From: Gammaproteobacteria bacterium
GTDB taxonomy: Bacteria; Pseudomonadota; Gammaproteobacteria; HK1
DNA length: 64,000 nucleotides
Direction of reading: 5' to 3'
NCBI GenBank assembly: GCA_021773635.1
Contig: JAJFJV010000017.1
Coordinates: forward strand, 124,001-188,000
Numbering within the stretch: the first letter of the stretch is position 1; each line of letters begins with the position of its first letter. The position numbers and the translations under genes are program-made. Shown piece after piece: positions 1 to 64,000 of this stretch. The notes beneath the pieces are model-generated. The model was not told the DNA's origin. It ran no database searches and was given only the letters and a program-made list of their open reading frames with translations.

Positions 1-210
1 GACAATAGGTTCACCCAACCCGAGTATGCTCCGTGCACGCTCCATATCGGCATATAGCTCATCCAGCTCCGGGCGTTCCCGGCGCGCCGCTGCCTGACCG
101 GATAAAATGCAAGACCTCACCGAAAGACCTTGTGCTGCAAGCAGAGAAGCGGTGGCACCACAACCCAGCACCTCATCATCCGGGTGGGCAACAACAATCA
201 AGATGTTCAC
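1..210 (-). CDS. PIG-L/LmbE-family deacetylase, partial (N-terminal 70 residues)
   Basis: Reading the minus strand from a GTG at 210-208 gives an open frame that runs off the left edge of the window. It begins MNILIVVAHPDDEVLGCG. The AHPDDE motif is the zinc-binding signature of the PIG-L/LmbE superfamily, whose members remove N-acetyl groups from GlcNAc-type or related substrates. The ATG just upstream is followed at once by TGA, so GTG is the likely start. In this family such genes often lie in surface-polysaccharide or glycolipid clusters, which fits the winged-helix regulator next to it. The substrate cannot be told from 70 residues. Confidence 0.85.
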   Translation of the reverse strand, partial: MNILIVVAHPDDEVLGCGATASLLAAQGLSVRSCILSGQAAARRERPELDELYADMERARSILGLGEPIV

Positions 211-305
211 ATAGGCTCCGGTAATTCCAGAAGAAAGCTATTGCGGTAGATTTTAACAAGTTAATCTTTCCAGGGCCCACCATTCCTTTAGGCACGCTAC
301 CGCCC

Positions 306-324
306 TGTGAACGCGCAGTTCACA
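306..324. repeat. 7-bp inverted repeat between the deacetylase and the regulator
   Basis: TGTGAAC and GTTCACA flank a 5-base centre, giving a 19-bp palindrome. It lies just downstream of the stop of the winged-helix gene and upstream of the deacetylase start. It could be an operator for the neighbouring regulator or a weak transcription-ending hairpin; no T-run follows it on either strand. The spacing is too wide for a standard CRP site. Confidence 0.35.
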
Positions 325-358
325 TGGAAAAATTGTCTTCGGCCCCTTCCCGGAGCCG

Positions 359-979
359 TTATTCGATTTCTCGGGACTTCGACCTAAGGCCGAGAATTCC
401 TGGAATCAGTATTCGCTCTGACGGAACGCTGTCTGCCAAGTAACGGAGACTTTCCTGAGGCTCGGAAAGCTCGGTAAGCACGCAGGCATGAAAGTCGCCG
501 CACGCCTCAATGGCATCCCTTACTTCATGACCTAAAAAGCGTCCGTCCTTACCGGATAGATCCAGAATCCCTACCACCTGGATATCTGCCTCGAGGGCGC
601 GCAGGGAGGCAATTTCCGCCAACTCCGATGCCCCACAGAGCAGAATCTGCTTCCAGCCCCGGCTGCGGCATTCCGAAAAGAGTTGTGCACAAGACTCCCC
701 CGCCTGCCGGTAAAAGGAGAAAGAACAGGAAAGATAGCGGGCAGTAAGACGCCCCTTCTCGGCAAATCCCTTGGGGGTCAGGTAATAGAGGTAACGGTTG
801 GCGGGCGCCTGTTGAATCTTTATCAGGCCCTTGCGTGCGCAACGTTTTAGGTAAGAATTTGCGAGTCCGAGGGCAACGTCGAGCCGATGCGCCAGACGGC
901 GCTGGGTGACGTCATTTCCCTCATCGATGGCCTCGAGGATCCCCAGGGTCAGGGCCTCCTCACGGTCGAGCTCGTTCAT
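359..979 (-). CDS. Winged-helix transcriptional regulator with C-terminal nucleotide-binding-like domain
   Basis: A 206-residue protein. Residues about 1-80 form a MarR-like winged helix: an LDVALGLANSYLKR recognition-helix region, then a YYLTPKGFAEK wing. Residues about 95-200 look like a small Rossmann-type domain (ILLCGASELAEIA, then IQVVGILDLSG) of the kind that binds a nucleotide or nucleotide sugar. Proteins with this layout are found next to exopolysaccharide genes, and the adjacent LmbE-like gene agrees. It probably controls that locus, sensing a metabolite through the C-terminal half. That role is inference. Confidence 0.65.
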   Translation of the reverse strand: MNELDREEALTLGILEAIDEGNDVTQRRLAHRLDVALGLANSYLKRCARKGLIKIQQAPANRYLYYLTPKGFAEKGRLTARYLSCSFSFYRQAGESCAQLFSECRSRGWKQILLCGASELAEIASLRALEADIQVVGILDLSGKDGRFLGHEVRDAIEACGDFHACVLTELSEPQESLRYLADSVPSERILIPGILGLRSKSREIE

Positions 980-1081
980 GGGATGAACACTATAGATATG
1001 AAGCTAAACCAGGTCAATAACTAACAAAGGGATAAGCTATCAGCGACCTGGAGCAGACTTAATTTCCAGAGTCATAAATTG

Positions 1082-1113
1082 TATTCCGGCCCCAAGAATA
1101 TGGGGCCGGAATA
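1082..1113 (-). terminator. Hairpin terminator after pilY1
   Basis: A perfect 12-bp stem (1082-1093 with 1102-1113; TATTCCGGCCCC paired to its complement) with an 8-base loop starts about 20 bases after the pilY1 stop. On the minus strand it is followed by an AT-rich stretch rather than a clean T-run. It most likely ends the long pilus operon transcript. Confidence 0.7.
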
Positions 1114-1130
1114 TTGCCAAACGTAACGAC

Positions 1131-4100
1131 CTAACGAACGATCTCGCGCCACAGCAAACGACCGGTCTGATTATCGCCGCTACCCGTAGTGTTGGTGACA
1201 TTGAAACCCGGATCAATGGGACCGACGGCGGGGTCCGTACCACCGGAACTACTAGTGCTGCTGCCACTGGTGGTACTCGTGGTGCTTGTAGTACTCGTGG
1301 TCGTGGTGGTACCGCCACTGCTGGTGGTGGTTCCACCGCTGGTGGTTGAACTCCCCTCCGCAGGACAATCACCGCTCTTGGTGAGACCGCCCACGGGAAG
1401 TCCGGGAAAGATTGGGAAGTCCGGAGATGATGGCCCATTGATGGTTACCGGCGAACTGGTTGCACCAGAAAATATATCAAAGTTGTTGCCGGTACTGTCC
1501 TTGATCTTCAGCAGCTGCTGACCCGAAGGTGCACCGCTCCAACTCAGATTGATACTGGTAATCAGGAAGGCATCCTCGCCAAGGGCACGGATACGGATAT
1601 CCCGGACCTTCTCCTTCGGTCCATCCAGACTGGCCTCATCCAGGTCAATCTCCACCGGATTGCCACCGATACCGGCAAGGCCCTCCTCAAAGCTGAGGGT
1701 AGACTGACCGGGATTACCCGCAGTATCAATGTAATCCATCGTCAGGGTGTAGCTGCAAATCCCCCCTCCCGCCGCGGAACCGGGCAGCGTGAGGCTGATA
1801 GCCTGGTCCGCTGTCGAAGCAGAAGGCAAATCAGATTTGTAGGTCACCTTGGACGGATTCTTTTGCTTCACCTCCTTTAGAACCTGACCCGATACCCCAC
1901 CGGTCCAGGTAAGATCGAAACGGTCAATAGTGAGGTCGCCCGCACCGAGGTTCCGTATCTTCACCTTCTGAATTTTATTGTCCTTGAAGTTCAGGCTGGT
2001 GAGGTCCAGCTCCAGGGGACTCCCCCCCTGGGTATTATTGAAGATGCTGGTGGCGTCGAAGTTCACGCTCTCGGTAGAACCACCATTGTAGTGGACCGTA
2101 AGGGTGAACTGCTCGTCGGTAACGTCGTCGTCGAGACTCAGTTCAAACTCGTAGGTGGCACCCCCACCCCCCGGGCACAGACGCTTTTCAAATTCCAAAT
2201 CCCACACCAATGGATTGGGGAAGGTCTGGGTAATGGTGCAACCACCCACTCCGGTGGTGCCGCTGGTCGTCGTCGTGCCACTGGTGGTGGTTGTGGTAGT
2301 CGTCGTTCCGGTACCACAGAGCTCCGGGTGATCGTCAGCCTTGATGCAGTTGCAGATATTGCCGGCGGTAATGCAGTCATCCCAACTTGCCTGCCAACCA
2401 GTATCACCGTAGCAACCGGCAGACCAGTGCCAGAAGATAGTCGCTTCCCACAACAAGCCGCTGGTGGCGTAATAAAGGCTGGGATGGAGGGTGTTACCCA
2501 CCGCCTGGCTCGCATCCAGCGCCTGGATCATCAATGCGCCGTTGCGGTACTCACCGTTCGGGGAGGGATCGTTCCCGCGCACGCAGCCGGTTTCGGTGCC
2601 GATGAGCCCGCCCTGGAAAATCACATTCGCATCAAAACTGATTTTCAGGCTAGTGAGCTGTTGCACCCCGGTGGGCGGATTCGGCCCCAGCTGATAAACC
2701 GGTAAGGGCTGGGTTCCCGCGACGTGCTGAGCCACCAGATTCTGGTAGGTCACCACCCCCATGGAGGCGCCATTGATTTCGACCACACCACCGGTAGAAA
2801 GGGCCGCATTACTCAGGGTAAGAATGAATGGCTTGGTGGGATCGGTGATCCTCTCATCGATATCATCGAAGCCCGTATGATTCTGGTACAGATTCGGATC
2901 CGCAATACAGGGCGGGGGGGGTGGATCATTCTTTGGGTTGTAGCCGGAACAGATCACTATGTTCATGAAGTCCACGGTAGTGAGCCCGGTCTTGTCATCC
3001 CACTGGTGCTCGTGCTGGTCCGTAGTACCGGTGCCAAAACCATAGATCTGGGAGGCGGTATCCAGATCAAAATGCCCACCGCGCAGGCCGACATCACCCG
3101 GATCGTTGGTCACCGGAGGGATCTCCGCCGGGTCAATGGCGTTGAGATGGTTCACCAGAGCCGTGTCCTTGGTGGCGCTCAGAGAAGCGATGAGGGGCTG
3201 GGAGGCAAGACCAAAACTCTGATTCTGGGAGACCACCCGATCCTCGGGCTCGTCCATGTTGGCATTACCGTTACCATCCACGTTATCCGACTGGGTCAGA
3301 TTCTGATCACCGGTGATATCCATGATGATCTTGGCCGGGGCACCCCCCTTGAGGAAATCAAGCTGGGTAAACCAGTTCTCGCCGCTGGCAATCACCGGAT
3401 TCACGGTTAAAAACTGCAGGCGCTTGTCGCGCAACACCAGGTTGGTCAGCAGGCGCTCACCAGCGACCGGCAGATTGGTGCGCCAGCCGCGGTAGACCGA
3501 CCAGTCCATGGCGATGGGATTGCCACTGGTATCCAGCGGGCCATTGCTGGCAACGCGTACACGGGTGCTATTGGCATGAGTCTTCTCGGTCAGACTCTGT
3601 GCCAACAGGCTGCTACGCGGCACGGGAAAAGTGGCTGCGGGCTTGTCCCAGATGGCGTAGATAGTCTGAGTTTGTGGCGAAACGCTCTCGACATCATCAG
3701 TGTCAAACAGACGCCCGGTACCCACATACACCAGGAAGCCGGTGTCCGGGTGAAAGGTAACCTCGGGAGCGGTGGTAATGCTCTGCGCAACCCCCGCGTC
3801 GTCGGTCGCGCTGAAAATCAGGGTGGCATTAGCCGTAGTCCAGGTACCGGGTGCGGTGCTGATATCGAATTTCCACAAATTGCCCTTGATATCCGCCGCA
3901 TAGACCGTATCGCCCTTGAAATCACCGTCGGAGTCGATCACCGTCGGGCTACTCAGACCATTGGGGTTGTTGACGCTATCCGTCGCATCACTCACCCCGA
4001 TCTTCCCGACAACGGCACCGGTCTGAACATTTATCGCGTAGAGATACGCCTTGCCATCCCCCAGAATATCTCCGGCAGTGTCGCCAAAATCCGCACTATT

Positions 4101-5147
4101 CACATAGCCATTGGCGGCAATAACCACCCACTGAGCACTGGATTCCAGGCGCACCACAGAAGGCCGTCCGTACGTATAGCCGATGTTGGCATCAGTCGTC
4201 TCGGTGAACTCCCAGAGCACCTTGCTACCGGCGCCACTGGCGGTGTTGTCCTCGCTGCTTATCGCCCCGGCAGAGGTGACATCAAGGGCAAAATAACCCT
4301 GGCCACCGGCACCGAGGCCACCCACCAAGATGGTGTGCCAGGCGCCACCGTAGAAGACATCGGCAGCATTAAGGTGGCCATCCACGAAATAGCGATGGTT
4401 GTACGGGGTTTTGCTGAGGTTACCGAGGTTGCCATAGACCGGTGAGGGCACGAAGGCGAAAACCTCATCGCCGGTATCGCCATCAAAGGCCTGCAACATG
4501 CCGCCATTACCACCGGCATAGACCCGCGGACTGCGTGCCGCATTGGCCACCGCAAAGGCAGGATAACCATCAAAAGTGAAACCGGCGCTGGGCGCCTGCA
4601 CATAGGCCGGCTGCATGTGGATGATATCGGCCATGACCGAAGAACGATCCCGCAAGGTACCGCCATTGGCGACCTCATTGCTGCGGTCGCCACGAACGAA
4701 ATTGAGTATGGGGCTGTCGGTGCGGGCGGTGAGCGCGGCATTAGCGGCAATAACCGGATCAACCAGGGTGCGCTGGGCGGCGGTCAGCATATCCCAGCCG
4801 AAGGGCACTACGGTGCCGGCACCATCGGTGGTGACGATAAAACGTCCGGTATTCCAGTTCTGGTTCGCCAGCCTGAGCTGCGCCCGCCACTGTGGCGTGG
4901 TAAAGCCCGGGGTGCCATCGGCTGCGATGGGAACGGCGAGCAGATCGCCGCTGAAAGTACCGTTCTCGAACCAGGGCGCGAAAATACGCTCGCTGCCCGA
5001 AGCCAGATTACCACTGCTTCCCACTGGCCCCGCCACGTAGCCGAAGGGCTGGTTGGTAGGCTGGAAAAAGTTGGCCGCAAACAGGGCGATAATCGCCGCC
5101 AGGGTGAGCGAGGCAATGAGGGCTATTTGTTTAATAGGTTTGTTCAT
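1131..5147 (-). CDS. pilY1: PilY1-like type IV pilus tip/biogenesis protein with duplicated C-terminal modules
   Basis: About 1338 residues from the ATG at 5147, which has a GAGG ribosome site; an upstream TTG at 5165 is possible but less likely. An N-terminal signal/membrane segment (IALIASLTLAAIIALFAANF) is followed by the PilY1/PilC beta-propeller, with typical stretches PRVYAGGNGGMLQAFD and YAADIKGNLWKFD. The PilY1 calcium loop DSDGDFKGD lies near residue 405, and a second Asp-rich loop near 605-630. The usual N-terminal von Willebrand A domain is absent. After residue 945 comes a Thr-rich linker, two related beta-rich modules (about 970-1105 and 1120-1222) and a second Thr/Ser/Gly linker. 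PilY1 proteins prime pilus assembly and act in adhesion. It is the last gene of the minor pilin operon. Confidence 0.9.
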   Translation of the reverse strand: MNKPIKQIALIASLTLAAIIALFAANFFQPTNQPFGYVAGPVGSSGNLASGSERIFAPWFENGTFSGDLLAVPIAADGTPGFTTPQWRAQLRLANQNWNTGRFIVTTDGAGTVVPFGWDMLTAAQRTLVDPVIAANAALTARTDSPILNFVRGDRSNEVANGGTLRDRSSVMADIIHMQPAYVQAPSAGFTFDGYPAFAVANAARSPRVYAGGNGGMLQAFDGDTGDEVFAFVPSPVYGNLGNLSKTPYNHRYFVDGHLNAADVFYGGAWHTILVGGLGAGGQGYFALDVTSAGAISSEDNTASGAGSKVLWEFTETTDANIGYTYGRPSVVRLESSAQWVVIAANGYVNSADFGDTAGDILGDGKAYLYAINVQTGAVVGKIGVSDATDSVNNPNGLSSPTVIDSDGDFKGDTVYAADIKGNLWKFDISTAPGTWTTANATLIFSATDDAGVAQSITTAPEVTFHPDTGFLVYVGTGRLFDTDDVESVSPQTQTIYAIWDKPAATFPVPRSSLLAQSLTEKTHANSTRVRVASNGPLDTSGNPIAMDWSVYRGWRTNLPVAGERLLTNLVLRDKRLQFLTVNPVIASGENWFTQLDFLKGGAPAKIIMDITGDQNLTQSDNVDGNGNANMDEPEDRVVSQNQSFGLASQPLIASLSATKDTALVNHLNAIDPAEIPPVTNDPGDVGLRGGHFDLDTASQIYGFGTGTTDQHEHQWDDKTGLTTVDFMNIVICSGYNPKNDPPPPPCIADPNLYQNHTGFDDIDERITDPTKPFILTLSNAALSTGGVVEINGASMGVVTYQNLVAQHVAGTQPLPVYQLGPNPPTGVQQLTSLKISFDANVIFQGGLIGTETGCVRGNDPSPNGEYRNGALMIQALDASQAVGNTLHPSLYYATSGLLWEATIFWHWSAGCYGDTGWQASWDDCITAGNICNCIKADDHPELCGTGTTTTTTTTSGTTTTSGTTGVGGCTITQTFPNPLVWDLEFEKRLCPGGGGATYEFELSLDDDVTDEQFTLTVHYNGGSTESVNFDATSIFNNTQGGSPLELDLTSLNFKDNKIQKVKIRNLGAGDLTIDRFDLTWTGGVSGQVLKEVKQKNPSKVTYKSDLPSASTADQAISLTLPGSAAGGGICSYTLTMDYIDTAGNPGQSTLSFEEGLAGIGGNPVEIDLDEASLDGPKEKVRDIRIRALGEDAFLITSINLSWSGAPSGQQLLKIKDSTGNNFDIFSGATSSPVTINGPSSPDFPIFPGLPVGGLTKSGDCPAEGSSTTSGGTTTSSGGTTTTTSTTSTTSTTSGSSTSSSGGTDPAVGPIDPGFNVTNTTGSGDNQTGRLLWREIVR

Positions 5148-5195
5148 GGTGTCACCTCTTCCCAACCTGAATCAGGAGCAAATACTGAAATTCCA

Positions 5196-5732
5196 CTAGT
5201 CCCGGGTAGCATAGATAGACTGGACAAAGCGCGTCCCTCCCTTGCCAAACTCTCCTCGCCCCGAGACCCTGTAGAGATAACGTTTATCAGAAGCACCGCC
5301 TCCCCCGAGGGTGAGAGAGGCACCCGCCGTGGTATAGGGGCCGAGATACTCAAGTGTGTATTTTCCGCCACTGGGTGCAGCCTGGTAGGCCCCGGTGGCG
5401 CTGTCCCAGCTGATATCGTCGAGGGTATTCCCACCAGCGACCCCTTCCACCGCGTCGCCAACGGTATAAAGACCGTCGGTACCCACCGAGGACCAGTCAA
5501 AGAGCGGCGTGCTACCGTAGTTGGTAACAATATCCACCTCCCCGTCTACCAGGGCATTTTCCGCCACTGCCATAGCCGAACTCCGAGCCTGGGTATTAGT
5601 GGCCATCACCAGCTCGAAGTTAGCCGTACGCATAGCGGTAACCCCAAGCAGCGTCATCAACAGCAGTATCATGAGAGAGACCACCAGTACTGCACCGCGC
5701 TGGGCATTTTCGGGTTGTATACAGGAGAGCAT
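5196..5732 (-). CDS. pilX: PilX-like minor pilin
   Basis: About 178 residues from the ATG at 5732. A strong AGGAGG lies 9 bases upstream of this ATG and overlaps the alternative ATG at 5750, so the downstream start is preferred. The short leader ends QRG before a hydrophobic helix (AVLVVSLMILLLMTLLGVTAM), the PilX N-terminal pattern. The C-terminal half is Gly-rich and ends in a basic segment. PilX joins PilV, PilW and PilY1 in the tip/priming complex of the type IV pilus. The ATG at 5750 overlaps the pilW stop, so translation is probably coupled. Confidence 0.88.
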   Translation of the reverse strand: MLSCIQPENAQRGAVLVVSLMILLLMTLLGVTAMRTANFELVMATNTQARSSAMAVAENALVDGEVDIVTNYGSTPLFDWSSVGTDGLYTVGDAVEGVAGGNTLDDISWDSATGAYQAAPSGGKYTLEYLGPYTTAGASLTLGGGGASDKRYLYRVSGRGEFGKGGTRFVQSIYATRD

Positions 5733-5746
5733 GTCTTCCGGCCTCC

Positions 5747-6514
5747 TCATAGATGATTGCGAAGATTAACGGTGGTAAACACCACTCGCCGCAGACGCCG
5801 ATCAGCACCATGGTTGACCACCTCATTGAGCAGTCCGGTGGTAGCCGCACCGGTGGCAAGGGCAAGGGCATCGGCCTGGCTCACCAGCAGCAAACCGATA
5901 CGCAAGCTCATCACCGTATCCATATCGGTCACGTTGGGTGCTGACACGTAGCGATTGGCGCTGTCATCATTATCCGTGTCCTCGCCATAGAGAACGTGTA
6001 ACGCCTCGACCCCGTCCACAAGTACCAGCGTGTTCCAGGTAGCGCCGGAATCAGTGCTGACGCCACACTGCAATTCATCGTTGGCACTGAGAGAAAAACG
6101 ATTCCAGACCGTCGTCGTAGCGGCCACTGCGTTGCCATGACAGTCTTTGTTCAACCCGTCGCCGGTTCCCTGATAAATCACGGTAACGGTGTCAGAGTTA
6201 TTGACATCGTCCTCGGTACCCGCCAACGGCACGACGCCGCCATTGGCCGCCGTCATCGGCCCCAGCACCCATTGATTGGCACCGTCGCCCTGATAACCGG
6301 TCATGCGCACCACACGTGACAGCAACTCCAGCGCGTAGCGACTGTTTTCCTGAATCCGCCCCAGATTGGTCTCTACCCGAAAGCTCTGGCGATTGCTGAC
6401 AAATATCTGCAAGACGCCACCCATCACCAGCAGGCTGATGACCAAAGCCACCATCAGCTCCGGCAGTGACAAGCCACTCATGCGGTGCACTCTGCCCCCG
6501 GATCGCAAGCTCAT
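5747..6514 (-). CDS. pilW: PilW-like minor pilin
   Basis: 255 residues from an ATG at 6514 that overlaps the pilV stop codon by four bases (ATGA). The open frame continues further upstream, but that part lies inside pilV. The leader ends SG before LSLPELMVALVISLLVMGGVLQIF, a class III prepilin signal with the conserved Glu at position +5 of the mature helix. The long globular C-terminal region suits PilW. It is a minor pilin of the pilus-priming complex. Confidence 0.88.
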   Translation of the reverse strand: MSLRSGGRVHRMSGLSLPELMVALVISLLVMGGVLQIFVSNRQSFRVETNLGRIQENSRYALELLSRVVRMTGYQGDGANQWVLGPMTAANGGVVPLAGTEDDVNNSDTVTVIYQGTGDGLNKDCHGNAVAATTTVWNRFSLSANDELQCGVSTDSGATWNTLVLVDGVEALHVLYGEDTDNDDSANRYVSAPNVTDMDTVMSLRIGLLLVSQADALALATGAATTGLLNEVVNHGADRRLRRVVFTTVNLRNHL

Positions 6515-7062
6515 AGCTGGAACCTCATGACAAAACGTTTGTTCGCCGGCCCGGCATCCGGTTCTATCTCCTGCCACCAAACCTTGATGGCATAAAGCGC
6601 ACCGGTGTTATCACAACCATTCGCAGCCACCCCGGTGCCATCATTAGGAGTACTGTCGATGCACACCGAACCCTGCCCCTGAGGTAACCGCGCCGCCAAC
6701 ACCGCGCGCCATTCGGAAAGGTCGTTGGCCGCAATCTGGGCAACGGTGCAGGTGGTCGCTGCGGTACCAAAGCTTTCCGAACAACCATTGCTGGCAGCTG
6801 CCTGAAACTGGCCACCCGTATCGACACTGTTATAAAAACCTATCGGGTTGCGATTAATATCCAGGATACCGAGACGATTGGCACGCATCCGGTCGGCCAT
6901 ACTGTAGGTCAGCACAATAGCCTGCCCACGCACATAGGAACCGTGATTGGAGCGCATACTGACGACCTGTAAACCGGCAATTCCAAGCAGGCCGATAGAG
7001 AGGATCATCAGCGCCACCAGAACCTCGATCAGGCTCAGCCCCCGGTTTTCTCGTTTATTCAT
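6511..7062 (-). CDS. pilV: PilV-like minor pilin
   Basis: 183 residues from the ATG at 7062, with GGAG six bases upstream. Starts at 7074 (ATG) and 7077 (GTG), overlapping the fimT stop, are possible alternatives. The leader MNKRENRG precedes LSLIEVLVALMILSIGLLGIAG, the PilV-type prepilin helix; cleavage by PilD is expected after Gly. Two Cys pairs in the globular half could form disulfides. Its place between fimT and pilW is that of pilV in gammaproteobacteria. Confidence 0.88.
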   Translation of the reverse strand: MNKRENRGLSLIEVLVALMILSIGLLGIAGLQVVSMRSNHGSYVRGQAIVLTYSMADRMRANRLGILDINRNPIGFYNSVDTGGQFQAAASNGCSESFGTAATTCTVAQIAANDLSEWRAVLAARLPQGQGSVCIDSTPNDGTGVAANGCDNTGALYAIKVWWQEIEPDAGPANKRFVMRFQL

Positions 7063-7073
7063 AGCGTGCTCCA

Positions 7074-7583
7074 TCACAGGCAGGTGAAGTCCGCGACACT
7101 GATACGCCCAATGGCAGTGATGGTAATCCGTCTCCCGGTTTCGCCAGCAATACCGGAATCACAGAGGTCGAAGGTAAGGGGATTTACCGAGGTGATGGTG
7201 CCGGTGGGACGATAACGAATACGAACGGTACCCGCCGGTCCGGCAGTCAATGTGAGTGGCGCCGCCAGGGCATCCCCGCGGCGTATATCATTCTCCCCCG
7301 CATCCTGAATACCATCGGCATCGGTGTCCGCATAGGCACGCCAGCCGCCGGTCCAGTTTGTGGAGGCGCTCAATGCATCGATATTTACGTTGCTCCCACG
7401 CTTGACCGATTCGCTGCGCGCATAATGCAGTGCGGCCACAAAATCGTTGATTTGGGTGGTCATGCGAGTGTCCCGTATGAGCTCCTGATAGGCCGGCACC
7501 GCAAGCGTCGCCAGCACCGAGGCCACTACCAGGGTGACCAGCAACTCAACCAGGGTAAAACCGATCTGTCTTTGCCTGTTCAT
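7074..7583 (-). CDS. fimT: GspH/FimT-family minor pseudopilin
   Basis: 169 residues from the ATG at 7583, with GAGGAA a few bases upstream; a GTG at 7595 is the alternative. The leader MNRQRQIG is followed by FTLVELLVTLVVASVLATLAVP, the canonical prepilin N-terminus with Glu5. The GspH-type domain follows, with LHYARSESVKRG and a C-terminal disulfide candidate (DLCDSG ... FTCL). It heads the minor pilin genes. Only one FimT/FimU-type gene is present here, whereas Pseudomonas aeruginosa carries two. Confidence 0.88.
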   Translation of the reverse strand: MNRQRQIGFTLVELLVTLVVASVLATLAVPAYQELIRDTRMTTQINDFVAALHYARSESVKRGSNVNIDALSASTNWTGGWRAYADTDADGIQDAGENDIRRGDALAAPLTLTAGPAGTVRIRYRPTGTITSVNPLTFDLCDSGIAGETGRRITITAIGRISVADFTCL

Positions 7584-7698
7584 TGGCTTCCTCACTTAGT
7601 GACAAGGTTTAGCAGCGTGGAAAACGATTGTCACGGGGAATCCGACAAAGGGCAGAAATGCCGCGATAAACGGCCCTAAAAGCCCGCCAGCCCAGCCT

Positions 7699-8625
7699 TT
7701 ATGCCAGTTCCGCAGGCAAAGAGAAGCGTACCCGCTCGGCCTTGCCCCGCACCTCGTCAGCGATCTCTCCACCCCAGGATATGAGGCGCTCCAGTACCCC
7801 CTGGACCAATACTTCGGGGGCCGACGCCCCGGCCGTAATTCCCACCGCAGCCACCCCCTCAAACCACTCTTTACGGAGATCTTCGGCATCATCCACCAGG
7901 TAAGCAGCAGCCCCCATTTTCTCCGCAATTTCCCGCAAACGATTGGAGTTGGAGCTGTTACGCGAGCCCACCACCACAAAAACATCACACTCAGGCGCGG
8001 CCCGCTTAACACCATCCTGGCGATTCTGGGTGGCATAACAGATATCGTCCTTCTTGGGGCCACTGATAGCAGGAAACCGACGGCGTAATACTTCAATAAT
8101 CTCCAAGGTATCATCCATGGAAAGCGTTGTCTGCGTGACAAAGGAAAGCTCCTCCGGATTCCGGACCTCAAGCTTGCTGGCCTGTTCCAGAGACTCAACC
8201 AGATACATTCCGTCACCTGATTCATACTGCCCCTGAGTGCCTTCCACCTCCGGGTGGCCCGCGTGACCAATGAGGATGCACTCGCGGTTGCTACGCTCAT
8301 GGCGCCCTACTTCGGAATGAACCTTGGTGACCAGCGGGCAGGTAGCGTCGAATACGCGCAAATCCCGGGCTGCCGCCTCCCGCCGTACTGCCCTGGAAAC
8401 GCCATGGGCGCTGAAGATAACAATGCTCCCATCAGGCACCTGGTCCAGTTCATCGATGAAGACCGCCCCCTTGCTTTCCAGTCCCTCCACAACAAAACGG
8501 TTATGCACCACTTCGTGACGTACATAGATGGGTGCGCCAAAGCGCTCCAGGGCCTGCTCTACGATAGCGATGGCCCGGTCGACGCCGGCACAGAAACCAC
8601 GGGGACTAACGAGTACAAGATGCAT
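7699..8625 (-). CDS. ispH: 4-hydroxy-3-methylbut-2-enyl diphosphate reductase
   Basis: 308 residues, the usual length for IspH/LytB. It catalyses the last step of the MEP isoprenoid pathway, reducing HMBPP to IPP and DMAPP with a [4Fe-4S] cluster. The three cluster cysteines are in [24 protein letters not shown] and [10 protein letters not shown]. The substrate-binding motifs [18 protein letters not shown] and [11 protein letters not shown] are intact. Its start is 6 bases beyond the stop of the PilZ-like gene, so the two are likely co-transcribed. The window also encodes ispB, a downstream user of IPP. Confidence 0.97.
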
Positions 8626-8630
8626 AAAAA

Positions 8631-10382
8631 CTAAGTTTCCGCGTCCATTTCACCGAGCAAGGTGAAAGCATAACGGTCATAACTGCCCGTGGTCTCCTCC
8701 AGAGACTCCATCCGCAGTTTCAGAACCTGCTCACCGGTCTCGACCACCAAGATCCCTCCCTTCCGATAGGTCCCGCGGGGACTGATAAGGCTACTACCGG
8801 AGCCACCTTCCAAATCCGGCAGCGCAAGTCCGGCACGCAGGCTCGGACCCTGCCCAAAAGCACTCGTAGCACGAACGGCCACCGGTGTAGCCCGGGGCGA
8901 CAGCAATTGCACCCCGGCCTGGTATTCACCGGAGTCAGCAATACTGAGCCAACGCACCGCACCCAGTGCCCAGCGGCCCTCCTGACCGGCTTTACCCGGA
9001 AACTGGATGCCAATGGGACCACCCACGCCGATAGCGTAGTTGGGGCGAATGTGCTTGACGATGCCCAAGCCGCCCGGTCCCTGATTGACCAATTCCCAGT
9101 ATTCCGCGGAAAAACTGTCGGGACTCGGGGGAGGGCTCGCCGCCGGTCTTTTTTCCCGTACCGGTGACTGTTTCCGGGGTTGGTTCCGCTCCTCTTCGCC
9201 ACCCCAGTGGCTGGCACTCACGGTCACCACGCCACCGCTCTTGACGCTGATCACATCCAGCGTTTCCGCCTCCTGCTTGGTATCAAACACATGATCAAGA
9301 TCACGGCTACCAAAGCTTGAGGCCCCGTCCAGTTCCGTGGCGGTACCACCCAGCAGGTAATAAAGATTGGTGAGACCGGTCAGGAGTTTGATTTGACCGT
9401 CGGAACCTCGCCGCGGGGTATGACGCTGAGGCGGAAGCCCCCAGCTGCGAACCATGTATTTCAGAAAGCTTTCAGTGCCGGAATGGGGAGGCTCAACAGC
9501 ATCCGCACTGGATTCCAGGCGTCCCTTGAAGCGTTGCACTAGGGGATTTGCGTCCAGTAACAGGTAATCAGGATGCAAATCATCCGCATCGTAATCCACG
9601 TAAGCCCGTGGGCGACGATCAGAGGCCGGCTCAATAACAAAAATACCCGCCGGCTGTGCCACCGGGTGTAATGAGGACAGACCGGCATCCCCGGCGCAAT
9701 CACCCAGCAGGCGGAAGATCTTCCAGACATCGCCGTAGGCCAGATGGTAGGGATCCACCAGGCTGGTGAGCAAAATACGCTTATAGGCCTCGGCCAGGGA
9801 ACATTGCAGGGAGCCGTCAATTTCCGCCTTGGGCGGACGCTCCCCATCCAATTCGTTTTCCGTACCGTAGGCGTGCAGCTGTGCCAGCTCTATCCACACC
9901 CTTTGCGGTGTTGGCAAATACTCGTGGTAGGCGTGCAGCAGCACATGTGAGAGAAACAGGGAGGCCCGCTGCAGGGCCACAGCAACCTCTTTATTTTTCC
10001 CCCAAAGCCGCTGCTTCTTTTGCAGCGCCCCGAGTAAAACCAGCTTATAGCCAAGGGCCAGCTCATGGGCGACATTCTTGGTCGCATCGGTCCCGGCGCG
10101 ACTTTTCTCCAGTCCGGCAATACTGTGAACGGGCCCCTGTTTCTCCTCCAGCTCCAGCAGGTAACTGTAGGGTCGAAGATAGAGCTCCAGGAGCTCCAGC
10201 CGCAAGGTAGGCTTCATCGGGTTGCGATTTAATGCCAGCAACGCCCGGTGCAGGGCGGTCACCAGATTCAGGGGATTTGCATAAGGCAGACCTTCAATCC
10301 ACTCGCGGGCATAGACCGGGCGGACTTCCACCGCCGGATCAGGCTGTGGTGACATGGCAGGTACAGATAAGGTCAGGCTCAT
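8631..10382 (-). CDS. Conserved protein with helical N-terminus and PilZ-like C-terminal domain
   Basis: 583 residues, no signal peptide. The N-terminal 250 residues are predicted mostly helical and start with a [26 protein letters not shown]-type segment. I recall similar openings in conserved proteobacterial proteins that carry a PilZ-type c-di-GMP domain. The C-terminal part (about 430-580) has short beta-strand blocks ending [21 protein letters not shown], reminiscent of PilZ barrels, but no clear RxxxR plus D/NxSxxG pair is visible, so nucleotide binding is unproven. A Pro/Ser/Arg-rich linker lies near residues 390-425. It sits between lspA and ispH, the usual place of the peptidyl-prolyl isomerase fkpB. 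Confidence 0.6.
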
Positions 10383-10422
10383 GCTTCGGTCCTCAACGCA
10401 TCAGGCTATGCGCAGAAAAATG

Positions 10423-10893
10423 CTACTCCGCTACGTCTTTATTCCCGCCCAGACTAACCAGAATCAGGATAACCGCACCCACACTGATGGCCGAATCAGC
10501 CACATTGAAGGCAGGCCAGTGCCACTGCCCGTAGTACACATCAATAAAGTCTAGCACGGCCCCCAGCGCCAGCCGGTCCCAGAGATTTCCCAGCGCCCCG
10601 CCCAATACCAGACCCAGCGCGATACCCGTCCAGATCTCGGTCTTTCTCAGGCGATAGAGCCAAACAAGAATGAAGCTGCAGATAAACAGGGTAAGCACTA
10701 CAAAGAACCAGCGCTGCCATCCTGAAGCATCACTAAGAAAGCTGAAGGCGGCACCGGTATTGTAGGTAAGACGAAACTGCAAACCGGGAAAGAGCGCCAT
10801 CGGCTGGTGCAGTTCAAGGTGGGTGGACGCCAGCGCCTTGGTAAACTGATCGAGGCCACAAACCACCGCGGCAAGCATCATCGGGCGCCACAT
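10423..10893 (-). CDS. lspA: Lipoprotein signal peptidase (signal peptidase II)
   Basis: 156 residues from the ATG at 10893, one base after the ileS stop; the frame stays open further upstream inside ileS. LspA is an inner-membrane aspartyl protease that removes the signal peptide from prolipoproteins after lipid attachment. Four hydrophobic segments are visible. The catalytic aspartates lie in GAVLDFIDVYY and FNVADSAI, and the conserved NTGAAFSF and GNLWDRL motifs are present. The ileS-lspA pairing is standard in proteobacteria. Confidence 0.96.
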   Translation of the reverse strand: MWRPMMLAAVVCGLDQFTKALASTHLELHQPMALFPGLQFRLTYNTGAAFSFLSDASGWQRWFFVVLTLFICSFILVWLYRLRKTEIWTGIALGLVLGGALGNLWDRLALGAVLDFIDVYYGQWHWPAFNVADSAISVGAVILILVSLGGNKDVAE

Positions 10894-10894
10894 A

Positions 10895-13717
10895 TCAGGC
10901 GTAACGCCGCACCTCGCCCGTACCCTCGACATTCTCCACGCAACGCAGACAGAGCTCCGGATGCGCCGCATTCCGCCCCGTATCCTCCCGCCGATGCCAG
11001 CAACGTACGCATTTGGGATGAGATGAAGGCGTGATCTGCAGCCACATTTCCAACCCCGGCAGCGGCTCTACACGCTCGGCGTCCGCGGGCCGCTCCGCAG
11101 TCGGGCGTACCGCCGCTACCGAGGTGATAAATACGAAACGCAGCTCCTCGCCCAAGCTTTGCAAGGCACTGGCAAGGGTATCGTCGCAGTAAAGCGTCAC
11201 CTCGGCCTCGAGCGCCGACCCAATCTCCCGACCCGCCCGCAAGGCCTCAAGTGACCTGTTCACCGCGGTTCGGGTAGCGAGCATGGTGTTCCAGAAAGCG
11301 TGATCCATATTCTGGTCCCGCAGCGGGAAAAGCCCCTCATACCAGGTGGAAAGAAATACCGACGGGTACTCTCGTTCCCCGGGTAATGTCCGCCAGATCT
11401 CCTCCGCGGTAAAGCTCAGCACCGGCGCCAGCCAATGCACCAGGGCACAGCCAATGTGGTACATGGCGGTCTGTGCCGAACGCCGGGGAAGCCCCTCCGC
11501 CGGCGTGGTATAGAGCCGATCCTTGAGTATATCCAGATAGAAACTACCCAGATCCACGGCACAAAAATTGTGCACCTTCTGGTAAACGAGGTGAAAATGA
11601 TTGTGGTCATAGGCCTCGCGCAGCTCGGCCTGCAGATCATGGGCACGACCCACCGCCCAGCGATCGAGGGCCAGCAACTCATCCTCTGCCAACAACTGGG
11701 CCCCGGGGTCAAATCCGTGCAGATTGCCCAGTAGAAAGCGAGCGGTATTGCGAATCCGCCGGTAGGCATCGGCCGTGTGCTTGAGGATCTCGTCAGAAAC
11801 GTTCATTTCCGCGCTGTAGTCGGTTGCCGCCACCCACAGGCGCAGAATGTCCGCACCCAAGTTATTGATCACCTTTTGCGGGGCGATGACATTGCCACGC
11901 GACTTGGACATCTTCTTGCCATCGGCATCCACAGTAAAACCGTGGGTGAGCACGCTGCGATAGGGTGCCTCGCCGTGCATGGCAATGGAGGTCAGCAAGG
12001 ATGACTGGAACCAGCCACGATGCTGGTCTGAACCCTCCAGATAAAGGTCCGCGGGAAAACTGAGTCCGGGGGTACGCTCCAGCACCGCAAAGTGGGTCAC
12101 CCCGGAGTCGAACCACACATCCAAAGTATCGCCCGCCTTAAGGTATTCCTCCGCCTCGTCACCCAGGATCTCCGCTGGCTCCAGCTCAAACCAGCGATCG
12201 ATGCCCCCGGTCTCTACCAGTTCGGCGATGCGCCCGATAAGCCGTGGGGTATCCGGATGCAGGGCGCCGCTTTTTTTGTGCACGAAAACCGGGATCGGAA
12301 CCCCCCAACTACGCTGACGCGAGATGCACCAATCGGGGCGATTCTCCACCATCCCCTGAATTCGCGCCTGGCCCCAGTCCGGCTGCCACGACACCTTGCC
12401 CATGGCCGCCATGGCCTGCTTGCGCAGCCCCGCTTTGTCCATGCTGATAAACCACTGTGGAGTAGCGCGAAAGATGATCGGCGTCTTGTGACGCCAGCAA
12501 TGGGGATAGCTATGGCGCAGGCGCTCCGCTTTGAGCAAGGTGCCGTGCTCACGCAACACCTCCAGCACGTGCTCGTTGGCCTTGAATACATGCTCCCCGG
12601 CAAACAGCTCCGTGCCTTCGACAAAACAGCCATTGGCCCCAACGGGATTATCCACCGCCAGCTTGTAGCGCTGCCCCACCACGTAGTCATCCTGACCATG
12701 ACCCGGTGCCGTATGCACAGCGCCAGTACCAGCCTCAAGAGTGACATGGTCACCCAGAATGATTGGCACTTCGCGGGAATAAAAGGGATGACGCAGGGAC
12801 TGGTATTCAAGATCACCACCATGACAATGGCCCAGCACTTCCCATGATTCTACCCCGCAACGTGCCATCACCTGTTCCAGCAGGGCAGTAGCCAACACCA
12901 GATGTTCACCGCCATCGCAGGCTACCAGGGCGTATTCCAGATCCGCATGCAAGGCGACCGCCTGGTTGGCCGGCAAGGTCCAGGGTGTGGTGGTCCAGAT
13001 GACCACTGAAAGGGGGCCGTCCACCGCCGCGCCAAGCCCAAAGGCCGCACAAAACGCCGCGGGTTTGACCACCCGAAAACGCACATCAATGGCCGGAGAC
13101 TCCTTGTCCTCATACTCCACCTCGGCCTCGGCCAGTGCCGAACCGCAGTCGGTGCAAAAATGGACCGGCTTGAAACCCTGCTCCAGATGCCCCGCCTCCA
13201 CCACCTTTCCAAGGGCCCGGATGATGTCCGCCTCAATGTGAAAATCCATGGTGAGGTACGGCTTTTCCCAATCGCCGAAAACCCCGAGACGTTTGAAATC
13301 CTTGCGCTGGCGATCCACCTGTTTGGCCGCGTACTCACGGCAGGCCTGGCGAAAACGGGCGTGGTCCACCTTCACCCCGGCCTTGCCCAGCTTTTTCTCC
13401 ACCATCAGTTCGATGGGCAAACCATGGCAATCCCAACCCGGCACATAGGGCGCGTCCAGACCATTGAGACCACGGGCCTTGACGATAATGTCCTTGAGAA
13501 TCTTGTTCACCGCATGGCCGATGTGGATGTCCCCGTTGGCATAGGGGGGGCCATCATGAAGGATGTATTTTTCGCTCCCGGCCCGCGCCTTGCGCAGCTG
13601 ACCGTAGAGATCCATCTCTTCCCAAAAGGCGAGTAACTCGGGCTCGCGCCGGGCAAGATTGGCACGCATGGGAAAATCTGTTTTCGGCAGGTTAAGGGTG
13701 TCTTTATAGTCAGCCAT
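10895..13717 (-). CDS. ileS: Isoleucyl-tRNA synthetase
   Basis: 940 residues, typical of the bacterial class I enzyme. It charges tRNA-Ile and has an editing domain against valine. The HIGH signature appears as [14 protein letters not shown] near residue 60, and KMSKS near residue 602. The C-terminal zinc finger is intact (KCVRCWHRR ... [10 protein letters not shown]). The CP1 editing region contains [16 protein letters not shown]. The ATG start at 13717 lies 28 bases after ribF, and the stop nearly abuts lspA, so it belongs to the long murJ-to-pilY1 operon. Confidence 0.98.
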
Positions 13718-13745
13718 AGTCTCGGATTTATATTAATGCAGGAAC

Positions 13746-14672
13746 TTAAACGGCGAGCAACTCGCGTGCCGCCTGAGTATCCACACGAATTTGTTGCTGC
13801 AGTGCGGCCAGCGTATCAAAGCGCTGGTCGCCGCGAATATGGGCAAGGAAATCCACCTCCAGATAGCGCCCGTAAAGGTCCTTGCCAAAATCAAACAGAT
13901 GCACCTCCAGCAAGATACAGTCGCCATCCAGGGTCGGGCGACGACCCACATAGGCCACCGCCGGCAATATGCCCTCGCCAGCCCCGCGCACCCGCACCGC
14001 ATAGATGCCTGAAAGCGGAGAAACCAGGCGATGGAGCGCGATATTCGCGGTGGGGAAGCCCAGCTCCCGCCCCTTGCGCTCGCCATGAATGACGCGCCCG
14101 CCCATGCGGTAGGGCCTTCCCAACAAGGCCTCCGCCTGCCGCAGGTCATTTGCGGCCAGTGCCTCGCGCACCCAGCTACTACTCACCCGGCGTCCTTCAA
14201 GACGGTAGGTGGCGGTTCGGTGTACGCGATAACCCAGGCGTTCGCCAGCCCCGCGCAATAGCTCCAGGTTGCCCGCACCACGGTGGCCAAAGCGGAAATC
14301 ATCCCCCACCACCAGATGCCGTACTCCCAGCCGGCGCACCAACAAGTCCTCAACAAAGGCCTCGGGGCTCATCTCGGCCAGTTCCCGATTAAAGCGGAGC
14401 ACAAAAATCCGATCCAGCGGAGTTTTTCGCAACGCCAGAACCTTCTCCCGCAGCCGGGTGAGCCGCGCAGGTGCCCGCGCACCATCAAAGAACTCCCGCG
14501 CATGGGGCTCAAAGGTCATCAGTACCGCGGGCAATCCCTCGCGCTCACCGATACGCGCCAGTTGCTCAAGAATCGCCTGATGACCGAGCTGCACTCCATC
14601 AAAATTTCCGATGGTCAGCACGCAGCCATTGTGAAAGGGCCGCAGGTTATGAATTCCGCGTATCAGTTCCAT
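13746..14672 (-). CDS. ribF: Bifunctional riboflavin kinase / FAD synthetase
   Basis: 308 residues from the ATG at 14672 (a TTG two codons upstream is possible). It makes FMN from riboflavin and then FAD. The N-terminal adenylyltransferase domain shows TIGNFDGVQLGHQAI and the SSWVREAL motif near residues 165-172. The C-terminal kinase domain shows RGRELGFPTANIAL and then VDFLAHIRGDQRFD. Operon position between murJ and ileS is the standard one. Confidence 0.97.
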   Translation of the reverse strand: MELIRGIHNLRPFHNGCVLTIGNFDGVQLGHQAILEQLARIGEREGLPAVLMTFEPHAREFFDGARAPARLTRLREKVLALRKTPLDRIFVLRFNRELAEMSPEAFVEDLLVRRLGVRHLVVGDDFRFGHRGAGNLELLRGAGERLGYRVHRTATYRLEGRRVSSSWVREALAANDLRQAEALLGRPYRMGGRVIHGERKGRELGFPTANIALHRLVSPLSGIYAVRVRGAGEGILPAVAYVGRRPTLDGDCILLEVHLFDFGKDLYGRYLEVDFLAHIRGDQRFDTLAALQQQIRVDTQAARELLAV

Positions 14673-14739
14673 CGCCAAAGGTGCGCAAAAAAGGGCGGAT
14701 TATAGCCTAAGTACCGCCTGCCAGACGGACTCCCGCGCC

Positions 14740-16275
14740 TCATTCTCCGCCCCCTCCAAGGGCCAGCGAACGATGTCTGATACCACTGAGCAGGAGCAAC
14801 AAGCCATAAAGCACCACGCCGCCAAGCACCAGGGCACCAAGTGCCACGGCCCGCTCACCGAGTCCCCACTCAATCCACTGCGCCAGCTCGCCCCGCCACC
14901 ACCACAACATCAGGGCCATGGCCCCCCCGGCAAAGATGACCCGCAGCCAAAGCAGTCGCCAGCCCGGTCGTGGACGGCAGACATTCAGTTGACGCAAACC
15001 GCGGTAGAGCAGACCGGCATTGAGCCAGGCCGCCAGCGAGGTCGCCAGCGCGAGCCCGGTATGGGCCAGCGGAAATACCAGTGCCAGGTTCAGCGCAATA
15101 TTGGCGAGCATGGCAATGACACCTACCCGCACCGGGGTCCGCGTGTCCTGGCGCGCGTAAAACCCGGGCGCCAGGATCTTCACCAGTACAAAGGCCGGCA
15201 GTCCCAGTGCGTAGGCCATCAGGCTCAGGCTGCTCATAGCCACGCCGTGGGCATCGAAGGCACCGTATTGAAACAGGGTGGCCAGGATAGGGGCCGCGAG
15301 AAACATCAGGCCAATGGCTGCGGGCACCGCGATGAGCACCACCCAGCGCAGCGCCCAATCGAGGGTCGCGGCAAAGGCATCGCCCGCCCCTTCCGCATGC
15401 TTGCGGGACAGATTGGGCAGAATCACCGTAGCCAGGGCGATCCCGAAAACTCCCAGTGGAAACTCCACCAAGCGGTCCGAGTAATACAGCCAGGAGACAC
15501 TGCCAGTGACCAGAAACGAAGCGATGAGGGTGTCCACCAGCAGATTGATCTGCGAAACCGAGACTCCGAAGATGGCCGGCAGAATGAGCCTGAAGATCTT
15601 CCGCACCCCCGGATGACCCGGATTAAAACGGGGGATGCACAAGAAGCCCTGCCGGTAGAGAAAAGGAAACTGGAAGCATAACTGCGCCACCCCGCCCAGC
15701 AGCACACCCCAGGCCAGCGCAGTGACCGGCTGCTGCAATTGTGGAGCCAGCAAGGTGGCGGCACCGATGAGAAAGACATTCAGCAGCACCGGGGTAAAGG
15801 CGGGCACACTGAACACGCCGTAGGTGTTGAGTATTCCGCCTGCCAGCGAGGTGAGTGATATGAACAACAGGTAGGGAAAGGTGATGCGCAGCATGCTGAC
15901 CGTCAGCTCATATTTCTCCGCCTCGTCGATATAGCCCGGGGCAAAAATCATCACCAGTATCGGCGCGGCCATGACGCCAACGGCCGTGACCAGAAACAGG
16001 ATGCCCCCGAGCACGCCTGCGGTACTTTCTGCCAACTCACGCACCGCCTCCGGGGGATGTTGACTCCGATACTCGGCGAGCACCGGCACGAAGGCCTGTG
16101 AAAAAGCACCCTCGGCGAACAAACGACGTAGAAAATTGGGAATTCGGAAGGCAACGAAAAAGGCGTCCGCACCGAGCCCGGTGCCAAAAAAACGCGCAAT
16201 GACCACATCCCGGACCAAGCCCAGCACCCGTGACAAGGTGGTGTTAAGGCCCACGATTGCAGTGGATCGAAGCAA
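14740..16275 (-). CDS. murJ: Lipid II flippase MurJ
   Basis: 511 residues with about 14 hydrophobic segments, the size and layout of MurJ/MviN. It moves lipid-linked peptidoglycan precursor across the inner membrane. The N-terminal signature SRVLGLVRDVVIARFFGTGLGADAFFVAFRIPNFLRR (split here across residues 15-51) has the essential Arg and Asp residues, and FAEGAFSQAFVPV follows. The best start is a TTG at 16275; no ATG or GTG is available before the conserved N-terminus. It is the first gene of the minus-strand operon and is divergent from rpsT. Confidence 0.96.
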   Translation of the reverse strand: MLRSTAIVGLNTTLSRVLGLVRDVVIARFFGTGLGADAFFVAFRIPNFLRRLFAEGAFSQAFVPVLAEYRSQHPPEAVRELAESTAGVLGGILFLVTAVGVMAAPILVMIFAPGYIDEAEKYELTVSMLRITFPYLLFISLTSLAGGILNTYGVFSVPAFTPVLLNVFLIGAATLLAPQLQQPVTALAWGVLLGGVAQLCFQFPFLYRQGFLCIPRFNPGHPGVRKIFRLILPAIFGVSVSQINLLVDTLIASFLVTGSVSWLYYSDRLVEFPLGVFGIALATVILPNLSRKHAEGAGDAFAATLDWALRWVVLIAVPAAIGLMFLAAPILATLFQYGAFDAHGVAMSSLSLMAYALGLPAFVLVKILAPGFYARQDTRTPVRVGVIAMLANIALNLALVFPLAHTGLALATSLAAWLNAGLLYRGLRQLNVCRPRPGWRLLWLRVIFAGGAMALMLWWWRGELAQWIEWGLGERAVALGALVLGGVVLYGLLLLLSGIRHRSLALGGGGE

Positions 16276-16341
16276 TGCCCTGCTCAGCGCCCTGCCCTCC
16301 GCCGCACAGGCCGGAACGCGCTATCCAACGGGCATTCACCC

Positions 16342-16370
16342 TTGATCTTGTAAAGCTCTGGATTCATAAT
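16342..16370 (+). promoter_or_regulatory. Sigma-70 type promoter for rpsT
   Basis: TTGATC (16342-16347) and CATAAT (16365-16370) are separated by exactly 17 bases. Transcription would start near 16377, leaving a short leader before the UUG start of rpsT. Confidence 0.65.
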
Positions 16371-16409
16371 TCGCCGTTTATTGTTATCAATTAATCCGGA
16401 GCATAATCC

Positions 16410-16670
16410 TTGGCCAATTCACCGCAAGCCCTGAAACGCGCCCGTCAGGCGGAAAAAAACCGCCAGCACAGCGCCAGTCGTCGATCCACCCTGCGTACCC
16501 AAATCAAGAAGGTCGTTAATGCCCTCGACGCAGGTGATAAAGACGCAGCTACCGAGGCTTATCGTGCAGCGGTGCCGGCCATCGACAATGCCGTTGGCAA
16601 TGGTCTGATACACAAGAACAAGGCCGCACGCCATAAAAGCCGTCTCAACACCCGCATCAAGTCACTCTAG
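16410..16670 (+). CDS. rpsT: 30S ribosomal protein S20 (UUG start)
   Basis: 86 residues, normal S20 size. The protein begins MANSPQALKRARQAEKNRQHSA and ends RLNTRIKSL, both family hallmarks. The only start that preserves the conserved N-terminus is a TTG at 16410, with GGAG 8 bases upstream. The Escherichia coli gene also uses UUG, and there it is linked to translational autocontrol by S20, so the same control is likely here. Divergent from murJ and convergent with proB. Confidence 0.96.
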   Translation: MANSPQALKRARQAEKNRQHSASRRSTLRTQIKKVVNALDAGDKDAATEAYRAAVPAIDNAVGNGLIHKNKAARHKSRLNTRIKSL

Positions 16671-16692
16671 AAAAAGCACTTTTTGCAGGTGT

Positions 16693-16722
16693 AAAAAAGG
16701 GCCGTTTTTACGGCCCTTTTTA
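16693..16722. terminator. Bidirectional intrinsic terminator between rpsT and proB
   Basis: GGGCCGT and ACGGCCC form a 7-bp stem with a TTTT loop, flanked by A6 on one side and T5 on the other, so it works in both directions. It lies between the convergent ends of rpsT and proB. Confidence 0.92.
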
Positions 16723-16733
16723 TTGCCCGGAAC

Positions 16734-17846
16734 TTAAGTTCCCAGCAAACTCAGGTTATCCCGATGGATCAGCTCCGGCTCATCCACATAACCCAGAATA
16801 TCCAATATACGATCGCTCGCCTTACCCATGATCCGACCCGCCTCGTCGGAGTTATAGTTTACCAGCCCACGGGCAAACTCACGCTGCTCCGGGTCCACGC
16901 AGGCGACGATATCACCGCGGGAAAACTGTCCTTCCACACCGCACACCCCTACCGCCAGCAGACTCCGTCCCGAGGAGCGCAACACCCTGGCAGCCCCGGC
17001 ATCCAGCAACAAACGCCCGCGCACACCGACATGGGTTGCCAACCAGCGCTTGCGCGCGGCAACCGGACGCTGCCCTGGCTCCAGACGGGTCCCCAATTGC
17101 TCCCCGTCCATCAGCCGCAGCAACACATCGGGGGTCCGCCCCGAGGTAATCACCGTGGTCGTTCCCGAACGCGCCGCCAGCTCCGCCGCCTTGAGTTTGG
17201 TCTGCATGCCACCACGACCAAGGGCTCCACTGCCCCCGGCCATATCCATCAATGCCACATCGCCAGCACGTGCATTTTGTACCAGTTTGGCCTCGGGATG
17301 GCTGCGCGGATCCGCGGAGTAGAGCCCCTCCTGGTCCGTCAGAATCACCAGCAGACTGGCCTCCACCAGATTGGCCGCCAGCGCCGCCAGAGTATCGTTA
17401 TCGCCCAGGCAAAGTTCCTCGGTGGCCACCGTATCGTTCTCGTTGACCACCGGCACCACCCCCAACGCCAACAAGGTCTTCAGGGTACTGCGTGCGTTGA
17501 GATAACGACCGCGATTGGAAAAGTCTTCGTGGGAAAACAGCACCTGGGCGGTGTGCATACCATGACGCTGAAAACAGGATTCGTAAACCTGCACAAGGCC
17601 CATTTGGCCCACAGCAGCCGCGGCCTGTAATTCATACACGGCCACCGGGCGCTGCTTCCAGCCGAGACGGCTCATCCCCTCGGCTATGGCCCCCGAGGAC
17701 ACCAGTACACACTCGTAACCACGCTTTCGCAGGGCAGCGATCTGATCCACCCAGAGGTGCAGGGCCTCACGTTTGAGCCCACGTCCCTCATCGGTTACCA
17801 GAGCGCTACCTATCTTGATAACGCAGCGCTTAGCCCCTTGCTTCAT
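16734..17846 (-). CDS. proB: Glutamate 5-kinase
   Basis: 370 residues: amino-acid kinase domain (about 1-260) plus C-terminal PUA domain (about 278-360). It phosphorylates glutamate in the first, proline-inhibited step of proline synthesis. Motifs include [39 protein letters not shown] and [13 protein letters not shown]. It starts 3 bases after obgE, so it is the last gene of rplU-rpmA-obgE-proB. Confidence 0.97.
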
Positions 17847-17849
17847 GCC

Positions 17850-18961
<1,112 letters not shown>

Positions 18962-18995
18962 ATAAAACCTTATTTAACCGCCGTAGCGGCTACCG

Positions 18996-19253
18996 TCAGG
19001 CCTCGACGATACTCACAAACTTGCGTCCCTTGGGACCCTTGGCCTGGAACAGCACCTTTCCGTCTGCCTTGGCAAACAGGGTGTGGTCACGACCACAGCC
19101 GACATTGGGTCCCGGATGAAAATGGGTGCCGCGCTGGCGTACGATGATGTTACCGGCGCGAACCTGCTCGCCGCCGTAACGCTTCACACCCAGGCGTTTG
19201 GATTCTGAATCCCTGCCGTTGCGGGAGCTACCGCCTGATTTCTTATGTGCCAT
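18996..19253 (-). CDS. rpmA: 50S ribosomal protein L27
   Basis: 85 residues, beginning [20 protein letters not shown], the proteobacterial L27 N-terminus that reaches the peptidyl transferase centre. The core block [17 protein letters not shown] follows. It starts 11 bases after rplU. Confidence 0.98.
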
Positions 19254-19264
19254 GGTGTTCCCCT

Positions 19265-19588
19265 TTAACTGGCGCTGCCCGGCTGGATCGCACTGATCTC
19301 CAGCTCGGTATAAGCCTGACGGTGACCCGCCTGACGCATGTAATGCTTGCGCCGCTTGAATTTGATGATGTGAACCTTCTTGCCACGACCGTGGGATTTG
19401 ACCTTGGCGGAGATCTTGCCCCCGTCTACATAGGGCGCCCCAACCTGAATGTCGTCACCATTGTGGACCAGCAAAACCTTTTCAAAGTCGATGGTCGCAC
19501 CCTCCGCGACATCGAGCTTTTCTACCTGCAGGGTATCGCCTTCTTTCACGCGGTATTGCTTCCCGCCCGTTACAAATACTGCTTGCAT
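19265..19588 (-). CDS. rplU: 50S ribosomal protein L21
   Basis: 107 residues from the ATG at 19588, with AGGTGG upstream. It starts [20 protein letters not shown], the L21 signature, and contains [19 protein letters not shown], the rRNA-binding loop. The frame stays open far upstream, but that part is leader DNA. Divergent from ispB, a common arrangement in gammaproteobacteria. Confidence 0.97.
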
Positions 19589-19603
19589 GCCACCTACTCC
19601 CAA

Positions 19604-19621
19604 ATCCTGCACACGCAGGAT
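19604..19621 (-). promoter_or_regulatory. Hairpin in the rplU leader
   Basis: A perfect 7-bp stem (ATCCTGC with GCAGGAT, 4-base loop) lies 16 bases upstream of the rplU start codon, within the predicted mRNA leader. It could serve autogenous control by L21. I know leader elements for L21 in Firmicutes but cannot claim this matches them. Confidence 0.4.
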
Positions 19622-19638
19622 GCCCGAAAAAGCCGAGT

Positions 19639-19667
19639 ATTTTAGTGATTTGGCGGCAACTCCACAA
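19639..19667 (-). promoter_or_regulatory. Sigma-70 type promoter for rplU-rpmA
   Basis: On the minus strand TTGTGG (19667-19662) and TAAAAT (19644-19639) are separated by 17 bases, giving a start point near 19632 and a leader of about 45 nucleotides. Confidence 0.55.
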
Positions 19668-19711
19668 GGACAAATAGTCGCCAGAAGGCCGGAAAAAACG
19701 TCCGCCAAGTG

Positions 19712-19717
19712 TATAAT
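19712..19717 (+). promoter_or_regulatory. Candidate -10 element for ispB
   Basis: A perfect TATAAT lies 40 bases upstream of the ispB start. No convincing -35 hexamer is found 16-18 bases before it, so the promoter may need an activator or the match may be chance. Confidence 0.4.
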
Positions 19718-19757
19718 CGCGCCTCTATCCAGCAATCCCAGAATATGAAGCCCGGCA

Positions 19758-20756
19758 ATGCCCCCTAGCCCAGCCACCGCGAGCGCAACCGAACTCGAAA
19801 CCATCAAGGCCCTGGTCGGCGATGAACTGGAAGCGGTGAACCGCTGTATCACCGATGCCCTGCGCTCCGAAGTCGCCCTTATCGACGAAGTTTCACGTTA
19901 CATCATCTATAGCGGTGGCAAACGTCTGCGCCCCCTGCTCCATCTTCTCAGTTCCCGCGCTTGCGGCTACCAGGACGGGCACCACGTAGAGCTGGCCGCC
20001 ATCATCGAATTCATCCACACCGCCACCTTGCTGCATGATGACGTCGTGGACGCCTCCTCCCTGCGTCGTGGCCAGGATACGGCCAATGCCCGCTGGGGTG
20101 ACGAGGCCAGTGTGCTGGTGGGGGACTTCCTCTACTCCCGCGCCTTTCAGATGATGGTCAAGGTAGGTGATATGCGTGTCATGGAGATCCTTGCCGACAC
20201 CACCAACATCATTGCCGAGGGTGAGGTTCTACAACTCATAAACTGTGGCAACCCGGATCTTGATGAACAGGCCTACCTGCAGGTCATCCGCTCCAAAACC
20301 GCCAAGCTCTTTGAGGCTGCGGCGCGCCTCGGGGCCATGTTAGCCCGCCGACCCGCGGAAGAGGAGCAGGCCATGGCCAATTTTGGCATGCATCTGGGCA
20401 CCGCCTTTCAGCTTGTAGACGATCTCCTCGACTACAAGGGCACGGTGACCAACATCGGTAAAAACCTGGGCGACGATCTTGCCGAGGGCAAGGCCACCCT
20501 GCCGCTTATTTATGCCATGGCACGCGGCTCGGCCAGCCAGGCAAAAACAGTACGCAAGGCCATTGAAAACGGTAGTCGGGAGCATATGGAAGAGATCGTC
20601 GCTATCGTTGAATCCACTGAGGCCATCACGTACACTGCGCGCGCGGCGAGAGCTGAGGCAGAGTACGCATTACAGGCCCTCGGCAACATCTCCCCATCCC
20701 CATATCGCGACGCTCTGGAGACCCTTGCGGAATTCTCCGTCAGCCGCTGTTACTGA
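19758..20756 (+). CDS. ispB: Octaprenyl diphosphate synthase (long-chain polyprenyl synthase)
   Basis: 332 residues. It extends farnesyl diphosphate with IPP to make the ubiquinone side chain. The first Asp-rich motif is [15 protein letters not shown] and the second is [25 protein letters not shown] is the N-terminal substrate motif. The short residue types before the first DDxxD are consistent with a long-chain product. Divergent from rplU-rpmA and followed by tRNA-Pro. Confidence 0.95.
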
Positions 20757-20810
20757 CGCCCGAATCAGTACAGAAAATCAAGGGGGTCGGGACCGCAACA
20801 AAACCTGTGT

Positions 20811-20887
20811 CGGGGTGTAGCTCAGCTTGGTAGAGCACTGCCTTCGGGAGGCAGGGGTCGGAGGTTCAAATCCTCTCACCCCGACCA
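20811..20887 (+). tRNA. tRNA-Pro (anticodon CGG)
   Basis: 77 nucleotides with genome-encoded CCA. Acceptor stem CGGGGTG pairs with CACCCCG; the D arm is AGCTCAGCTTGGTAGAGCA-like; the anticodon stem-loop CTGCC-TTCGGGA-GGCAG gives anticodon CGG reading CCG; the T arm contains GGTTCAAATCC. It resembles E. coli proK. Confidence 0.96.
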
Positions 20888-21040
20888 ATTTTCTTCATTT
20901 CCGCAACCTTTCCAATGTCCTCTTTGAGCCTAAGGCATCTCCCTTGGAGTCAGGGCAAATGCCAACTTTAGCCATGAGCACAGAAAACGTTGCGTTGTGG
21001 CTCTCTGGACGGCCCTTATCTACTGAACCAAAGACCAACT

Positions 21041-21069
21041 TTGATATACCCCGCAAACAGGCATAGAAT
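21041..21069 (+). promoter_or_regulatory. Sigma-70 type promoter for the outer-membrane/FecR gene pair
   Basis: TTGATA (21041-21046) and TAGAAT (21064-21069) are separated by exactly 17 bases. The predicted start is about 70 bases upstream of the ATG at 21146. The rest of the 258-base gap after the tRNA shows nothing else I can name. Confidence 0.65.
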
Positions 21070-21145
21070 CGGATGACTTTCAGTAAGTTGCGGATCGTTA
21101 GTTATATTCCGTCTCAGCTTGGACGTGAAGGGGAGGAGCTCGACG

Positions 21146-22465
21146 ATGGCCATTGGTCAACAATGGAAAACGATTTTTTTGGCGGCGCTACTGGCCACCG
21201 CAAGTAACGTCCAGGCAAAAGGCGATGCACTCAAACAGGCCCGGGGTCTGCTTGATGGTGGAAATGCCCAGGGCGCCTATGAACTGCTGCTTCCGCTTCA
21301 GTCCGCCCGAGCCGGAGAAGTCGCCTACGATTATTTGCTCGGCCTCGCGGCGCTGGATGCCGGACAGCCAGGCATCGCCTCCTTTGCCCTGGAACGAGTC
21401 CTTATAGTCGACCCCGATCATGCTGGCGCGAAGGTCGCCACCGCCCGTGCCTACATCGCCATGCGCAAGCTCGATCAGGCTCGCGAACTACTCACTCAGG
21501 TCGCCCAAAGCAAAGCACCCCAGGCAACCCGAAGCGAGGCACAACGACAACTGGCGCGTCTTAGCTGGGCCCGCAATGATATTCGCGGTCATGTTGCCCT
21601 CACCCTGGGTTATGACAGTAATGCAACTTCCGCCACCGATGAGCGTAATCAGGCCATTCCCGCTCAGGGCGGCGCTATTCGACTCCTCAGCATTGGCGAG
21701 GAAGACGATGTGTTTTCCAGCCTTTCGGGCCGGATTCTACTCCGCCGCCCCCTTGGAGATGACTTGCACTTGCTTGCCCGTGGCAGCGCCTTTCATCGCC
21801 TTAACAGTACCGAGGATGACTTTGACACCGGCTCCCTCAATGCCGCCGTCGGTCTGCAATACCGGGATGATGACAACATCTACTCTGGTGAGATCGAGGG
21901 CGATCACTACCGCTTCGATTATGAAACCCTGCGCAACAGCCTGGGTGTGCTCGGCCGCTGGCAGCATGTGGTGGCACCCGGAGTCACAGCGGGCCTGTAT
22001 CTACGCTACACCAATCTGGATTACAGCCCGGCAGGGCAGCAGTTACGCGATGGAGACCGGGTGACTCTCGGGGCTACCTACGTGACTTCTCTCGACAGTG
22101 AGCGTCCCGCTTCCATCTATGCCGGTGCCTACGGTGGCAAGGAGTCGAAGGACGCCTCCGGGGCCGCCTATCTCGAACACAGCTTCTGGGGTCTGCGCGC
22201 CGGCGGCAATCTGGAACTCATTCCCCACCTGACGGCTTATGCATCGGGCTCCCTGGAGGAACGGGACTACGACGGCGCGGACCCAAGCTTCCTCAAAAAG
22301 CGGGATGATTCCTTTCTTAAACTGGCTCTGGGGCTGGACTACAGGCCGTGGAAAAAGTGGCATGTGATTCCAGAATTCCGCTATATCCGGAACAATTCCA
22401 ATATCCCGGTGACCGACTTTGACAGGTACATCTATACGGTGACCCTGCGCCGAAATTTTGATTAG
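21146..22465 (+). CDS. Outer-membrane protein with TPR-like N-terminus and SLAM/DUF560-type beta-barrel
   Basis: 439 residues from the ATG at 21146, with AGGAG 7 bases upstream. A signal peptide (to about residue 24, ...TASNVQA) is followed by two to three TPR-like helical pairs (LLDGGNAQGAYELL, YLLGLAALDAGQPGIASFALERVL). From about residue 155 the sequence alternates short beta strands starting at LTLGYDSNATSA and ends in an aromatic-rich strand with terminal ...LRRNFD, the outer-membrane barrel signature. This is the layout of surface lipoprotein assembly modifiers. Its client is unknown; the next gene, 12 bases away, is a FecR-domain protein. Confidence 0.7.
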   Translation: MAIGQQWKTIFLAALLATASNVQAKGDALKQARGLLDGGNAQGAYELLLPLQSARAGEVAYDYLLGLAALDAGQPGIASFALERVLIVDPDHAGAKVATARAYIAMRKLDQARELLTQVAQSKAPQATRSEAQRQLARLSWARNDIRGHVALTLGYDSNATSATDERNQAIPAQGGAIRLLSIGEEDDVFSSLSGRILLRRPLGDDLHLLARGSAFHRLNSTEDDFDTGSLNAAVGLQYRDDDNIYSGEIEGDHYRFDYETLRNSLGVLGRWQHVVAPGVTAGLYLRYTNLDYSPAGQQLRDGDRVTLGATYVTSLDSERPASIYAGAYGGKESKDASGAAYLEHSFWGLRAGGNLELIPHLTAYASGSLEERDYDGADPSFLKKRDDSFLKLALGLDYRPWKKWHVIPEFRYIRNNSNIPVTDFDRYIYTVTLRRNFD

Positions 22466-22477
22466 GGGATTAAGCTG

Positions 22478-23227
22478 ATGTCCGCAAAGAAGCGTATAGG
22501 TCGAGCCTCACAAACACTCCTCGCCACCGCCATCGCCGCCGCCCTGCCGCTCAGTGCCAACGCGGCCGCAGGGCGTGTGGATTTCGCCTTTGGGAAGGTT
22601 CAGGCCACCACAAAAGACGGCCAGACCCGAGACCTCAAACGCGGGTCGAGCGTTGATAGTGGAGACACTATCAAGACCCAGCGCGGTATTGCCCATCTGC
22701 GCTTTAGCGACGGCTCATACACCGCACTCAAGTCCAATAGTACTTTTCGCATTGATGAATACGCTTTCGAGGAAAAAAAGGCAGCAGCGGGAAAAAGCTT
22801 CTTCAGCATCCTGAAGGGTGGCTTTCGCAGCATCACCGGGCTTATTGGTCGTAACAATCCACGTGGCTACCGCCTCAGAACACCCGTCGCTACCATCGGC
22901 ATCCGCGGCACACACCCGGAAGTAGAGCAAGACGCCGATGGCAACTGGGTTGTCCGGGCGATCAACGACAGCGACGAGAATGATGGTCCGGTGTTGGTGG
23001 ATATAGACGGATCCTCCTGGTATCTGCTGGAGCCGGGCCAGTACTTCATCCTCGACGAGAATGGCAACGATATGGGTGGCAGTTTTCTGGTTCGAACGGA
23101 AGGGCGATTTCAGATCGAGGAGGGTTATCCCGCCCGCAAGAACACCACCGAGGACAGCTCCGGATTTACTTCGGAGGGCTGGGAAATCATTCCGCCAGAG
23201 GTCGTCATACCCTGCTGTGTGGAATAG
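22478..23227 (+). CDS. FecR-domain periplasmic protein
   Basis: 249 residues with a cleavable signal peptide (...LPLSANAAA, about residue 31). The FecR domain (about 32-150) shows GDTIKTQRGIAHLRFSDGSYTALKSNS, then LRTPVATIGIRGTH. The rest has acidic beta-rich sequence and ends VIPCCVE, with a vicinal Cys pair. No membrane helix other than the signal is seen, so unlike sigma-regulator FecR it probably works as a secreted or periplasmic structural protein. It is co-transcribed with the outer-membrane gene upstream (GGGGATTAAGCTG ribosome region). Confidence 0.75.
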   Translation: MSAKKRIGRASQTLLATAIAAALPLSANAAAGRVDFAFGKVQATTKDGQTRDLKRGSSVDSGDTIKTQRGIAHLRFSDGSYTALKSNSTFRIDEYAFEEKKAAAGKSFFSILKGGFRSITGLIGRNNPRGYRLRTPVATIGIRGTHPEVEQDADGNWVVRAINDSDENDGPVLVDIDGSSWYLLEPGQYFILDENGNDMGGSFLVRTEGRFQIEEGYPARKNTTEDSSGFTSEGWEIIPPEVVIPCCVE

Positions 23228-23328
23228 CAGTAATTTTATCCCCCCGGTATTCATAACAGCCCGCAATTGAATCCGGTGGGCATTTATCGCCCTCAACAAC
23301 CTCCCGCTCATTTCATCGCCACCTTTCC

Positions 23329-24774
23329 TTGAGCGCCCCCCTAACCCGGAAGACCGAGCAAACGGCGCAATCCGCCTGGCGGCTGAGAACGGGTACACCT
23401 CGGGTGGACTGGTCCAGGGAACTGATCCGTAACGAATTCCTCGAAACTGCCAACCGGCGCGCGTGGCAAGCGGAGATACTGGGCGATCTGATGGCCTTCG
23501 CTACCACGCAAGTGCCCTGGTATCGCCGGCAGTTCCGCCAACTTGGCATTGATGGCAAAGATATACAGTGCGTGGAGGACTTGGCCCAACTGCCCGTCCT
23601 GACGCGCGAGGAATTGCAGGCAAACGGTGATCAACTGCTTGCAGAGGGGCTGCCGGACGGCCACCGCATCGACCGCAAAGTTTCCACATCCGGCTCCACC
23701 GGTCAGCCGGTAGAAGTCTGGCATAGCGAGCACAGCATTATGATGGTGGGCATCATGACCCAACGGGAATTACGCTGGCAGCGCTTCGACCCTGCCGGCA
23801 CCCTCGCCATGATCCGCAGCCTGCACGAGCTGGAAAATCCTCACGACAAGCAAACGCAGCCACTGGACCACAGCTACCACTATCCGCGCTGGTTTAACGT
23901 AGGCAATCACTTTCAGACAGGCCCTGGCATCGGCTTTGCCGATACCAATCCCGTCGACAAACAGGTGGCTTGGCTGGACCGGCTGGATCCCGACTATCTC
24001 ATCGCCCAGGCTACCCGGCTGGAGCAACTGGCGCTGGCCTATCAGCATCACGCTCCGCCAGCCAGCCTGCGCGCCCTGCGTGCCTATGCACAACAGCTCA
24101 CGCCGCAGATGCAGGAACGGATCGAGACCGTATTCGGGGTGCCGGTATACCAGAGCTATGCCCTGAACGAGGCGGGTCCCGTGGCCGGACAATGCCGGGA
24201 GGGCGGCCGCCTCCATGTCCATATGGAAAACTGCCTGGTGGAGGTGCTGAATGCCAACGACAAGCCCTGTGGGCCCGGCGAAATCGGACGCATCATCGTC
24301 ACACCTCTGGCAAACGCCGCCATGCCGCTCATCCGCTACGATACAGGCGATCTTGGTGAGCTTGCGGTGGGACCGTGTCCCTGTGGACGTACCCTGCCCG
24401 CCTTCACCGCCATCCACGGACGCTACCGACGCCTTGCCCTGCAGCCCCGGGACAGCTGGGCTTACTGGATTGCCATCCAGCGTGCGCTTAGCCCCAGCCT
24501 TATTGCGGCAGAACTGCTGGCACCGATACGCCAATACCAGCTCCATCAGTACCGCAACCAGTCCTATGAATTACGCATCCGCGCCAGTGAAACTCTGAGC
24601 GACGCCTTTCACCACCACATACGAAAGTTCTGGGAACAGGCGACCGGGGAGCCAACCCACCCTTTAGCCATTGTGCAAATGGATGAAATTCCCTGGGGAC
24701 GCGCCCTGAAGTTCGAGAATTTCACTTCAGATTTCGTGCCGCCCCCGGACAACGAACCACTCACACGGTCATAA
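23329..24774 (+). CDS. CapK/PaaK-like adenylate-forming enzyme
   Basis: 481 residues from a TTG; the start is uncertain because no good ribosome site is seen. The ANL-family motifs are present: phosphate-binding STSGSTGQPVEV (119-130), YALNEAGPVA, and RYDTGDLGEL followed by CPCGRTLPAF, which resembles the zinc-containing CPCG stretch of phenylacetate-CoA ligases. The C-terminal domain ends IPWGRALKFENF with a candidate catalytic Lys. The family activates a carboxylic acid as acyl-AMP and usually transfers it to CoA. Relatives named CapK sit in polysaccharide clusters. It is convergent with, and overlaps by 6 bases, a GNAT-like gene in an island with an AurF-like oxygenase and a glycosyltransferase. 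Confidence 0.75.
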   Translation: MSAPLTRKTEQTAQSAWRLRTGTPRVDWSRELIRNEFLETANRRAWQAEILGDLMAFATTQVPWYRRQFRQLGIDGKDIQCVEDLAQLPVLTREELQANGDQLLAEGLPDGHRIDRKVSTSGSTGQPVEVWHSEHSIMMVGIMTQRELRWQRFDPAGTLAMIRSLHELENPHDKQTQPLDHSYHYPRWFNVGNHFQTGPGIGFADTNPVDKQVAWLDRLDPDYLIAQATRLEQLALAYQHHAPPASLRALRAYAQQLTPQMQERIETVFGVPVYQSYALNEAGPVAGQCREGGRLHVHMENCLVEVLNANDKPCGPGEIGRIIVTPLANAAMPLIRYDTGDLGELAVGPCPCGRTLPAFTAIHGRYRRLALQPRDSWAYWIAIQRALSPSLIAAELLAPIRQYQLHQYRNQSYELRIRASETLSDAFHHHIRKFWEQATGEPTHPLAIVQMDEIPWGRALKFENFTSDFVPPPDNEPLTRS

Positions 24775-25422
24775 GACCTCAGGAAGAGGCTGGCTGCCAG
24801 GCGGGTACTCCAGGTACCGGCTCCGTAGCCGTTCCCCGAATTTCCGCAGGCGGGCGGAGGGTGACCCTCGCCAGTGAAATGAGAATCCTGCTCCCAATCG
24901 CAAGCCGGTCAGCACATAAAGAGGCAGGCAGATTCCCAGCCCCATGCGTGCGTACAGGGTGGCAAAAGAGGGATATTCGTGTTCCTCCACACCCGCCTCA
25001 ATGGAGGGCCGTTCCAGCCGGACGGCCTCCCGCACCGCCAGCGCCGCCCCCAAACGATGTACAGCACCGCCTCGCAGGGACGGGTCAACCCATACATCAA
25101 AGATGAGCACGCCGTCGGCAGGAGCCGTAAGTGCTTTAAATATCCAGTCGATATAGATCGATCCGGTGCTTAGCCACAGGTGATAAACAATCTTGCCCGA
25201 CACCCGGTCCACCCCGATCAGGCAGCGGCTATGCGCGGCGTATCGCTGTCGCGCTACGGACGGGACAGCAGGCAATATAGAAGGATTTCTCAACCAGGCC
25301 TCGTGATCCACCCAATGCATCTCCACCCGCTCATCCCCGGTTGGCATCGGAGCAGGCTGCCGTTGCCCAAACCATGCCATTTCCCGCAAGTCACTACGAT
25401 AGATGAGCAGGCGCCGAATCAT
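24769..25422 (-). CDS. GNAT-like acyltransferase (tentative)
   Basis: About 217 residues from the ATG at 25422 (a GTG at 25428 is the alternative). The middle of the protein has IFDVWVDPSLRGGAVHRLGAALAVREA, resembling the V/DPSxRGxGxGxxL acetyl-CoA pyrophosphate loop of GNAT enzymes, and later GVEEHEYPSFATLYARMGL, resembling the C-terminal GNAT strand-helix where the N/S...F/Y...GF motif sits. The overall identity is weak. It starts 15 bases after the AurF-like gene, so it is the third gene of the island's minus-strand operon. Confidence 0.5.
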   Translation of the reverse strand: MIRRLLIYRSDLREMAWFGQRQPAPMPTGDERVEMHWVDHEAWLRNPSILPAVPSVARQRYAAHSRCLIGVDRVSGKIVYHLWLSTGSIYIDWIFKALTAPADGVLIFDVWVDPSLRGGAVHRLGAALAVREAVRLERPSIEAGVEEHEYPSFATLYARMGLGICLPLYVLTGLRLGAGFSFHWRGSPSARLRKFGERLRSRYLEYPPGSQPLPEVL

Positions 25423-25437
25423 ATGCACTGACCGTTT

Positions 25438-26394
25438 CTAGGACGCCCGTCGCAGCACGCGGCTCACGGCTCGATCCAGCATGGTGTATTGGCCACGGTT
25501 GCGCGTCGTTATGGGAACTGTCTTGCGGTCAAATAAATGCTCGAGATACGCCGGACCACGAGCCAGGGACGCCTCCGTGAGCAGTTCCGAAAAACGTCCA
25601 CGGAGTTCGGGAAAGTCTTTCACCAGATGTTTCAGAGATTGCTTCCATCCCCAGTCCACATCGTAATAAAAGGACATCAGACACTCCAAAGCCCAGGCGT
25701 TAAATCGCCGACGCCAGCCAGCCTGCTCCTTCACCAGCAGGGCCACGAGTAAAGAATCCAGATTACAGTGACGTGCCTCGTCACGGGCATGGAGAAAATG
25801 GATGCGGGCGAACAACGGATCCACGCTATCTCCAGCCTGTTTGTATTCGCGGTTGAGTACCAGGGTGTGTTCCTCCAGCACATTGAGAAACAACGTCCAG
25901 CCAGACAGCACGGTCGGAAATCTCCCCATCAGAAAGGCCAGGACACGGACCTTGGCCGGGGGCCGGAACAGGATATGCTGCGGGCGACGATAAAGCTCCG
26001 GACGCGCCCTGCTGGCCAGTTTCCAAAGCGCCGCGCTGTGGTCTACCTCGTCGGCAACAAAAGACTGGATAATGCGCATGATCCCCGGCTCCCGGGTGTC
26101 CGCAAGCAACATCCGTAGCGGTCGCAGCGCCAGCACATTCTCGATCCAGATAAACTGCTCGACCATCTGCAGGGCGTAATAGTGGTTGTAGCGCAGGCGT
26201 TGATCGTCGCTAAGGCCAGCGTAGCTGGGCGTTCCCCATAGCGGCACAAGGGTTTCAGGTATCCACGGAAGAGCAGGATCCGGGTACTCCCCGTCGGCTA
26301 TTGCGGCCGGATTCAGCCGCGGGGCCTTGAGCCGGGCAACCTCTACATCAATACGGTTTAACAAGTTCGCAGGAACTCTCCCACCACCCGTCAT
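25438..26394 (-). CDS. AurF-type diiron N-oxygenase-like protein
   Basis: 318 residues from an ATG with GGAGG 6 bases upstream. The metal pattern of AurF (p-aminobenzoate N-oxygenase) is visible: E116-x2-H119 in ADEVDH, an acidic residue at E174/E175 in NVLEEH, and H202-x3-E206-x2-H209 in LHARDEARH, with E79 or E85 as the first Glu. The spacing of the last triad is exactly that of AurF. Members oxidise arylamines or related substrates using O2. No redox partner is encoded next to it. The gene lies between a glycosyltransferase and a GNAT-like gene. Confidence 0.72.
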   Translation of the reverse strand: MTGGGRVPANLLNRIDVEVARLKAPRLNPAAIADGEYPDPALPWIPETLVPLWGTPSYAGLSDDQRLRYNHYYALQMVEQFIWIENVLALRPLRMLLADTREPGIMRIIQSFVADEVDHSAALWKLASRARPELYRRPQHILFRPPAKVRVLAFLMGRFPTVLSGWTLFLNVLEEHTLVLNREYKQAGDSVDPLFARIHFLHARDEARHCNLDSLLVALLVKEQAGWRRRFNAWALECLMSFYYDVDWGWKQSLKHLVKDFPELRGRFSELLTEASLARGPAYLEHLFDRKTVPITTRNRGQYTMLDRAVSRVLRRAS

Positions 26395-26424
26395 CTCACA
26401 CCTCCGAAAGCTTACAGCTGCATG

Positions 26425-27720
26425 TTAATCCAGCGTGTGGGAGTCTGTCTTGCCAGCTTCATCTGACAGTTGTCGGCGCAGCGCCAAATAGGCAGAGACC
26501 TGGTGTTGCTGAGAGAAGCGTGCGGCGTGTTTTTTCCCGGCAGCACCCATGCGTACTGCAAGCCCCGGGTTATCCAAAACCTTGGCCATTGCCCCTGCCA
26601 ACGCCACCGGGTCATCCACGGGCACGAGGATAGCCGAATTTTTACTGACGGCCTCGCGGGCACTGAGCGGATGATCGGTGCTGACCACGGCAAGGCCCGC
26701 AGCCTGTGCCTCCAGTAGCGAACGTGAAAGCACCTCCCAACGGGAAGCCAGCACATACAGACTGGCACGTTTTAAAAGTGGAAATGGGTCCGCAATCCAA
26801 TCGAGAAATTTCACTTGCTGGCAAATCCCCAGGCGGGAAGCCTGGGCACGAAGGCGAGGTAACTCCGGTCCGTCCCCGCATAACAGCAAATAAGCGGGTC
26901 GCTGCCTGAGCAGCAAGGCGAAGGCCTCCAGCAATACATCCTGCCCCTTCTCGGGATAGTAACGAGCCAGATTGAGCACCAGTGGAACGGTAGAGTCTGG
27001 CGGCCAGTCAAGGGAGTCCTGCCCCTCCAGCCGCACCTTCATGTCCTCCAGATCCAGACTGTTGTATTGGATGGCGATCCGCTCCGACGGTATACGCTGC
27101 GTCCCGACCAGATCATCAGCATGTGCCTGGGAGATAGCGATAACCTGGCTCGCGCGCCGGATGCCGCGCACGGTCAGCCATTGATAGGGACCATAGGTAT
27201 GGCGTCGAATCCAGCCATGAATGTATACGATGCAGGAAATTCCCATTGCCTGGCATACCAGAGCGGTGGCACCCGAGCCATAGGTGTGGCTAACCACCAG
27301 ATCGGGACGAAGTTCGCGCAGTCGCTGTGGCATTTTTTTCAGCACGCGATAGTGCAGACGCAACTGCCAGTTAGCCATCCACAACCAGTGACGAAGACGA
27401 AACGGCAGGCCTCGGGCCAACAGCTGCCAGACCCGCCACGTTCCCTCCTCATCCGGGGCGAGTTCAGAGTCGAGCATCTCTAGCTCCATTTCAGCCGGTA
27501 ATTCGGCTCTCATAGCCCCCGGAGCTTTTACCAGCAGCAGCGTACGCCGAACCTCCGGCTCCTGTTTCACCAGCCCCTGCAACAGGGTCAGCATACTTCG
27601 GTCCGCGCCATAGCCCGCCAGGTTGTAGCAAAAATGCACCTCGTGCCGAATACCCCCTTGTCGCTGGTTGACGGGCCTGAATGTGCTCAATTCCATATCC
27701 ACGCCATCATTGGCAGGCAT
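26425..27720 (-). CDS. Glycosyltransferase, GT4-type
   Basis: About 431 residues from the ATG at 27720; ATG 27696 is possible and the frame stays open to 27918. GT-B fold: acceptor half with VHFCYNLAGYGADRSMLTLL and VVSHTYGSGATALV; donor half with LVLNLARYYPEKGQDVLLEAF, LLCGDGPELPRL, then a VLASRWEVLSRSLLEAQAAGLAVVST motif with the GT4 EX7E position (E at SRWE and EAQ). It would transfer a sugar from a nucleotide donor to a lipid or glycan. It heads the minus-strand part of the island and is divergent from the Lon-like gene. Confidence 0.85.
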   Translation of the reverse strand: MPANDGVDMELSTFRPVNQRQGGIRHEVHFCYNLAGYGADRSMLTLLQGLVKQEPEVRRTLLLVKAPGAMRAELPAEMELEMLDSELAPDEEGTWRVWQLLARGLPFRLRHWLWMANWQLRLHYRVLKKMPQRLRELRPDLVVSHTYGSGATALVCQAMGISCIVYIHGWIRRHTYGPYQWLTVRGIRRASQVIAISQAHADDLVGTQRIPSERIAIQYNSLDLEDMKVRLEGQDSLDWPPDSTVPLVLNLARYYPEKGQDVLLEAFALLLRQRPAYLLLCGDGPELPRLRAQASRLGICQQVKFLDWIADPFPLLKRASLYVLASRWEVLSRSLLEAQAAGLAVVSTDHPLSAREAVSKNSAILVPVDDPVALAGAMAKVLDNPGLAVRMGAAGKKHAARFSQQHQVSAYLALRRQLSDEAGKTDSHTLD

Positions 27721-27882
27721 GATGCCAGTGGCTGCTGTCGCGTTGGCTGAATCGTTTTCCCGGGCACTATTTACACCTCTGTCCTGAGCCCGGAAGCATA
27801 GCAACTTGCAAATGGCCGCTGAAAGATGTGCCAAACACCGTTTTCTACGCTGGGATTTTCCGGTTTTTGAACAATACTTAGG

Positions 27883-27890
27883 GCAGGAGG
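27883..27890 (+). promoter_or_regulatory. Strong ribosome binding site for the Lon-like gene
   Basis: GCAGGAGG lies 6 bases before the ATG at 27897, which fixes this start. The 176-base divergent gap to the glycosyltransferase must hold both promoters; I see no convincing -35/-10 pair there. Confidence 0.75.
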
Positions 27891-27896
27891 CTTGCC

Positions 27897-30350
27897 ATGC
27901 CCGACCCGAAAGGAACATCTGCTTGTGTAACGCAACAGGTTGACCGGCTCAAAGTGCCGGTGGAGGCCTTGCGCTGGCACTGCGACCCGAAAAAACTCGA
28001 GTTCGAGACTACTCGCGAGGTGGAGCCCGTATCCCAGGTAATTGGCCAGGATAAGGCAGTGGAAGCCCTCACCTATGGCCTCTCCACCACCGCGCCCGGG
28101 CAGAACGTATTTGTGCGCGGGCTCACCGGTACCGGGCGCATGACCCTGCTGAAGGAGCTATTGGAGGCCCAGGACTGTCCGTTACGCCCGGCCCCGGAAC
28201 GCTGCTACGTGCACAATTTTTCCGCTCCCGAGCGTCCCCGCCTCATCAGCCTGACGCCCGGAAACGGGGAACGCTTCCGCCAGCGCATGGGGGAACTCAT
28301 TAACTTCATACAGAATGATCTTCCCAAGGTCCTGACCTCTGACGCCCTGCAGGCCAAACGCAGCGCCCTGGAAGAAGCAACCCAAGTGGAGGCCAATGCC
28401 CTCACTGACCCCTTCGACAAAAAGCTGCGGGAGGACAATCTCACCCTGGTCACGGTGGCAACGGGAACCAGTCAACAACCGATGATCATGCCCCTCATCG
28501 ATGGTCAGCCGGTGCCGCCCACCGAGTTCGCGCGCATGCAGACCAGTGGCAAACTCGACGAGAAAGCCGTCAAGAAAATTCTTGCCGGTATAGCCGAGCA
28601 TGCGCGTGATTTCGATAAGGTGACCACCCGTCTGGTTGAAATACACCGAAATCACCGCAAGGCATTACAGGCACTCCTCGAACAGGAGATTCGTGAGGTG
28701 CTGGGTCGTGAAACAGGGGAAGTAAAGCGCGCGTTCTCCAATGCAGCGATCGATAGTTTTCTCGCCGAAATTGAGGAAGACGTGATCCTCAACCAGGCGG
28801 CAATGGCGAAAGGTGAGGAAGCATTCCTGCATCGCTACCGGGTCAACCTGCTGTCCGCACATTTACCCGGGGAACGTCACCCCATTGTCATGGAAATCAC
28901 ACCGACGATGCGCAAACTGCTGGGAACTATTGAACGCAGTTATGGTGCCGATGGCCGCGCGGTCGCAGACCATTCCCTGATTCGCGCTGGCGCCCTTCTG
29001 CACGCCGATGGAGGCTATCTGGTACTGGAGATAAGGGATTTGTTGATGGAAGCAGGTGCCTGGAAGGTGTTGGTGCGGGCACTCCGGACGGGCAAGCTGG
29101 AAATCGTGCCACCGGAATTTCAGTGGCCCTGGTTTGGGCCCTCCCTGCAGCCGGAGCCCATTGATATACAGCTCAAGGTCGTATTGTTGGGAGATCCGGA
29201 AATCTATGCCCTGCTGGATGCTTACGACCCTGATTTTTCGCATCTTTTCAAAGTGCTCGCCGATTTTGATACGACCATCAAACAGGATGCCAAGGGTCTG
29301 GGAATGTACGCCGCAGTGCTCGCCCGTATCGCCGCGGAGGAAAAGCTGTTGCCCTTCGATGCCGGCGCGGTGGCCGCCATCGCCGAACAGGGGGCACGGG
29401 TGGCGGCACGCCAGCAGCGCCTCACCGCCCGCTTCGGGCGCTTGGCGGATATCGCCCGCGAGGCCGCGTTCGTGGCATCAAATGCGAATAGCCCGGTGGT
29501 TCGGGCAGCAGATGTGATCCGTGCCACGGAACTGATGCGTGGTCGTGCCGACCTGCCGGCGCGCCGTTTCCGTGAATACATCAGTGATGGCGTTATCCGC
29601 ATCCAGACCCGGGATACCGTCGTCGGACAGGTGAACGGCCTTGCCGTCACCCGGGCGGGGCCCCTTACCTATGGCTTCCCGGCACGCATTACCGCCACCA
29701 TCGGTGCCGGCACCGCGGGTACCATCAATATTGAACGCGAGGCAGAACTAAGCGGCGCGCTGCACACCAAGGGTTTCTACATCCTTGGCGGCCTGCTCCG
29801 GTATCTGCTGAAAACCGACCATCCGCTGGCCTTCAGCGCCTCCATCGCCTTCGAACAAACCTACGGCGGTATCGACGGTGACTCTGCCTCGGGCGCCGAG
29901 GCCTGCTGCCTGCTGAGTGCGCTCACCAATATTCCGCTGCGCCAGGATATCGCCATTACCGGCGCCATCGACCAACTGGGCCATATCCAGCCCGTGGGCG
30001 CGGTCAGCGAAAAAATCGAAGGCTTTTTCGATATCTGCAAGGACTCAGGGTTAAGTGGTACACAGGGTGTCATCATTCCCCGGGTCAATGTACGGGATCT
30101 GATGTTGCGGGCGGATGTGGTCGCCGCCTGTACCGAGGGGCAATTTCAGATTTACGGTGTTGAAACCATTGAGGAAGCCCTGACCATACTCACCGGTTGT
30201 GCCTCGGGAGCGCGCGATGAAGCCGGCGGGTATCCGGAACACAGCCTGCTGGGCATTGCCGAGGAGCGAGCCCGCCAGTATTGGCTGCTGGCGGTGGCAA
30301 CTGGCGAGGAGCCGTCGGCAACAGATGCAGGCAAAACTCCAATCAGCTAG
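27897..30350 (+). CDS. LonB-like ATP-dependent protease (COG1067 type)
   Basis: 817 residues. The N-terminal AAA-type region has a P-loop-like GLTGTGRMTL near residue 75, in which Arg replaces the usual Walker A Lys, and a long helical insert (about 160-320). The C-terminal Lon protease domain has the Ser-Lys dyad: Ser663 in GDSASG and Lys706 in VSEKIEGFF, 43 residues apart as in E. coli Lon. No Lon N-terminal substrate domain or membrane anchor is present. It probably degrades cytosolic proteins; targets unknown. Confidence 0.85.
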   Translation: MPDPKGTSACVTQQVDRLKVPVEALRWHCDPKKLEFETTREVEPVSQVIGQDKAVEALTYGLSTTAPGQNVFVRGLTGTGRMTLLKELLEAQDCPLRPAPERCYVHNFSAPERPRLISLTPGNGERFRQRMGELINFIQNDLPKVLTSDALQAKRSALEEATQVEANALTDPFDKKLREDNLTLVTVATGTSQQPMIMPLIDGQPVPPTEFARMQTSGKLDEKAVKKILAGIAEHARDFDKVTTRLVEIHRNHRKALQALLEQEIREVLGRETGEVKRAFSNAAIDSFLAEIEEDVILNQAAMAKGEEAFLHRYRVNLLSAHLPGERHPIVMEITPTMRKLLGTIERSYGADGRAVADHSLIRAGALLHADGGYLVLEIRDLLMEAGAWKVLVRALRTGKLEIVPPEFQWPWFGPSLQPEPIDIQLKVVLLGDPEIYALLDAYDPDFSHLFKVLADFDTTIKQDAKGLGMYAAVLARIAAEEKLLPFDAGAVAAIAEQGARVAARQQRLTARFGRLADIAREAAFVASNANSPVVRAADVIRATELMRGRADLPARRFREYISDGVIRIQTRDTVVGQVNGLAVTRAGPLTYGFPARITATIGAGTAGTINIEREAELSGALHTKGFYILGGLLRYLLKTDHPLAFSASIAFEQTYGGIDGDSASGAEACCLLSALTNIPLRQDIAITGAIDQLGHIQPVGAVSEKIEGFFDICKDSGLSGTQGVIIPRVNVRDLMLRADVVAACTEGQFQIYGVETIEEALTILTGCASGARDEAGGYPEHSLLGIAEERARQYWLLAVATGEEPSATDAGKTPIS

Positions 30351-30369
30351 CAGGCTTCCGGACCAGCGC

Positions 30370-31902
30370 CTAGAAATCCATTCTGAGGGTCACGGAATAG
30401 ACATCACTGTCCACGTTATCCCGCCCCCGGGTCGTTATCCATCCTGCCGTACCCGATATCCCCTGCTTGCTGAACATCCGCAACCCGAGCCCGAACTGCA
30501 TTTCATCCCGATCATCGGAGGGCACCGGGACCCCGGCACCCACCTTCGTCTCGGTGGTCACAAAATCCCGTACCAGGGCAACGCTCGCATAGGGCTCCCA
30601 TTCCCCAAGGGAGTATGCGAGCTCTCCGCCGATGCGCCCCTGTCCAAGTTTGACGGTAGATCGGGGATTTAGCAGCCCATTGCTTTCGGTAAAGGATTGC
30701 AACTCGTCCTTGGCATAGAGATAGCCAAGGTTTCCAGACACTATCCAGTTACCGAAGCCGGTGACTCCGTTCAGATTCCCGGCGGCAAACAGCCGACGGG
30801 AATCCTGCTTTCCGCTGATCACCACGCCGGCCAGGGTGCGGGTCTGTTTGATGTTCGAGCTGGTATAGCCCAGCGTCAGGTCCGCACTGATGGCATCGTT
30901 GAATAAATAGCCCAGATAGGGGGCTACGGTATAACCGTGCACCTTCTGCGACCCGATATTGAAAAATGTGGTGACATCCTGTTTCTCATAGGAAAGTGCA
31001 ACACCAATGAGTAAATCATTCGGGGTGAGGTAATCCACGCCCGTCACCACGTTGTCCATGTCAGCGGAAAAAGCCGTCGAGACAAAATTATTGCGAATAT
31101 CCATGCGTCCATAACTGACCCAGGCGCCAAAATTTCCCGGCGCATCGCCCGCCGACAGGCCGGTCCCCGTTTCCAGCAGCAGATTACCGGAAAGCGGCGA
31201 CTTGAATCCGGGCCCGTGCTGCTTTCCCGACAGCACGGAACCGATCCGGTTACTCATGGACACGGCAATCTGGGCCAATCCCTGTTTAAGGATCTCGGTG
31301 GTGGTCGTTGAACTGCTCGCTCGCTCTGCAGGTACCTCGGAAACCACTTCCACGCCAGGAACCGGTGGCGGTACGGTCGCACCGGTAAAATCACCCGTGG
31401 CCAAGGTATCAAACCACCACGTGGCATCCAGTTCATCAACAGTTGCACCGGGGTGAATATCGTCGATACGCAAGGCACCGAAATGACCGGTGGTGGTGTG
31501 CTTCCAAACAATAAATTCTCCCACCCCAGGTACGCCATGGGCGGAACAAGCAGGGTCACAGTGGGGATTAGGCAAATTTATGTTGGTATAAGTAAGCGCC
31601 CCGGCATTGGTAATCTGGGTAACATCTGATACCCCGGAGGCAAAGGCAACATCACTGTCACCAGTGGAATTGCTACCGTAGAACCAGCCTCGGTCAGCAT
31701 TGTTGATGGACCACCAGAGTGTGACATGGTTCGTACCATCACCGATGGTCGTGAGCGGGCCACTCTCCGGCCAATTGCTAATAGAACCACTGATGATGGC
31801 GGCATTAAGGCTCGCGGATGAGAACAACAGGGAAGCACAGATCACGCGCCAGACACGTCCGCCCGCCATAGCCCCCAACCAGTCCTTTATAAAAGTATGC
31901 AC
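30370..31902 (-). CDS. Autotransporter with short passenger
   Basis: 510 residues from a GTG with a GGGGAGGGGA ribosome site. A signal peptide (to about residue 35, ...SASLNA) is followed by a passenger of about 165 residues with FIVWKHTTTGHFGALRIDDI, a Pro/Val then Ser/Thr linker, and an alpha-helix (EILKQGLAQIAVSMSNRIGSVL) that would sit in the pore. The last 270 residues form an autotransporter-type barrel ending YSVTLRMDF, with the terminal Phe recognised by the BAM complex. The passenger is short and has no beta-helix repeats. Convergent with the Lon-like gene, 19 bases away. Confidence 0.8.
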   Translation of the reverse strand: MHTFIKDWLGAMAGGRVWRVICASLLFSSASLNAAIISGSISNWPESGPLTTIGDGTNHVTLWWSINNADRGWFYGSNSTGDSDVAFASGVSDVTQITNAGALTYTNINLPNPHCDPACSAHGVPGVGEFIVWKHTTTGHFGALRIDDIHPGATVDELDATWWFDTLATGDFTGATVPPPVPGVEVVSEVPAERASSSTTTTEILKQGLAQIAVSMSNRIGSVLSGKQHGPGFKSPLSGNLLLETGTGLSAGDAPGNFGAWVSYGRMDIRNNFVSTAFSADMDNVVTGVDYLTPNDLLIGVALSYEKQDVTTFFNIGSQKVHGYTVAPYLGYLFNDAISADLTLGYTSSNIKQTRTLAGVVISGKQDSRRLFAAGNLNGVTGFGNWIVSGNLGYLYAKDELQSFTESNGLLNPRSTVKLGQGRIGGELAYSLGEWEPYASVALVRDFVTTETKVGAGVPVPSDDRDEMQFGLGLRMFSKQGISGTAGWITTRGRDNVDSDVYSVTLRMDF

Positions 31903-32039
31903 TCCCCTCCCCAGGCAAGCTTTACTCAGAATAAACCCTTTTCTAACAACCAGTTGCGAGCGAATACTACATCTATATTAAAACTTGAACAAGCACCACC
32001 TGCTCGCGCCAAGGCTGCCATATGGCCCCATCGCCAAGC

Positions 32040-33920
32040 TCACTTGGCCAAAGCCTCGATAGCAGGTTGAAATCCTTGGTCCGCAGCACGCCGATACCAG
32101 CGCCGTGCGGCCTCCCGATCCCGGGCAACCCCGCGCCCATTGTCGAGCAAAACCGCGAGATTGTGTTGAGCCCGCGCAAAACCGCTCTGCGCCGCGGCCC
32201 GAAAAAGTCGCGCTGCTTCAGCGTAATCCTGCTGTACACCACGGCCCGTGGTGTACAGGGCCCCCAGCCAGTACTGCGCCTCCGGGCTACCCTTTTTCGC
32301 CACTTTGGCGAGTAAGCGCGCCGCCTTGCGGTAATCCTTTTGCTCCGCGGCCTTGCGGGCCTCGCGCAGGTGTTTTCGACTCTTTTTATCCAGATTCGCC
32401 TGGCGGCGTGGCTCCGTCGACTCAACCGTCGAGGGCGCACGGGCTGCCGCCCATCGCTTACGGGCTACGCGCAGGCGCTGGTCATCCGGTGCCACCAGTG
32501 CGGCACGCCGAAGATAGTCATCCGCCCGCCCGAGTTCACCTTTATTAACAGCATCCTTTGCCAGACCGAGATAGGTATTCACTATCTTTTGCAGCCCATC
32601 TTGTGCCACCTGGTTTTCAGGCTCCCGCCCCAGTACCTCACGGTATTTTTTCCAGGCATTGTTGCCCGCCGGTGTGGTCAGACGGAGGGCGTCGATATCA
32701 CGATCCGCGCCAGCAAGCAGGGCCGATATACTTTGCTGCGCCGGACGGACCGTTTCCGGGGCGCCGGAGATGACAACCTCCTCTTTTTTTGCCGTCTCCC
32801 TTTGCTTTTTTCCCAGAGAACCCAAGATCGCGAGAACCAGCAATGCCAGTGCAAACAGGCCGACCACCCGGGGCCAGCGACGCCGCTTTTTTGGAACGAC
32901 AGCAGTGGCCTCTGCATTCTCCAGAGCAGGAATTTCCTCCGTAGCTACCTCGGTCTGGCGCACGGTTTCTGCATCATGCGCCGACACGGGTGCCAACGGG
33001 ATCTCGCACCGCCCCGATAATTCAGCACGCCATAGTGCGATGGTCTGCGGGCGATCGCCCTCGCGGAAGGCAAGGCCGTGGTCGATAGCCATCAGCAGGG
33101 ACGCACTGTAAGCGCCTCCCGCCGCATCCCGTGCCGCCACCAGGGGATCCCGCCCGATATCGAGAATCACCTTGCTGCGATCGACGGCAGACAAGGGGGC
33201 GGTCCCGGTCACCGCCCGGTACAAGGTCGCCGCAAGGGCATAGATATCCGTCCAGGGCCCCTGGCTGGTGCTCGAAGAGGCGTATTGTTCTATGGGGGCA
33301 TAACCTGGCGACACCATGGTGGTAAGCGTCTGGGTATGGACTCCCAGGGCCTGACGAGCCGCGCCAAAATCCAGCAATACCGGACTGCCATCGTCGTGAA
33401 TATAAATATTGGCAGGCTTGATATCACGATGGATGAAGCCCGCTTCATGCACCTGCTCCAGGCCATCGAGCAACCGCAGCACCATGGTTAACAACTGTTT
33501 TTCCGGAATCGTCTGTCGGCCAGCCAGTACTTCGGCAAGGGATTTCCCCTGCTCGTAGCGCATCACCATATAGGCGGTCTGATTGGCCTCGAAAACCGAG
33601 TGGACACGCACGATAGCGGGGTGGTCGAAGCGTGCCAGGGTCTGCCCTTCGGTGATGAAGCGCTCCAGACCCCAGGAGAAATCCTCGCGATGACTCTCGG
33701 TGAGGGGAACGACCGTGGCATCCTGCCCACGGGTTGCAAAGGCGGTGGCGAGAAACTCCTTGATGGCCACCCGAGTATCGAGATTGCTATCCCGAGCAAG
33801 GTAGGTGATACCAAAACCACCCTGCCCAAGGACCCGCTCAAGGCGATACCAGAGCAGCTCAAAGCCGGACGGCAAAGCGAGTTGGGGTGTGGTCGCGCCG
33901 GGGATCTCGTGCTCCCCCAT
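32040..33920 (-). CDS. Membrane Ser/Thr protein kinase with C-terminal Sel1 repeats
   Basis: 626 residues. Kinase domain about 25-285: LGQGGFGITYLA loop, VAIKEF with Lys54, HRDIKPANI with catalytic Asp166, and LLDFGAAR with Asp184, all intact. A basic stretch and one membrane helix (RWPRVVGLFALALLVLAILGSL, about 346-367) follow, then a coiled TPR-like region and Sel1 repeats at the C-terminus (SPEAQYWLGALYTTGRGV, ARAQHNLAVLLDNGRGV). The kinase is therefore cytoplasmic and the repeats periplasmic. It starts 18 bases after the CigR-like gene, so the two are probably one operon. Confidence 0.9.
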   Translation of the reverse strand: MGEHEIPGATTPQLALPSGFELLWYRLERVLGQGGFGITYLARDSNLDTRVAIKEFLATAFATRGQDATVVPLTESHREDFSWGLERFITEGQTLARFDHPAIVRVHSVFEANQTAYMVMRYEQGKSLAEVLAGRQTIPEKQLLTMVLRLLDGLEQVHEAGFIHRDIKPANIYIHDDGSPVLLDFGAARQALGVHTQTLTTMVSPGYAPIEQYASSSTSQGPWTDIYALAATLYRAVTGTAPLSAVDRSKVILDIGRDPLVAARDAAGGAYSASLLMAIDHGLAFREGDRPQTIALWRAELSGRCEIPLAPVSAHDAETVRQTEVATEEIPALENAEATAVVPKKRRRWPRVVGLFALALLVLAILGSLGKKQRETAKKEEVVISGAPETVRPAQQSISALLAGADRDIDALRLTTPAGNNAWKKYREVLGREPENQVAQDGLQKIVNTYLGLAKDAVNKGELGRADDYLRRAALVAPDDQRLRVARKRWAAARAPSTVESTEPRRQANLDKKSRKHLREARKAAEQKDYRKAARLLAKVAKKGSPEAQYWLGALYTTGRGVQQDYAEAARLFRAAAQSGFARAQHNLAVLLDNGRGVARDREAARRWYRRAADQGFQPAIEALAK

Positions 33921-33938
33921 CAGTATATTTTCCGCGCT

Positions 33939-34415
33939 TTAACGGCGCACCACATCGCGAATGATATCGCGGATCACCCCGCTGGCCGTTTCTATCAGGA
34001 CCACGTCCCGATCCACGATAACCCGCTCATGGCCGGCGGGTGGTGCCGGCAGGCGGCGATGGAGATCACCGGGCAAGCTGCGTTTTTCCAAGCCCGGCGG
34101 GAGCTTTCCGTTACGCTCCAGTTGGCGAGCAAGTCCTGGAGGTAACTCCTTTTTTCTCGCCAATCCCGGGGGCAAACCCTTATTCTTTTTGTGCTTCTTA
34201 TATTTTTTGTGCTTCTTATCGTAATGGCGTTCATTCCTGGAATCATCTTCGTGTGCTGACTCCCGCTCACCAAAATAACGGTTGATAAACTGCCGTTCGA
34301 GCTCCCCGAACGCTGCCCGGGCCGCCTCTCGCGCTACCGAGGTTGCCACGGGCTCTGCCGCATATCCGGATGCATTCAGCAACAAGGCCCCAACCAACAC
34401 CGCCAAATTCCTCAT
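33939..34415 (-). CDS. CigR-like protein with LPPGL repeats
   Basis: 158 residues. Signal peptide MRNLAVLVGALLLNASGYAA. A Lys/His-rich stretch (KKHKKYKKHKKNK) leads into three LPPGL motifs, then a conserved tail (ERVIVDRDVVLIETASGVIRDII). This combination resembles the CigR/RcnB-like families; in Salmonella CigR is a membrane-associated inhibitor of virulence expression. Here the mature protein should be periplasmic. It precedes a kinase gene by 18 bases, which suggests it regulates, or is sensed by, that kinase. This link is inference. Confidence 0.65.
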   Translation of the reverse strand: MRNLAVLVGALLLNASGYAAEPVATSVAREAARAAFGELERQFINRYFGERESAHEDDSRNERHYDKKHKKYKKHKKNKGLPPGLARKKELPPGLARQLERNGKLPPGLEKRSLPGDLHRRLPAPPAGHERVIVDRDVVLIETASGVIRDIIRDVVRR

Positions 34416-34489
34416 TTCAGAATCCTCACGATAAATTCACGTATTGCAGAGTCTGTAATATCCTTTGTGTCCGGGTCAATGAACCCCAT
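34412..34489 (-). other. Candidate 25-codon leader peptide coupled to the CigR-like gene
   Basis: An ATG at 34489 opens a short frame (MGFIDPDTKDITDSAIREFI and five more residues) whose stop TGA overlaps the next ATG (ATGA), the classic coupling arrangement. GGGAAC lies just upstream. The amino-acid composition looks protein-like. It could equally be chance. Confidence 0.25.
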
Positions 34490-34547
34490 CCCGTTCCCGG
34501 GAAGTAATCCCAAGTAAACGAGGCCTAAACAGAAATGGCGGTAGTGA

Positions 34548-35939
34548 ATGTCTGAACTGCTGGTATTTTCCCATCTTACGGTTATCGCAGGCTTCCTGCT
34601 CTCGCTACTGGTGCTCGCCCAGCTGGTACGGGAGCGCCGTTCCCCTACCGGCACGCTGGCCTGGTTCCTGATCATTGTTCTTGCTCCTTATTTGGGCGTC
34701 CCGCTGTATCTGGCCTTTGGCGGACGCAAGATGCGCCGTATCGCTGCGAGCAAGGCAAATATCGTGCTGGCTGCTCAGGATGTATTACCCGAGGCCGAGG
34801 CCAATCCGGTTGACCGCCTGCTGCGCAGCTACCAGATTCCGGGGGCAACCCGTGGCAACCGGGTGGAAATCTGTATCGAGGGGGAAGACGGATACGCAGC
34901 GCTTACCGGGCTCATTGAAAATGCGCGCCGCAACATCTACCTCACCACCTTCATCTTCAGTCCGGATGAAGTCGGGCGGGACATCATTACCCGCCTGACC
35001 CGCCGCGCCGCTGAAGGTATTGAGGTACGGATGCTGCTTGACGGTGCCGGTTCCTGGGCCACCACCCGCGGATCCCTCACTCCCCTGACCACGGCCGGTG
35101 GGCATGTGGCCTACTTCAACCCGCTCTTGCTCGGCGCCTTCCGCGCCAGCACCAATCTCCGCAATCACCGTAAACTGGTGGTGGCAGATGGTCAGCACGC
35201 CTGGGCTGGCGGCACCAACATCGCCCGCGAATATATCGGCCCCGGGCCAGATCCCGATCGCTGGCTGGATTTATCCTTCCTGCTGGAAGGCCCTGCGGCC
35301 CTTTATTACGATGCCATCTTCCGCTCGGACTGGGAGTTTGCCAGTGGCGAGGCCCTGTTTCACTACCCGCCCATGGCACCTCCCGCAGCCGGGCCAACGC
35401 CCTCGGCAAGCGTTCAGGTTATTCCCTCAGGACCCGATGTTCCGGACGATCCGCTCTACGCCGCCATACTCAGCGCCAGCTTCCGGGCCCGGAAGCGGAT
35501 CTGGATCATCACCCCCTATTTCATCCCCGACGACGCCCTCACCCATGCCTGGACCATCGCGGCCCACCGCGGCGTGGATGTGCGCATCATCGTGCCCAAA
35601 CGCTCGGACAATCGCATGACTGATCTTGTGCGCCGGGGTTTTCTGCGAGATATCCAGGCAGCAGGCGGAAAAGTCTTCCGCTACCCGGGCAGTATGCTGC
35701 ACACCAAAGCCTTGCTGGTAGACGATGCTTTCACGGCACTCGGATCCGCCAACATGGATGCACGCAGCCTGTTCCTCAATTATGAGGTGGTCTCTTTTTT
35801 CTACGGTAGCGAGGAAATCCGCACCATAGAGAACTATTTCCTCAAGCTGGAGGCGCGCGCCATCTGCGGCGTACGGGAAGTAGGTCGAGCACGGGAGTTA
35901 CTCGGAGGCGTTGCCCGTATGGTTGCGCCACTGCTCTAG
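34548..35939 (+). CDS. cls: Cardiolipin synthase (phospholipase D family)
   Basis: 463 residues with two N-terminal membrane segments (LTVIAGFLLSLLVLAQL; WFLIIVLAPYLGVPLYLAF). The two HKD catalytic motifs are HRKLVVADGQHAWAGGTNIA (His207) and HTKALLVDDAFTALGSANMD (His385). The enzyme joins two phosphatidylglycerol molecules into cardiolipin at the inner membrane. Its size is near that of E. coli ClsA (486). Divergent from the CigR-kinase genes. Confidence 0.92.
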   Translation: MSELLVFSHLTVIAGFLLSLLVLAQLVRERRSPTGTLAWFLIIVLAPYLGVPLYLAFGGRKMRRIAASKANIVLAAQDVLPEAEANPVDRLLRSYQIPGATRGNRVEICIEGEDGYAALTGLIENARRNIYLTTFIFSPDEVGRDIITRLTRRAAEGIEVRMLLDGAGSWATTRGSLTPLTTAGGHVAYFNPLLLGAFRASTNLRNHRKLVVADGQHAWAGGTNIAREYIGPGPDPDRWLDLSFLLEGPAALYYDAIFRSDWEFASGEALFHYPPMAPPAAGPTPSASVQVIPSGPDVPDDPLYAAILSASFRARKRIWIITPYFIPDDALTHAWTIAAHRGVDVRIIVPKRSDNRMTDLVRRGFLRDIQAAGGKVFRYPGSMLHTKALLVDDAFTALGSANMDARSLFLNYEVVSFFYGSEEIRTIENYFLKLEARAICGVREVGRARELLGGVARMVAPLL

Positions 35940-35947
35940 ACAACACG

Positions 35948-37135
35948 ATGTACGCTCTGAAGAGAAGCCTGGCCCCCCGTCGTATATCCGGACTCATGGC
36001 ACTCATTCCATGGCTGCTCCTGGCCATCAGCCTTGGCCTGCCCCGCACGGCCTCGGCACGGCTGGAATCGGCCATAACCGCCTACCACCGCAATGAATAC
36101 AGCCTCGCCGCCACGGGCTTCCAGGAGGATGCGGAACGCGGCGATGCCGTTGCCCAGTATTTTCTCGGCTCGCTGTATCTGGAGGGTAAAGGCGTTACGC
36201 AAAACCATCGCTCCGCCGTCTTCTGGTTTCGCCGTGCGGCCGCCCAGGGAGATCAGGCGGCCCGCTACAATCTCGCGCGCATGTATAGCCGGGGGCTTGG
36301 CGTAGCACGCGACTATCCCGCCGCCGTCGCCCTCCTTCAGCCCCTCGCCCTGGCGGGTGATGCACCCGCCCAATTTAGCCTGGGCTATCTGCACGGCAAC
36401 GGCCTCGGTGTCCCCCGCAACGAGCCCGAGGCGGCAAACTGGTACCGTAAAGCGGCCGAGCAAGGCCACGTCCTGGCTCAGAATAATCTTGGTTTTCTCT
36501 ACTTGCAGGGGAAGGCCGTGGCGCGAAATCTGAAGGAAGCGGTGTTCTGGTACCGGAAGGCCGCGGAACGCGGCAATAGCAATGCCCAGTATAGCCTTGG
36601 CCGCCTGTACCACAGCGGTCAGGGTGTGGCGAAAAGTGCCCGGGTAGCACTTTCCTGGTACCAGCAGGCCGCCGAACACGGCCACGCTCAGGCACAGTAC
36701 AATCTCGCACAACTATTCCGCCGGGGCCTGGGAACGACAGCGGATCCAAAGACCGCTCGCAACTGGTACAAACGTGCTGCAGGACAGGGGCATGCCCGTG
36801 CGCAATACAACCTGGCCTATCTGTATGCTCATGGGATAGGCGGCGAAGCCGAGCCCGGCAAGGCACTGCGCTGGTATCACGAAGCAGCACTGGCGGGTCA
36901 TGGCGCAGCCCAGGGAAACCTTGCGGCGCTGTATGCCAACGGCGAGGGTACCCCCCGCGACCCATTGCGTGCCTACGCCTGGTGGCGAGTCGCGGCGATG
37001 AACGGCAACCGGCGTGCGCTCGAATACAGCCAGCACATCGCCACAGAACTACATCCGATGGAACTGGCAGATGGACGCGAACTGGGCTGGACACTGTGGG
37101 CAAGCCAGGCCTCGGACAGGGAGACTACACCATGA
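35948..37135 (+). CDS. Secreted Sel1-repeat protein
   Basis: 395 residues. Signal peptide with hydrophobic core LMALIPWLLLAISLGL and cleavage after TASA. About nine Sel1 repeats follow, each with the pattern A..Y.LG.LY..G.GV (for example AVAQYFLGSLYLEGKGV and HAQAQYNLAQLFRRGLG). Such repeats bind partner proteins in signalling and envelope functions. It begins 9 bases after cls, and its TGA stop overlaps the metC ATG. Its Sel1 repeats resemble those on the kinase 2 kb away, so the proteins may work in one system (inference). Confidence 0.85.
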   Translation: MYALKRSLAPRRISGLMALIPWLLLAISLGLPRTASARLESAITAYHRNEYSLAATGFQEDAERGDAVAQYFLGSLYLEGKGVTQNHRSAVFWFRRAAAQGDQAARYNLARMYSRGLGVARDYPAAVALLQPLALAGDAPAQFSLGYLHGNGLGVPRNEPEAANWYRKAAEQGHVLAQNNLGFLYLQGKAVARNLKEAVFWYRKAAERGNSNAQYSLGRLYHSGQGVAKSARVALSWYQQAAEHGHAQAQYNLAQLFRRGLGTTADPKTARNWYKRAAGQGHARAQYNLAYLYAHGIGGEAEPGKALRWYHEAALAGHGAAQGNLAALYANGEGTPRDPLRAYAWWRVAAMNGNRRALEYSQHIATELHPMELADGRELGWTLWASQASDRETTP

Positions 37136-38298
37136 AAGAGGATACGATTCTGGTCACTGCGGGCCGTGATCCGCACGCTCATGACGGGGTGGTTAATCCA
37201 CCGGTCTACCACGCCTCCACCATCCTGTTTCCCAGCGTGGCAGCGATGCATGAGGCGCACAAGCAGCCCTTCGACAGCCCGAGCTATGGTCGCCTCGGCA
37301 CCGCCACCACCTTTGCCCTGGAAAAGGCCGTGGCCGCGGCCGAGGGCGGTTATCGCAGCATCGCCGTCTCCTCCGGAGTCGCCGCCATCAACACCGCGCT
37401 CATGAGCTTTGCCAAGTCCGGGGCGCATCTGCTCATCGCCGACAGCGTCTACTTTCCCACCCGCCGCTTCTGCGAACAGGTCCTCAAGCCGCTTGGGGTG
37501 AAAATCGACTATTTTGACCCGCTGATTGGCAAGGGGATCGAGGCTCACCTCCGTCCGGAAACCGTCGCGGTATTTCTGGAATCCCCGGGTTCCCTCACCT
37601 TTGAGGTACAGGATGTCCCGGCCATCACCGCTGCCGCCCACGCGCGGGATGTCGCCGTCCTGCTTGATAACACCTGGGCCTCACCGTTGTTCTTCAAGCC
37701 CTTCGAGCACGGCGTAGATATCTCCATTCAGGCTGCCACCAAATACATAGTGGGGCACGCAGATGTCATGTTGGGCGTGGTGACGACCACAGAGAAGTGG
37801 CATCACAAATTATGGAAAACGGCCCGCCTGCTGGGCGCCTGCCCGGGCCCGGACGATTGCTATCTCGCACTACGAGGATTGCGCACCCTGAGCGTACGCC
37901 TGCGCCAGCATCAGGAAAATGCCCTCCACATCGCGCGCTGGCTACAACAGCGGCCAGAAGTCTCGCGGGTACTCTGTCCGGCCCTGCCGGAGGACCCTGG
38001 CCATGCCATCTGGAAACGGGATTTCCTCGGTGCCAGCGGGCTCTTCGGGGTGGTGCTCAAACCAGTGTCAGCGGCAGTCGTTGCCGCCATGCTGGATGAT
38101 ATGGAATTCTTCGGCATCGGCGAATCCTGGGGCGGCTACGAAAGTCTGGCAATTCCCACTTGGCCAGAAAAGTGCCGCAGTGCCGTGCCCTGGGAAGCGG
38201 AAGGGCCCTGCCTGCGTCTGCATATCGGTTTGGAAGACGTGGACGACCTCATGGCCGACCTGAAAAAGGGATTCGAGCGCCTAACCCGGGCTTGTTGA
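37132..38298 (+). CDS. metC: Cystathionine beta-lyase
   Basis: 388 residues from the ATG at 37132, which overlaps the stop of the Sel1 gene (ATGA). PLP-dependent Cys/Met metabolism family: Schiff-base Lys204 in SIQAATKYIVGHADV, PLP-binding SGVAAIN and LLDNTWASPLFFKP, and a Tyr in the SPSYGRLGTATT substrate motif. MetC splits cystathionine to homocysteine for methionine synthesis. The SIQAATKYIVGHADVMLG stretch and the KCRSAVPW ending are closer to beta-lyases than gamma-synthases. Confidence 0.93.
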   Translation: MKEDTILVTAGRDPHAHDGVVNPPVYHASTILFPSVAAMHEAHKQPFDSPSYGRLGTATTFALEKAVAAAEGGYRSIAVSSGVAAINTALMSFAKSGAHLLIADSVYFPTRRFCEQVLKPLGVKIDYFDPLIGKGIEAHLRPETVAVFLESPGSLTFEVQDVPAITAAAHARDVAVLLDNTWASPLFFKPFEHGVDISIQAATKYIVGHADVMLGVVTTTEKWHHKLWKTARLLGACPGPDDCYLALRGLRTLSVRLRQHQENALHIARWLQQRPEVSRVLCPALPEDPGHAIWKRDFLGASGLFGVVLKPVSAAVVAAMLDDMEFFGIGESWGGYESLAIPTWPEKCRSAVPWEAEGPCLRLHIGLEDVDDLMADLKKGFERLTRAC

Positions 38299-38778
38299 GT
38301 TTCCGTTCGCCTCACAGTCCCGCAAGACTTTTAATGCGAAGGCATCCCAACCCTCTGAGGAAAAAGCGATGGCACGCACTGCCTTTACCCGCTCCATGGC
38401 CTCCACGGGGCCCAGTGCATATCGCCGACACAGATAGTAGGCCATCAATAAGCAGGTCCGATCCCTACCCGAGCGACAGTGGATTAGTATTTTTTCGCCT
38501 GCATCCAGGCGTTCGGCAAGGAAATCATAGGCTGCGGGAAGACGCGCTGTGCAAAGTTCCAGGTCTCCGGGGCGCGGCGGGATATTCTCCGCCAGCGAAA
38601 CACGAGTGTAAGCCATCCCGAGATCACTAAATTCTTCTGACTGGCACAGCGCGCCATCATTCACCGAAATGACCGCACCAATGCCACCCTCTCTTAGCTC
38701 CTCAAGTTCCCATTCATCCTTGTTGGGTCCACTGCGTCCGGCAACGCTGTTTTCTTCCAGCCAAAAAACGTGCTTCAT
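38281..38778 (-). CDS. Dual-specificity/tyrosine phosphatase-like protein
   Basis: 165 residues from the ATG at 38778, with GAGGGT just upstream (a GTG at 38784 is possible). The active-site loop HCRSGRDRT (Cys101, Arg107) matches CX5R(T), and the general-acid position fits SLAENIPPRPGD. The family removes phosphate from proteins or small ligands. Its 3' end overlaps metC by 18 bases on the opposite strand. Confidence 0.85.
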   Translation of the reverse strand: MKHVFWLEENSVAGRSGPNKDEWELEELREGGIGAVISVNDGALCQSEEFSDLGMAYTRVSLAENIPPRPGDLELCTARLPAAYDFLAERLDAGEKILIHCRSGRDRTCLLMAYYLCRRYALGPVEAMERVKAVRAIAFSSEGWDAFALKVLRDCEANGNSTSPG

Positions 38779-38811
38779 CCCCACCCTCTATAAAATCCGG
38801 TACGTACCTGC

Positions 38812-39003
38812 TCAGTCGTTTTCAGTCCTGACCTCGACGTGCGGATTATCCTCTCCATCGACATAGACCTTAAGCACCATAGGCTGACAGCACACCTCAC
38901 AATCTTCCGTATATTCCTGGCTCTCCACCGAGCAATCGACAACCACCGAGATCCGCTCGCCACAATAAGGGCACCGGATCGGCAATGTTTCCAGAGCATC
39001 CAT
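38812..39003 (-). CDS. Small CPXCG-motif zinc-ribbon protein
   Basis: 63 residues. Cysteines at 11, 14, 24, 35, 38 and 39 include CPYCG and CEVCC, the pattern of a small CPXCG family that should bind zinc. The tail is acidic. It lies 34 bases upstream of the phosphatase gene on the same strand. No function is known to me. Confidence 0.85.
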   Translation of the reverse strand: MDALETLPIRCPYCGERISVVVDCSVESQEYTEDCEVCCQPMVLKVYVDGEDNPHVEVRTEND

Positions 39004-39142
39004 AGCTGACCTCCAGAGCCTGATTTCCGCTTGTCCCGCCCCGCGGGCACACTGAAAGTATAGAAGGTCAACTCTGAGCCGGGGGCCTGAAATATCTCCC
39101 GCCCTCGACCAACCAACGACTGGGCGTGGCTACCCCGTTTCC

Positions 39143-40738
39143 CTAGGCGTTAGCCCTCGCCACCGCCTCCTTGTAGTTATTTATTGCCACAAAGTAATCC
39201 GGATCTTCCAACACATTCACATCACAAATCTTGTCGGCCTTTTTAATCAGCTTCACGCAATCCGACGACAGGTGACGCAAATGAATAGTCTTGTCATTTT
39301 GTTGATAGCGCTCGGCCACCTTGTTAATCACCTCGATAGCCGACTGGTCCATGATTTTTGATTCCTTGAAATCGATAATCACTTCATCCGGATCATTCGC
39401 CACATCGAACTTGCTGCTGAACAGCCCGGCGGAGCCAAAAAACAAGGGGCCATAAATTTCGTAGTGCTTCACACCGTGCTCATCCGTGTGCTTGCGCGCC
39501 CGGATACGCAGGGCGTTCTCCCAGGAAAATACCAGCGAGGCAACAATCACACCGGAAATAACCGCAATCGCCAGGTCGAAGATGACGGTCATCACGGTCA
39601 CCATCAAAATGACCAGAAAGTCTGCCAATGGCACCTGGTTGAGTATCTTGAAGGTATTCCAGGCAAAGGTGCCGATAACCACCATGAACATCACCCCCAC
39701 CAATGCGGCAATCGGAATCATTTCTATATAGGTGGATGTGAACAGGATGAAGCACAACAGGGCCAGTGCCGCCACGATGCCCGATAAACGCCCGCGCCCG
39801 CCCGATTTGATGTTGATAATGCTCTGCCCAATCATGGCGCAACCGCCCATGCCACCAAAGAAACCATTAATGATATTGGCCGCTCCCTGCGCTAGGCATT
39901 CCCTGTTGCCCCGGCCATGGGTCTCGGTCAGCTCATCAATGAGATTCAGGGTCATGAGTGATTCAATCAAACCTATGGCCGCCAGAATCAGGGCATAGGG
40001 CGTAATAAATGACAGGGTTTCCCAGGACAGGCTAATCATCGGGATATTGAAGCTTGGCAGTCCGGCCTTGATGCCCTCACCACCACCCGCAACGATAAAG
40101 GACTTGACGGTCTGGGTATCCACATCCCCAAAAAGGACCACTGCCGAAACCACCAGTATGGCGGTTAAGGCGCCGGGCAATTTCCTGGTGAGCTTTGGTA
40201 GAGCCCACATGATTGCCATGGTCAGCGCCACCAGGACGAGCATGGTGTGAAGAGGCGTTCCGGTGAGCCATTCACCCTCGCTTTTAAACATCCCCAGTTG
40301 CGAGGTGAAAATTACAATGGCTAGGCCATTCACGAAGCCCATCATCACGGAGCTCGGAATCATGTGGACAAATTTTCCCATTTTGAAGAAGCCGGCCGCC
40401 GCCTGAAAAATCCCCGTCAATATCAGGGTGGCAAACAAGAACTGCAGGCCCATCATCGCGCCTTCCGGGCCCATGGCATTACCTTCCCTGATGAGATGAA
40501 CCATGACCACGGCCAAGGCACCGGTGGCACCGGAAATCATTCCCGGACGCCCACCGAAGATGGCGGTGACCAGACCCATCATAAAAGCCCCGTACAACCC
40601 AATCACCGGGGAAATGCCAGCGACAAAGGCAAAGGCGACTGCCTCGGGAACGAGCGCCAGAGCGACGGTCAAACCGGATAGCACATCGTCTTTAACGCTA
40701 CCCTGAGTTTTTTCAAAAAACTTAAATCGTGATTTCAA
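39143..40738 (-). CDS. SulP-family anion transporter with STAS domain
   Basis: 531 residues from a TTG at 40738 (weak ribosome site). About ten to twelve membrane helices in the SLC26/SulP pattern, with the signature LTVALALVPEAVAFAFVAGISPVIGLYGAF near residue 25-55 (shown in part). The cytoplasmic STAS domain (about 430-525) has IDFKESKIMDQSAIEVINKVAE. It could carry bicarbonate, sulfate or another anion; DSAAIE-like phosphosite Ser is present as QSAIE. No carbonic anhydrase is nearby in this window. Confidence 0.92.
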   Translation of the reverse strand: MKSRFKFFEKTQGSVKDDVLSGLTVALALVPEAVAFAFVAGISPVIGLYGAFMMGLVTAIFGGRPGMISGATGALAVVMVHLIREGNAMGPEGAMMGLQFLFATLILTGIFQAAAGFFKMGKFVHMIPSSVMMGFVNGLAIVIFTSQLGMFKSEGEWLTGTPLHTMLVLVALTMAIMWALPKLTRKLPGALTAILVVSAVVLFGDVDTQTVKSFIVAGGGEGIKAGLPSFNIPMISLSWETLSFITPYALILAAIGLIESLMTLNLIDELTETHGRGNRECLAQGAANIINGFFGGMGGCAMIGQSIINIKSGGRGRLSGIVAALALLCFILFTSTYIEMIPIAALVGVMFMVVIGTFAWNTFKILNQVPLADFLVILMVTVMTVIFDLAIAVISGVIVASLVFSWENALRIRARKHTDEHGVKHYEIYGPLFFGSAGLFSSKFDVANDPDEVIIDFKESKIMDQSAIEVINKVAERYQQNDKTIHLRHLSSDCVKLIKKADKICDVNVLEDPDYFVAINNYKEAVARANA

Positions 40739-41036
40739 TGTTATTTCTTCTTTTATTACAATTAGTTATGTGCAAACAATCCAGCCGCTTGAGCTAAAAA
40801 AACCAGTTCATTTTCACCCTGAGGCATGTCGGCAACGGCACGTTCCGGGAGACGCCCAGCGTCCACCGGAACCATTATCTGAAGGCAGGGGCACGCCTTA
40901 ACGTGCCTACAGGAGTCATTTATCCGGGAAGGAAATGCCTGCGCCTCGATACCACGTGGCAGGCCGAAATCTGCATGCGTAGCTTAAATTACTTCCAAAC
41001 GCCGAACCGGGTCGTACGACGCTTTTTCACAGCGTA
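40739..41036. other. Intergenic region with short inverted repeats
   Basis: 298 bases without a gene. A perfect 6-bp hairpin (GGCACG, CCTTAA, CGTGCC) lies at 40890-40907 and a looser GCCTGC/GCAGGC pair at about 40939-40967. No coding frame or promoter stands out. It separates the SulP gene start from the ydcF-like gene end, so a terminator for the ydcF-lipA transcript may be here. Confidence 0.4.
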
Positions 41037-41798
41037 CTAGTAACGTAACTGATACCAGAGCAGCCCCAGATACTCATGCAGAGCGCTCGAGCTGGCATGA
41101 AGGGCTCCAGCGCGCGGCACCCAGTTTAACACCCCGCGACTGGAAGAGGGGCGGCTAAAGAAGCCCGTGGGTGCGGCAATGGCATCAATGCCGTTGCGGC
41201 GAAAGGCATCCAGTGAACGTGGCGTATGTGAGGCATGAGTTACCAGCAGGACCCGATTGATGCCGGCCGCCAACAACAGGGGTGCAGAAAGCTGCGCATT
41301 CTCCCAGGTATTGCGGCTGCCGCTCTCACGCCAGCGCACCGGCACACCAAAATCCTCCACCAGCACCCGTGCCATCAGTTCCGCCTCGGGCAGGCGCTGC
41401 TCATACACGTTGCCGCCGCTTACCAGCAGCGGCAATCCACTCTGTCGATGCAGACGGGCACCATAACGCAGACGCACCAGCGCCCGCTTTGAAACGGTAT
41501 CTTCCCCATACTCCGGCGCATTCCGGTAACGTCCTCCCCCCAACACCACAATGGCCCCGACCCCTTCCTGCCCGAGCCCGGATGCCAGTGTCGGACTATG
41601 CTGCAGTCCCCGGGACAGGCCGTATGCGCCCATGGGGGTGCTGAGCACATACAAACTGCCCAGGGCGATGAATACACAGCCTGCCGCCAACCGTGGCAAA
41701 CGACGGCGAAATGGCCAGGCGATGGCGAGCAAAACGAGATTGATTGCCGGGGGCAATAGCAGGGTACTGAGCAGCTTTACGGAAAAGATCTCCACCAC
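41037..41798 (-). CDS. YdcF/ElyC-family membrane protein (DUF218)
   Basis: 253 residues. Two N-terminal membrane helices (LLSTLLLPPAINLVLLAIAW; LAAGCVFIALGSLYVLSTPM) precede the DUF218 domain: IVVLGGGRY, LLVSGGNV, ESGSRNTWENAQLS with the conserved S-x-N-T-x-E, and RVLLVTHASHTPRSLDAF. The E. coli relative ElyC affects peptidoglycan precursor handling. It lies 21 bases after lipA and is likely co-transcribed. Confidence 0.88.
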   Translation of the reverse strand: MVEIFSVKLLSTLLLPPAINLVLLAIAWPFRRRLPRLAAGCVFIALGSLYVLSTPMGAYGLSRGLQHSPTLASGLGQEGVGAIVVLGGGRYRNAPEYGEDTVSKRALVRLRYGARLHRQSGLPLLVSGGNVYEQRLPEAELMARVLVEDFGVPVRWRESGSRNTWENAQLSAPLLLAAGINRVLLVTHASHTPRSLDAFRRNGIDAIAAPTGFFSRPSSSRGVLNWVPRAGALHASSSALHEYLGLLWYQLRY

Positions 41799-41819
41799 AG
41801 CGACCGGAGACAGCAGCCG

Positions 41820-42776
41820 TCAGGCGCCGACCACCTCACCCGCTGCCTGCAAATCCGCGTGGTAGGAAGAACGCACCAGCGGGCCACTCGCCACCTTGTC
41901 AAAGCCCAGCGCACGGGCATCCTCCGCCAACCCGGCAAACTCATCGGGGGTGACAAAACGCTCCACTGCCAGATGGCCGCGACTGGGCTGCAGATACTGG
42001 CCAAGGGTCAGCATCTCGCAATCGTGGGCACGCAGATCAGCCATTACCTGGCGTACTTCATCGAGTTCCTCACCCAGACCCAACATCAGGCCAGACTTGG
42101 TAGGCACCTCCGGGTGTGCCGCCTTGAAGCGCCGCAGTAATTCCAGCGACCAGGCATAGTCTGCACCCGGGCGGGCCTTGCGGTAGAGCCGCGGCACGGT
42201 TTCCAGATTGTGGTTAAAGATGTCTGGCGGAGCCTCCGCCAGGGCCGCCAGTGCCTTGTCCATGCGGCCCCGGAAATCGGGCACCAACACCTCAATCCGG
42301 GTCTCGGGGGAACGCTCCCGCACTGCCCGAATACAGGCAGCAAAGTGACCGGCGCCGCCATCACGTAAGTCATCGCGATCCACCGAGGTCACCACCACAT
42401 AATCAAGCCCCATGGCCGCTACGGTGTCGGCAAGCTGCCCGGGTTCTTGCGCATCGGGTGGTGCAGGCCGGCCATGGGCCACATCACAGAAGGGACAACG
42501 GCGCGTACACAGCTCGCCGAGAATCATGAAGGTGGCCGTACCGTGGCTGAAACACTCACCGAGATTGGGACAGGAGGCCTCCTCGCACACGGTGCTCAAA
42601 GACTGCTTTCGCAACAGGGCCTTGAGCTGTTGAACCTTCGGCCCCATGGGCGCACGCACCCGGATCCACGCCGGCTTACGGGGCAGTTTTCCCTCACTGG
42701 GAACAACGGGAATGGGAATGCGCGCGGTCTTGGCCGCACCGCGCTGGGCGCGGGAAATGAGCTTGTCAGTTTTCAT
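41820..42776 (-). CDS. lipA: Lipoyl synthase
   Basis: 318 residues. Radical SAM enzyme that inserts two sulfurs into octanoyl groups on lipoyl domains. The auxiliary cluster Cys motif is [13 protein letters not shown] and the radical SAM motif is [15 protein letters not shown]. The C-terminal RSSYHAD contains the conserved RSSYHA serine that ligates the auxiliary cluster. LipB is not in this window. Its clients AceF and Lpd (both with lipoyl domains) are encoded 10 kb away. Confidence 0.97.
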
Positions 42777-42827
42777 GGGCGCGAGTATGCCACGCGCCGA
42801 TACACCGGATGAAACCCGGATATATTT

Positions 42828-43310
42828 TTAAAAAGGAATGGTTGGTCCGTTCCATTTCTCTGTTTGCCGTGGACGGGCACGGGCAATTGCAGTTCTGGCA
42901 TCGCCCCAGCCCTCACAAACCGTACGCCCGGAACCCCCACGACAGAAGTTCAGCCAGCGCTTGCCGAAGGCATAGCATTGAAAAAACAGTAATACCCACT
43001 GACGTTGCCAGGAGGTCAGCGGGCGCTGGCTGCACACCAGCTTGTCATCGTAGACATCCCGATCGGTAAAGCCGATAGCACCATAGGCGGCTACTCGAAC
43101 CCGGGTTCCACGCGCCAGACGGGGACCCAGCACCATGGCATCCAGCAAATCATTGTCACCACCGATATAGCCGTGAATGGCACCGTAATTAACCAGGCAT
43201 GGAAAGGGTGACAGAAAGTCCAGCTGGTCGCCGTGCCCACGTTTGAGGCAACTGCCGCGAGGAATTTCGATAACCACCTCAAGCCCGGATACCGCCCCTA
43301 AATCGTTCAT
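42828..43310 (-). CDS. Inorganic pyrophosphatase family protein, divergent
   Basis: 160 residues. It aligns by eye with E. coli Ppa: VVIEIP (Glu20 equivalent), NYGAIHGYI, a DNDLLD metal loop equivalent to DGDPVD, and TDRDVYDDKLV keeping the Asp97, Asp102 and Lys104 equivalents. Glu31 is replaced by Gly and the Lys142 equivalent by Ala. Most metal ligands remain, so it is probably a working diphosphatase. It starts 8 bases after cfa, an unusual partner. Confidence 0.75.
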   Translation of the reverse strand: MNDLGAVSGLEVVIEIPRGSCLKRGHGDQLDFLSPFPCLVNYGAIHGYIGGDNDLLDAMVLGPRLARGTRVRVAAYGAIGFTDRDVYDDKLVCSQRPLTSWQRQWVLLFFQCYAFGKRWLNFCRGGSGRTVCEGWGDARTAIARARPRQTEKWNGPTIPF

Positions 43311-43318
43311 CTGAGCTG

Positions 43319-44578
43319 CTAGCCCACTTCTGTCTCTCGAAAACGTCGCTCGGTATCCAGCATGTAATCCCGGGTCAGCGGTGCGGCATCACGAATACGT
43401 GAGAGCTGCATCTGAAACACCATCTGGGCGCCGGTGCGGAACATGCTCTCCACGCTGATGAGATAAAACTCCCACATGCGACAGAAACGCTCGTCATAGA
43501 GCTCCACGATACGCGCCCGGTTCTGCTTGAAGCGCTTAATCCATTCCACCAGGGTGTCGGCATAGTGCAACCGCAACACCTCCACATCGCTAACCCACAG
43601 ATGCTGGCGCTCGGTGGCAGCGAAAACCTCGGAAAGTGCCGGCGAGTAGGCGCCCGGGAAAATGTACTTGCGCAACCACGGACTGGCGGTGCCTGGCGGG
43701 CTCATATGGCCGATGGAATGCATCACGGCCAGGCCGTCGTCCACCAGCAACTCATAAATGCGCGCAAAAAACTCATCGTAGCGGCTCACCCCCACATGCT
43801 CGAACATCCCGACCGAGACGATGCGGTCAAAACGCTCCGTTACCTTGCGATAATCCATCAGTTCAAAATGGACCCGATCATCTAATCCCAGCTGCACCGC
43901 TCGCTCGCTGGCCAGGGCATGCTGCTCCCTGGAAAGCGTCACGCCCAGCACCTCCACATCAGCACGACGAGCCAGGTCAAAGGCCAGCCCGCCCCAGCCA
44001 CAACCGATATCGAGGATACGCTGGCCATCGGCCAGGCCCAGCTTGGCGGCGATATGGCGTTTCTTGTTCTGCTGCGCCACTTCCAGGGTGTCTTCAGGGC
44101 TCTGGAAATAGGCACAGGAATACTGCATATCCTCGTCAAGGAACAGCTGATACAGCTCACGCGAAAGATCGTAATGGTGGGCGACGTTCTGCTGCGCCTT
44201 GCCGATGGGGTTGTACTGCTGAAAATCGCGTAACAGCCGCGAAATACGCCGGAAGACCTGCTGCCAAGGATGGGACGCCATACCACCACGATTGATGGAA
44301 AAAAGCCCGAGAAAATCCTCCAGTGTGCAGTCCACGAAGGTGATGGTGCCGTTCATATAGCCCTCACCAAAGTGGAGCTCGAAGTTCTGAAACAGCTTGC
44401 GTGGCAGATCCGCCTGGTGCAGCTGGATGGTTGCCAACGGCTCCGGAGAGCCACTGAATTCATGAACCTCCCCGCCAGCATCGACGACCCGCAGGGTGCC
44501 TTTCTGGATGAAACGCCTGAACAGATGGGAAAGCAGGTAGATCCCGACGCCGTGTCCCTTCTCACTGTTTTCCGCCAC
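43319..44578 (-). CDS. cfa: Cyclopropane-fatty-acyl-phospholipid synthase family
   Basis: 419 residues from a GTG with GGAGGGG upstream. The SAM-binding motif is VLDIGCGWGG-like (ILDIGCGWGGLAFDLARR, about 190), with the substrate/bicarbonate-site motifs YSCAYF, and YIFPGAYSPALSE. The N-terminal 100 residues form the SCP-like lipid-binding domain of Cfa. It methylates unsaturated acyl chains in membrane phospholipids. It is followed by a pyrophosphatase-like gene and preceded by deaD. Confidence 0.93.
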   Translation of the reverse strand: MAENSEKGHGVGIYLLSHLFRRFIQKGTLRVVDAGGEVHEFSGSPEPLATIQLHQADLPRKLFQNFELHFGEGYMNGTITFVDCTLEDFLGLFSINRGGMASHPWQQVFRRISRLLRDFQQYNPIGKAQQNVAHHYDLSRELYQLFLDEDMQYSCAYFQSPEDTLEVAQQNKKRHIAAKLGLADGQRILDIGCGWGGLAFDLARRADVEVLGVTLSREQHALASERAVQLGLDDRVHFELMDYRKVTERFDRIVSVGMFEHVGVSRYDEFFARIYELLVDDGLAVMHSIGHMSPPGTASPWLRKYIFPGAYSPALSEVFAATERQHLWVSDVEVLRLHYADTLVEWIKRFKQNRARIVELYDERFCRMWEFYLISVESMFRTGAQMVFQMQLSRIRDAAPLTRDYMLDTERRFRETEVG

Positions 44579-44599
44579 CGGGAACCCCTCCTGTCAAAA

Positions 44600-46471
44600 T
44601 TACTTACCTAGTTTTTTCCGCTCTTCCTTGCGCCTTTTTGCGCGCCGCATGGCGGCCGGTTTCTTTTTCTTTTTGACTCTGAGCGGCTTGTCCGGAACAT
44701 TCCGTTTTCCGGCCTTGGATGGCAGTCGCTCTCCGTGCTTTGGCACATCCTGAATACGCAAGTTCAGTTGCCGGTTGCAGACATAGACCTTGCACAGGTG
44801 CTGATAAATATCGTGAGGCATGCCCTCGGGTAATTCCACCGTACTGTGATTCTCGCCAATATCCACACGGCCGATATATTTGCCGTCCAGCCCCGCCTCG
44901 TTGGCGATGGCGCCGACAATCTCCCGCGCGGTCACGCCGTGGGCTGTGCCCACATCCAGGCGATAACTTAGCCGCGGAATATCATCATCGTGTTTCCTCT
45001 CTTCACGCGGACGCCTCGCTTCGGAGTGCGTTTTTGCTTCCGGAGCTTGCCCGGACGAAGGACGCGGTCTGGATTCACGTGCGGGGCGGGATTGTGCACG
45101 CGGTACCGGCTCCCGCTCACGACGCTGCTTGACCGGTCGGGCATTAAGCGCCTCCACCACGAAGGGCCGCTCGCCCTGGCTCAGGAAGGTGAGCGCGGCG
45201 GCAATGTCCGTCACACTCATCTCGTTATCCTGCTCGATACGCGCCACCAGTTTGTAGAAGAAATCCAGCTTCTGATTGCTGATCGTTTCCTGCAAACGGG
45301 CAACAAAGCGATCGATACGGTGCTCGCTGAGGTTATCCACCGTGGGCAAATCCATCGGTTGAATGCGCTGCCCAATGGCACGCTCAATGGCCTTCAGCAA
45401 ATGCCTTTCCCGGGGCTGCACAAAAGATAGTGCCCGCCCGGCCCGCCCGGCCCGCCCAGTGCGACCAATACGGTGCACATAGGCCTGGGGTTCGGTGGGG
45501 ATATCATAATTGAGCACGTAGCTGATGCGCTTTACATCGAGCCCCCGGGCCGCCACATCCGTGGCCACCACGATATCCAGCTCGCTCTTCTTCAGGCGAG
45601 CGATCACCCGCTCGCGCATGGCCTGATTCATGTCGCCATTCATGGCCGCCACATCAAAACCGTGCGCCTGGAGCTTCTCCGCCACCTCAACGGTCGCGGT
45701 TTTGGTACGCACGAAGATCAGCATCGCATCGAATTCCTGCACTTCGAGCAGGCGCGTTAACGCATCCATCTTTTGATGGCGATTGACGATGCAATGGGAC
45801 TGCACAATGGCAGAAACGGTTGCCGTCTTGGCTGCCACCTTGATCTCCACCGGGTCCTTCAGGTGGCGACCGGCCACCTTGCGGATAGGCGCTGGCATGG
45901 TGGCCGAAAATAGCGCTACCTGACGTTTTTCAGGTGCCTGTTCGAGGATCCACTCTATGTCATCAACGAAGCCCATGCGCAGCATCTCGTCGCCTTCATC
46001 CAGCACCACCGTCGCAAGCCCTGCCAGCGACAGGGTACGCCGCCGCAAGTGGTCCATTACCCGGCCGGGCGTCCCTACCACCACATGGGCACCACGCTTT
46101 AGCTGACGCAACTGGGTCTCTATGTTCTGGCCACCATAGAGGGGCAAAACGTGGAATCCCTTGAGATGGCGGGCATAGCTCTGAAAGGCCTCAGCCACCT
46201 GTAGTGCCAATTCCCGGGTCGGTGCCAACACCAGCACCTGAGGCTCACGACGACCGATTTTTATACGGCTTAGCAGCGGCAAGGCAAAAGCTGCGGTCTT
46301 GCCGGTGCCGGTCTGGGCCTGGCCCACCATGTCGTGACCCGCCAACAGATGCGGAATACATTGCGCCTGAACCGGCGTAGGGGTTTCATAGCCGAGCCCC
46401 TGCACCGCGCGCAATACCTCGGGCGCAAGTTCCAGTTGGCTAAAATCGGGGGTTGAAGCTTCGGAAGCCAT
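44600..46471 (-). CDS. deaD: DEAD-box RNA helicase, DeaD/CsdA type
   Basis: 623 residues from the ATG at 46471, with GAGGTG 7 bases upstream. Motifs: Q-motif GYETPTPVQAQ, AQTGTGKT, PTRELALQ, DEGDEM (DEAD variant with Gly instead of Ala, as in several DeaD proteins DEADEM; here DEGD), SAT, and HRIGRTGRAGRAGRA. The C-terminal DbpA-type RNA-binding domain (about 480-560) is followed by a Lys/Arg-rich tail. It unwinds RNA in ribosome assembly and cold growth. It lies 21 bases before cfa. Confidence 0.92.
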   Translation of the reverse strand: MASEASTPDFSQLELAPEVLRAVQGLGYETPTPVQAQCIPHLLAGHDMVGQAQTGTGKTAAFALPLLSRIKIGRREPQVLVLAPTRELALQVAEAFQSYARHLKGFHVLPLYGGQNIETQLRQLKRGAHVVVGTPGRVMDHLRRRTLSLAGLATVVLDEGDEMLRMGFVDDIEWILEQAPEKRQVALFSATMPAPIRKVAGRHLKDPVEIKVAAKTATVSAIVQSHCIVNRHQKMDALTRLLEVQEFDAMLIFVRTKTATVEVAEKLQAHGFDVAAMNGDMNQAMRERVIARLKKSELDIVVATDVAARGLDVKRISYVLNYDIPTEPQAYVHRIGRTGRAGRAGRALSFVQPRERHLLKAIERAIGQRIQPMDLPTVDNLSEHRIDRFVARLQETISNQKLDFFYKLVARIEQDNEMSVTDIAAALTFLSQGERPFVVEALNARPVKQRREREPVPRAQSRPARESRPRPSSGQAPEAKTHSEARRPREERKHDDDIPRLSYRLDVGTAHGVTAREIVGAIANEAGLDGKYIGRVDIGENHSTVELPEGMPHDIYQHLCKVYVCNRQLNLRIQDVPKHGERLPSKAGKRNVPDKPLRVKKKKKPAAMRRAKRRKEERKKLGK

Positions 46472-46629
46472 CAGTGGGCACCTCAAATCGGCGTATGTCC
46501 CACCGGCTTCATCCGACGAAACGTAATAAGAAAACAGACGCTGGAAACCAACCTGACAGGAAAGGAAACAGCGTAGCCGCCCATCATAACACCGCTGCGA
46601 GCTGCGGCGTGGGTCTTTCGGCCTTGTGC

Positions 46630-47079
46630 CTATCCGCCCCGCTTCGCCAGCAGGCGGTCCAACTGATTGGCAAAGGCCTGCCGATCGCTCTTGCCAAGCG
46701 CCGCAGGGCCGCCCGTCACCACCCCGCTGCCCCGCAGTTCATCCATAAAATCCCTCACCGCAAGGCGCTCACCGATATTCTCCTCGGTGTACAGCTCTCC
46801 GCGCGGGTTCAGTGCCCTGGCCCCCTTTTTCACCACCGCCGCCGCCAGCGGAATATCGGCGGTGATGACGAGATCACCAGCCGCGGCCAACTCGACGATA
46901 CGGTCATCCGCCACATCAAAACCAGCCGAAACCTGCACGCTGTTGATATACGGTGAGGGTGGAGTCTGCAGTGGCTGATTGGCCACCAGGGTCAACTGAA
47001 CACAGGCCCGTTCCGCGGCGCGAAACAGGATGGTTTTCACCACGTTCGGACAGGCGTCCGCATCAACCCAGATACGCAT
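46630..47079 (-). CDS. YaiI/YqxD-family protein (DUF188)
   Basis: 149 residues. It begins [15 protein letters not shown] and contains [28 protein letters not shown], the family signatures of a PIN-like nuclease fold. The activity is not established for the family as far as I know. Last gene of the pyrC-to-yaiI minus-strand series. The 140 bases to deaD hold nothing I can name. Confidence 0.9.
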
Positions 47080-47117
47080 GATTTTTCCAAGGCGGCGTTA
47101 AAGAGATGCGCTGATTC

Positions 47118-47522
47118 CTAGGCCTGACGGTATCGTTCCAGACGCTGTTCCAGCGTCCCTGTGTGCAACTCGAACAGGTGATTATCATCATCGTGAAAGT
47201 AAAGAGAGCGACCTTCACCCTCCACCCGGCTGCGGCTTTCACGTATATCGACTCCCAGCGCCTTTATACGTCGGGCATACTCATCAAAATCTGTATCCGA
47301 AATCTTGAAGGCCACATGGTTGTAGGTTTTCCGGGAAAGCGGTTCCCCTTCCATCACCGCCACCCAGAGATCGTGAATGAGAAAAAACTTTTCCCGCGAA
47401 ATAGAAAAGGTCTGATCACCGCTGGCATAAACTTCCCGGGCATCAAAAATTGATTCCAGGAATTGCGTCATCCGTTCCAGATCCTTAACGATGAAGGTGA
47501 TGTGGCTAAGTCCTTCAATCAC
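47118..47522 (-). CDS. fosX: FosX-type fosfomycin resistance epoxide hydrolase
   Basis: 134 residues from the GTG at 47522; the frame is open to 47621. Numbering from this start puts the Mn2+ ligands and base of FosX in place: His7 (GLSHITFIVKDL), Glu44 (SISREKFF), His69 (TYNHVAFK) and Glu118 (NHLFELHTGTLEQRL). The wording VEGEGRSLYFHD is also typical of FosX. The enzyme opens the fosfomycin epoxide with water; Glu44 is the general base that separates FosX from FosA and FosB. Neighbours are housekeeping genes, with no mobile element, so it seems intrinsic. Confidence 0.9.
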   Translation of the reverse strand: MIEGLSHITFIVKDLERMTQFLESIFDAREVYASGDQTFSISREKFFLIHDLWVAVMEGEPLSRKTYNHVAFKISDTDFDEYARRIKALGVDIRESRSRVEGEGRSLYFHDDDNHLFELHTGTLEQRLERYRQA

Positions 47523-47617
47523 CGCGCTGGACCACCGATTCTGTCCCGTAGTTTGAGCGAGATCTCCGATGTTCTTCCCGTTTTGCCATAACTCCCCTCT
47601 ACATGATCCGGAAATAC

Positions 47618-47992
47618 TCAAGTACGCGGGTTACATATCAGCTGCCTTGCCACCCAGGTATAGGCCGCGAGATTAACCACAATCACGAGCGTGCCCAGCA
47701 GGATCTGCATATCGCGATCGAGACCGGCCGGATATAGCACTGGTAACAAATAATGCTCCACGAAACCGCCACTATAACCAACAGCACCACCCGCCTGCCT
47801 CAGTGCCTGCTCCAGCGGTGTGAGCGGACACAACCAGCCGTAAAACTCGATGAGCGCTCCCCATGCCACGGCCGGGATATGCAGGAACATCAGCCACCGC
47901 CACCTTAAAACCAGCAAGCCGCCAAATACCACGAAACAAACGAACAGAAGATGGAAAATAACCAGCAGGTTGGCGGCAATCAAATACTGCAC
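47618..47992 (-). CDS. DUF2784 inner-membrane protein
   Basis: 124 residues from a GTG at 47992. Three to four hydrophobic helices (LIAANLLVIFHLLFVCFVVFGG; LMFLHIPAVAWGALIEFYGW; ILLGTLVIVVNLAAYTWVA). The block GWLCPLTPLEQ is a recurring motif of DUF2784 proteins. Function unknown. It starts 15 bases after rnt. Confidence 0.8.
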   Translation of the reverse strand: MQYLIAANLLVIFHLLFVCFVVFGGLLVLRWRWLMFLHIPAVAWGALIEFYGWLCPLTPLEQALRQAGGAVGYSGGFVEHYLLPVLYPAGLDRDMQILLGTLVIVVNLAAYTWVARQLICNPRT

Positions 47993-48007
47993 TTGGCCTG
48001 GCCGATC

Positions 48008-48691
48008 TCAGGTTTCACACTCGCCTTGCGCATTACCTGCCGGCGGTTGAATTCCCGGCACAGCACCCTCTCCGGCCCGCTCTCCCCACAGGTTGACGAT
48101 GATGCAGAACAGGTCCGCGGTGCGTTCCGCATCGTAGATCGCGGAGTGGGCCTCGTTAGCATCCCACTCGATCCCCGCGGCCTGTACCGCGCGGGCGAGT
48201 ACGGTCTGGCCGTAGACCAAACCACCGAGAGTGGCGGTATCAAAGGTGGTAAACGGGTGAAAGGGATTGCGCTTGAGTCTTGTGCGCTTTACCGCCGCGT
48301 TTACGAAACCGATATCCAGCAAGGGATTGTGGCCTACCAGCACCCCGCGGATACAGCCATAAGCCTTGATGGCCTTGCGTACCGGCAGGAAAATTTTCTG
48401 TAGCGCCTCCTTTTCCGGCACCGCAAAGCGGAAGGGGTGATAGGGATCGATGCCGTTAAATTCCAGCGCCGCCTCTTCCAGCCGGCCACCGGGAAAGGGC
48501 TCAACGTGGGCGGCATGGGTTTCCATGCGCTGCCAGCGACCCTCGGCATCTGGCGCCACGATCACCGCCGCCACCTCCAACAGGGCATCGGTAGCCCAAT
48601 TGATACCACCCGTCTCCACATCCACGATCACCGGCAAGTAACCACGGAAACGCCCGGCGACCATGGCCTTGATATCATCCGAGACGTTCAT
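48008..48691 (-). CDS. rnt: Ribonuclease T
   Basis: 227 residues. A DEDDh 3'-5' exonuclease: VIVDVETGGINWATDALLE carries the first Asp-Glu pair, GHNPLLDIGF the second Asp, and HSAIYDAERTADLF the His and last Asp. It trims tRNA and other RNA 3' ends. The ATG overlaps the pyrC stop by four bases (ATGA). Confidence 0.95.
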   Translation of the reverse strand: MNVSDDIKAMVAGRFRGYLPVIVDVETGGINWATDALLEVAAVIVAPDAEGRWQRMETHAAHVEPFPGGRLEEAALEFNGIDPYHPFRFAVPEKEALQKIFLPVRKAIKAYGCIRGVLVGHNPLLDIGFVNAAVKRTRLKRNPFHPFTTFDTATLGGLVYGQTVLARAVQAAGIEWDANEAHSAIYDAERTADLFCIIVNLWGERAGEGAVPGIQPPAGNAQGECET

Positions 48692-49722
48692 GGGCGGATC
48701 CGCCAGGAAAGCTGTTCGCCGGCACGGAAGGGTATCAATTCGTCCTTCCCAAAGGACAAGCTGGCCGGCACCTCCCCGGGCAGGGCCTCCAGCGTCACCG
48801 AGCCGCTGTTATAGGGCAAGCCGTAAAAATCCGCCCCGTACTGACTGGCAAAGGCCTCCAATCGGGGCAAGGCATCCGCTGCCGCAAAGGCCTCGGCATA
48901 GAGTTCGATAGCCGCGTGGGCGGTATAGATACCGGCGCAGCCACAGGCAGATTCCTTCGCGTACCGGGTGTGGGGCGCGGAATCTGTGCCCAGAAAGAAT
49001 TTTGGGTCACCGCTGGTGGCTGCCTCGAGCAGCGTCTGGCGATGACCCTCGCGCTTTAGCAACGGCAGACAGTAATGGTGGGGACGGATACCACCGGCAA
49101 AGAGGGCGTTACGATTAAGCAGGATATGGTGCGCGGTTATCGTCGCCACCAGATGCGCCGGCCCCGCACGTACAAAATCTGCCGCCTCCCGGGTGGTGAT
49201 GTGCTCAAAAACGATGCGCAAGCCGGGGAAACGCGCCATGAGCGGTGCCAGTTCACGCTCAATGAATATGGCCTCGCGGTCAAAGGCATCCACGGCGGGG
49301 TCCACCACCTCCCCATGTACCAGCAGGGGCATCGCCAATTTTTCCATGCGCTCAAGCACCGGGTACACCCGCTCCATGCGAGTCACACCAAATTCCGCGT
49401 TGGTGGTCGCCCCCGCCGGATAAAGTTTGATGCCGTGGATATGGCCGCTTTGCTGTGCCACTGCTATCTCGTCGGGATTCAGAGTCTCGGTAAGGTAGAG
49501 GGTCATAAGCGGCTCGAAATCCGGGCCCGCTGGCAACGCCGCGAGAATCCTCTCCCGATAATCAAGCGCCTGGGCCGTATTGGTCACCGGCGGCACAAGA
49601 TTGGGCATGACGATAGCGCGGGGAAAACGGTGCGCACTGTCGGCCACACTACGCACGAGGGCCGGCCCGTCACGCAAATGGAGATGCATGTCATCGGGAC
49701 GGCGGATAGTCAGTTTTTGCAT
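48688..49722 (-). CDS. pyrC: Dihydroorotase
   Basis: 344 residues, the class II dihydroorotase size of E. coli PyrC. The metal-binding DDMHLHLRDG motif is at the N-terminus, LVHGEVVD and FEHITTREAADFV follow, and FFLGTDSAPH holds the last catalytic Asp. It cyclises carbamoyl aspartate in pyrimidine synthesis. PyrC-rnt gene pairing is also known in other gammaproteobacteria. Confidence 0.97.
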   Translation of the reverse strand: MQKLTIRRPDDMHLHLRDGPALVRSVADSAHRFPRAIVMPNLVPPVTNTAQALDYRERILAALPAGPDFEPLMTLYLTETLNPDEIAVAQQSGHIHGIKLYPAGATTNAEFGVTRMERVYPVLERMEKLAMPLLVHGEVVDPAVDAFDREAIFIERELAPLMARFPGLRIVFEHITTREAADFVRAGPAHLVATITAHHILLNRNALFAGGIRPHHYCLPLLKREGHRQTLLEAATSGDPKFFLGTDSAPHTRYAKESACGCAGIYTAHAAIELYAEAFAAADALPRLEAFASQYGADFYGLPYNSGSVTLEALPGEVPASLSFGKDELIPFRAGEQLSWRIRP

Positions 49723-50020
49723 ATAAATTACAGCGTTATTGGAAACCGCGATAGCATAACAGCAAGTGCCTGAAGATGAGCCCGGGCAAGCCCGATTGCA
49801 GACGGCAAAAGCCCCCTTTCAAACACCGTCGGACTGGCTTTAAAGGGCCCTAATCTGGTAAATTGGGCCGCTTTATAGCCCCCCGGATAACAACTCGTCC
49901 GGGGCTATCCCCGCTTTTCGCACCCGCCGGGCCGCTACACGGTTCTACGGGCGAAAGTGGCTGTACTGACGGAAAACATCCGCAGCGACAGCGTGCGTTA
50001 TTTGATTGCGAGGACGACCC
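49723..50020. promoter_or_regulatory. Divergent intergenic region with bulged hairpin upstream of aceE
   Basis: 298 bases between pyrC (minus) and aceE (plus). ATAGCCCC and GGGGCTAT at about 49875-49911 form an 8-bp stem extended by GGA/TCC across a CC bulge, with a 10-base loop. It may lie in the aceE leader. No clear PdhR-like box (AATTGGT...ACCAATT) is visible. The aceE ribosome site AGGA is at 50011. Confidence 0.45.
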
Positions 50021-52699
50021 ATGACCGCAGTATCCCCAAGCCCTGACATCGATCGGGAAGAAACCCAGGAGTGGCTCGAAGCACTGGCTGCCATTACCGA
50101 GCGAGAAGGCGTTGAACGGGCCCATTTCCTGCTCGAACAGCTCATCGAGCAAGCCCGTCGCAGTGGCGCAAACATCCCCTATTCGGCCAATACCGCCTAC
50201 GTAAACACCATCCCTGAACGGCTCCAACAGAGCCACCCGGGAGATCTCAACGTTGAGCGCCGCATTCGCGCCCTGGTGCGCTGGAATGCCATGGCCATGG
50301 TGGTCCAGGCTAATCGCCAGACCACGGAACTCGGTGGCCACATCTCCAGTTTTGCCTCCGCCTGCACCCTCTATGAGGTAGGCCTTAATCACTTCTGGCG
50401 TGGTGCCAACGACGAACACAATGGCGACCTGATCTTTTTCCAGGGCCATAGCGCCCCCGGAATGTATTCACGCGCCTACCTTGAGGGCCGCCTGAGTGCG
50501 GACCATCTAAGCAACTTTCGTCAGGAGGTGGGCGGCAAGGGCCTGTCATCCTATCCCCATCCCAAGCTGATGCCAGACTTCTGGCAGTTTCCCACGGTCT
50601 CCATGGGGCTTGGGCCGATCATGTCCATCTACCAGGCGCGCTTCCTGCATTACCTGCAAGACCGGGAAATTCTCCCTCCCACCGACCGCAAGGTCTGGGC
50701 CTTCCTCGGTGACGGCGAGATGGATGAACCGGAATCCCTTGGTGCCATTGGCCTGGCTGCTCGTGAGGATCTCGACAATCTGGTCTTTGTTATCAACTGC
50801 AACCTGCAGAGCCTCGACGGCCCGGTACGTGGCAATGGCAAGATCATCCAGGAACTGGAAGGCACCTTCCGTGGCGCCGGCTGGAATGTTATCAAGCTAA
50901 TGTGGGGCTCACGCTGGGACTCCCTGCTACAAAACGATACTACCGGCCTGCTGCGCCAGCGCATGGAAGAAGCGGTGGACGGCGAGTACCAGAACTTCAA
51001 GGCCAAGGGTGGCGCCTACACCCGCGAGCACTTCTTCGGGAAATATCCCGAGTTGGCCGCCATGGTCGCCAATATGAGCGACAAAGATATCTGGCGCCTC
51101 AACCGTGGTGGCCACGACCCGCTTAAAATCTACGCGGCCTATGCCGCGGCGGCGAAGCACCGTGGACAACCCACAGTCATCCTGGCCCATACGGTCAAGG
51201 GTTACGGTATGGGTGAGGCCGGTGAGGGCCAGAACATCACCCACAATCAGAAAAAAATGGGTGAGGACGCGCTGCGCGCCTTCCGCGACCGTTTTGAAAT
51301 CCCCATCAGCGATGACGAGATTGCCGATGCCCCCTTTTACCGGCCCGAGGAAGATAGCCCCGAGATCCAGTACATCCATGCCCGACGTAAGGAACTGGGT
51401 GGTTATCTGCCATCACGGCGCGAAAACGCACCGGCCCTGCCAGTGCCCGGGCTGGATGCCTTTGAGACTCAGTTAAAGGGCAGTGGTGAACGCGAAGCTT
51501 CGACCACCATGGCATTTGTACGTGTGCTGACCACCCTGCTCAAGGACAAGCAGCTCGGCAAGCACATTGTCCCCATCGTCCCCGATGAGGCGCGCACCTT
51601 CGGCATGGAAGGCCTGTTTCGCCAGCTCGGCATCTACTCCACCAAAGGGCAGCTCTACGAGCCCCAGGATGCCGACCAGCTAATGTATTTCCGTGAAGAC
51701 AAGCAGGGTCAGATCCTCGATGAGGGGATTAATGAGGCCGGCGCTTTTTCCTCGTGGATTGCAGCGGCCACTTCTTATGCCAATCATGGCGTACAGATGA
51801 TCCCGCTTTATATCTACTACTCCATGTTTGGCTTCCAACGCACCGGCGATCTGGCCTGGGCTGCCGGAGACTTGAAGGCCCGCGGTTTCATTATTGGCGC
51901 CACCTCCGGTCGTACTACCCTTTCGGGTGAAGGGCTGCAGCATGATGACGGCCAGAGCCACACCCTGTCCGCACTGATTCCCACTTGCGTCTCCTATGAC
52001 CCCACCTTTGCCTACGAACTGGCGGTCATCATGCAGGATGGCCTGCGGCGGATGTACCAGGAACAGGAAAACATCTTCTATTACATCAGCGTAATGAACG
52101 AAAACTACCTGCAGCCGGAAATGCCGGCCGGGGTGGAGAAAGGCATCCTGCGCGGCATGTATCTGTACCAGCAGGCACCGAAGAGCCGTGCCAAGAAGCC
52201 GAAACAGGTACAGCTCCTGGGCTCCGGTGCGATTCTGCGCGAGGTCATTGCCGCTGCCGATCTGTTAAAACAGGACTTTCGCGTCAATGCCGACGTCTGG
52301 AGCGTACCCAGCTTCACCGAGCTTGGGCGTGACGGTAATAACGTGGAACGCTGGAACCTGCTCCACCCGGAGGAAACCCCCCGTCGCAGTTACGTTGAAA
52401 CTGCACTGGAAGGGCATGTGGGTCCGGTGGTTGCAGCAACGGATTATGTCCGCCAGCATGCTGAGCAGATCCGACAGCTGGTCGGGGGGCGCCGTTATCG
52501 AGTGCTTGGCACCGACGGATTCGGCCTCAGTGACCGCCGTGTCCAGCTGCGCAGCCACTTTGAGGTAGATCGGTATTTCGTAGCCATCGCCGCCCTCAAG
52601 TCGCTCTCCGAGGAAGGCATCATCCCGGCCTCGAAAGTCAGCGCTGCCATGAAAAAATATGGCATTGAGCCGGAACGCAGCAATCCCGCGACGATCTAG
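50021..52699 (+). CDS. aceE: Pyruvate dehydrogenase E1 component (homodimeric)
   Basis: 892 residues from the ATG at 50021, with AGGA 6 bases upstream. It decarboxylates pyruvate with thiamine diphosphate and passes the acetyl group to AceF lipoyl domains. The ThDP motif runs GDGEMDEPESLGAIGLAAREDLDNLVFVINCN (in part, about 230). GHSAPGMYSRAYLEGR and HTVKGYGMG are the E1p hallmarks. Operon aceE-aceF-lpd. Confidence 0.97.
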   Translation: MTAVSPSPDIDREETQEWLEALAAITEREGVERAHFLLEQLIEQARRSGANIPYSANTAYVNTIPERLQQSHPGDLNVERRIRALVRWNAMAMVVQANRQTTELGGHISSFASACTLYEVGLNHFWRGANDEHNGDLIFFQGHSAPGMYSRAYLEGRLSADHLSNFRQEVGGKGLSSYPHPKLMPDFWQFPTVSMGLGPIMSIYQARFLHYLQDREILPPTDRKVWAFLGDGEMDEPESLGAIGLAAREDLDNLVFVINCNLQSLDGPVRGNGKIIQELEGTFRGAGWNVIKLMWGSRWDSLLQNDTTGLLRQRMEEAVDGEYQNFKAKGGAYTREHFFGKYPELAAMVANMSDKDIWRLNRGGHDPLKIYAAYAAAAKHRGQPTVILAHTVKGYGMGEAGEGQNITHNQKKMGEDALRAFRDRFEIPISDDEIADAPFYRPEEDSPEIQYIHARRKELGGYLPSRRENAPALPVPGLDAFETQLKGSGEREASTTMAFVRVLTTLLKDKQLGKHIVPIVPDEARTFGMEGLFRQLGIYSTKGQLYEPQDADQLMYFREDKQGQILDEGINEAGAFSSWIAAATSYANHGVQMIPLYIYYSMFGFQRTGDLAWAAGDLKARGFIIGATSGRTTLSGEGLQHDDGQSHTLSALIPTCVSYDPTFAYELAVIMQDGLRRMYQEQENIFYYISVMNENYLQPEMPAGVEKGILRGMYLYQQAPKSRAKKPKQVQLLGSGAILREVIAAADLLKQDFRVNADVWSVPSFTELGRDGNNVERWNLLHPEETPRRSYVETALEGHVGPVVAATDYVRQHAEQIRQLVGGRRYRVLGTDGFGLSDRRVQLRSHFEVDRYFVAIAALKSLSEEGIIPASKVSAAMKKYGIEPERSNPATI

Positions 52700-52718
52700 C
52701 CCCACAGGAGAAAAGTAC

Positions 52719-54062
52719 GTGGCGCAAATAACAGAAATAACAGTCCCGGATCTGGGTGGCGCGAGCGATGTGCCCGTGATCGAGATATTGGTTAGCGTGG
52801 GCGATGAGGTAAAGGCAGAGGATCCACTGGTCACCCTGGAAAGTGACAAGGCCGTGCTAGAGGTACCTAGCCCGGAGGCCGGCATCATCCGTGAACTCAA
52901 GGTGGCCCTCGGCGACAAGCTGTCCCAGGGCTCGCCTATCGTGAGCCTGGAAGTGGCCGATGCCGGGGTAAGCGCAAAAGCCCCCCCGACAGAAACAGCC
53001 GCCCCCAAGGCGGCCGCACCAGAACAGGCCGCGCCAAAACCAGCCGCTCCCGAAAGCCCGGCCCCCGTATCTGCTCCGGCACCCACTCCGGCTCCGGCAA
53101 GCTCCACTGCCACGGTTCCGGCCACGGCGGGCAGTACCGGATTACCCAGCCTCAGTAGCACCAGCGGAGCCTTCCACGCCAGCCCCTCGGTACGGCGCTA
53201 CGCCCAGGAACTGGGAGTGGATCTCTCCCGAGTCACTGGCAGCGGTCGCAAGGGACGGATATCGCGTGAAGATGTTGCGGGCTTCGTCAAAGATGCACTG
53301 GCGGCACCCGCAAGCAGCGGTGGTACTGGCTTGCCAGTGATGCCGGAGATCGATTTCTCCCGCTTTGGCGAAACAGAAACCCGCGCCCTTACCCGCATCA
53401 ACAAACTGACAGGCAGCAACCTGAGCCGCGCCTGGCTGACCGTTCCTCACGTCACCCAGCACGACGAGGCCGATATCAGCGAACTGGAAGACTTCCGCAA
53501 GGCCCACAAGGCAGAGGCGGAAAAACGCGGCCTCAAACTGACCCTGCTCGCCTTCGCCATGAAGGCCGTGGTCATGGCCCTCAAGGCCCATCCCGAATTT
53601 AACTCCTCGCTGGACTCGAGTGGCGAGAACCTCATCATCAAGCACTATTACAATCTGGGTATTGCGGTGGATACCCCCAACGGTTTGGTAGTCCCCGTTA
53701 TCCGCGATGTGGACCAGAAGAGTCTCTATGATTTGGCCGCCGAACTCGCCGAGGTCAGTGGCCGGGCACGTGAAAAGAAGCTGGCACCAAAGGATTTCGA
53801 GGGTGGTTGTTTCACCATCTCCAGCCTGGGCGGTATCGGTGGCACGGCATTCACCCCCATCGTCAATGCCCCCGAAGTGGCTATCCTCGGGCTGTCGCGA
53901 GCGCGAATGCAACCGGTGTATGAGGATGGCAAGTTCGTTCCCCGCCTGATTCTGCCCTTCTCCGTGTCCTACGATCACCGCGTCATCGACGGCGCCGCGG
54001 GGGCGCGCTTTAGCACCCTGCTCGGGAAGCTGTTGGGAGACATCCGCGGTCTGCTGCTTTAG
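52719..54062 (+). CDS. aceF: Dihydrolipoyl acetyltransferase (E2) with one lipoyl domain
   Basis: 447 residues from a GTG at 52719, with AGGAG 8 bases upstream. One lipoyl domain (lipoyl Lys in ESDKAVLEV, about residue 45), an Ala/Pro linker (about 90-145), a peripheral subunit-binding domain (SPSVRRYAQELGVDLSRVTGSGRKGRI, in part) and a catalytic domain ending SYDHRVIDGA with the HxxxDG motif. E. coli AceF has three lipoyl domains; here there is one. Confidence 0.96.
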   Translation: MAQITEITVPDLGGASDVPVIEILVSVGDEVKAEDPLVTLESDKAVLEVPSPEAGIIRELKVALGDKLSQGSPIVSLEVADAGVSAKAPPTETAAPKAAAPEQAAPKPAAPESPAPVSAPAPTPAPASSTATVPATAGSTGLPSLSSTSGAFHASPSVRRYAQELGVDLSRVTGSGRKGRISREDVAGFVKDALAAPASSGGTGLPVMPEIDFSRFGETETRALTRINKLTGSNLSRAWLTVPHVTQHDEADISELEDFRKAHKAEAEKRGLKLTLLAFAMKAVVMALKAHPEFNSSLDSSGENLIIKHYYNLGIAVDTPNGLVVPVIRDVDQKSLYDLAAELAEVSGRAREKKLAPKDFEGGCFTISSLGGIGGTAFTPIVNAPEVAILGLSRARMQPVYEDGKFVPRLILPFSVSYDHRVIDGAAGARFSTLLGKLLGDIRGLLL

Positions 54063-54086
54063 CTCTAGCCCCTTGGGATTAACGAA

Positions 54087-55823
54087 ATGGCTACATCAGA
54101 ACAAGTAAAACTCGCCGGTATCGGTAGTGACGCGCAGGTTGAAGTCATAGAAATTGCCGTCAAACCCGGCCAGCAGGTAGACAAAGACAGCCCGCTGCTC
54201 ACCGTGGAAACAGACAAGGCAACGGTGGAAATCCCCAGCCCGCAAGCGGGCACAGTTGCCAAACTGCACGTCAAGCTGGGAGACCAATTACAAGAGGGTG
54301 CGCTGCTAGTCACCCTCGATACAGAAGCGGCGGGCGAACAACCCTCCACGGCTGCAACAAAACCCGCTGCCCCCGCCCCGGCAACCCCACCCGCCCCAGG
54401 AGGTGACGCCGACCAACACGCCGAGGTGCTTGTGCTCGGTGGCGGACCCGGCGGATATACCGCGGCCTTTCGCGCCGCCGATCTTGGCAAAAAGGTCATT
54501 CTGGTGGAGCGTGGCGCGCAACTGGGCGGTGTCTGCCTCAATGTCGGCTGTATTCCCTCAAAGGCCCTGCTGCACGCGGCGCGTGGAATTGCCGAGGCGG
54601 AAGAACTGGCCGGTTTCGGGATTAAATTCAGCGCCCCGGAGATCGATATCGACAAGCTGCGGGCGCGCAAGGATCGCACCGTCACCCGCCTGACCAAAGG
54701 GCTCACCGCACTGGCACGCCAGCGCAAAGTGGAGGTAATCAACGGCGAGGGTCGATTTGCCTCGGCTCACACACTGGCAGTAGAGAGCGATGGGAAAACC
54801 CGGCTCATCAGTTTCGATCAGGCCATTGTCGCCGTCGGTTCACGGCCCACGGAAATTCCCGGCATTCCCTACGACGATCCGCGGGTGATGGACTCCACCG
54901 GCGCCCTGGAACTGGCCGATGTACCCAAAACCCTGCTGGTAATCGGTGGCGGCATCATCGGCCTGGAAATGGCTACCGTTTACCGCGCCCTGGGCGCCAA
55001 GGTCACCATCGTTGAACTGGCCCCGGGCCTTATCCCGGGCTGCGATCCGGAACTGGTGGCCCCGCTCGCCAAACATCTCAAAAAGCGCTTTGAGGCCATT
55101 CATCTCAACACCCGGGTCAGCGAAGTAAAAGCGCTGAAGAGCGGGCTTAAGGTGAGCTTTGACGGCGATGCAGCCCCGAAAGCCACCACTTATGACCGTA
55201 TCCTGGTCGCGGTGGGACGCCGCCCCAACAGTGAGGGCTTTGCCGCCGAGGCGGCCGGTATCGCCATCGATAAGGGCGGATTTATCGCCGTCGACAAACA
55301 ACGACGCAGTAATGTCCCCCACATCTACGCTATCGGTGACATTACCGGGGCACCGATGCTGGCCCACAAGGCGGTCCATGAGGGCAAGGTAGCGGCGGAA
55401 ACTGCTGCCGGTGAGAAAAGCGCCTTCGATCCGCTCACCATTCCGTCGGTGGCCTACACCGACCCGGAGGTGGCTTGGGCCGGGCTTAGTGAGGCACAGG
55501 CAAAAGAAAAAGGCATCGAAATCGACAAGGCTATCTTCCCGTGGATGGCCAGTGGCCGCGCGCTGGGCATGGGGCGCAGCGAAGGCCTCACCAAGCTCGT
55601 CTTTTCCAGAGAAGATGGGCGCCTGCTGGGTGCGGGGATTGTCGGCCCCCACGCCGGCGACCTCATTTCCGAGGCCATGCTGGGCATCGAGATGGGGAGT
55701 GATGCAGAGGATCTGGGGCTCACCATCCACCCTCATCCCACCCTCTCCGAGACCCTGGGGTTGGCAGCGGAAATGGTCACCGGCTCCATCACCGATCTTT
55801 ACGTACCGCGCCGGAAGAAATAG
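54087..55823 (+). CDS. lpdA: Dihydrolipoamide dehydrogenase with N-terminal lipoyl domain
   Basis: 578 residues. Residues 1-80 are a lipoyl domain (VETDKATVEIPSP with the lipoyl Lys), then a short Ala/Pro linker, then the FAD enzyme: GGGPGGYTAAF, redox disulfide GGVCLNVGCIPSKALL, NAD motif VIGGGIIGLEMA, and the C-terminal HPHPTLSET base. It reoxidises dihydrolipoyl groups. E. coli Lpd lacks the lipoyl domain; the arrangement is like Neisseria P64k. Confidence 0.97.
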   Translation: MATSEQVKLAGIGSDAQVEVIEIAVKPGQQVDKDSPLLTVETDKATVEIPSPQAGTVAKLHVKLGDQLQEGALLVTLDTEAAGEQPSTAATKPAAPAPATPPAPGGDADQHAEVLVLGGGPGGYTAAFRAADLGKKVILVERGAQLGGVCLNVGCIPSKALLHAARGIAEAEELAGFGIKFSAPEIDIDKLRARKDRTVTRLTKGLTALARQRKVEVINGEGRFASAHTLAVESDGKTRLISFDQAIVAVGSRPTEIPGIPYDDPRVMDSTGALELADVPKTLLVIGGGIIGLEMATVYRALGAKVTIVELAPGLIPGCDPELVAPLAKHLKKRFEAIHLNTRVSEVKALKSGLKVSFDGDAAPKATTYDRILVAVGRRPNSEGFAAEAAGIAIDKGGFIAVDKQRRSNVPHIYAIGDITGAPMLAHKAVHEGKVAAETAAGEKSAFDPLTIPSVAYTDPEVAWAGLSEAQAKEKGIEIDKAIFPWMASGRALGMGRSEGLTKLVFSREDGRLLGAGIVGPHAGDLISEAMLGIEMGSDAEDLGLTIHPHPTLSETLGLAAEMVTGSITDLYVPRRKK

Positions 55824-56602
55824 TGCCCGGGAACGTTCCCCTCGCCAGTCGGCGCCTGGGGGCCGGGTCACCTTTTTTTATCCTCCACGGCCTGTTCGGC
55901 TCCGGACTGAACTGGCGGACTACAGCGCTGGGGCTGGAGGACCGTTACCAGGTCTCCCTTGTAGATCTGCGCAACCATGGCCGCTCGCCCCACCACGCGA
56001 GCATGGGCTACGCGCAGATGAGTGCGGACATCCATGCCCTGATGCCGCCAGCGGCCCCCATCCACTTGCTCGGTCACAGCATGGGCGGCAAGGTAGCCAT
56101 GCTCACCGCCCTGCGAAACCCCGAGCGGGTCGAGCGCCTTATCGTGGTTGATATTGCCCCGGTGAGCTATCAACATGATTACACGCGCCTGATAGCGGCC
56201 TTGCAGGCACTGGACCTTGGAACGCTTACCGGACGCACCGTCGCCGATAAAAGCCTCAGGAAAGATATTCCGGACGATGGCCTGCGCCAGTTTCTGCTGC
56301 AAAATCTCGTCCACAAAGCCACAGGCTATCAGTGGCGAATCAATCTCCCGGCTATTGCCGAAAACCTGTCTGAACTCACGAGCTTTCCCGGCATCGATGA
56401 TTATTCCCCCTACCCCGGCCCTGCTCTCTTCATCAATGGCGAACGCTCTCCCTATCTGTTAGCGGAACATCACACCAAAATTCTGAGCCATTTTCCCCAT
56501 GCCGTCTTTCATACTATTGCCGACGCGGGGCACTGGCTGCATGTGGAACAGCCCACCGCCTTCACAACTGCCCTCGAAAACTTTCTCGCTGCTTCCTCCT
56601 GA
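55823..56602 (+). CDS. Alpha/beta hydrolase, YbfF-like esterase
   Basis: 259 residues from a GTG that overlaps the lpd stop by one base (TAGTG). Nucleophile Ser in LLGHSMGGKVAM; oxyanion region LHGLFGSGLNW; DLRNHGRSPH; likely acid Asp in the middle region and His in GHWLHVEQP. The E. coli relative YbfF hydrolyses acyl-CoA-like or short-chain esters. It is coupled to the PDH operon. Confidence 0.9.
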   Translation: MPGNVPLASRRLGAGSPFFILHGLFGSGLNWRTTALGLEDRYQVSLVDLRNHGRSPHHASMGYAQMSADIHALMPPAAPIHLLGHSMGGKVAMLTALRNPERVERLIVVDIAPVSYQHDYTRLIAALQALDLGTLTGRTVADKSLRKDIPDDGLRQFLLQNLVHKATGYQWRINLPAIAENLSELTSFPGIDDYSPYPGPALFINGERSPYLLAEHHTKILSHFPHAVFHTIADAGHWLHVEQPTAFTTALENFLAASS

Positions 56603-56732
56603 CTTCGGCTGGCACCTGACCGATAACACACATGGAAACGCAGAAGTTTGAACTGCGTCAAAACCCCGACTCTTCAGTGAGTTAGACTCCACAGGGTGTG
56701 GCACGGTACTTAGTGGAGCAACAGAGGCAGTT

Positions 56733-59093
56733 ATGGCGGAGCAGAGCACCCCCGAAGAGAATGGACAAAGTGATGGCTACGCGCATCTCATACCCCTCAA
56801 CGGTCTGAGCCGCGAGCACCGGGACGAGCTGGTAGGCAAAGCGAAGCTGCTATCACTCGACACAGGGGAGCGATTGGAAGGCTTTGCACCACCTACGGAC
56901 CACGCCATCTACCTGTTGGATGGCGAGATAGAACTCTATTCAGACAAAAATGCCAGTGGCCGTATTTCTGCCACCGACGATTCTGCCAACTTTCCTATCG
57001 GCGCCCCCTACCAGCAGTCGGTTACCGCGATACAGGCGATCTCCCGCGCGCGACTGTTGCGCGTCAATCGAACCCGCCTCAGCATGATGCTCACCCTGGC
57101 GCAATATGCCTCGGATTCCAGCCTTTCCGCTGCCGAAGGACAAAGCGGATGGACCGCCCGGATGCTGGGTTCCGGACTTTTTTCCCGGGTGCCCTCAGCC
57201 AACATTTTTACCATCTTCCATCGCATGGAACCCGTAACGGTAAAGGCCGGAGAGGCTATCATCCGCCAGGGAGAGGAAGGGGATTACTATTTTGTGATTC
57301 ACCGTGGACGAGCCGAAGTCACCCGTAGCATCGATCCCGGGCAAGAAGATGCGACCCTGATGCAGCTGGCAAAACTCGGGCCGGGAGACTCCTTTGGCGA
57401 GGAAGCCCTGGTCGCCGAGGCCACACGTAACGCCAACGTCAGCATGCTGACTGATGGCTTGCTGATGCGCCTGACCAAAGAAGATTTCGTTGCCCTGATC
57501 AGGGAACCGCTGCTTCAGACCGTGAACCGGCAGGAAGCGGAAGACATGGTAAAGAATGGCGCTCGCTGGATGGATGTGCGCCTCAATGAAGAATATGACC
57601 AGAACGGCCTCCCCGGAAGCCTCCACATCGCCCTTTCGGAAATCCGGCAGGCAGCGGAGAAACTGGAGCCTGACTGCCCCTACATCGCCTACTGCAATTC
57701 GGGCAAACGCAGTGCTGCCGCCACCTTCCTGCTCACCCAAAAGGGCTTCGACATTTATCTGCTGGAAGGTGGTTTGCTAGGCCAGGACATCCCTTTCCCC
57801 GAGAGCGCTGGCAAGGAACCGGAACAGGTGATTGAAAGCATTGAGGAAAATCTTCGCAATGCCCATGAGGAGGTTGAATCTGCACTCCAGCAGCAGGCAG
57901 AAATAACCACTAGTCCGGCCGCCACCCGAACTGCGGCAACTAGAAAAGAATCAGCAGCCCTGGCAGCAGCATCCGCCCTTGCCCGTGCCCAAAAGAACAA
58001 ATTGCGTTTGGAAACGGCGCTACGTAATGCCGAGGCCGAGGCCGCCCGCCGCCGTGCCGAAGCAGAGGCCACCTGCCACCAGCTTCGCGCCCAGGTGGAG
58101 CAGCGCCTGCAAGCAGATGAGGCCAATCTCGAGAAAGAGTATGCCCACGCTACCGAAGAGCTGGAGAAGCTGGGACGTGCGCGCAAGACCACTGAAGTCT
58201 GGCTAAAAAAGCAGCGGGAACGCGTAGAAACGGAGTGGAAGCAACGCAGCAAGACCCTGGAAGACAAGGCACAGCAGATTGAGGAAACCCTGGACTCGGC
58301 ACGCCAGCACGCCGAGGAAGAGGCCCGCCGTATCCGTGACGAGGAAGCAGCCGAAGAGAAGCGTCTTAAGGCAGAAACTGAAACCAAGTTACGCACTGAA
58401 CGTGCTCACCTTGAGGAAGAATTCGCCACCTCCATGAAAGAGTTGACGCGGGCGCAGCGTGATTTGGAACATGCCGAGGCAGCACGGGAACTGGTACACG
58501 AGAAAGCATCCCGGCTCAGTGAGGAATTACGTGAGAGTCGGCAGGATACCGGGCGGAAAGGTCCGTCCAAGACCGACGCCCCCGCTGTTAAGAAGCCCGA
58601 TTCCCCGGCGGTGACAATCGCACCCCAAAGCCCGGCCAGCCAAGTACAGGAAAAGAAGCCGCCGATTTCCCCACCGAAACAGGCACAGGAAGCCCAGCAG
58701 GCCGTTGTGGAGGAAGAGCTGCGCCTGCAGCTTTATCAGGAGGCCGAGCAGTGGCTGAGCGAGGAGCACTCGCGCTCCAAAAATGCGCTTGCCAAGGCGC
58801 AAGAGGCCGTCAACAAACTGCGGGCGCGAAACGCGCGGACGGTAGCCCGCAAGCAGAAGGACGATCTCAGCCTGCTCAATGAAGTCAGTGCCTTACTGGA
58901 AGAAAATGATGACTCATTAAATACCGCCGAAGGTGATCGCGCCTACGCAGAGGAAAAAACCAACCTCGCACAGGCCGCCATGGCCGACACCAGGAGCGAC
59001 CGGGAACAGAGTGAGGATGCTTTGGCACGTGCGCGTGCACACATCTCCAGGCTTCAGGAAGACAGGCACGATCATGGTGGCAAACCAGAGTAA
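56733..59093 (+). CDS. Cyclic-nucleotide-binding / rhodanese / coiled-coil protein
   Basis: 786 residues, no membrane helix. Residues about 20-120 form a degenerate cNMP-like domain; about 150-260 a second, better one (VKAGEAIIRQGEEGDYYFVIHRGRAEV, then GDSFGEEALVAEATRNANV). A rhodanese domain follows (about 275-355), WMDVRLNEEYDQNGLPGSLHI with active Cys321 in YCNSGKRSA. From about 360 to the end it is a long charged coiled coil with a break of Pro/Lys near 610-650. It probably acts as a scaffold that reads a nucleotide signal and uses a sulfur-relay or phosphatase-like site. Name unknown. Confidence 0.8.
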   Translation: MAEQSTPEENGQSDGYAHLIPLNGLSREHRDELVGKAKLLSLDTGERLEGFAPPTDHAIYLLDGEIELYSDKNASGRISATDDSANFPIGAPYQQSVTAIQAISRARLLRVNRTRLSMMLTLAQYASDSSLSAAEGQSGWTARMLGSGLFSRVPSANIFTIFHRMEPVTVKAGEAIIRQGEEGDYYFVIHRGRAEVTRSIDPGQEDATLMQLAKLGPGDSFGEEALVAEATRNANVSMLTDGLLMRLTKEDFVALIREPLLQTVNRQEAEDMVKNGARWMDVRLNEEYDQNGLPGSLHIALSEIRQAAEKLEPDCPYIAYCNSGKRSAAATFLLTQKGFDIYLLEGGLLGQDIPFPESAGKEPEQVIESIEENLRNAHEEVESALQQQAEITTSPAATRTAATRKESAALAAASALARAQKNKLRLETALRNAEAEAARRRAEAEATCHQLRAQVEQRLQADEANLEKEYAHATEELEKLGRARKTTEVWLKKQRERVETEWKQRSKTLEDKAQQIEETLDSARQHAEEEARRIRDEEAAEEKRLKAETETKLRTERAHLEEEFATSMKELTRAQRDLEHAEAARELVHEKASRLSEELRESRQDTGRKGPSKTDAPAVKKPDSPAVTIAPQSPASQVQEKKPPISPPKQAQEAQQAVVEEELRLQLYQEAEQWLSEEHSRSKNALAKAQEAVNKLRARNARTVARKQKDDLSLLNEVSALLEENDDSLNTAEGDRAYAEEKTNLAQAAMADTRSDREQSEDALARARAHISRLQEDRHDHGGKPE

Positions 59094-59122
59094 AAGGCGT
59101 CAGGCCCAGGCCACATCCGGGA

Positions 59123-61447
59123 CTAGTCCAGATCGCTTCCAAACTCCGGCAGACCGGTCGCAAGGCTACAAAAAAATTCCTCGATAAGCGCCCGTGTCTG
59201 CCCCACATCACCCTGGATGATGCCGTGGTGTTGCCACGGAATAATTTCTACTCGTTTGATCTGACTTCCTGCTCGTGCCGCGATTTCCTTGGCACTTCCA
59301 GGCACCACCACCGGATCCTCGCTCGCCTGCATGGCCAGCAACGGACAACGCACCTCGGGCAGATGCTCCTCCAGTGCCTCCACCATACGAGTCAGTTCAT
59401 ACAAGCCACGTACCGGCATATGCTGGTAATTGACGTCCGGGAATTCCGACTCGTGGTGACGGAAAGGCATCACCCCTTCTGCCGACGAAATCCACCGTAC
59501 CAGGCGATTGGCGCGATGGAGCAATGGCGCAAAAATCATGTTGCGGTTGACAAACTTCATGGGGACCGAAACCGCCGCCAGACCCGCCAAGCCCGGTGGC
59601 TGTTCGGCAGCAAGGGCCAGGGCCAGGGCGCCACCGGTAGAAAAGCCGGCGATACAGATGCGCGGTACGAATCCGGAAAGAATTTCGTAACCGCGCCGTA
59701 CAGAATCCAGCCAATCTTCCCAACTGCATTCGCGCAGATCCCAGGGTGAGGTGCCGTGTCCTTTCAAACGCACTCCGAGCACGCTGAATCCGGCCGCGTG
59801 AAGGCGTTCCCCGAGACCACGCATCTCTACGGGAGAGGCAAGAAAACCATGCACCAGCAATATCCCGGTACGAGCCAAATCCGGTGTTCTTCCGTCTTCG
59901 GTTTCGTGTAACAAGAGAAAGGGCTCACCGCTTTGGGTAGCGGTCTCCGCCTTGTTGATCTCGTCATAGCGGGGATCACTAAAACTCTCACGAGCACGGC
60001 TAAGCGCCCGCAATTCATCATCGAAACGATAGTGACTCAAAGCCCTGAGTGATAGCCTCGGGCCCTCTTCAAGGGCCTTTCCCACCCAAGCCACCACGCC
60101 ACGACGTGGCGCCACCTCATTGGCATAGACCGCCACCAGGTTTTCCAGACGTATATCGTCGAATTCGTGCTCGTCACAAAGCTTGGGGAGAAAGCGATAG
60201 CAATCCTTGCTCTCGGCCACCAGACCACTATTCCGGCAGCTCTCGATCAGCTGTTCGAGCCCGCCGCAACCCCGCCTTTCAACGAGGCCTCCATAGCAGC
60301 TGGGGTTGCAGATGCTGCGGTGTTGTCGAACCCCATCTATCACCTGCACGTATTTCACCGCCAGATAGAGCATGCGCCGAAACAGTGGCGCCTCGATGCT
60401 GAAATCACCGCGCTCCACCAGGGCCATAATCAGCAGACTGGCCACATGGCTCAGGTTAACGCTTACCTCGCTGTACATGCGCTGCATGTAAAGGTCACGA
60501 ATCTCCAGCACATGTTTCTGGTGCCGGCGGGCAAGAAACCGCTCACCCCAAAGCTGAGGCGCCGTCTCACGCTGGAATAATTTGGCCGGGTCCCGACAAC
60601 CGGCCAGCGAACGCTCCAGCAACCGCCGTTCCCACCAATTCCAGCACATCCCGGGATGCAGTGGCTCCCCGAGGCGGATGTCCATATCCGTATCCTTGAG
60701 CAGAATATTGCCCTCGATCAGCAACTCTTCCGAGAGCCGCCGACTGAGACCGCGATTCATCAGCTCCATACCCTGCTGGAGCAAGTTGTCACTCACCCGA
60801 ATAGGATAAAAAGTGATATTGGCCGGAACGATGGAGGTGGGCTTGGCCACCGCCGCCCGCAGCTCCTCCAAGGACTCAAAATCCAGACTTTCCTGCCACG
60901 CCGCCAGCCCTTCGCGATCATTACGGGCATCGGCGAGGCGTACCGCCTCCTTGCAGGCCTCCACTCCCAGCGCCAGAACTGCGGCACCGGTATGGTGCTT
61001 GCGACGGTTCTTGGCCGTGCGTGAATAGATATTGTATTTGCCCTCGCGATCGAGCACCCGCCGATCCTTGACCATCCCGCCCTCGGGAAACAGGATGACC
61101 TTGAAACCATGCAGGATTTCCCGGGTAAGTAGCGGGAACAGTTCGGGTAAATTATTCGGCACGACACCGACGCTCTTCAGATAGCGCGCGAGCCTGCCGT
61201 CACCTTCAAGAAATTCTGCCGCCGCCACTGACCGGCAATAGGTGCCACTTCCCCGATAAATCAGGTATTGGGGAATGAAGGTCTCAAAGCGGGCAAAATG
61301 ATTAAAAAGAAAGATATCACCCTGCCGGATGCGCCCTTCCTGATGATGCAGCTTGAGCTTCACGCTCAGGAGTTTGCGCACCAGGGTGAAGGTGCGCACC
61401 GACCACTCGTAGTTGCCGTGGTCAAACTCGAGATAATCTGACTTCAT
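59123..61447 (-). CDS. Fusion of glycerolipid acyltransferase-like and alpha/beta hydrolase domains
   Basis: 774 residues. The N-terminal part (about 40-290) is PlsC/PlsB-like: NHFARFETF takes the place of NHxSxxD, with Glu instead of Asp, and ILFPEGGMVKDR is the FPEG motif. A helical middle (300-500) links to a hydrolase (about 505-774): LLVHGFLASPVEMRGLGERL, nucleophile Ser603 in GFSTGGALA, Asp in ASEDPVVVPG and a His in WQHHGIIQGD. Transfer of an acyl chain and its removal, or lipid remodelling, in one chain is plausible. Proteins with this fusion occur in several proteobacteria. It lies 66 bases after the CPBP gene. Confidence 0.8.
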   Translation of the reverse strand: MKSDYLEFDHGNYEWSVRTFTLVRKLLSVKLKLHHQEGRIRQGDIFLFNHFARFETFIPQYLIYRGSGTYCRSVAAAEFLEGDGRLARYLKSVGVVPNNLPELFPLLTREILHGFKVILFPEGGMVKDRRVLDREGKYNIYSRTAKNRRKHHTGAAVLALGVEACKEAVRLADARNDREGLAAWQESLDFESLEELRAAVAKPTSIVPANITFYPIRVSDNLLQQGMELMNRGLSRRLSEELLIEGNILLKDTDMDIRLGEPLHPGMCWNWWERRLLERSLAGCRDPAKLFQRETAPQLWGERFLARRHQKHVLEIRDLYMQRMYSEVSVNLSHVASLLIMALVERGDFSIEAPLFRRMLYLAVKYVQVIDGVRQHRSICNPSCYGGLVERRGCGGLEQLIESCRNSGLVAESKDCYRFLPKLCDEHEFDDIRLENLVAVYANEVAPRRGVVAWVGKALEEGPRLSLRALSHYRFDDELRALSRARESFSDPRYDEINKAETATQSGEPFLLLHETEDGRTPDLARTGILLVHGFLASPVEMRGLGERLHAAGFSVLGVRLKGHGTSPWDLRECSWEDWLDSVRRGYEILSGFVPRICIAGFSTGGALALALAAEQPPGLAGLAAVSVPMKFVNRNMIFAPLLHRANRLVRWISSAEGVMPFRHHESEFPDVNYQHMPVRGLYELTRMVEALEEHLPEVRCPLLAMQASEDPVVVPGSAKEIAARAGSQIKRVEIIPWQHHGIIQGDVGQTRALIEEFFCSLATGLPEFGSDLD

Positions 61448-61513
61448 AAAGCGTGCTCCCGCTGAACCCGCCGGATTGGACCCGCCAGAGGCCGCGATAA
61501 TTCCACCTTGAAC

Positions 61514-62404
61514 CTAGTCATGAACGGAGCCCGGAAATTTTTCAGCCCGTTTTAGCAGCATTGCCATAACGACAAAAATAGAGAGCGCCAGCAGACCCAT
61601 GAAACCGTCATAGTGGCCAACCAGAACGGCAAAACGGGCCTCGGGGTCCACCATAGTCATGCGCCGGAGACACTGGATAACCAGCACCCACCCGGCATGA
61701 ACTCCGATGCACAGCGCGATGCTCCCGCTTTGCCTTCGCAGCCAGCCAAGCACCCATCCAGCCACCAGCAGTGCCATAAAGGAGTCGATGATTCCAATAT
61801 CCGAAAAACGGCTAAAAGAGCCGGCGATTACCAGGAAGCCACTGTTCCAGCCCAGCTCCCCGGCCGGTATCGAAACATCGGGCCGGATGAAATGAACCGC
61901 TGCCCAAAGCAGTGCACTGAGGTAAATAGCACTTTGTGCGGAGGCCCGGTGGGCGATAGCAGTGAACAAGGCACCCCGAATCCAGGCCTCCTCAAGCAGC
62001 GAAACCACCACCGCAATCAGCAGCGCCCGCCCGGCGATAGCGGGTAGCGCCTCGAAGTGAAAGGGGAAACCCGGTTTCCAAATCCGTATTCCGAGCATCA
62101 ACAGAACTGCTGCCAGCACCAGCAAACTGCCCAGGCCCCACACCAGACCACGGGCTGACTGGCGGAAAAATTTCGCCCTGCTATCACCAAAGCCCCAGCT
62201 TTTCCCCCCGTGGATCCCCAGACCCCGCAGTATTGGCCACAGCGCCAACACGGCGCAAAATTCCATCGTACGAAATACCAGCTTGGCAAACACCGGCTCG
62301 CCAAGGCCCAGTCCCTGAATGGCGAGATACAGCGGATAGGAGACCAGCCCGGCCACGATCGGAACGAGCGTCAGATAAACCGCCAGCAAAGGTATTGCGC
62401 CCAT
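61514..62404 (-). CDS. CPBP-family intramembrane metalloprotease
   Basis: About 296 residues from ATG 62404; a TTG at 62452 adds 16 residues, and GGGGGAGG lies too close to it for a normal start. About eight membrane helices. The conserved motifs are LEEAWIRGALF (EExxxR), HFIRP and GVHAGWVLV. The family contains CAAX-type and bacteriocin-related proteases. It sits in front of the acyltransferase-hydrolase gene on the same strand, so it may process a lipidated or acylated substrate (inference). Confidence 0.82.
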   Translation of the reverse strand: MGAIPLLAVYLTLVPIVAGLVSYPLYLAIQGLGLGEPVFAKLVFRTMEFCAVLALWPILRGLGIHGGKSWGFGDSRAKFFRQSARGLVWGLGSLLVLAAVLLMLGIRIWKPGFPFHFEALPAIAGRALLIAVVVSLLEEAWIRGALFTAIAHRASAQSAIYLSALLWAAVHFIRPDVSIPAGELGWNSGFLVIAGSFSRFSDIGIIDSFMALLVAGWVLGWLRRQSGSIALCIGVHAGWVLVIQCLRRMTMVDPEARFAVLVGHYDGFMGLLALSIFVVMAMLLKRAEKFPGSVHD

Positions 62405-62653
62405 ACAACCGAGCCTTTTGTTAGTTCTTGTTGCCGGCAGGCACAGGTTCAAGCCTCCCCCATAGCGCCCGACCGGAACGGCGAGTATGACAATCTGGAA
62501 GCCGATAGGGAAAGCGTGTTCTGACCTCCCCTGATTTTGCCGCCTTTTTCCGGTGTGTTGACCGCTCCCGCGCTACCCGCCTTGCCATAAAAACCGTATC
62601 ATCTCGCCCTTTGCAAGCACCCGGGTTCGCCCGAACAGTTTCAGAGGAAAACC

Positions 62654-63862
62654 ATGCGCGATATCAACAAGGCAGTACTGGCCTACTCCGGGGGACTCGA
62701 CACCTCGATCATCCTTAAATGGCTCGCCGATACCTACGGCTGCGAGGTAGTGACCTTTACCGCCGATGTGGGCCAGCGTGGCGAGGTGGAACCGGCGCGG
62801 GCCAAGGCCGAGGCCATGGGAATCAAGGAGATCTATATTGAGGATCTGCGCGAGGAATTTGCCCGCGATTATGTCTTCCCCATGTTTCGCGCCAATGCCG
62901 TCTACGAGGGCGTCTACCTGCTCGGCACCTCCATCGCCCGCCCGCTCATCGCCAAGCGACTGGTGGAAATCGCCGCGGATACCGGTGCCGATGCCATCTC
63001 CCACGGCGCCACCGGCAAGGGCAACGATCAGGTGCGCTTTGAACTGGGCGCCTACGCTATCAACCCGCAGATCGAAATCATCGCGCCATGGCGTGAATGG
63101 GACCTCAACTCACGGGAAAAACTGCTCGCCTACGCGGATAAGCACGGCATCCCGGTAGAGATGAAACGCGGCAAGAAATCTCCCTATTCCATGGATGCCA
63201 ATCTGCTCCACATCTCCTACGAAGGCGGCCCGCTGGAAGACCCGTGGACCGAGCCCGATGAGGACATGTGGCTGTGGAGCGTGTCGCCGGAAAATGCCCC
63301 CAACAAACCCACCTATGTGGAACTGGAATACGTTCGTGGCGATATCGTAGCCGTAGACGGTGAGCCCATGAGCCCGGCAAAGGTGATGATGCACCTAAAT
63401 CAGTTAGCTGAGGAAAACGGCGTGGGCCGCCTCGATATGGTGGAAAATCGCTACGTGGGAATGAAGTCCCGTGGCTGCTATGAAACCCCGGCCGGCACCA
63501 TCATGCTCACCGCCCATCGCGCCATCGAATCCCTCACCCTGGACCGCGAGGCCTGTCACCTGAAAGACGACCTCATGCCCCGCTACGCCAAGCTGGTTTA
63601 CAACGGCTACTGGTGGAGCCCCGAGCGTGAAATGCTCCAAACCCTCATCGACGCCTCCCAGCAACGGGTCAACGGCCACGTGCGCGTCAAGCTGTACAAG
63701 GGCTCTGTCACCGTAGTTGGCAGAAAATCAGCCTCTGACAGCCTGTTCGACGAAGATATCGCCACGTTTGAAGACGATCGCGGTGCTTATGACCAACGCG
63801 ACGCCGAAGGCTTCATCCGCCTCAACGCCCTGCGCCTGCGCCTGGCGGCACGGCGGAAGTAG
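62654..63862 (+). CDS. argG: Argininosuccinate synthase
   Basis: 402 residues from an ATG with GAGGAAAACC upstream. It joins citrulline and aspartate with ATP in arginine synthesis. The P-loop-like [13 protein letters not shown] is at residues 11-23, then [14 protein letters not shown] and [17 protein letters not shown]. Length and motifs are typical of the bacterial type 1 enzyme. It stands alone on the plus strand. Confidence 0.97.
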
Positions 63863-63865
63863 ACT

Positions 63866-63899
63866 GGAAAAAGGGGCGCGCTGCAGCGTCCCTTTTCCC
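63866..63899 (+). terminator. Terminator-like hairpin after argG
   Basis: GGAAAAAGGGGCGC pairs with most of GCGTCCCTTTTCCC around a GCTGCA loop, immediately after the argG stop. The T-run is inside the stem and no long T-run follows. The last 100 bases of the window show no further gene that I can support. Confidence 0.6.
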
Positions 63900-64000
63900 G
63901 TCACATCACCGGCAGCAGAAAAGTGACTTCTAAAATCCATAATCAACTCACTGCTGTCCCGCCAATCAACCCCCCTCATACCGAGCATGGCCCGTTTCAC

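Follow-up and report, generated by a model that had tools for sequence, protein, structure and literature searches.

Four accessory genes lie together in one slot among core genes of a gammaproteobacterial genome of 2.5 Mb (46 contigs), and they raise the question of whether they act jointly and, if so, on what kind of molecule. A preliminary description of the 64,000-nucleotide stretch analysed here (hereafter, the window) had proposed that the set could make or modify a glycoconjugate with an N-oxidised group. We examined the arrangement of the locus, the identity of each gene product and the recurrence of the set in other genomes, and then weighed the possible functions against known systems.

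Gene arrangement and genomic setting

The four open reading frames were confirmed between position 23329 and about position 27720 of the window. The plus strand encodes a CapK/PaaK-like adenylate-forming enzyme (23329..24774; 481 aa from a TTG, the start codon being uncertain), and the minus strand encodes an orphan protein with a GNAT-like acetyl-CoA-loop motif (24769..25428, with a likely ATG start at 25422), an AurF-family diiron oxygenase (25438..26394; 318 aa) and a GT4 glycosyltransferase (26425..~27720). On the minus strand, the GT4 and AurF-like genes are separated by 30 bases and the AurF-like and GNAT-like genes by 9, and gaps as short as these suggest a transcript of at least three genes; the three are probably transcribed together. 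The CapK-like gene is convergent with them, its last 6 bases being shared with the end of the GNAT-like gene, and since it lies on the opposite strand, it does not belong to their transcript. The adjacency described earlier thus stands as regards the positions and the minus-strand spacing, but not as a single operon.

The neighbouring genes are mostly core genes, as had been described, and include ispH, ileS, murJ, proB, obg and a cardiolipin synthase gene, together with genes for a polyprenyl synthetase and a Lon-type protease. The GC content of the four genes resembles that of the rest of the window, and this comparison gave no sign of a horizontal origin. Several other genes of the region were also observed. 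On the plus strand at 21119-23227, two genes 12 bases apart rank among the most conserved of the region; one encodes a TPR/beta-barrel protein that matches SlipAM, the other a protein with a FecR domain. The CapK-like gene starts 101 bases 3′ of this pair, past a terminator-like hairpin at 23212-23230, found in a search in which the number of hairpins was not above chance. The minus strand also encodes a protein of 626 aa that has a PknB-like Ser/Thr kinase domain and scores under every equivalog cut-off (32040-33920), and a 510-aa protein that reads as autotransporter beta-barrel-like (30370-31902), for which tblastn gave a match in G001 and none in the searched stretch of G002. The latter two genomes, the other species of the genus, are MAGs (isolates OFTM50 and OFTM67); a literature search on OFTM50 found no paper.

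Enzyme classes and the AurF-type metal site

The CapK-like protein matched the Pfam AMP-binding family PF00501 over its cut-off (E 4.9e-9), and it matched NCBIfam PaaK-type families with E-values down to 2e-40, yet below the family cut-offs. A profile search of the PDB returned PaaK ligases (best E 1.7e-27), so the class assigned earlier was upheld by its best relatives in both collections. The ANL motifs TSGSTGQP and RYDTGDL and the residue K461 are invariant in the three species, among which the protein is 81-82% identical with a dN/dS of 0.12-0.13. No other protein of the genome matches its profile at E<=1e-5. The possibility of a true phenylacetate-CoA ligase equivalog was rejected, as the TIGR02155 score of 72.6 bits falls far short of the cut-off of 646.

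The GT4 assignment was likewise confirmed, with matches to PF00534 (E 8.5e-31) and PF13439 (E 2.9e-17) and an EX7E motif (E329, E337) that is invariant in the genus. The open frame of this gene reaches 27918 and so runs into the first part of the divergent Lon-type gene; the protein conserved among the species starts within the 27720 version, near 27660-27720. Identity within the genus is 81-84% and dN/dS is 0.13-0.22. The genome contains 13 GT4-family matches at scattered places.

The AurF-like protein matched PF11583 above the cut-off (E 3.3e-16; 59.7 bits against 29.6). The preliminary description had pointed out E116xxH119 and H202xxxE206xxH209 with AurF spacing; this was correct, and E85 and E174 complete the full set of three histidines and four carboxylates. 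In a 12-sequence alignment of gammaproteobacterial homologues the invariant columns are few (L52, L61, E85, E116, H119, E174, H202, E206, A207, R208 and H209), and all seven ligands are among them. A single AurF-like sequence found no match in the PDB and the 12-sequence profile was required; this profile found crystallised AurF (3chh, 2jcd) with E ~3e-4. The seven ligands align with E101, E136/H139, E196 and H223/E227/H230 of AurF, in the numbering established for the family, some of which appears in PMC12101540. That paper names two second-shell aspartates of AurF, D135 and D226; they correspond to D115 and D205, both of which are invariant in the genus, and the D115 position is occupied by Glu in the other relatives of the alignment. 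The first ExxH motif reads DEVDH or DEKDH in the three species (DExxH). Because the seven ligands and both second-shell aspartates match AurF, the ligand set is complete and of AurF type. Such a ligand set does not fix the substrate. By this sequence comparison, N-oxidation by the protein is plausible, and its product may be an N-oxidised aryl or acyl compound. A structure prediction from three sequences reached a pLDDT of 41 and gave Foldseek matches at chance level only. The gene has a dN/dS of 0.16 (Nei-Gojobori).

The orphan protein contains V-x-P-x-x-R-G and, later, YxxMG, a succession that is GNAT-like. The label of GNAT-like protein did not gain a family model: in Pfam and NCBIfam no GNAT model matched at E<=1, the one match being a chance hit to FlpD, and a PDB search gave no credible relative. 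What remains is a weak profile match, since hhalign against 28 GNATs placed the acetyl-CoA-loop region at P 0.0025 with a probability of 12%, while the best of three controls reached P 0.011. Structure prediction with few relatives gave a pLDDT of 44 and Foldseek matches at chance level only. The assignment is therefore suggestive only. No homologue was detected outside the genus among 369 genomes of the class. Compared with G002, the gene shows 80% identity and a dN/dS of 0.21. In G001 (L009:10453-11074), a 35-bp frameshifting deletion lies just past the loop, and the sequence beyond it is still highly conserved; it may be a recent loss or an assembly fault.

Conservation within the genus and relatives beyond it

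The order of the island is identical in all three species of the genus (G000, G001 and G002), and the four genes are under purifying selection (dN/dS 0.12-0.22, Nei-Gojobori). The flanking genes have somewhat lower values (0.04-0.10) and are equally syntenic, so adjacency and co-conservation are weak evidence for a shared pathway. A contig scan, with genus-specific peptides as search patterns, recovered the island in the two other species of the genus only. No AurF match was obtained in the 14 other genomes of the family, and the island turned up nowhere else in that family. When an empty site was sought through the Lon-type gene, homologues in the family were 33-45% identical, and no other gene of the region stood beside the two that were read. 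Among viral contigs, phages and plasmids there was no close relative of the AurF-like or GNAT-like protein, plasmid AurF matches being weak (E 7e-4 or worse).

The genome sets searched further afield are samples and not a census. Of the 369 class genomes, 21 others carried AurF homologues, the nearest relatives being about 25% identical, and in 17 neighbourhoods read outside the genus none of these homologues had a CapK or GT4 relative beside it. Relatives of the CapK-like protein occurred in 15 other genomes at E<=1e-20 (398 phylum genomes), and an AurF-family match was present in two of the 17 CapK-bearing genomes, adjacent to CapK in neither. The search for the four-gene neighbourhood in other genomes, suggested earlier, thus found it conserved across the genus, but beyond that only single genes recur. 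This is the pattern that the preliminary description had set against its own pathway, and at this depth the reading of the four genes as one pathway was not supported.

The CapK relatives are about 30% identical or less and often lie in surface-polysaccharide or glycosyltransferase clusters of bacteria and archaea. Glycosyltransferases adjoin them in Methanosarcina and Methanohalobium plasmids, Deinococcus and Roseobacter; a gammaproteobacterial cluster (L075) combines CapK with several GT4s and an O-antigen ligase, two tandem GT4s precede the relative at L073, and glycosyltransferase genes lie near it at L101 and L102, in two genomes of the same bacterial family as the genus. Relatives also occur in unrelated settings (L070, where the gene adjoins threonine synthase, and L071). 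As a separate observation, at L101:2505-4891 a HemN-like radical-SAM gene overlaps a GT2 gene on the strand opposite to the CapK relative.

The nearest AurF homologues by score (L040, L041 and L010) lie near FA_desaturase genes and have neither a CapK nor a GT4 relative close by. The AurF-family and desaturase genes are close together at L041:6922-12269, L040:9673-12310 and L010:5748-10346, possibly as a separate operon type; a hexapeptide-like protein adjoins two of the three AurF loci, and the L041 locus also has two radical-SAM/B12 proteins.

Candidate functions and comparison with known systems

Our best reading, which we hold tentatively, is a genus-specific locus with a joint function in modifying either a glycoconjugate of the envelope or a small N-acyl molecule. 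The enzyme classes of three genes and the AurF-type ligand set are shown, and each reaction step that follows is inferred. The CapK/PaaK-like ligase would activate a carboxylic acid as an acyl-AMP or acyl-CoA, the GNAT-like protein could pass the acyl group to an amine carried by an amino sugar or amino acid, oxidation of the acylated nitrogen to a hydroxylamine or hydroxamate would fall to the AurF-type enzyme, in the manner proposed for LitN on an amide, and the GT4 enzyme would add a sugar. Oxidation of a carbon of the acyl chain by the AurF-type enzyme would be a less likely alternative. This mechanism, with N-oxidation, is preferred because of the parallel with the lipothrenin cluster. 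Because the GNAT-like gene is broken in G001, its step would be dispensable there if the deletion is real. The shared order in G000, G001 and G002, the purifying selection, the window-like GC content and the intact AurF site were counted for a joint function, as were the glycan clusters around CapK relatives, the solitary CapK of the genome and the LitN precedent. The syntenic flanks, the position of CapK on the other strand, the lack of a CapK or GT4 relative beside AurF in the 17 loci read outside the genus, the rarity of AurF-family matches in CapK-bearing genomes, the broken GNAT-like gene of G001 and the desaturases near the nearest AurF relatives were counted against it. The narrower proposal, in which the set builds or decorates a glycoconjugate of the cell surface and the AurF-type enzyme gives it a hydroxamate, hydroxylamine, nitroso or nitro group by N-oxidation, we regard as quite improbable, and a glycoconjugate N-oxidised by such an enzyme was not found as a pathway type in the literature searched.

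Equal in likelihood to a joint function is that the four are unrelated neighbours, individually useful accessory genes that by chance took up positions among the core genes of the genus's ancestor, with CapK and GT4 serving different glycan processes and the AurF-like protein an independent role. The recurrence of single genes alone beyond the genus, the convergent CapK, the synteny of the entire region in the genus and the 13 scattered GT4-family matches agree with this, but the 9- and 30-base gaps suggest a transcript of at least three genes, and one slot holds four accessory genes in all three species. Rather unlikely, in our view, is that the AurF-like protein is no N-oxygenase but works as a carbon oxidiser or desaturase-like enzyme on the acyl chain of a lipid or glycolipid. 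The FA_desaturase genes near its homologues, with the hexapeptide-like protein beside two of them, point that way, as does the C-H chemistry that CylC/NocO perform on an AurF-like fold (PMC12101540); however, the genus proteins join the desaturase-linked clade only weakly in the tree (85/58) at about 25% identity, and D115 and D205 match AurF whereas the desaturase-linked relatives have Glu at the D115 position. We give the lowest probability to a small diffusible natural product, for which the PaaK-like enzyme would activate an aryl or acyl acid, with N-acylation, N-oxidation and glycosylation to follow. PaaK-like ligases among the PDB relatives and the AurF-type enzymes known from natural-product clusters in the literature are consistent with it, but no gene for a PKS, an NRPS or a transporter was recognised next to the island, and several CapK relatives belong to polysaccharide loci with glycosyltransferases nearby.

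At present, the island is a conserved, genus-limited gene set whose members may plausibly be linked. Should its products act together, the reach of AurF-type chemistry would widen beyond small natural products to a glycan or lipid of the envelope, and a PaaK-like ligase of the polysaccharide-locus kind would gain a testable role.

Among known systems, the p-aminobenzoate N-oxygenase AurF belongs to the same family and aligns in its seven ligands and two second-shell aspartates; unlike AurF, the island has no aureothin-type PKS context. AurF-like enzymes also include carbon halogenases, and the dimetal halogenases CylC/NocO share the AurF-like fold with an ExxH...HxxDExxH ligand set (PMC12101540). 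These carry Gln at the AurF D135 position (QExxH) where the island protein has Asp (PMC12101540), and a CylC-type halogenase identity was set aside on this account. The PaaK/CapK-like 'phenylacetate--CoA ligase family' of polysaccharide loci belongs to the same profile family as the island CapK and often has glycosyltransferases as neighbours, but identity is at most about 30% and the loci showed no AurF-family gene; our literature search found no description of the reaction of these proteins. The desaturase-linked AurF relatives are nearest by score but lack CapK or GT4 nearby. A literature search for an AurF-like enzyme together with a glycosyltransferase found none. By analogy, the closest functional parallel found is the lipothrenin cluster, in which the AurF-like LitN and an acid-activating ligase contribute to the synthesis of an N-hydroxylated acyl amino acid, a lipid hydroxamate, LitN being proposed to N-oxidise the amide of the N-acyl amino acid (PMC10616846). 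That cluster lists FAAL, ACP, ThiF-type and DUF4873 genes and no glycosyltransferase (PMC10616846), whereas the island has a GT4; the likeness, drawn by description and not by sequence, lies in an AurF-like enzyme clustered with an acid-activating ligase.
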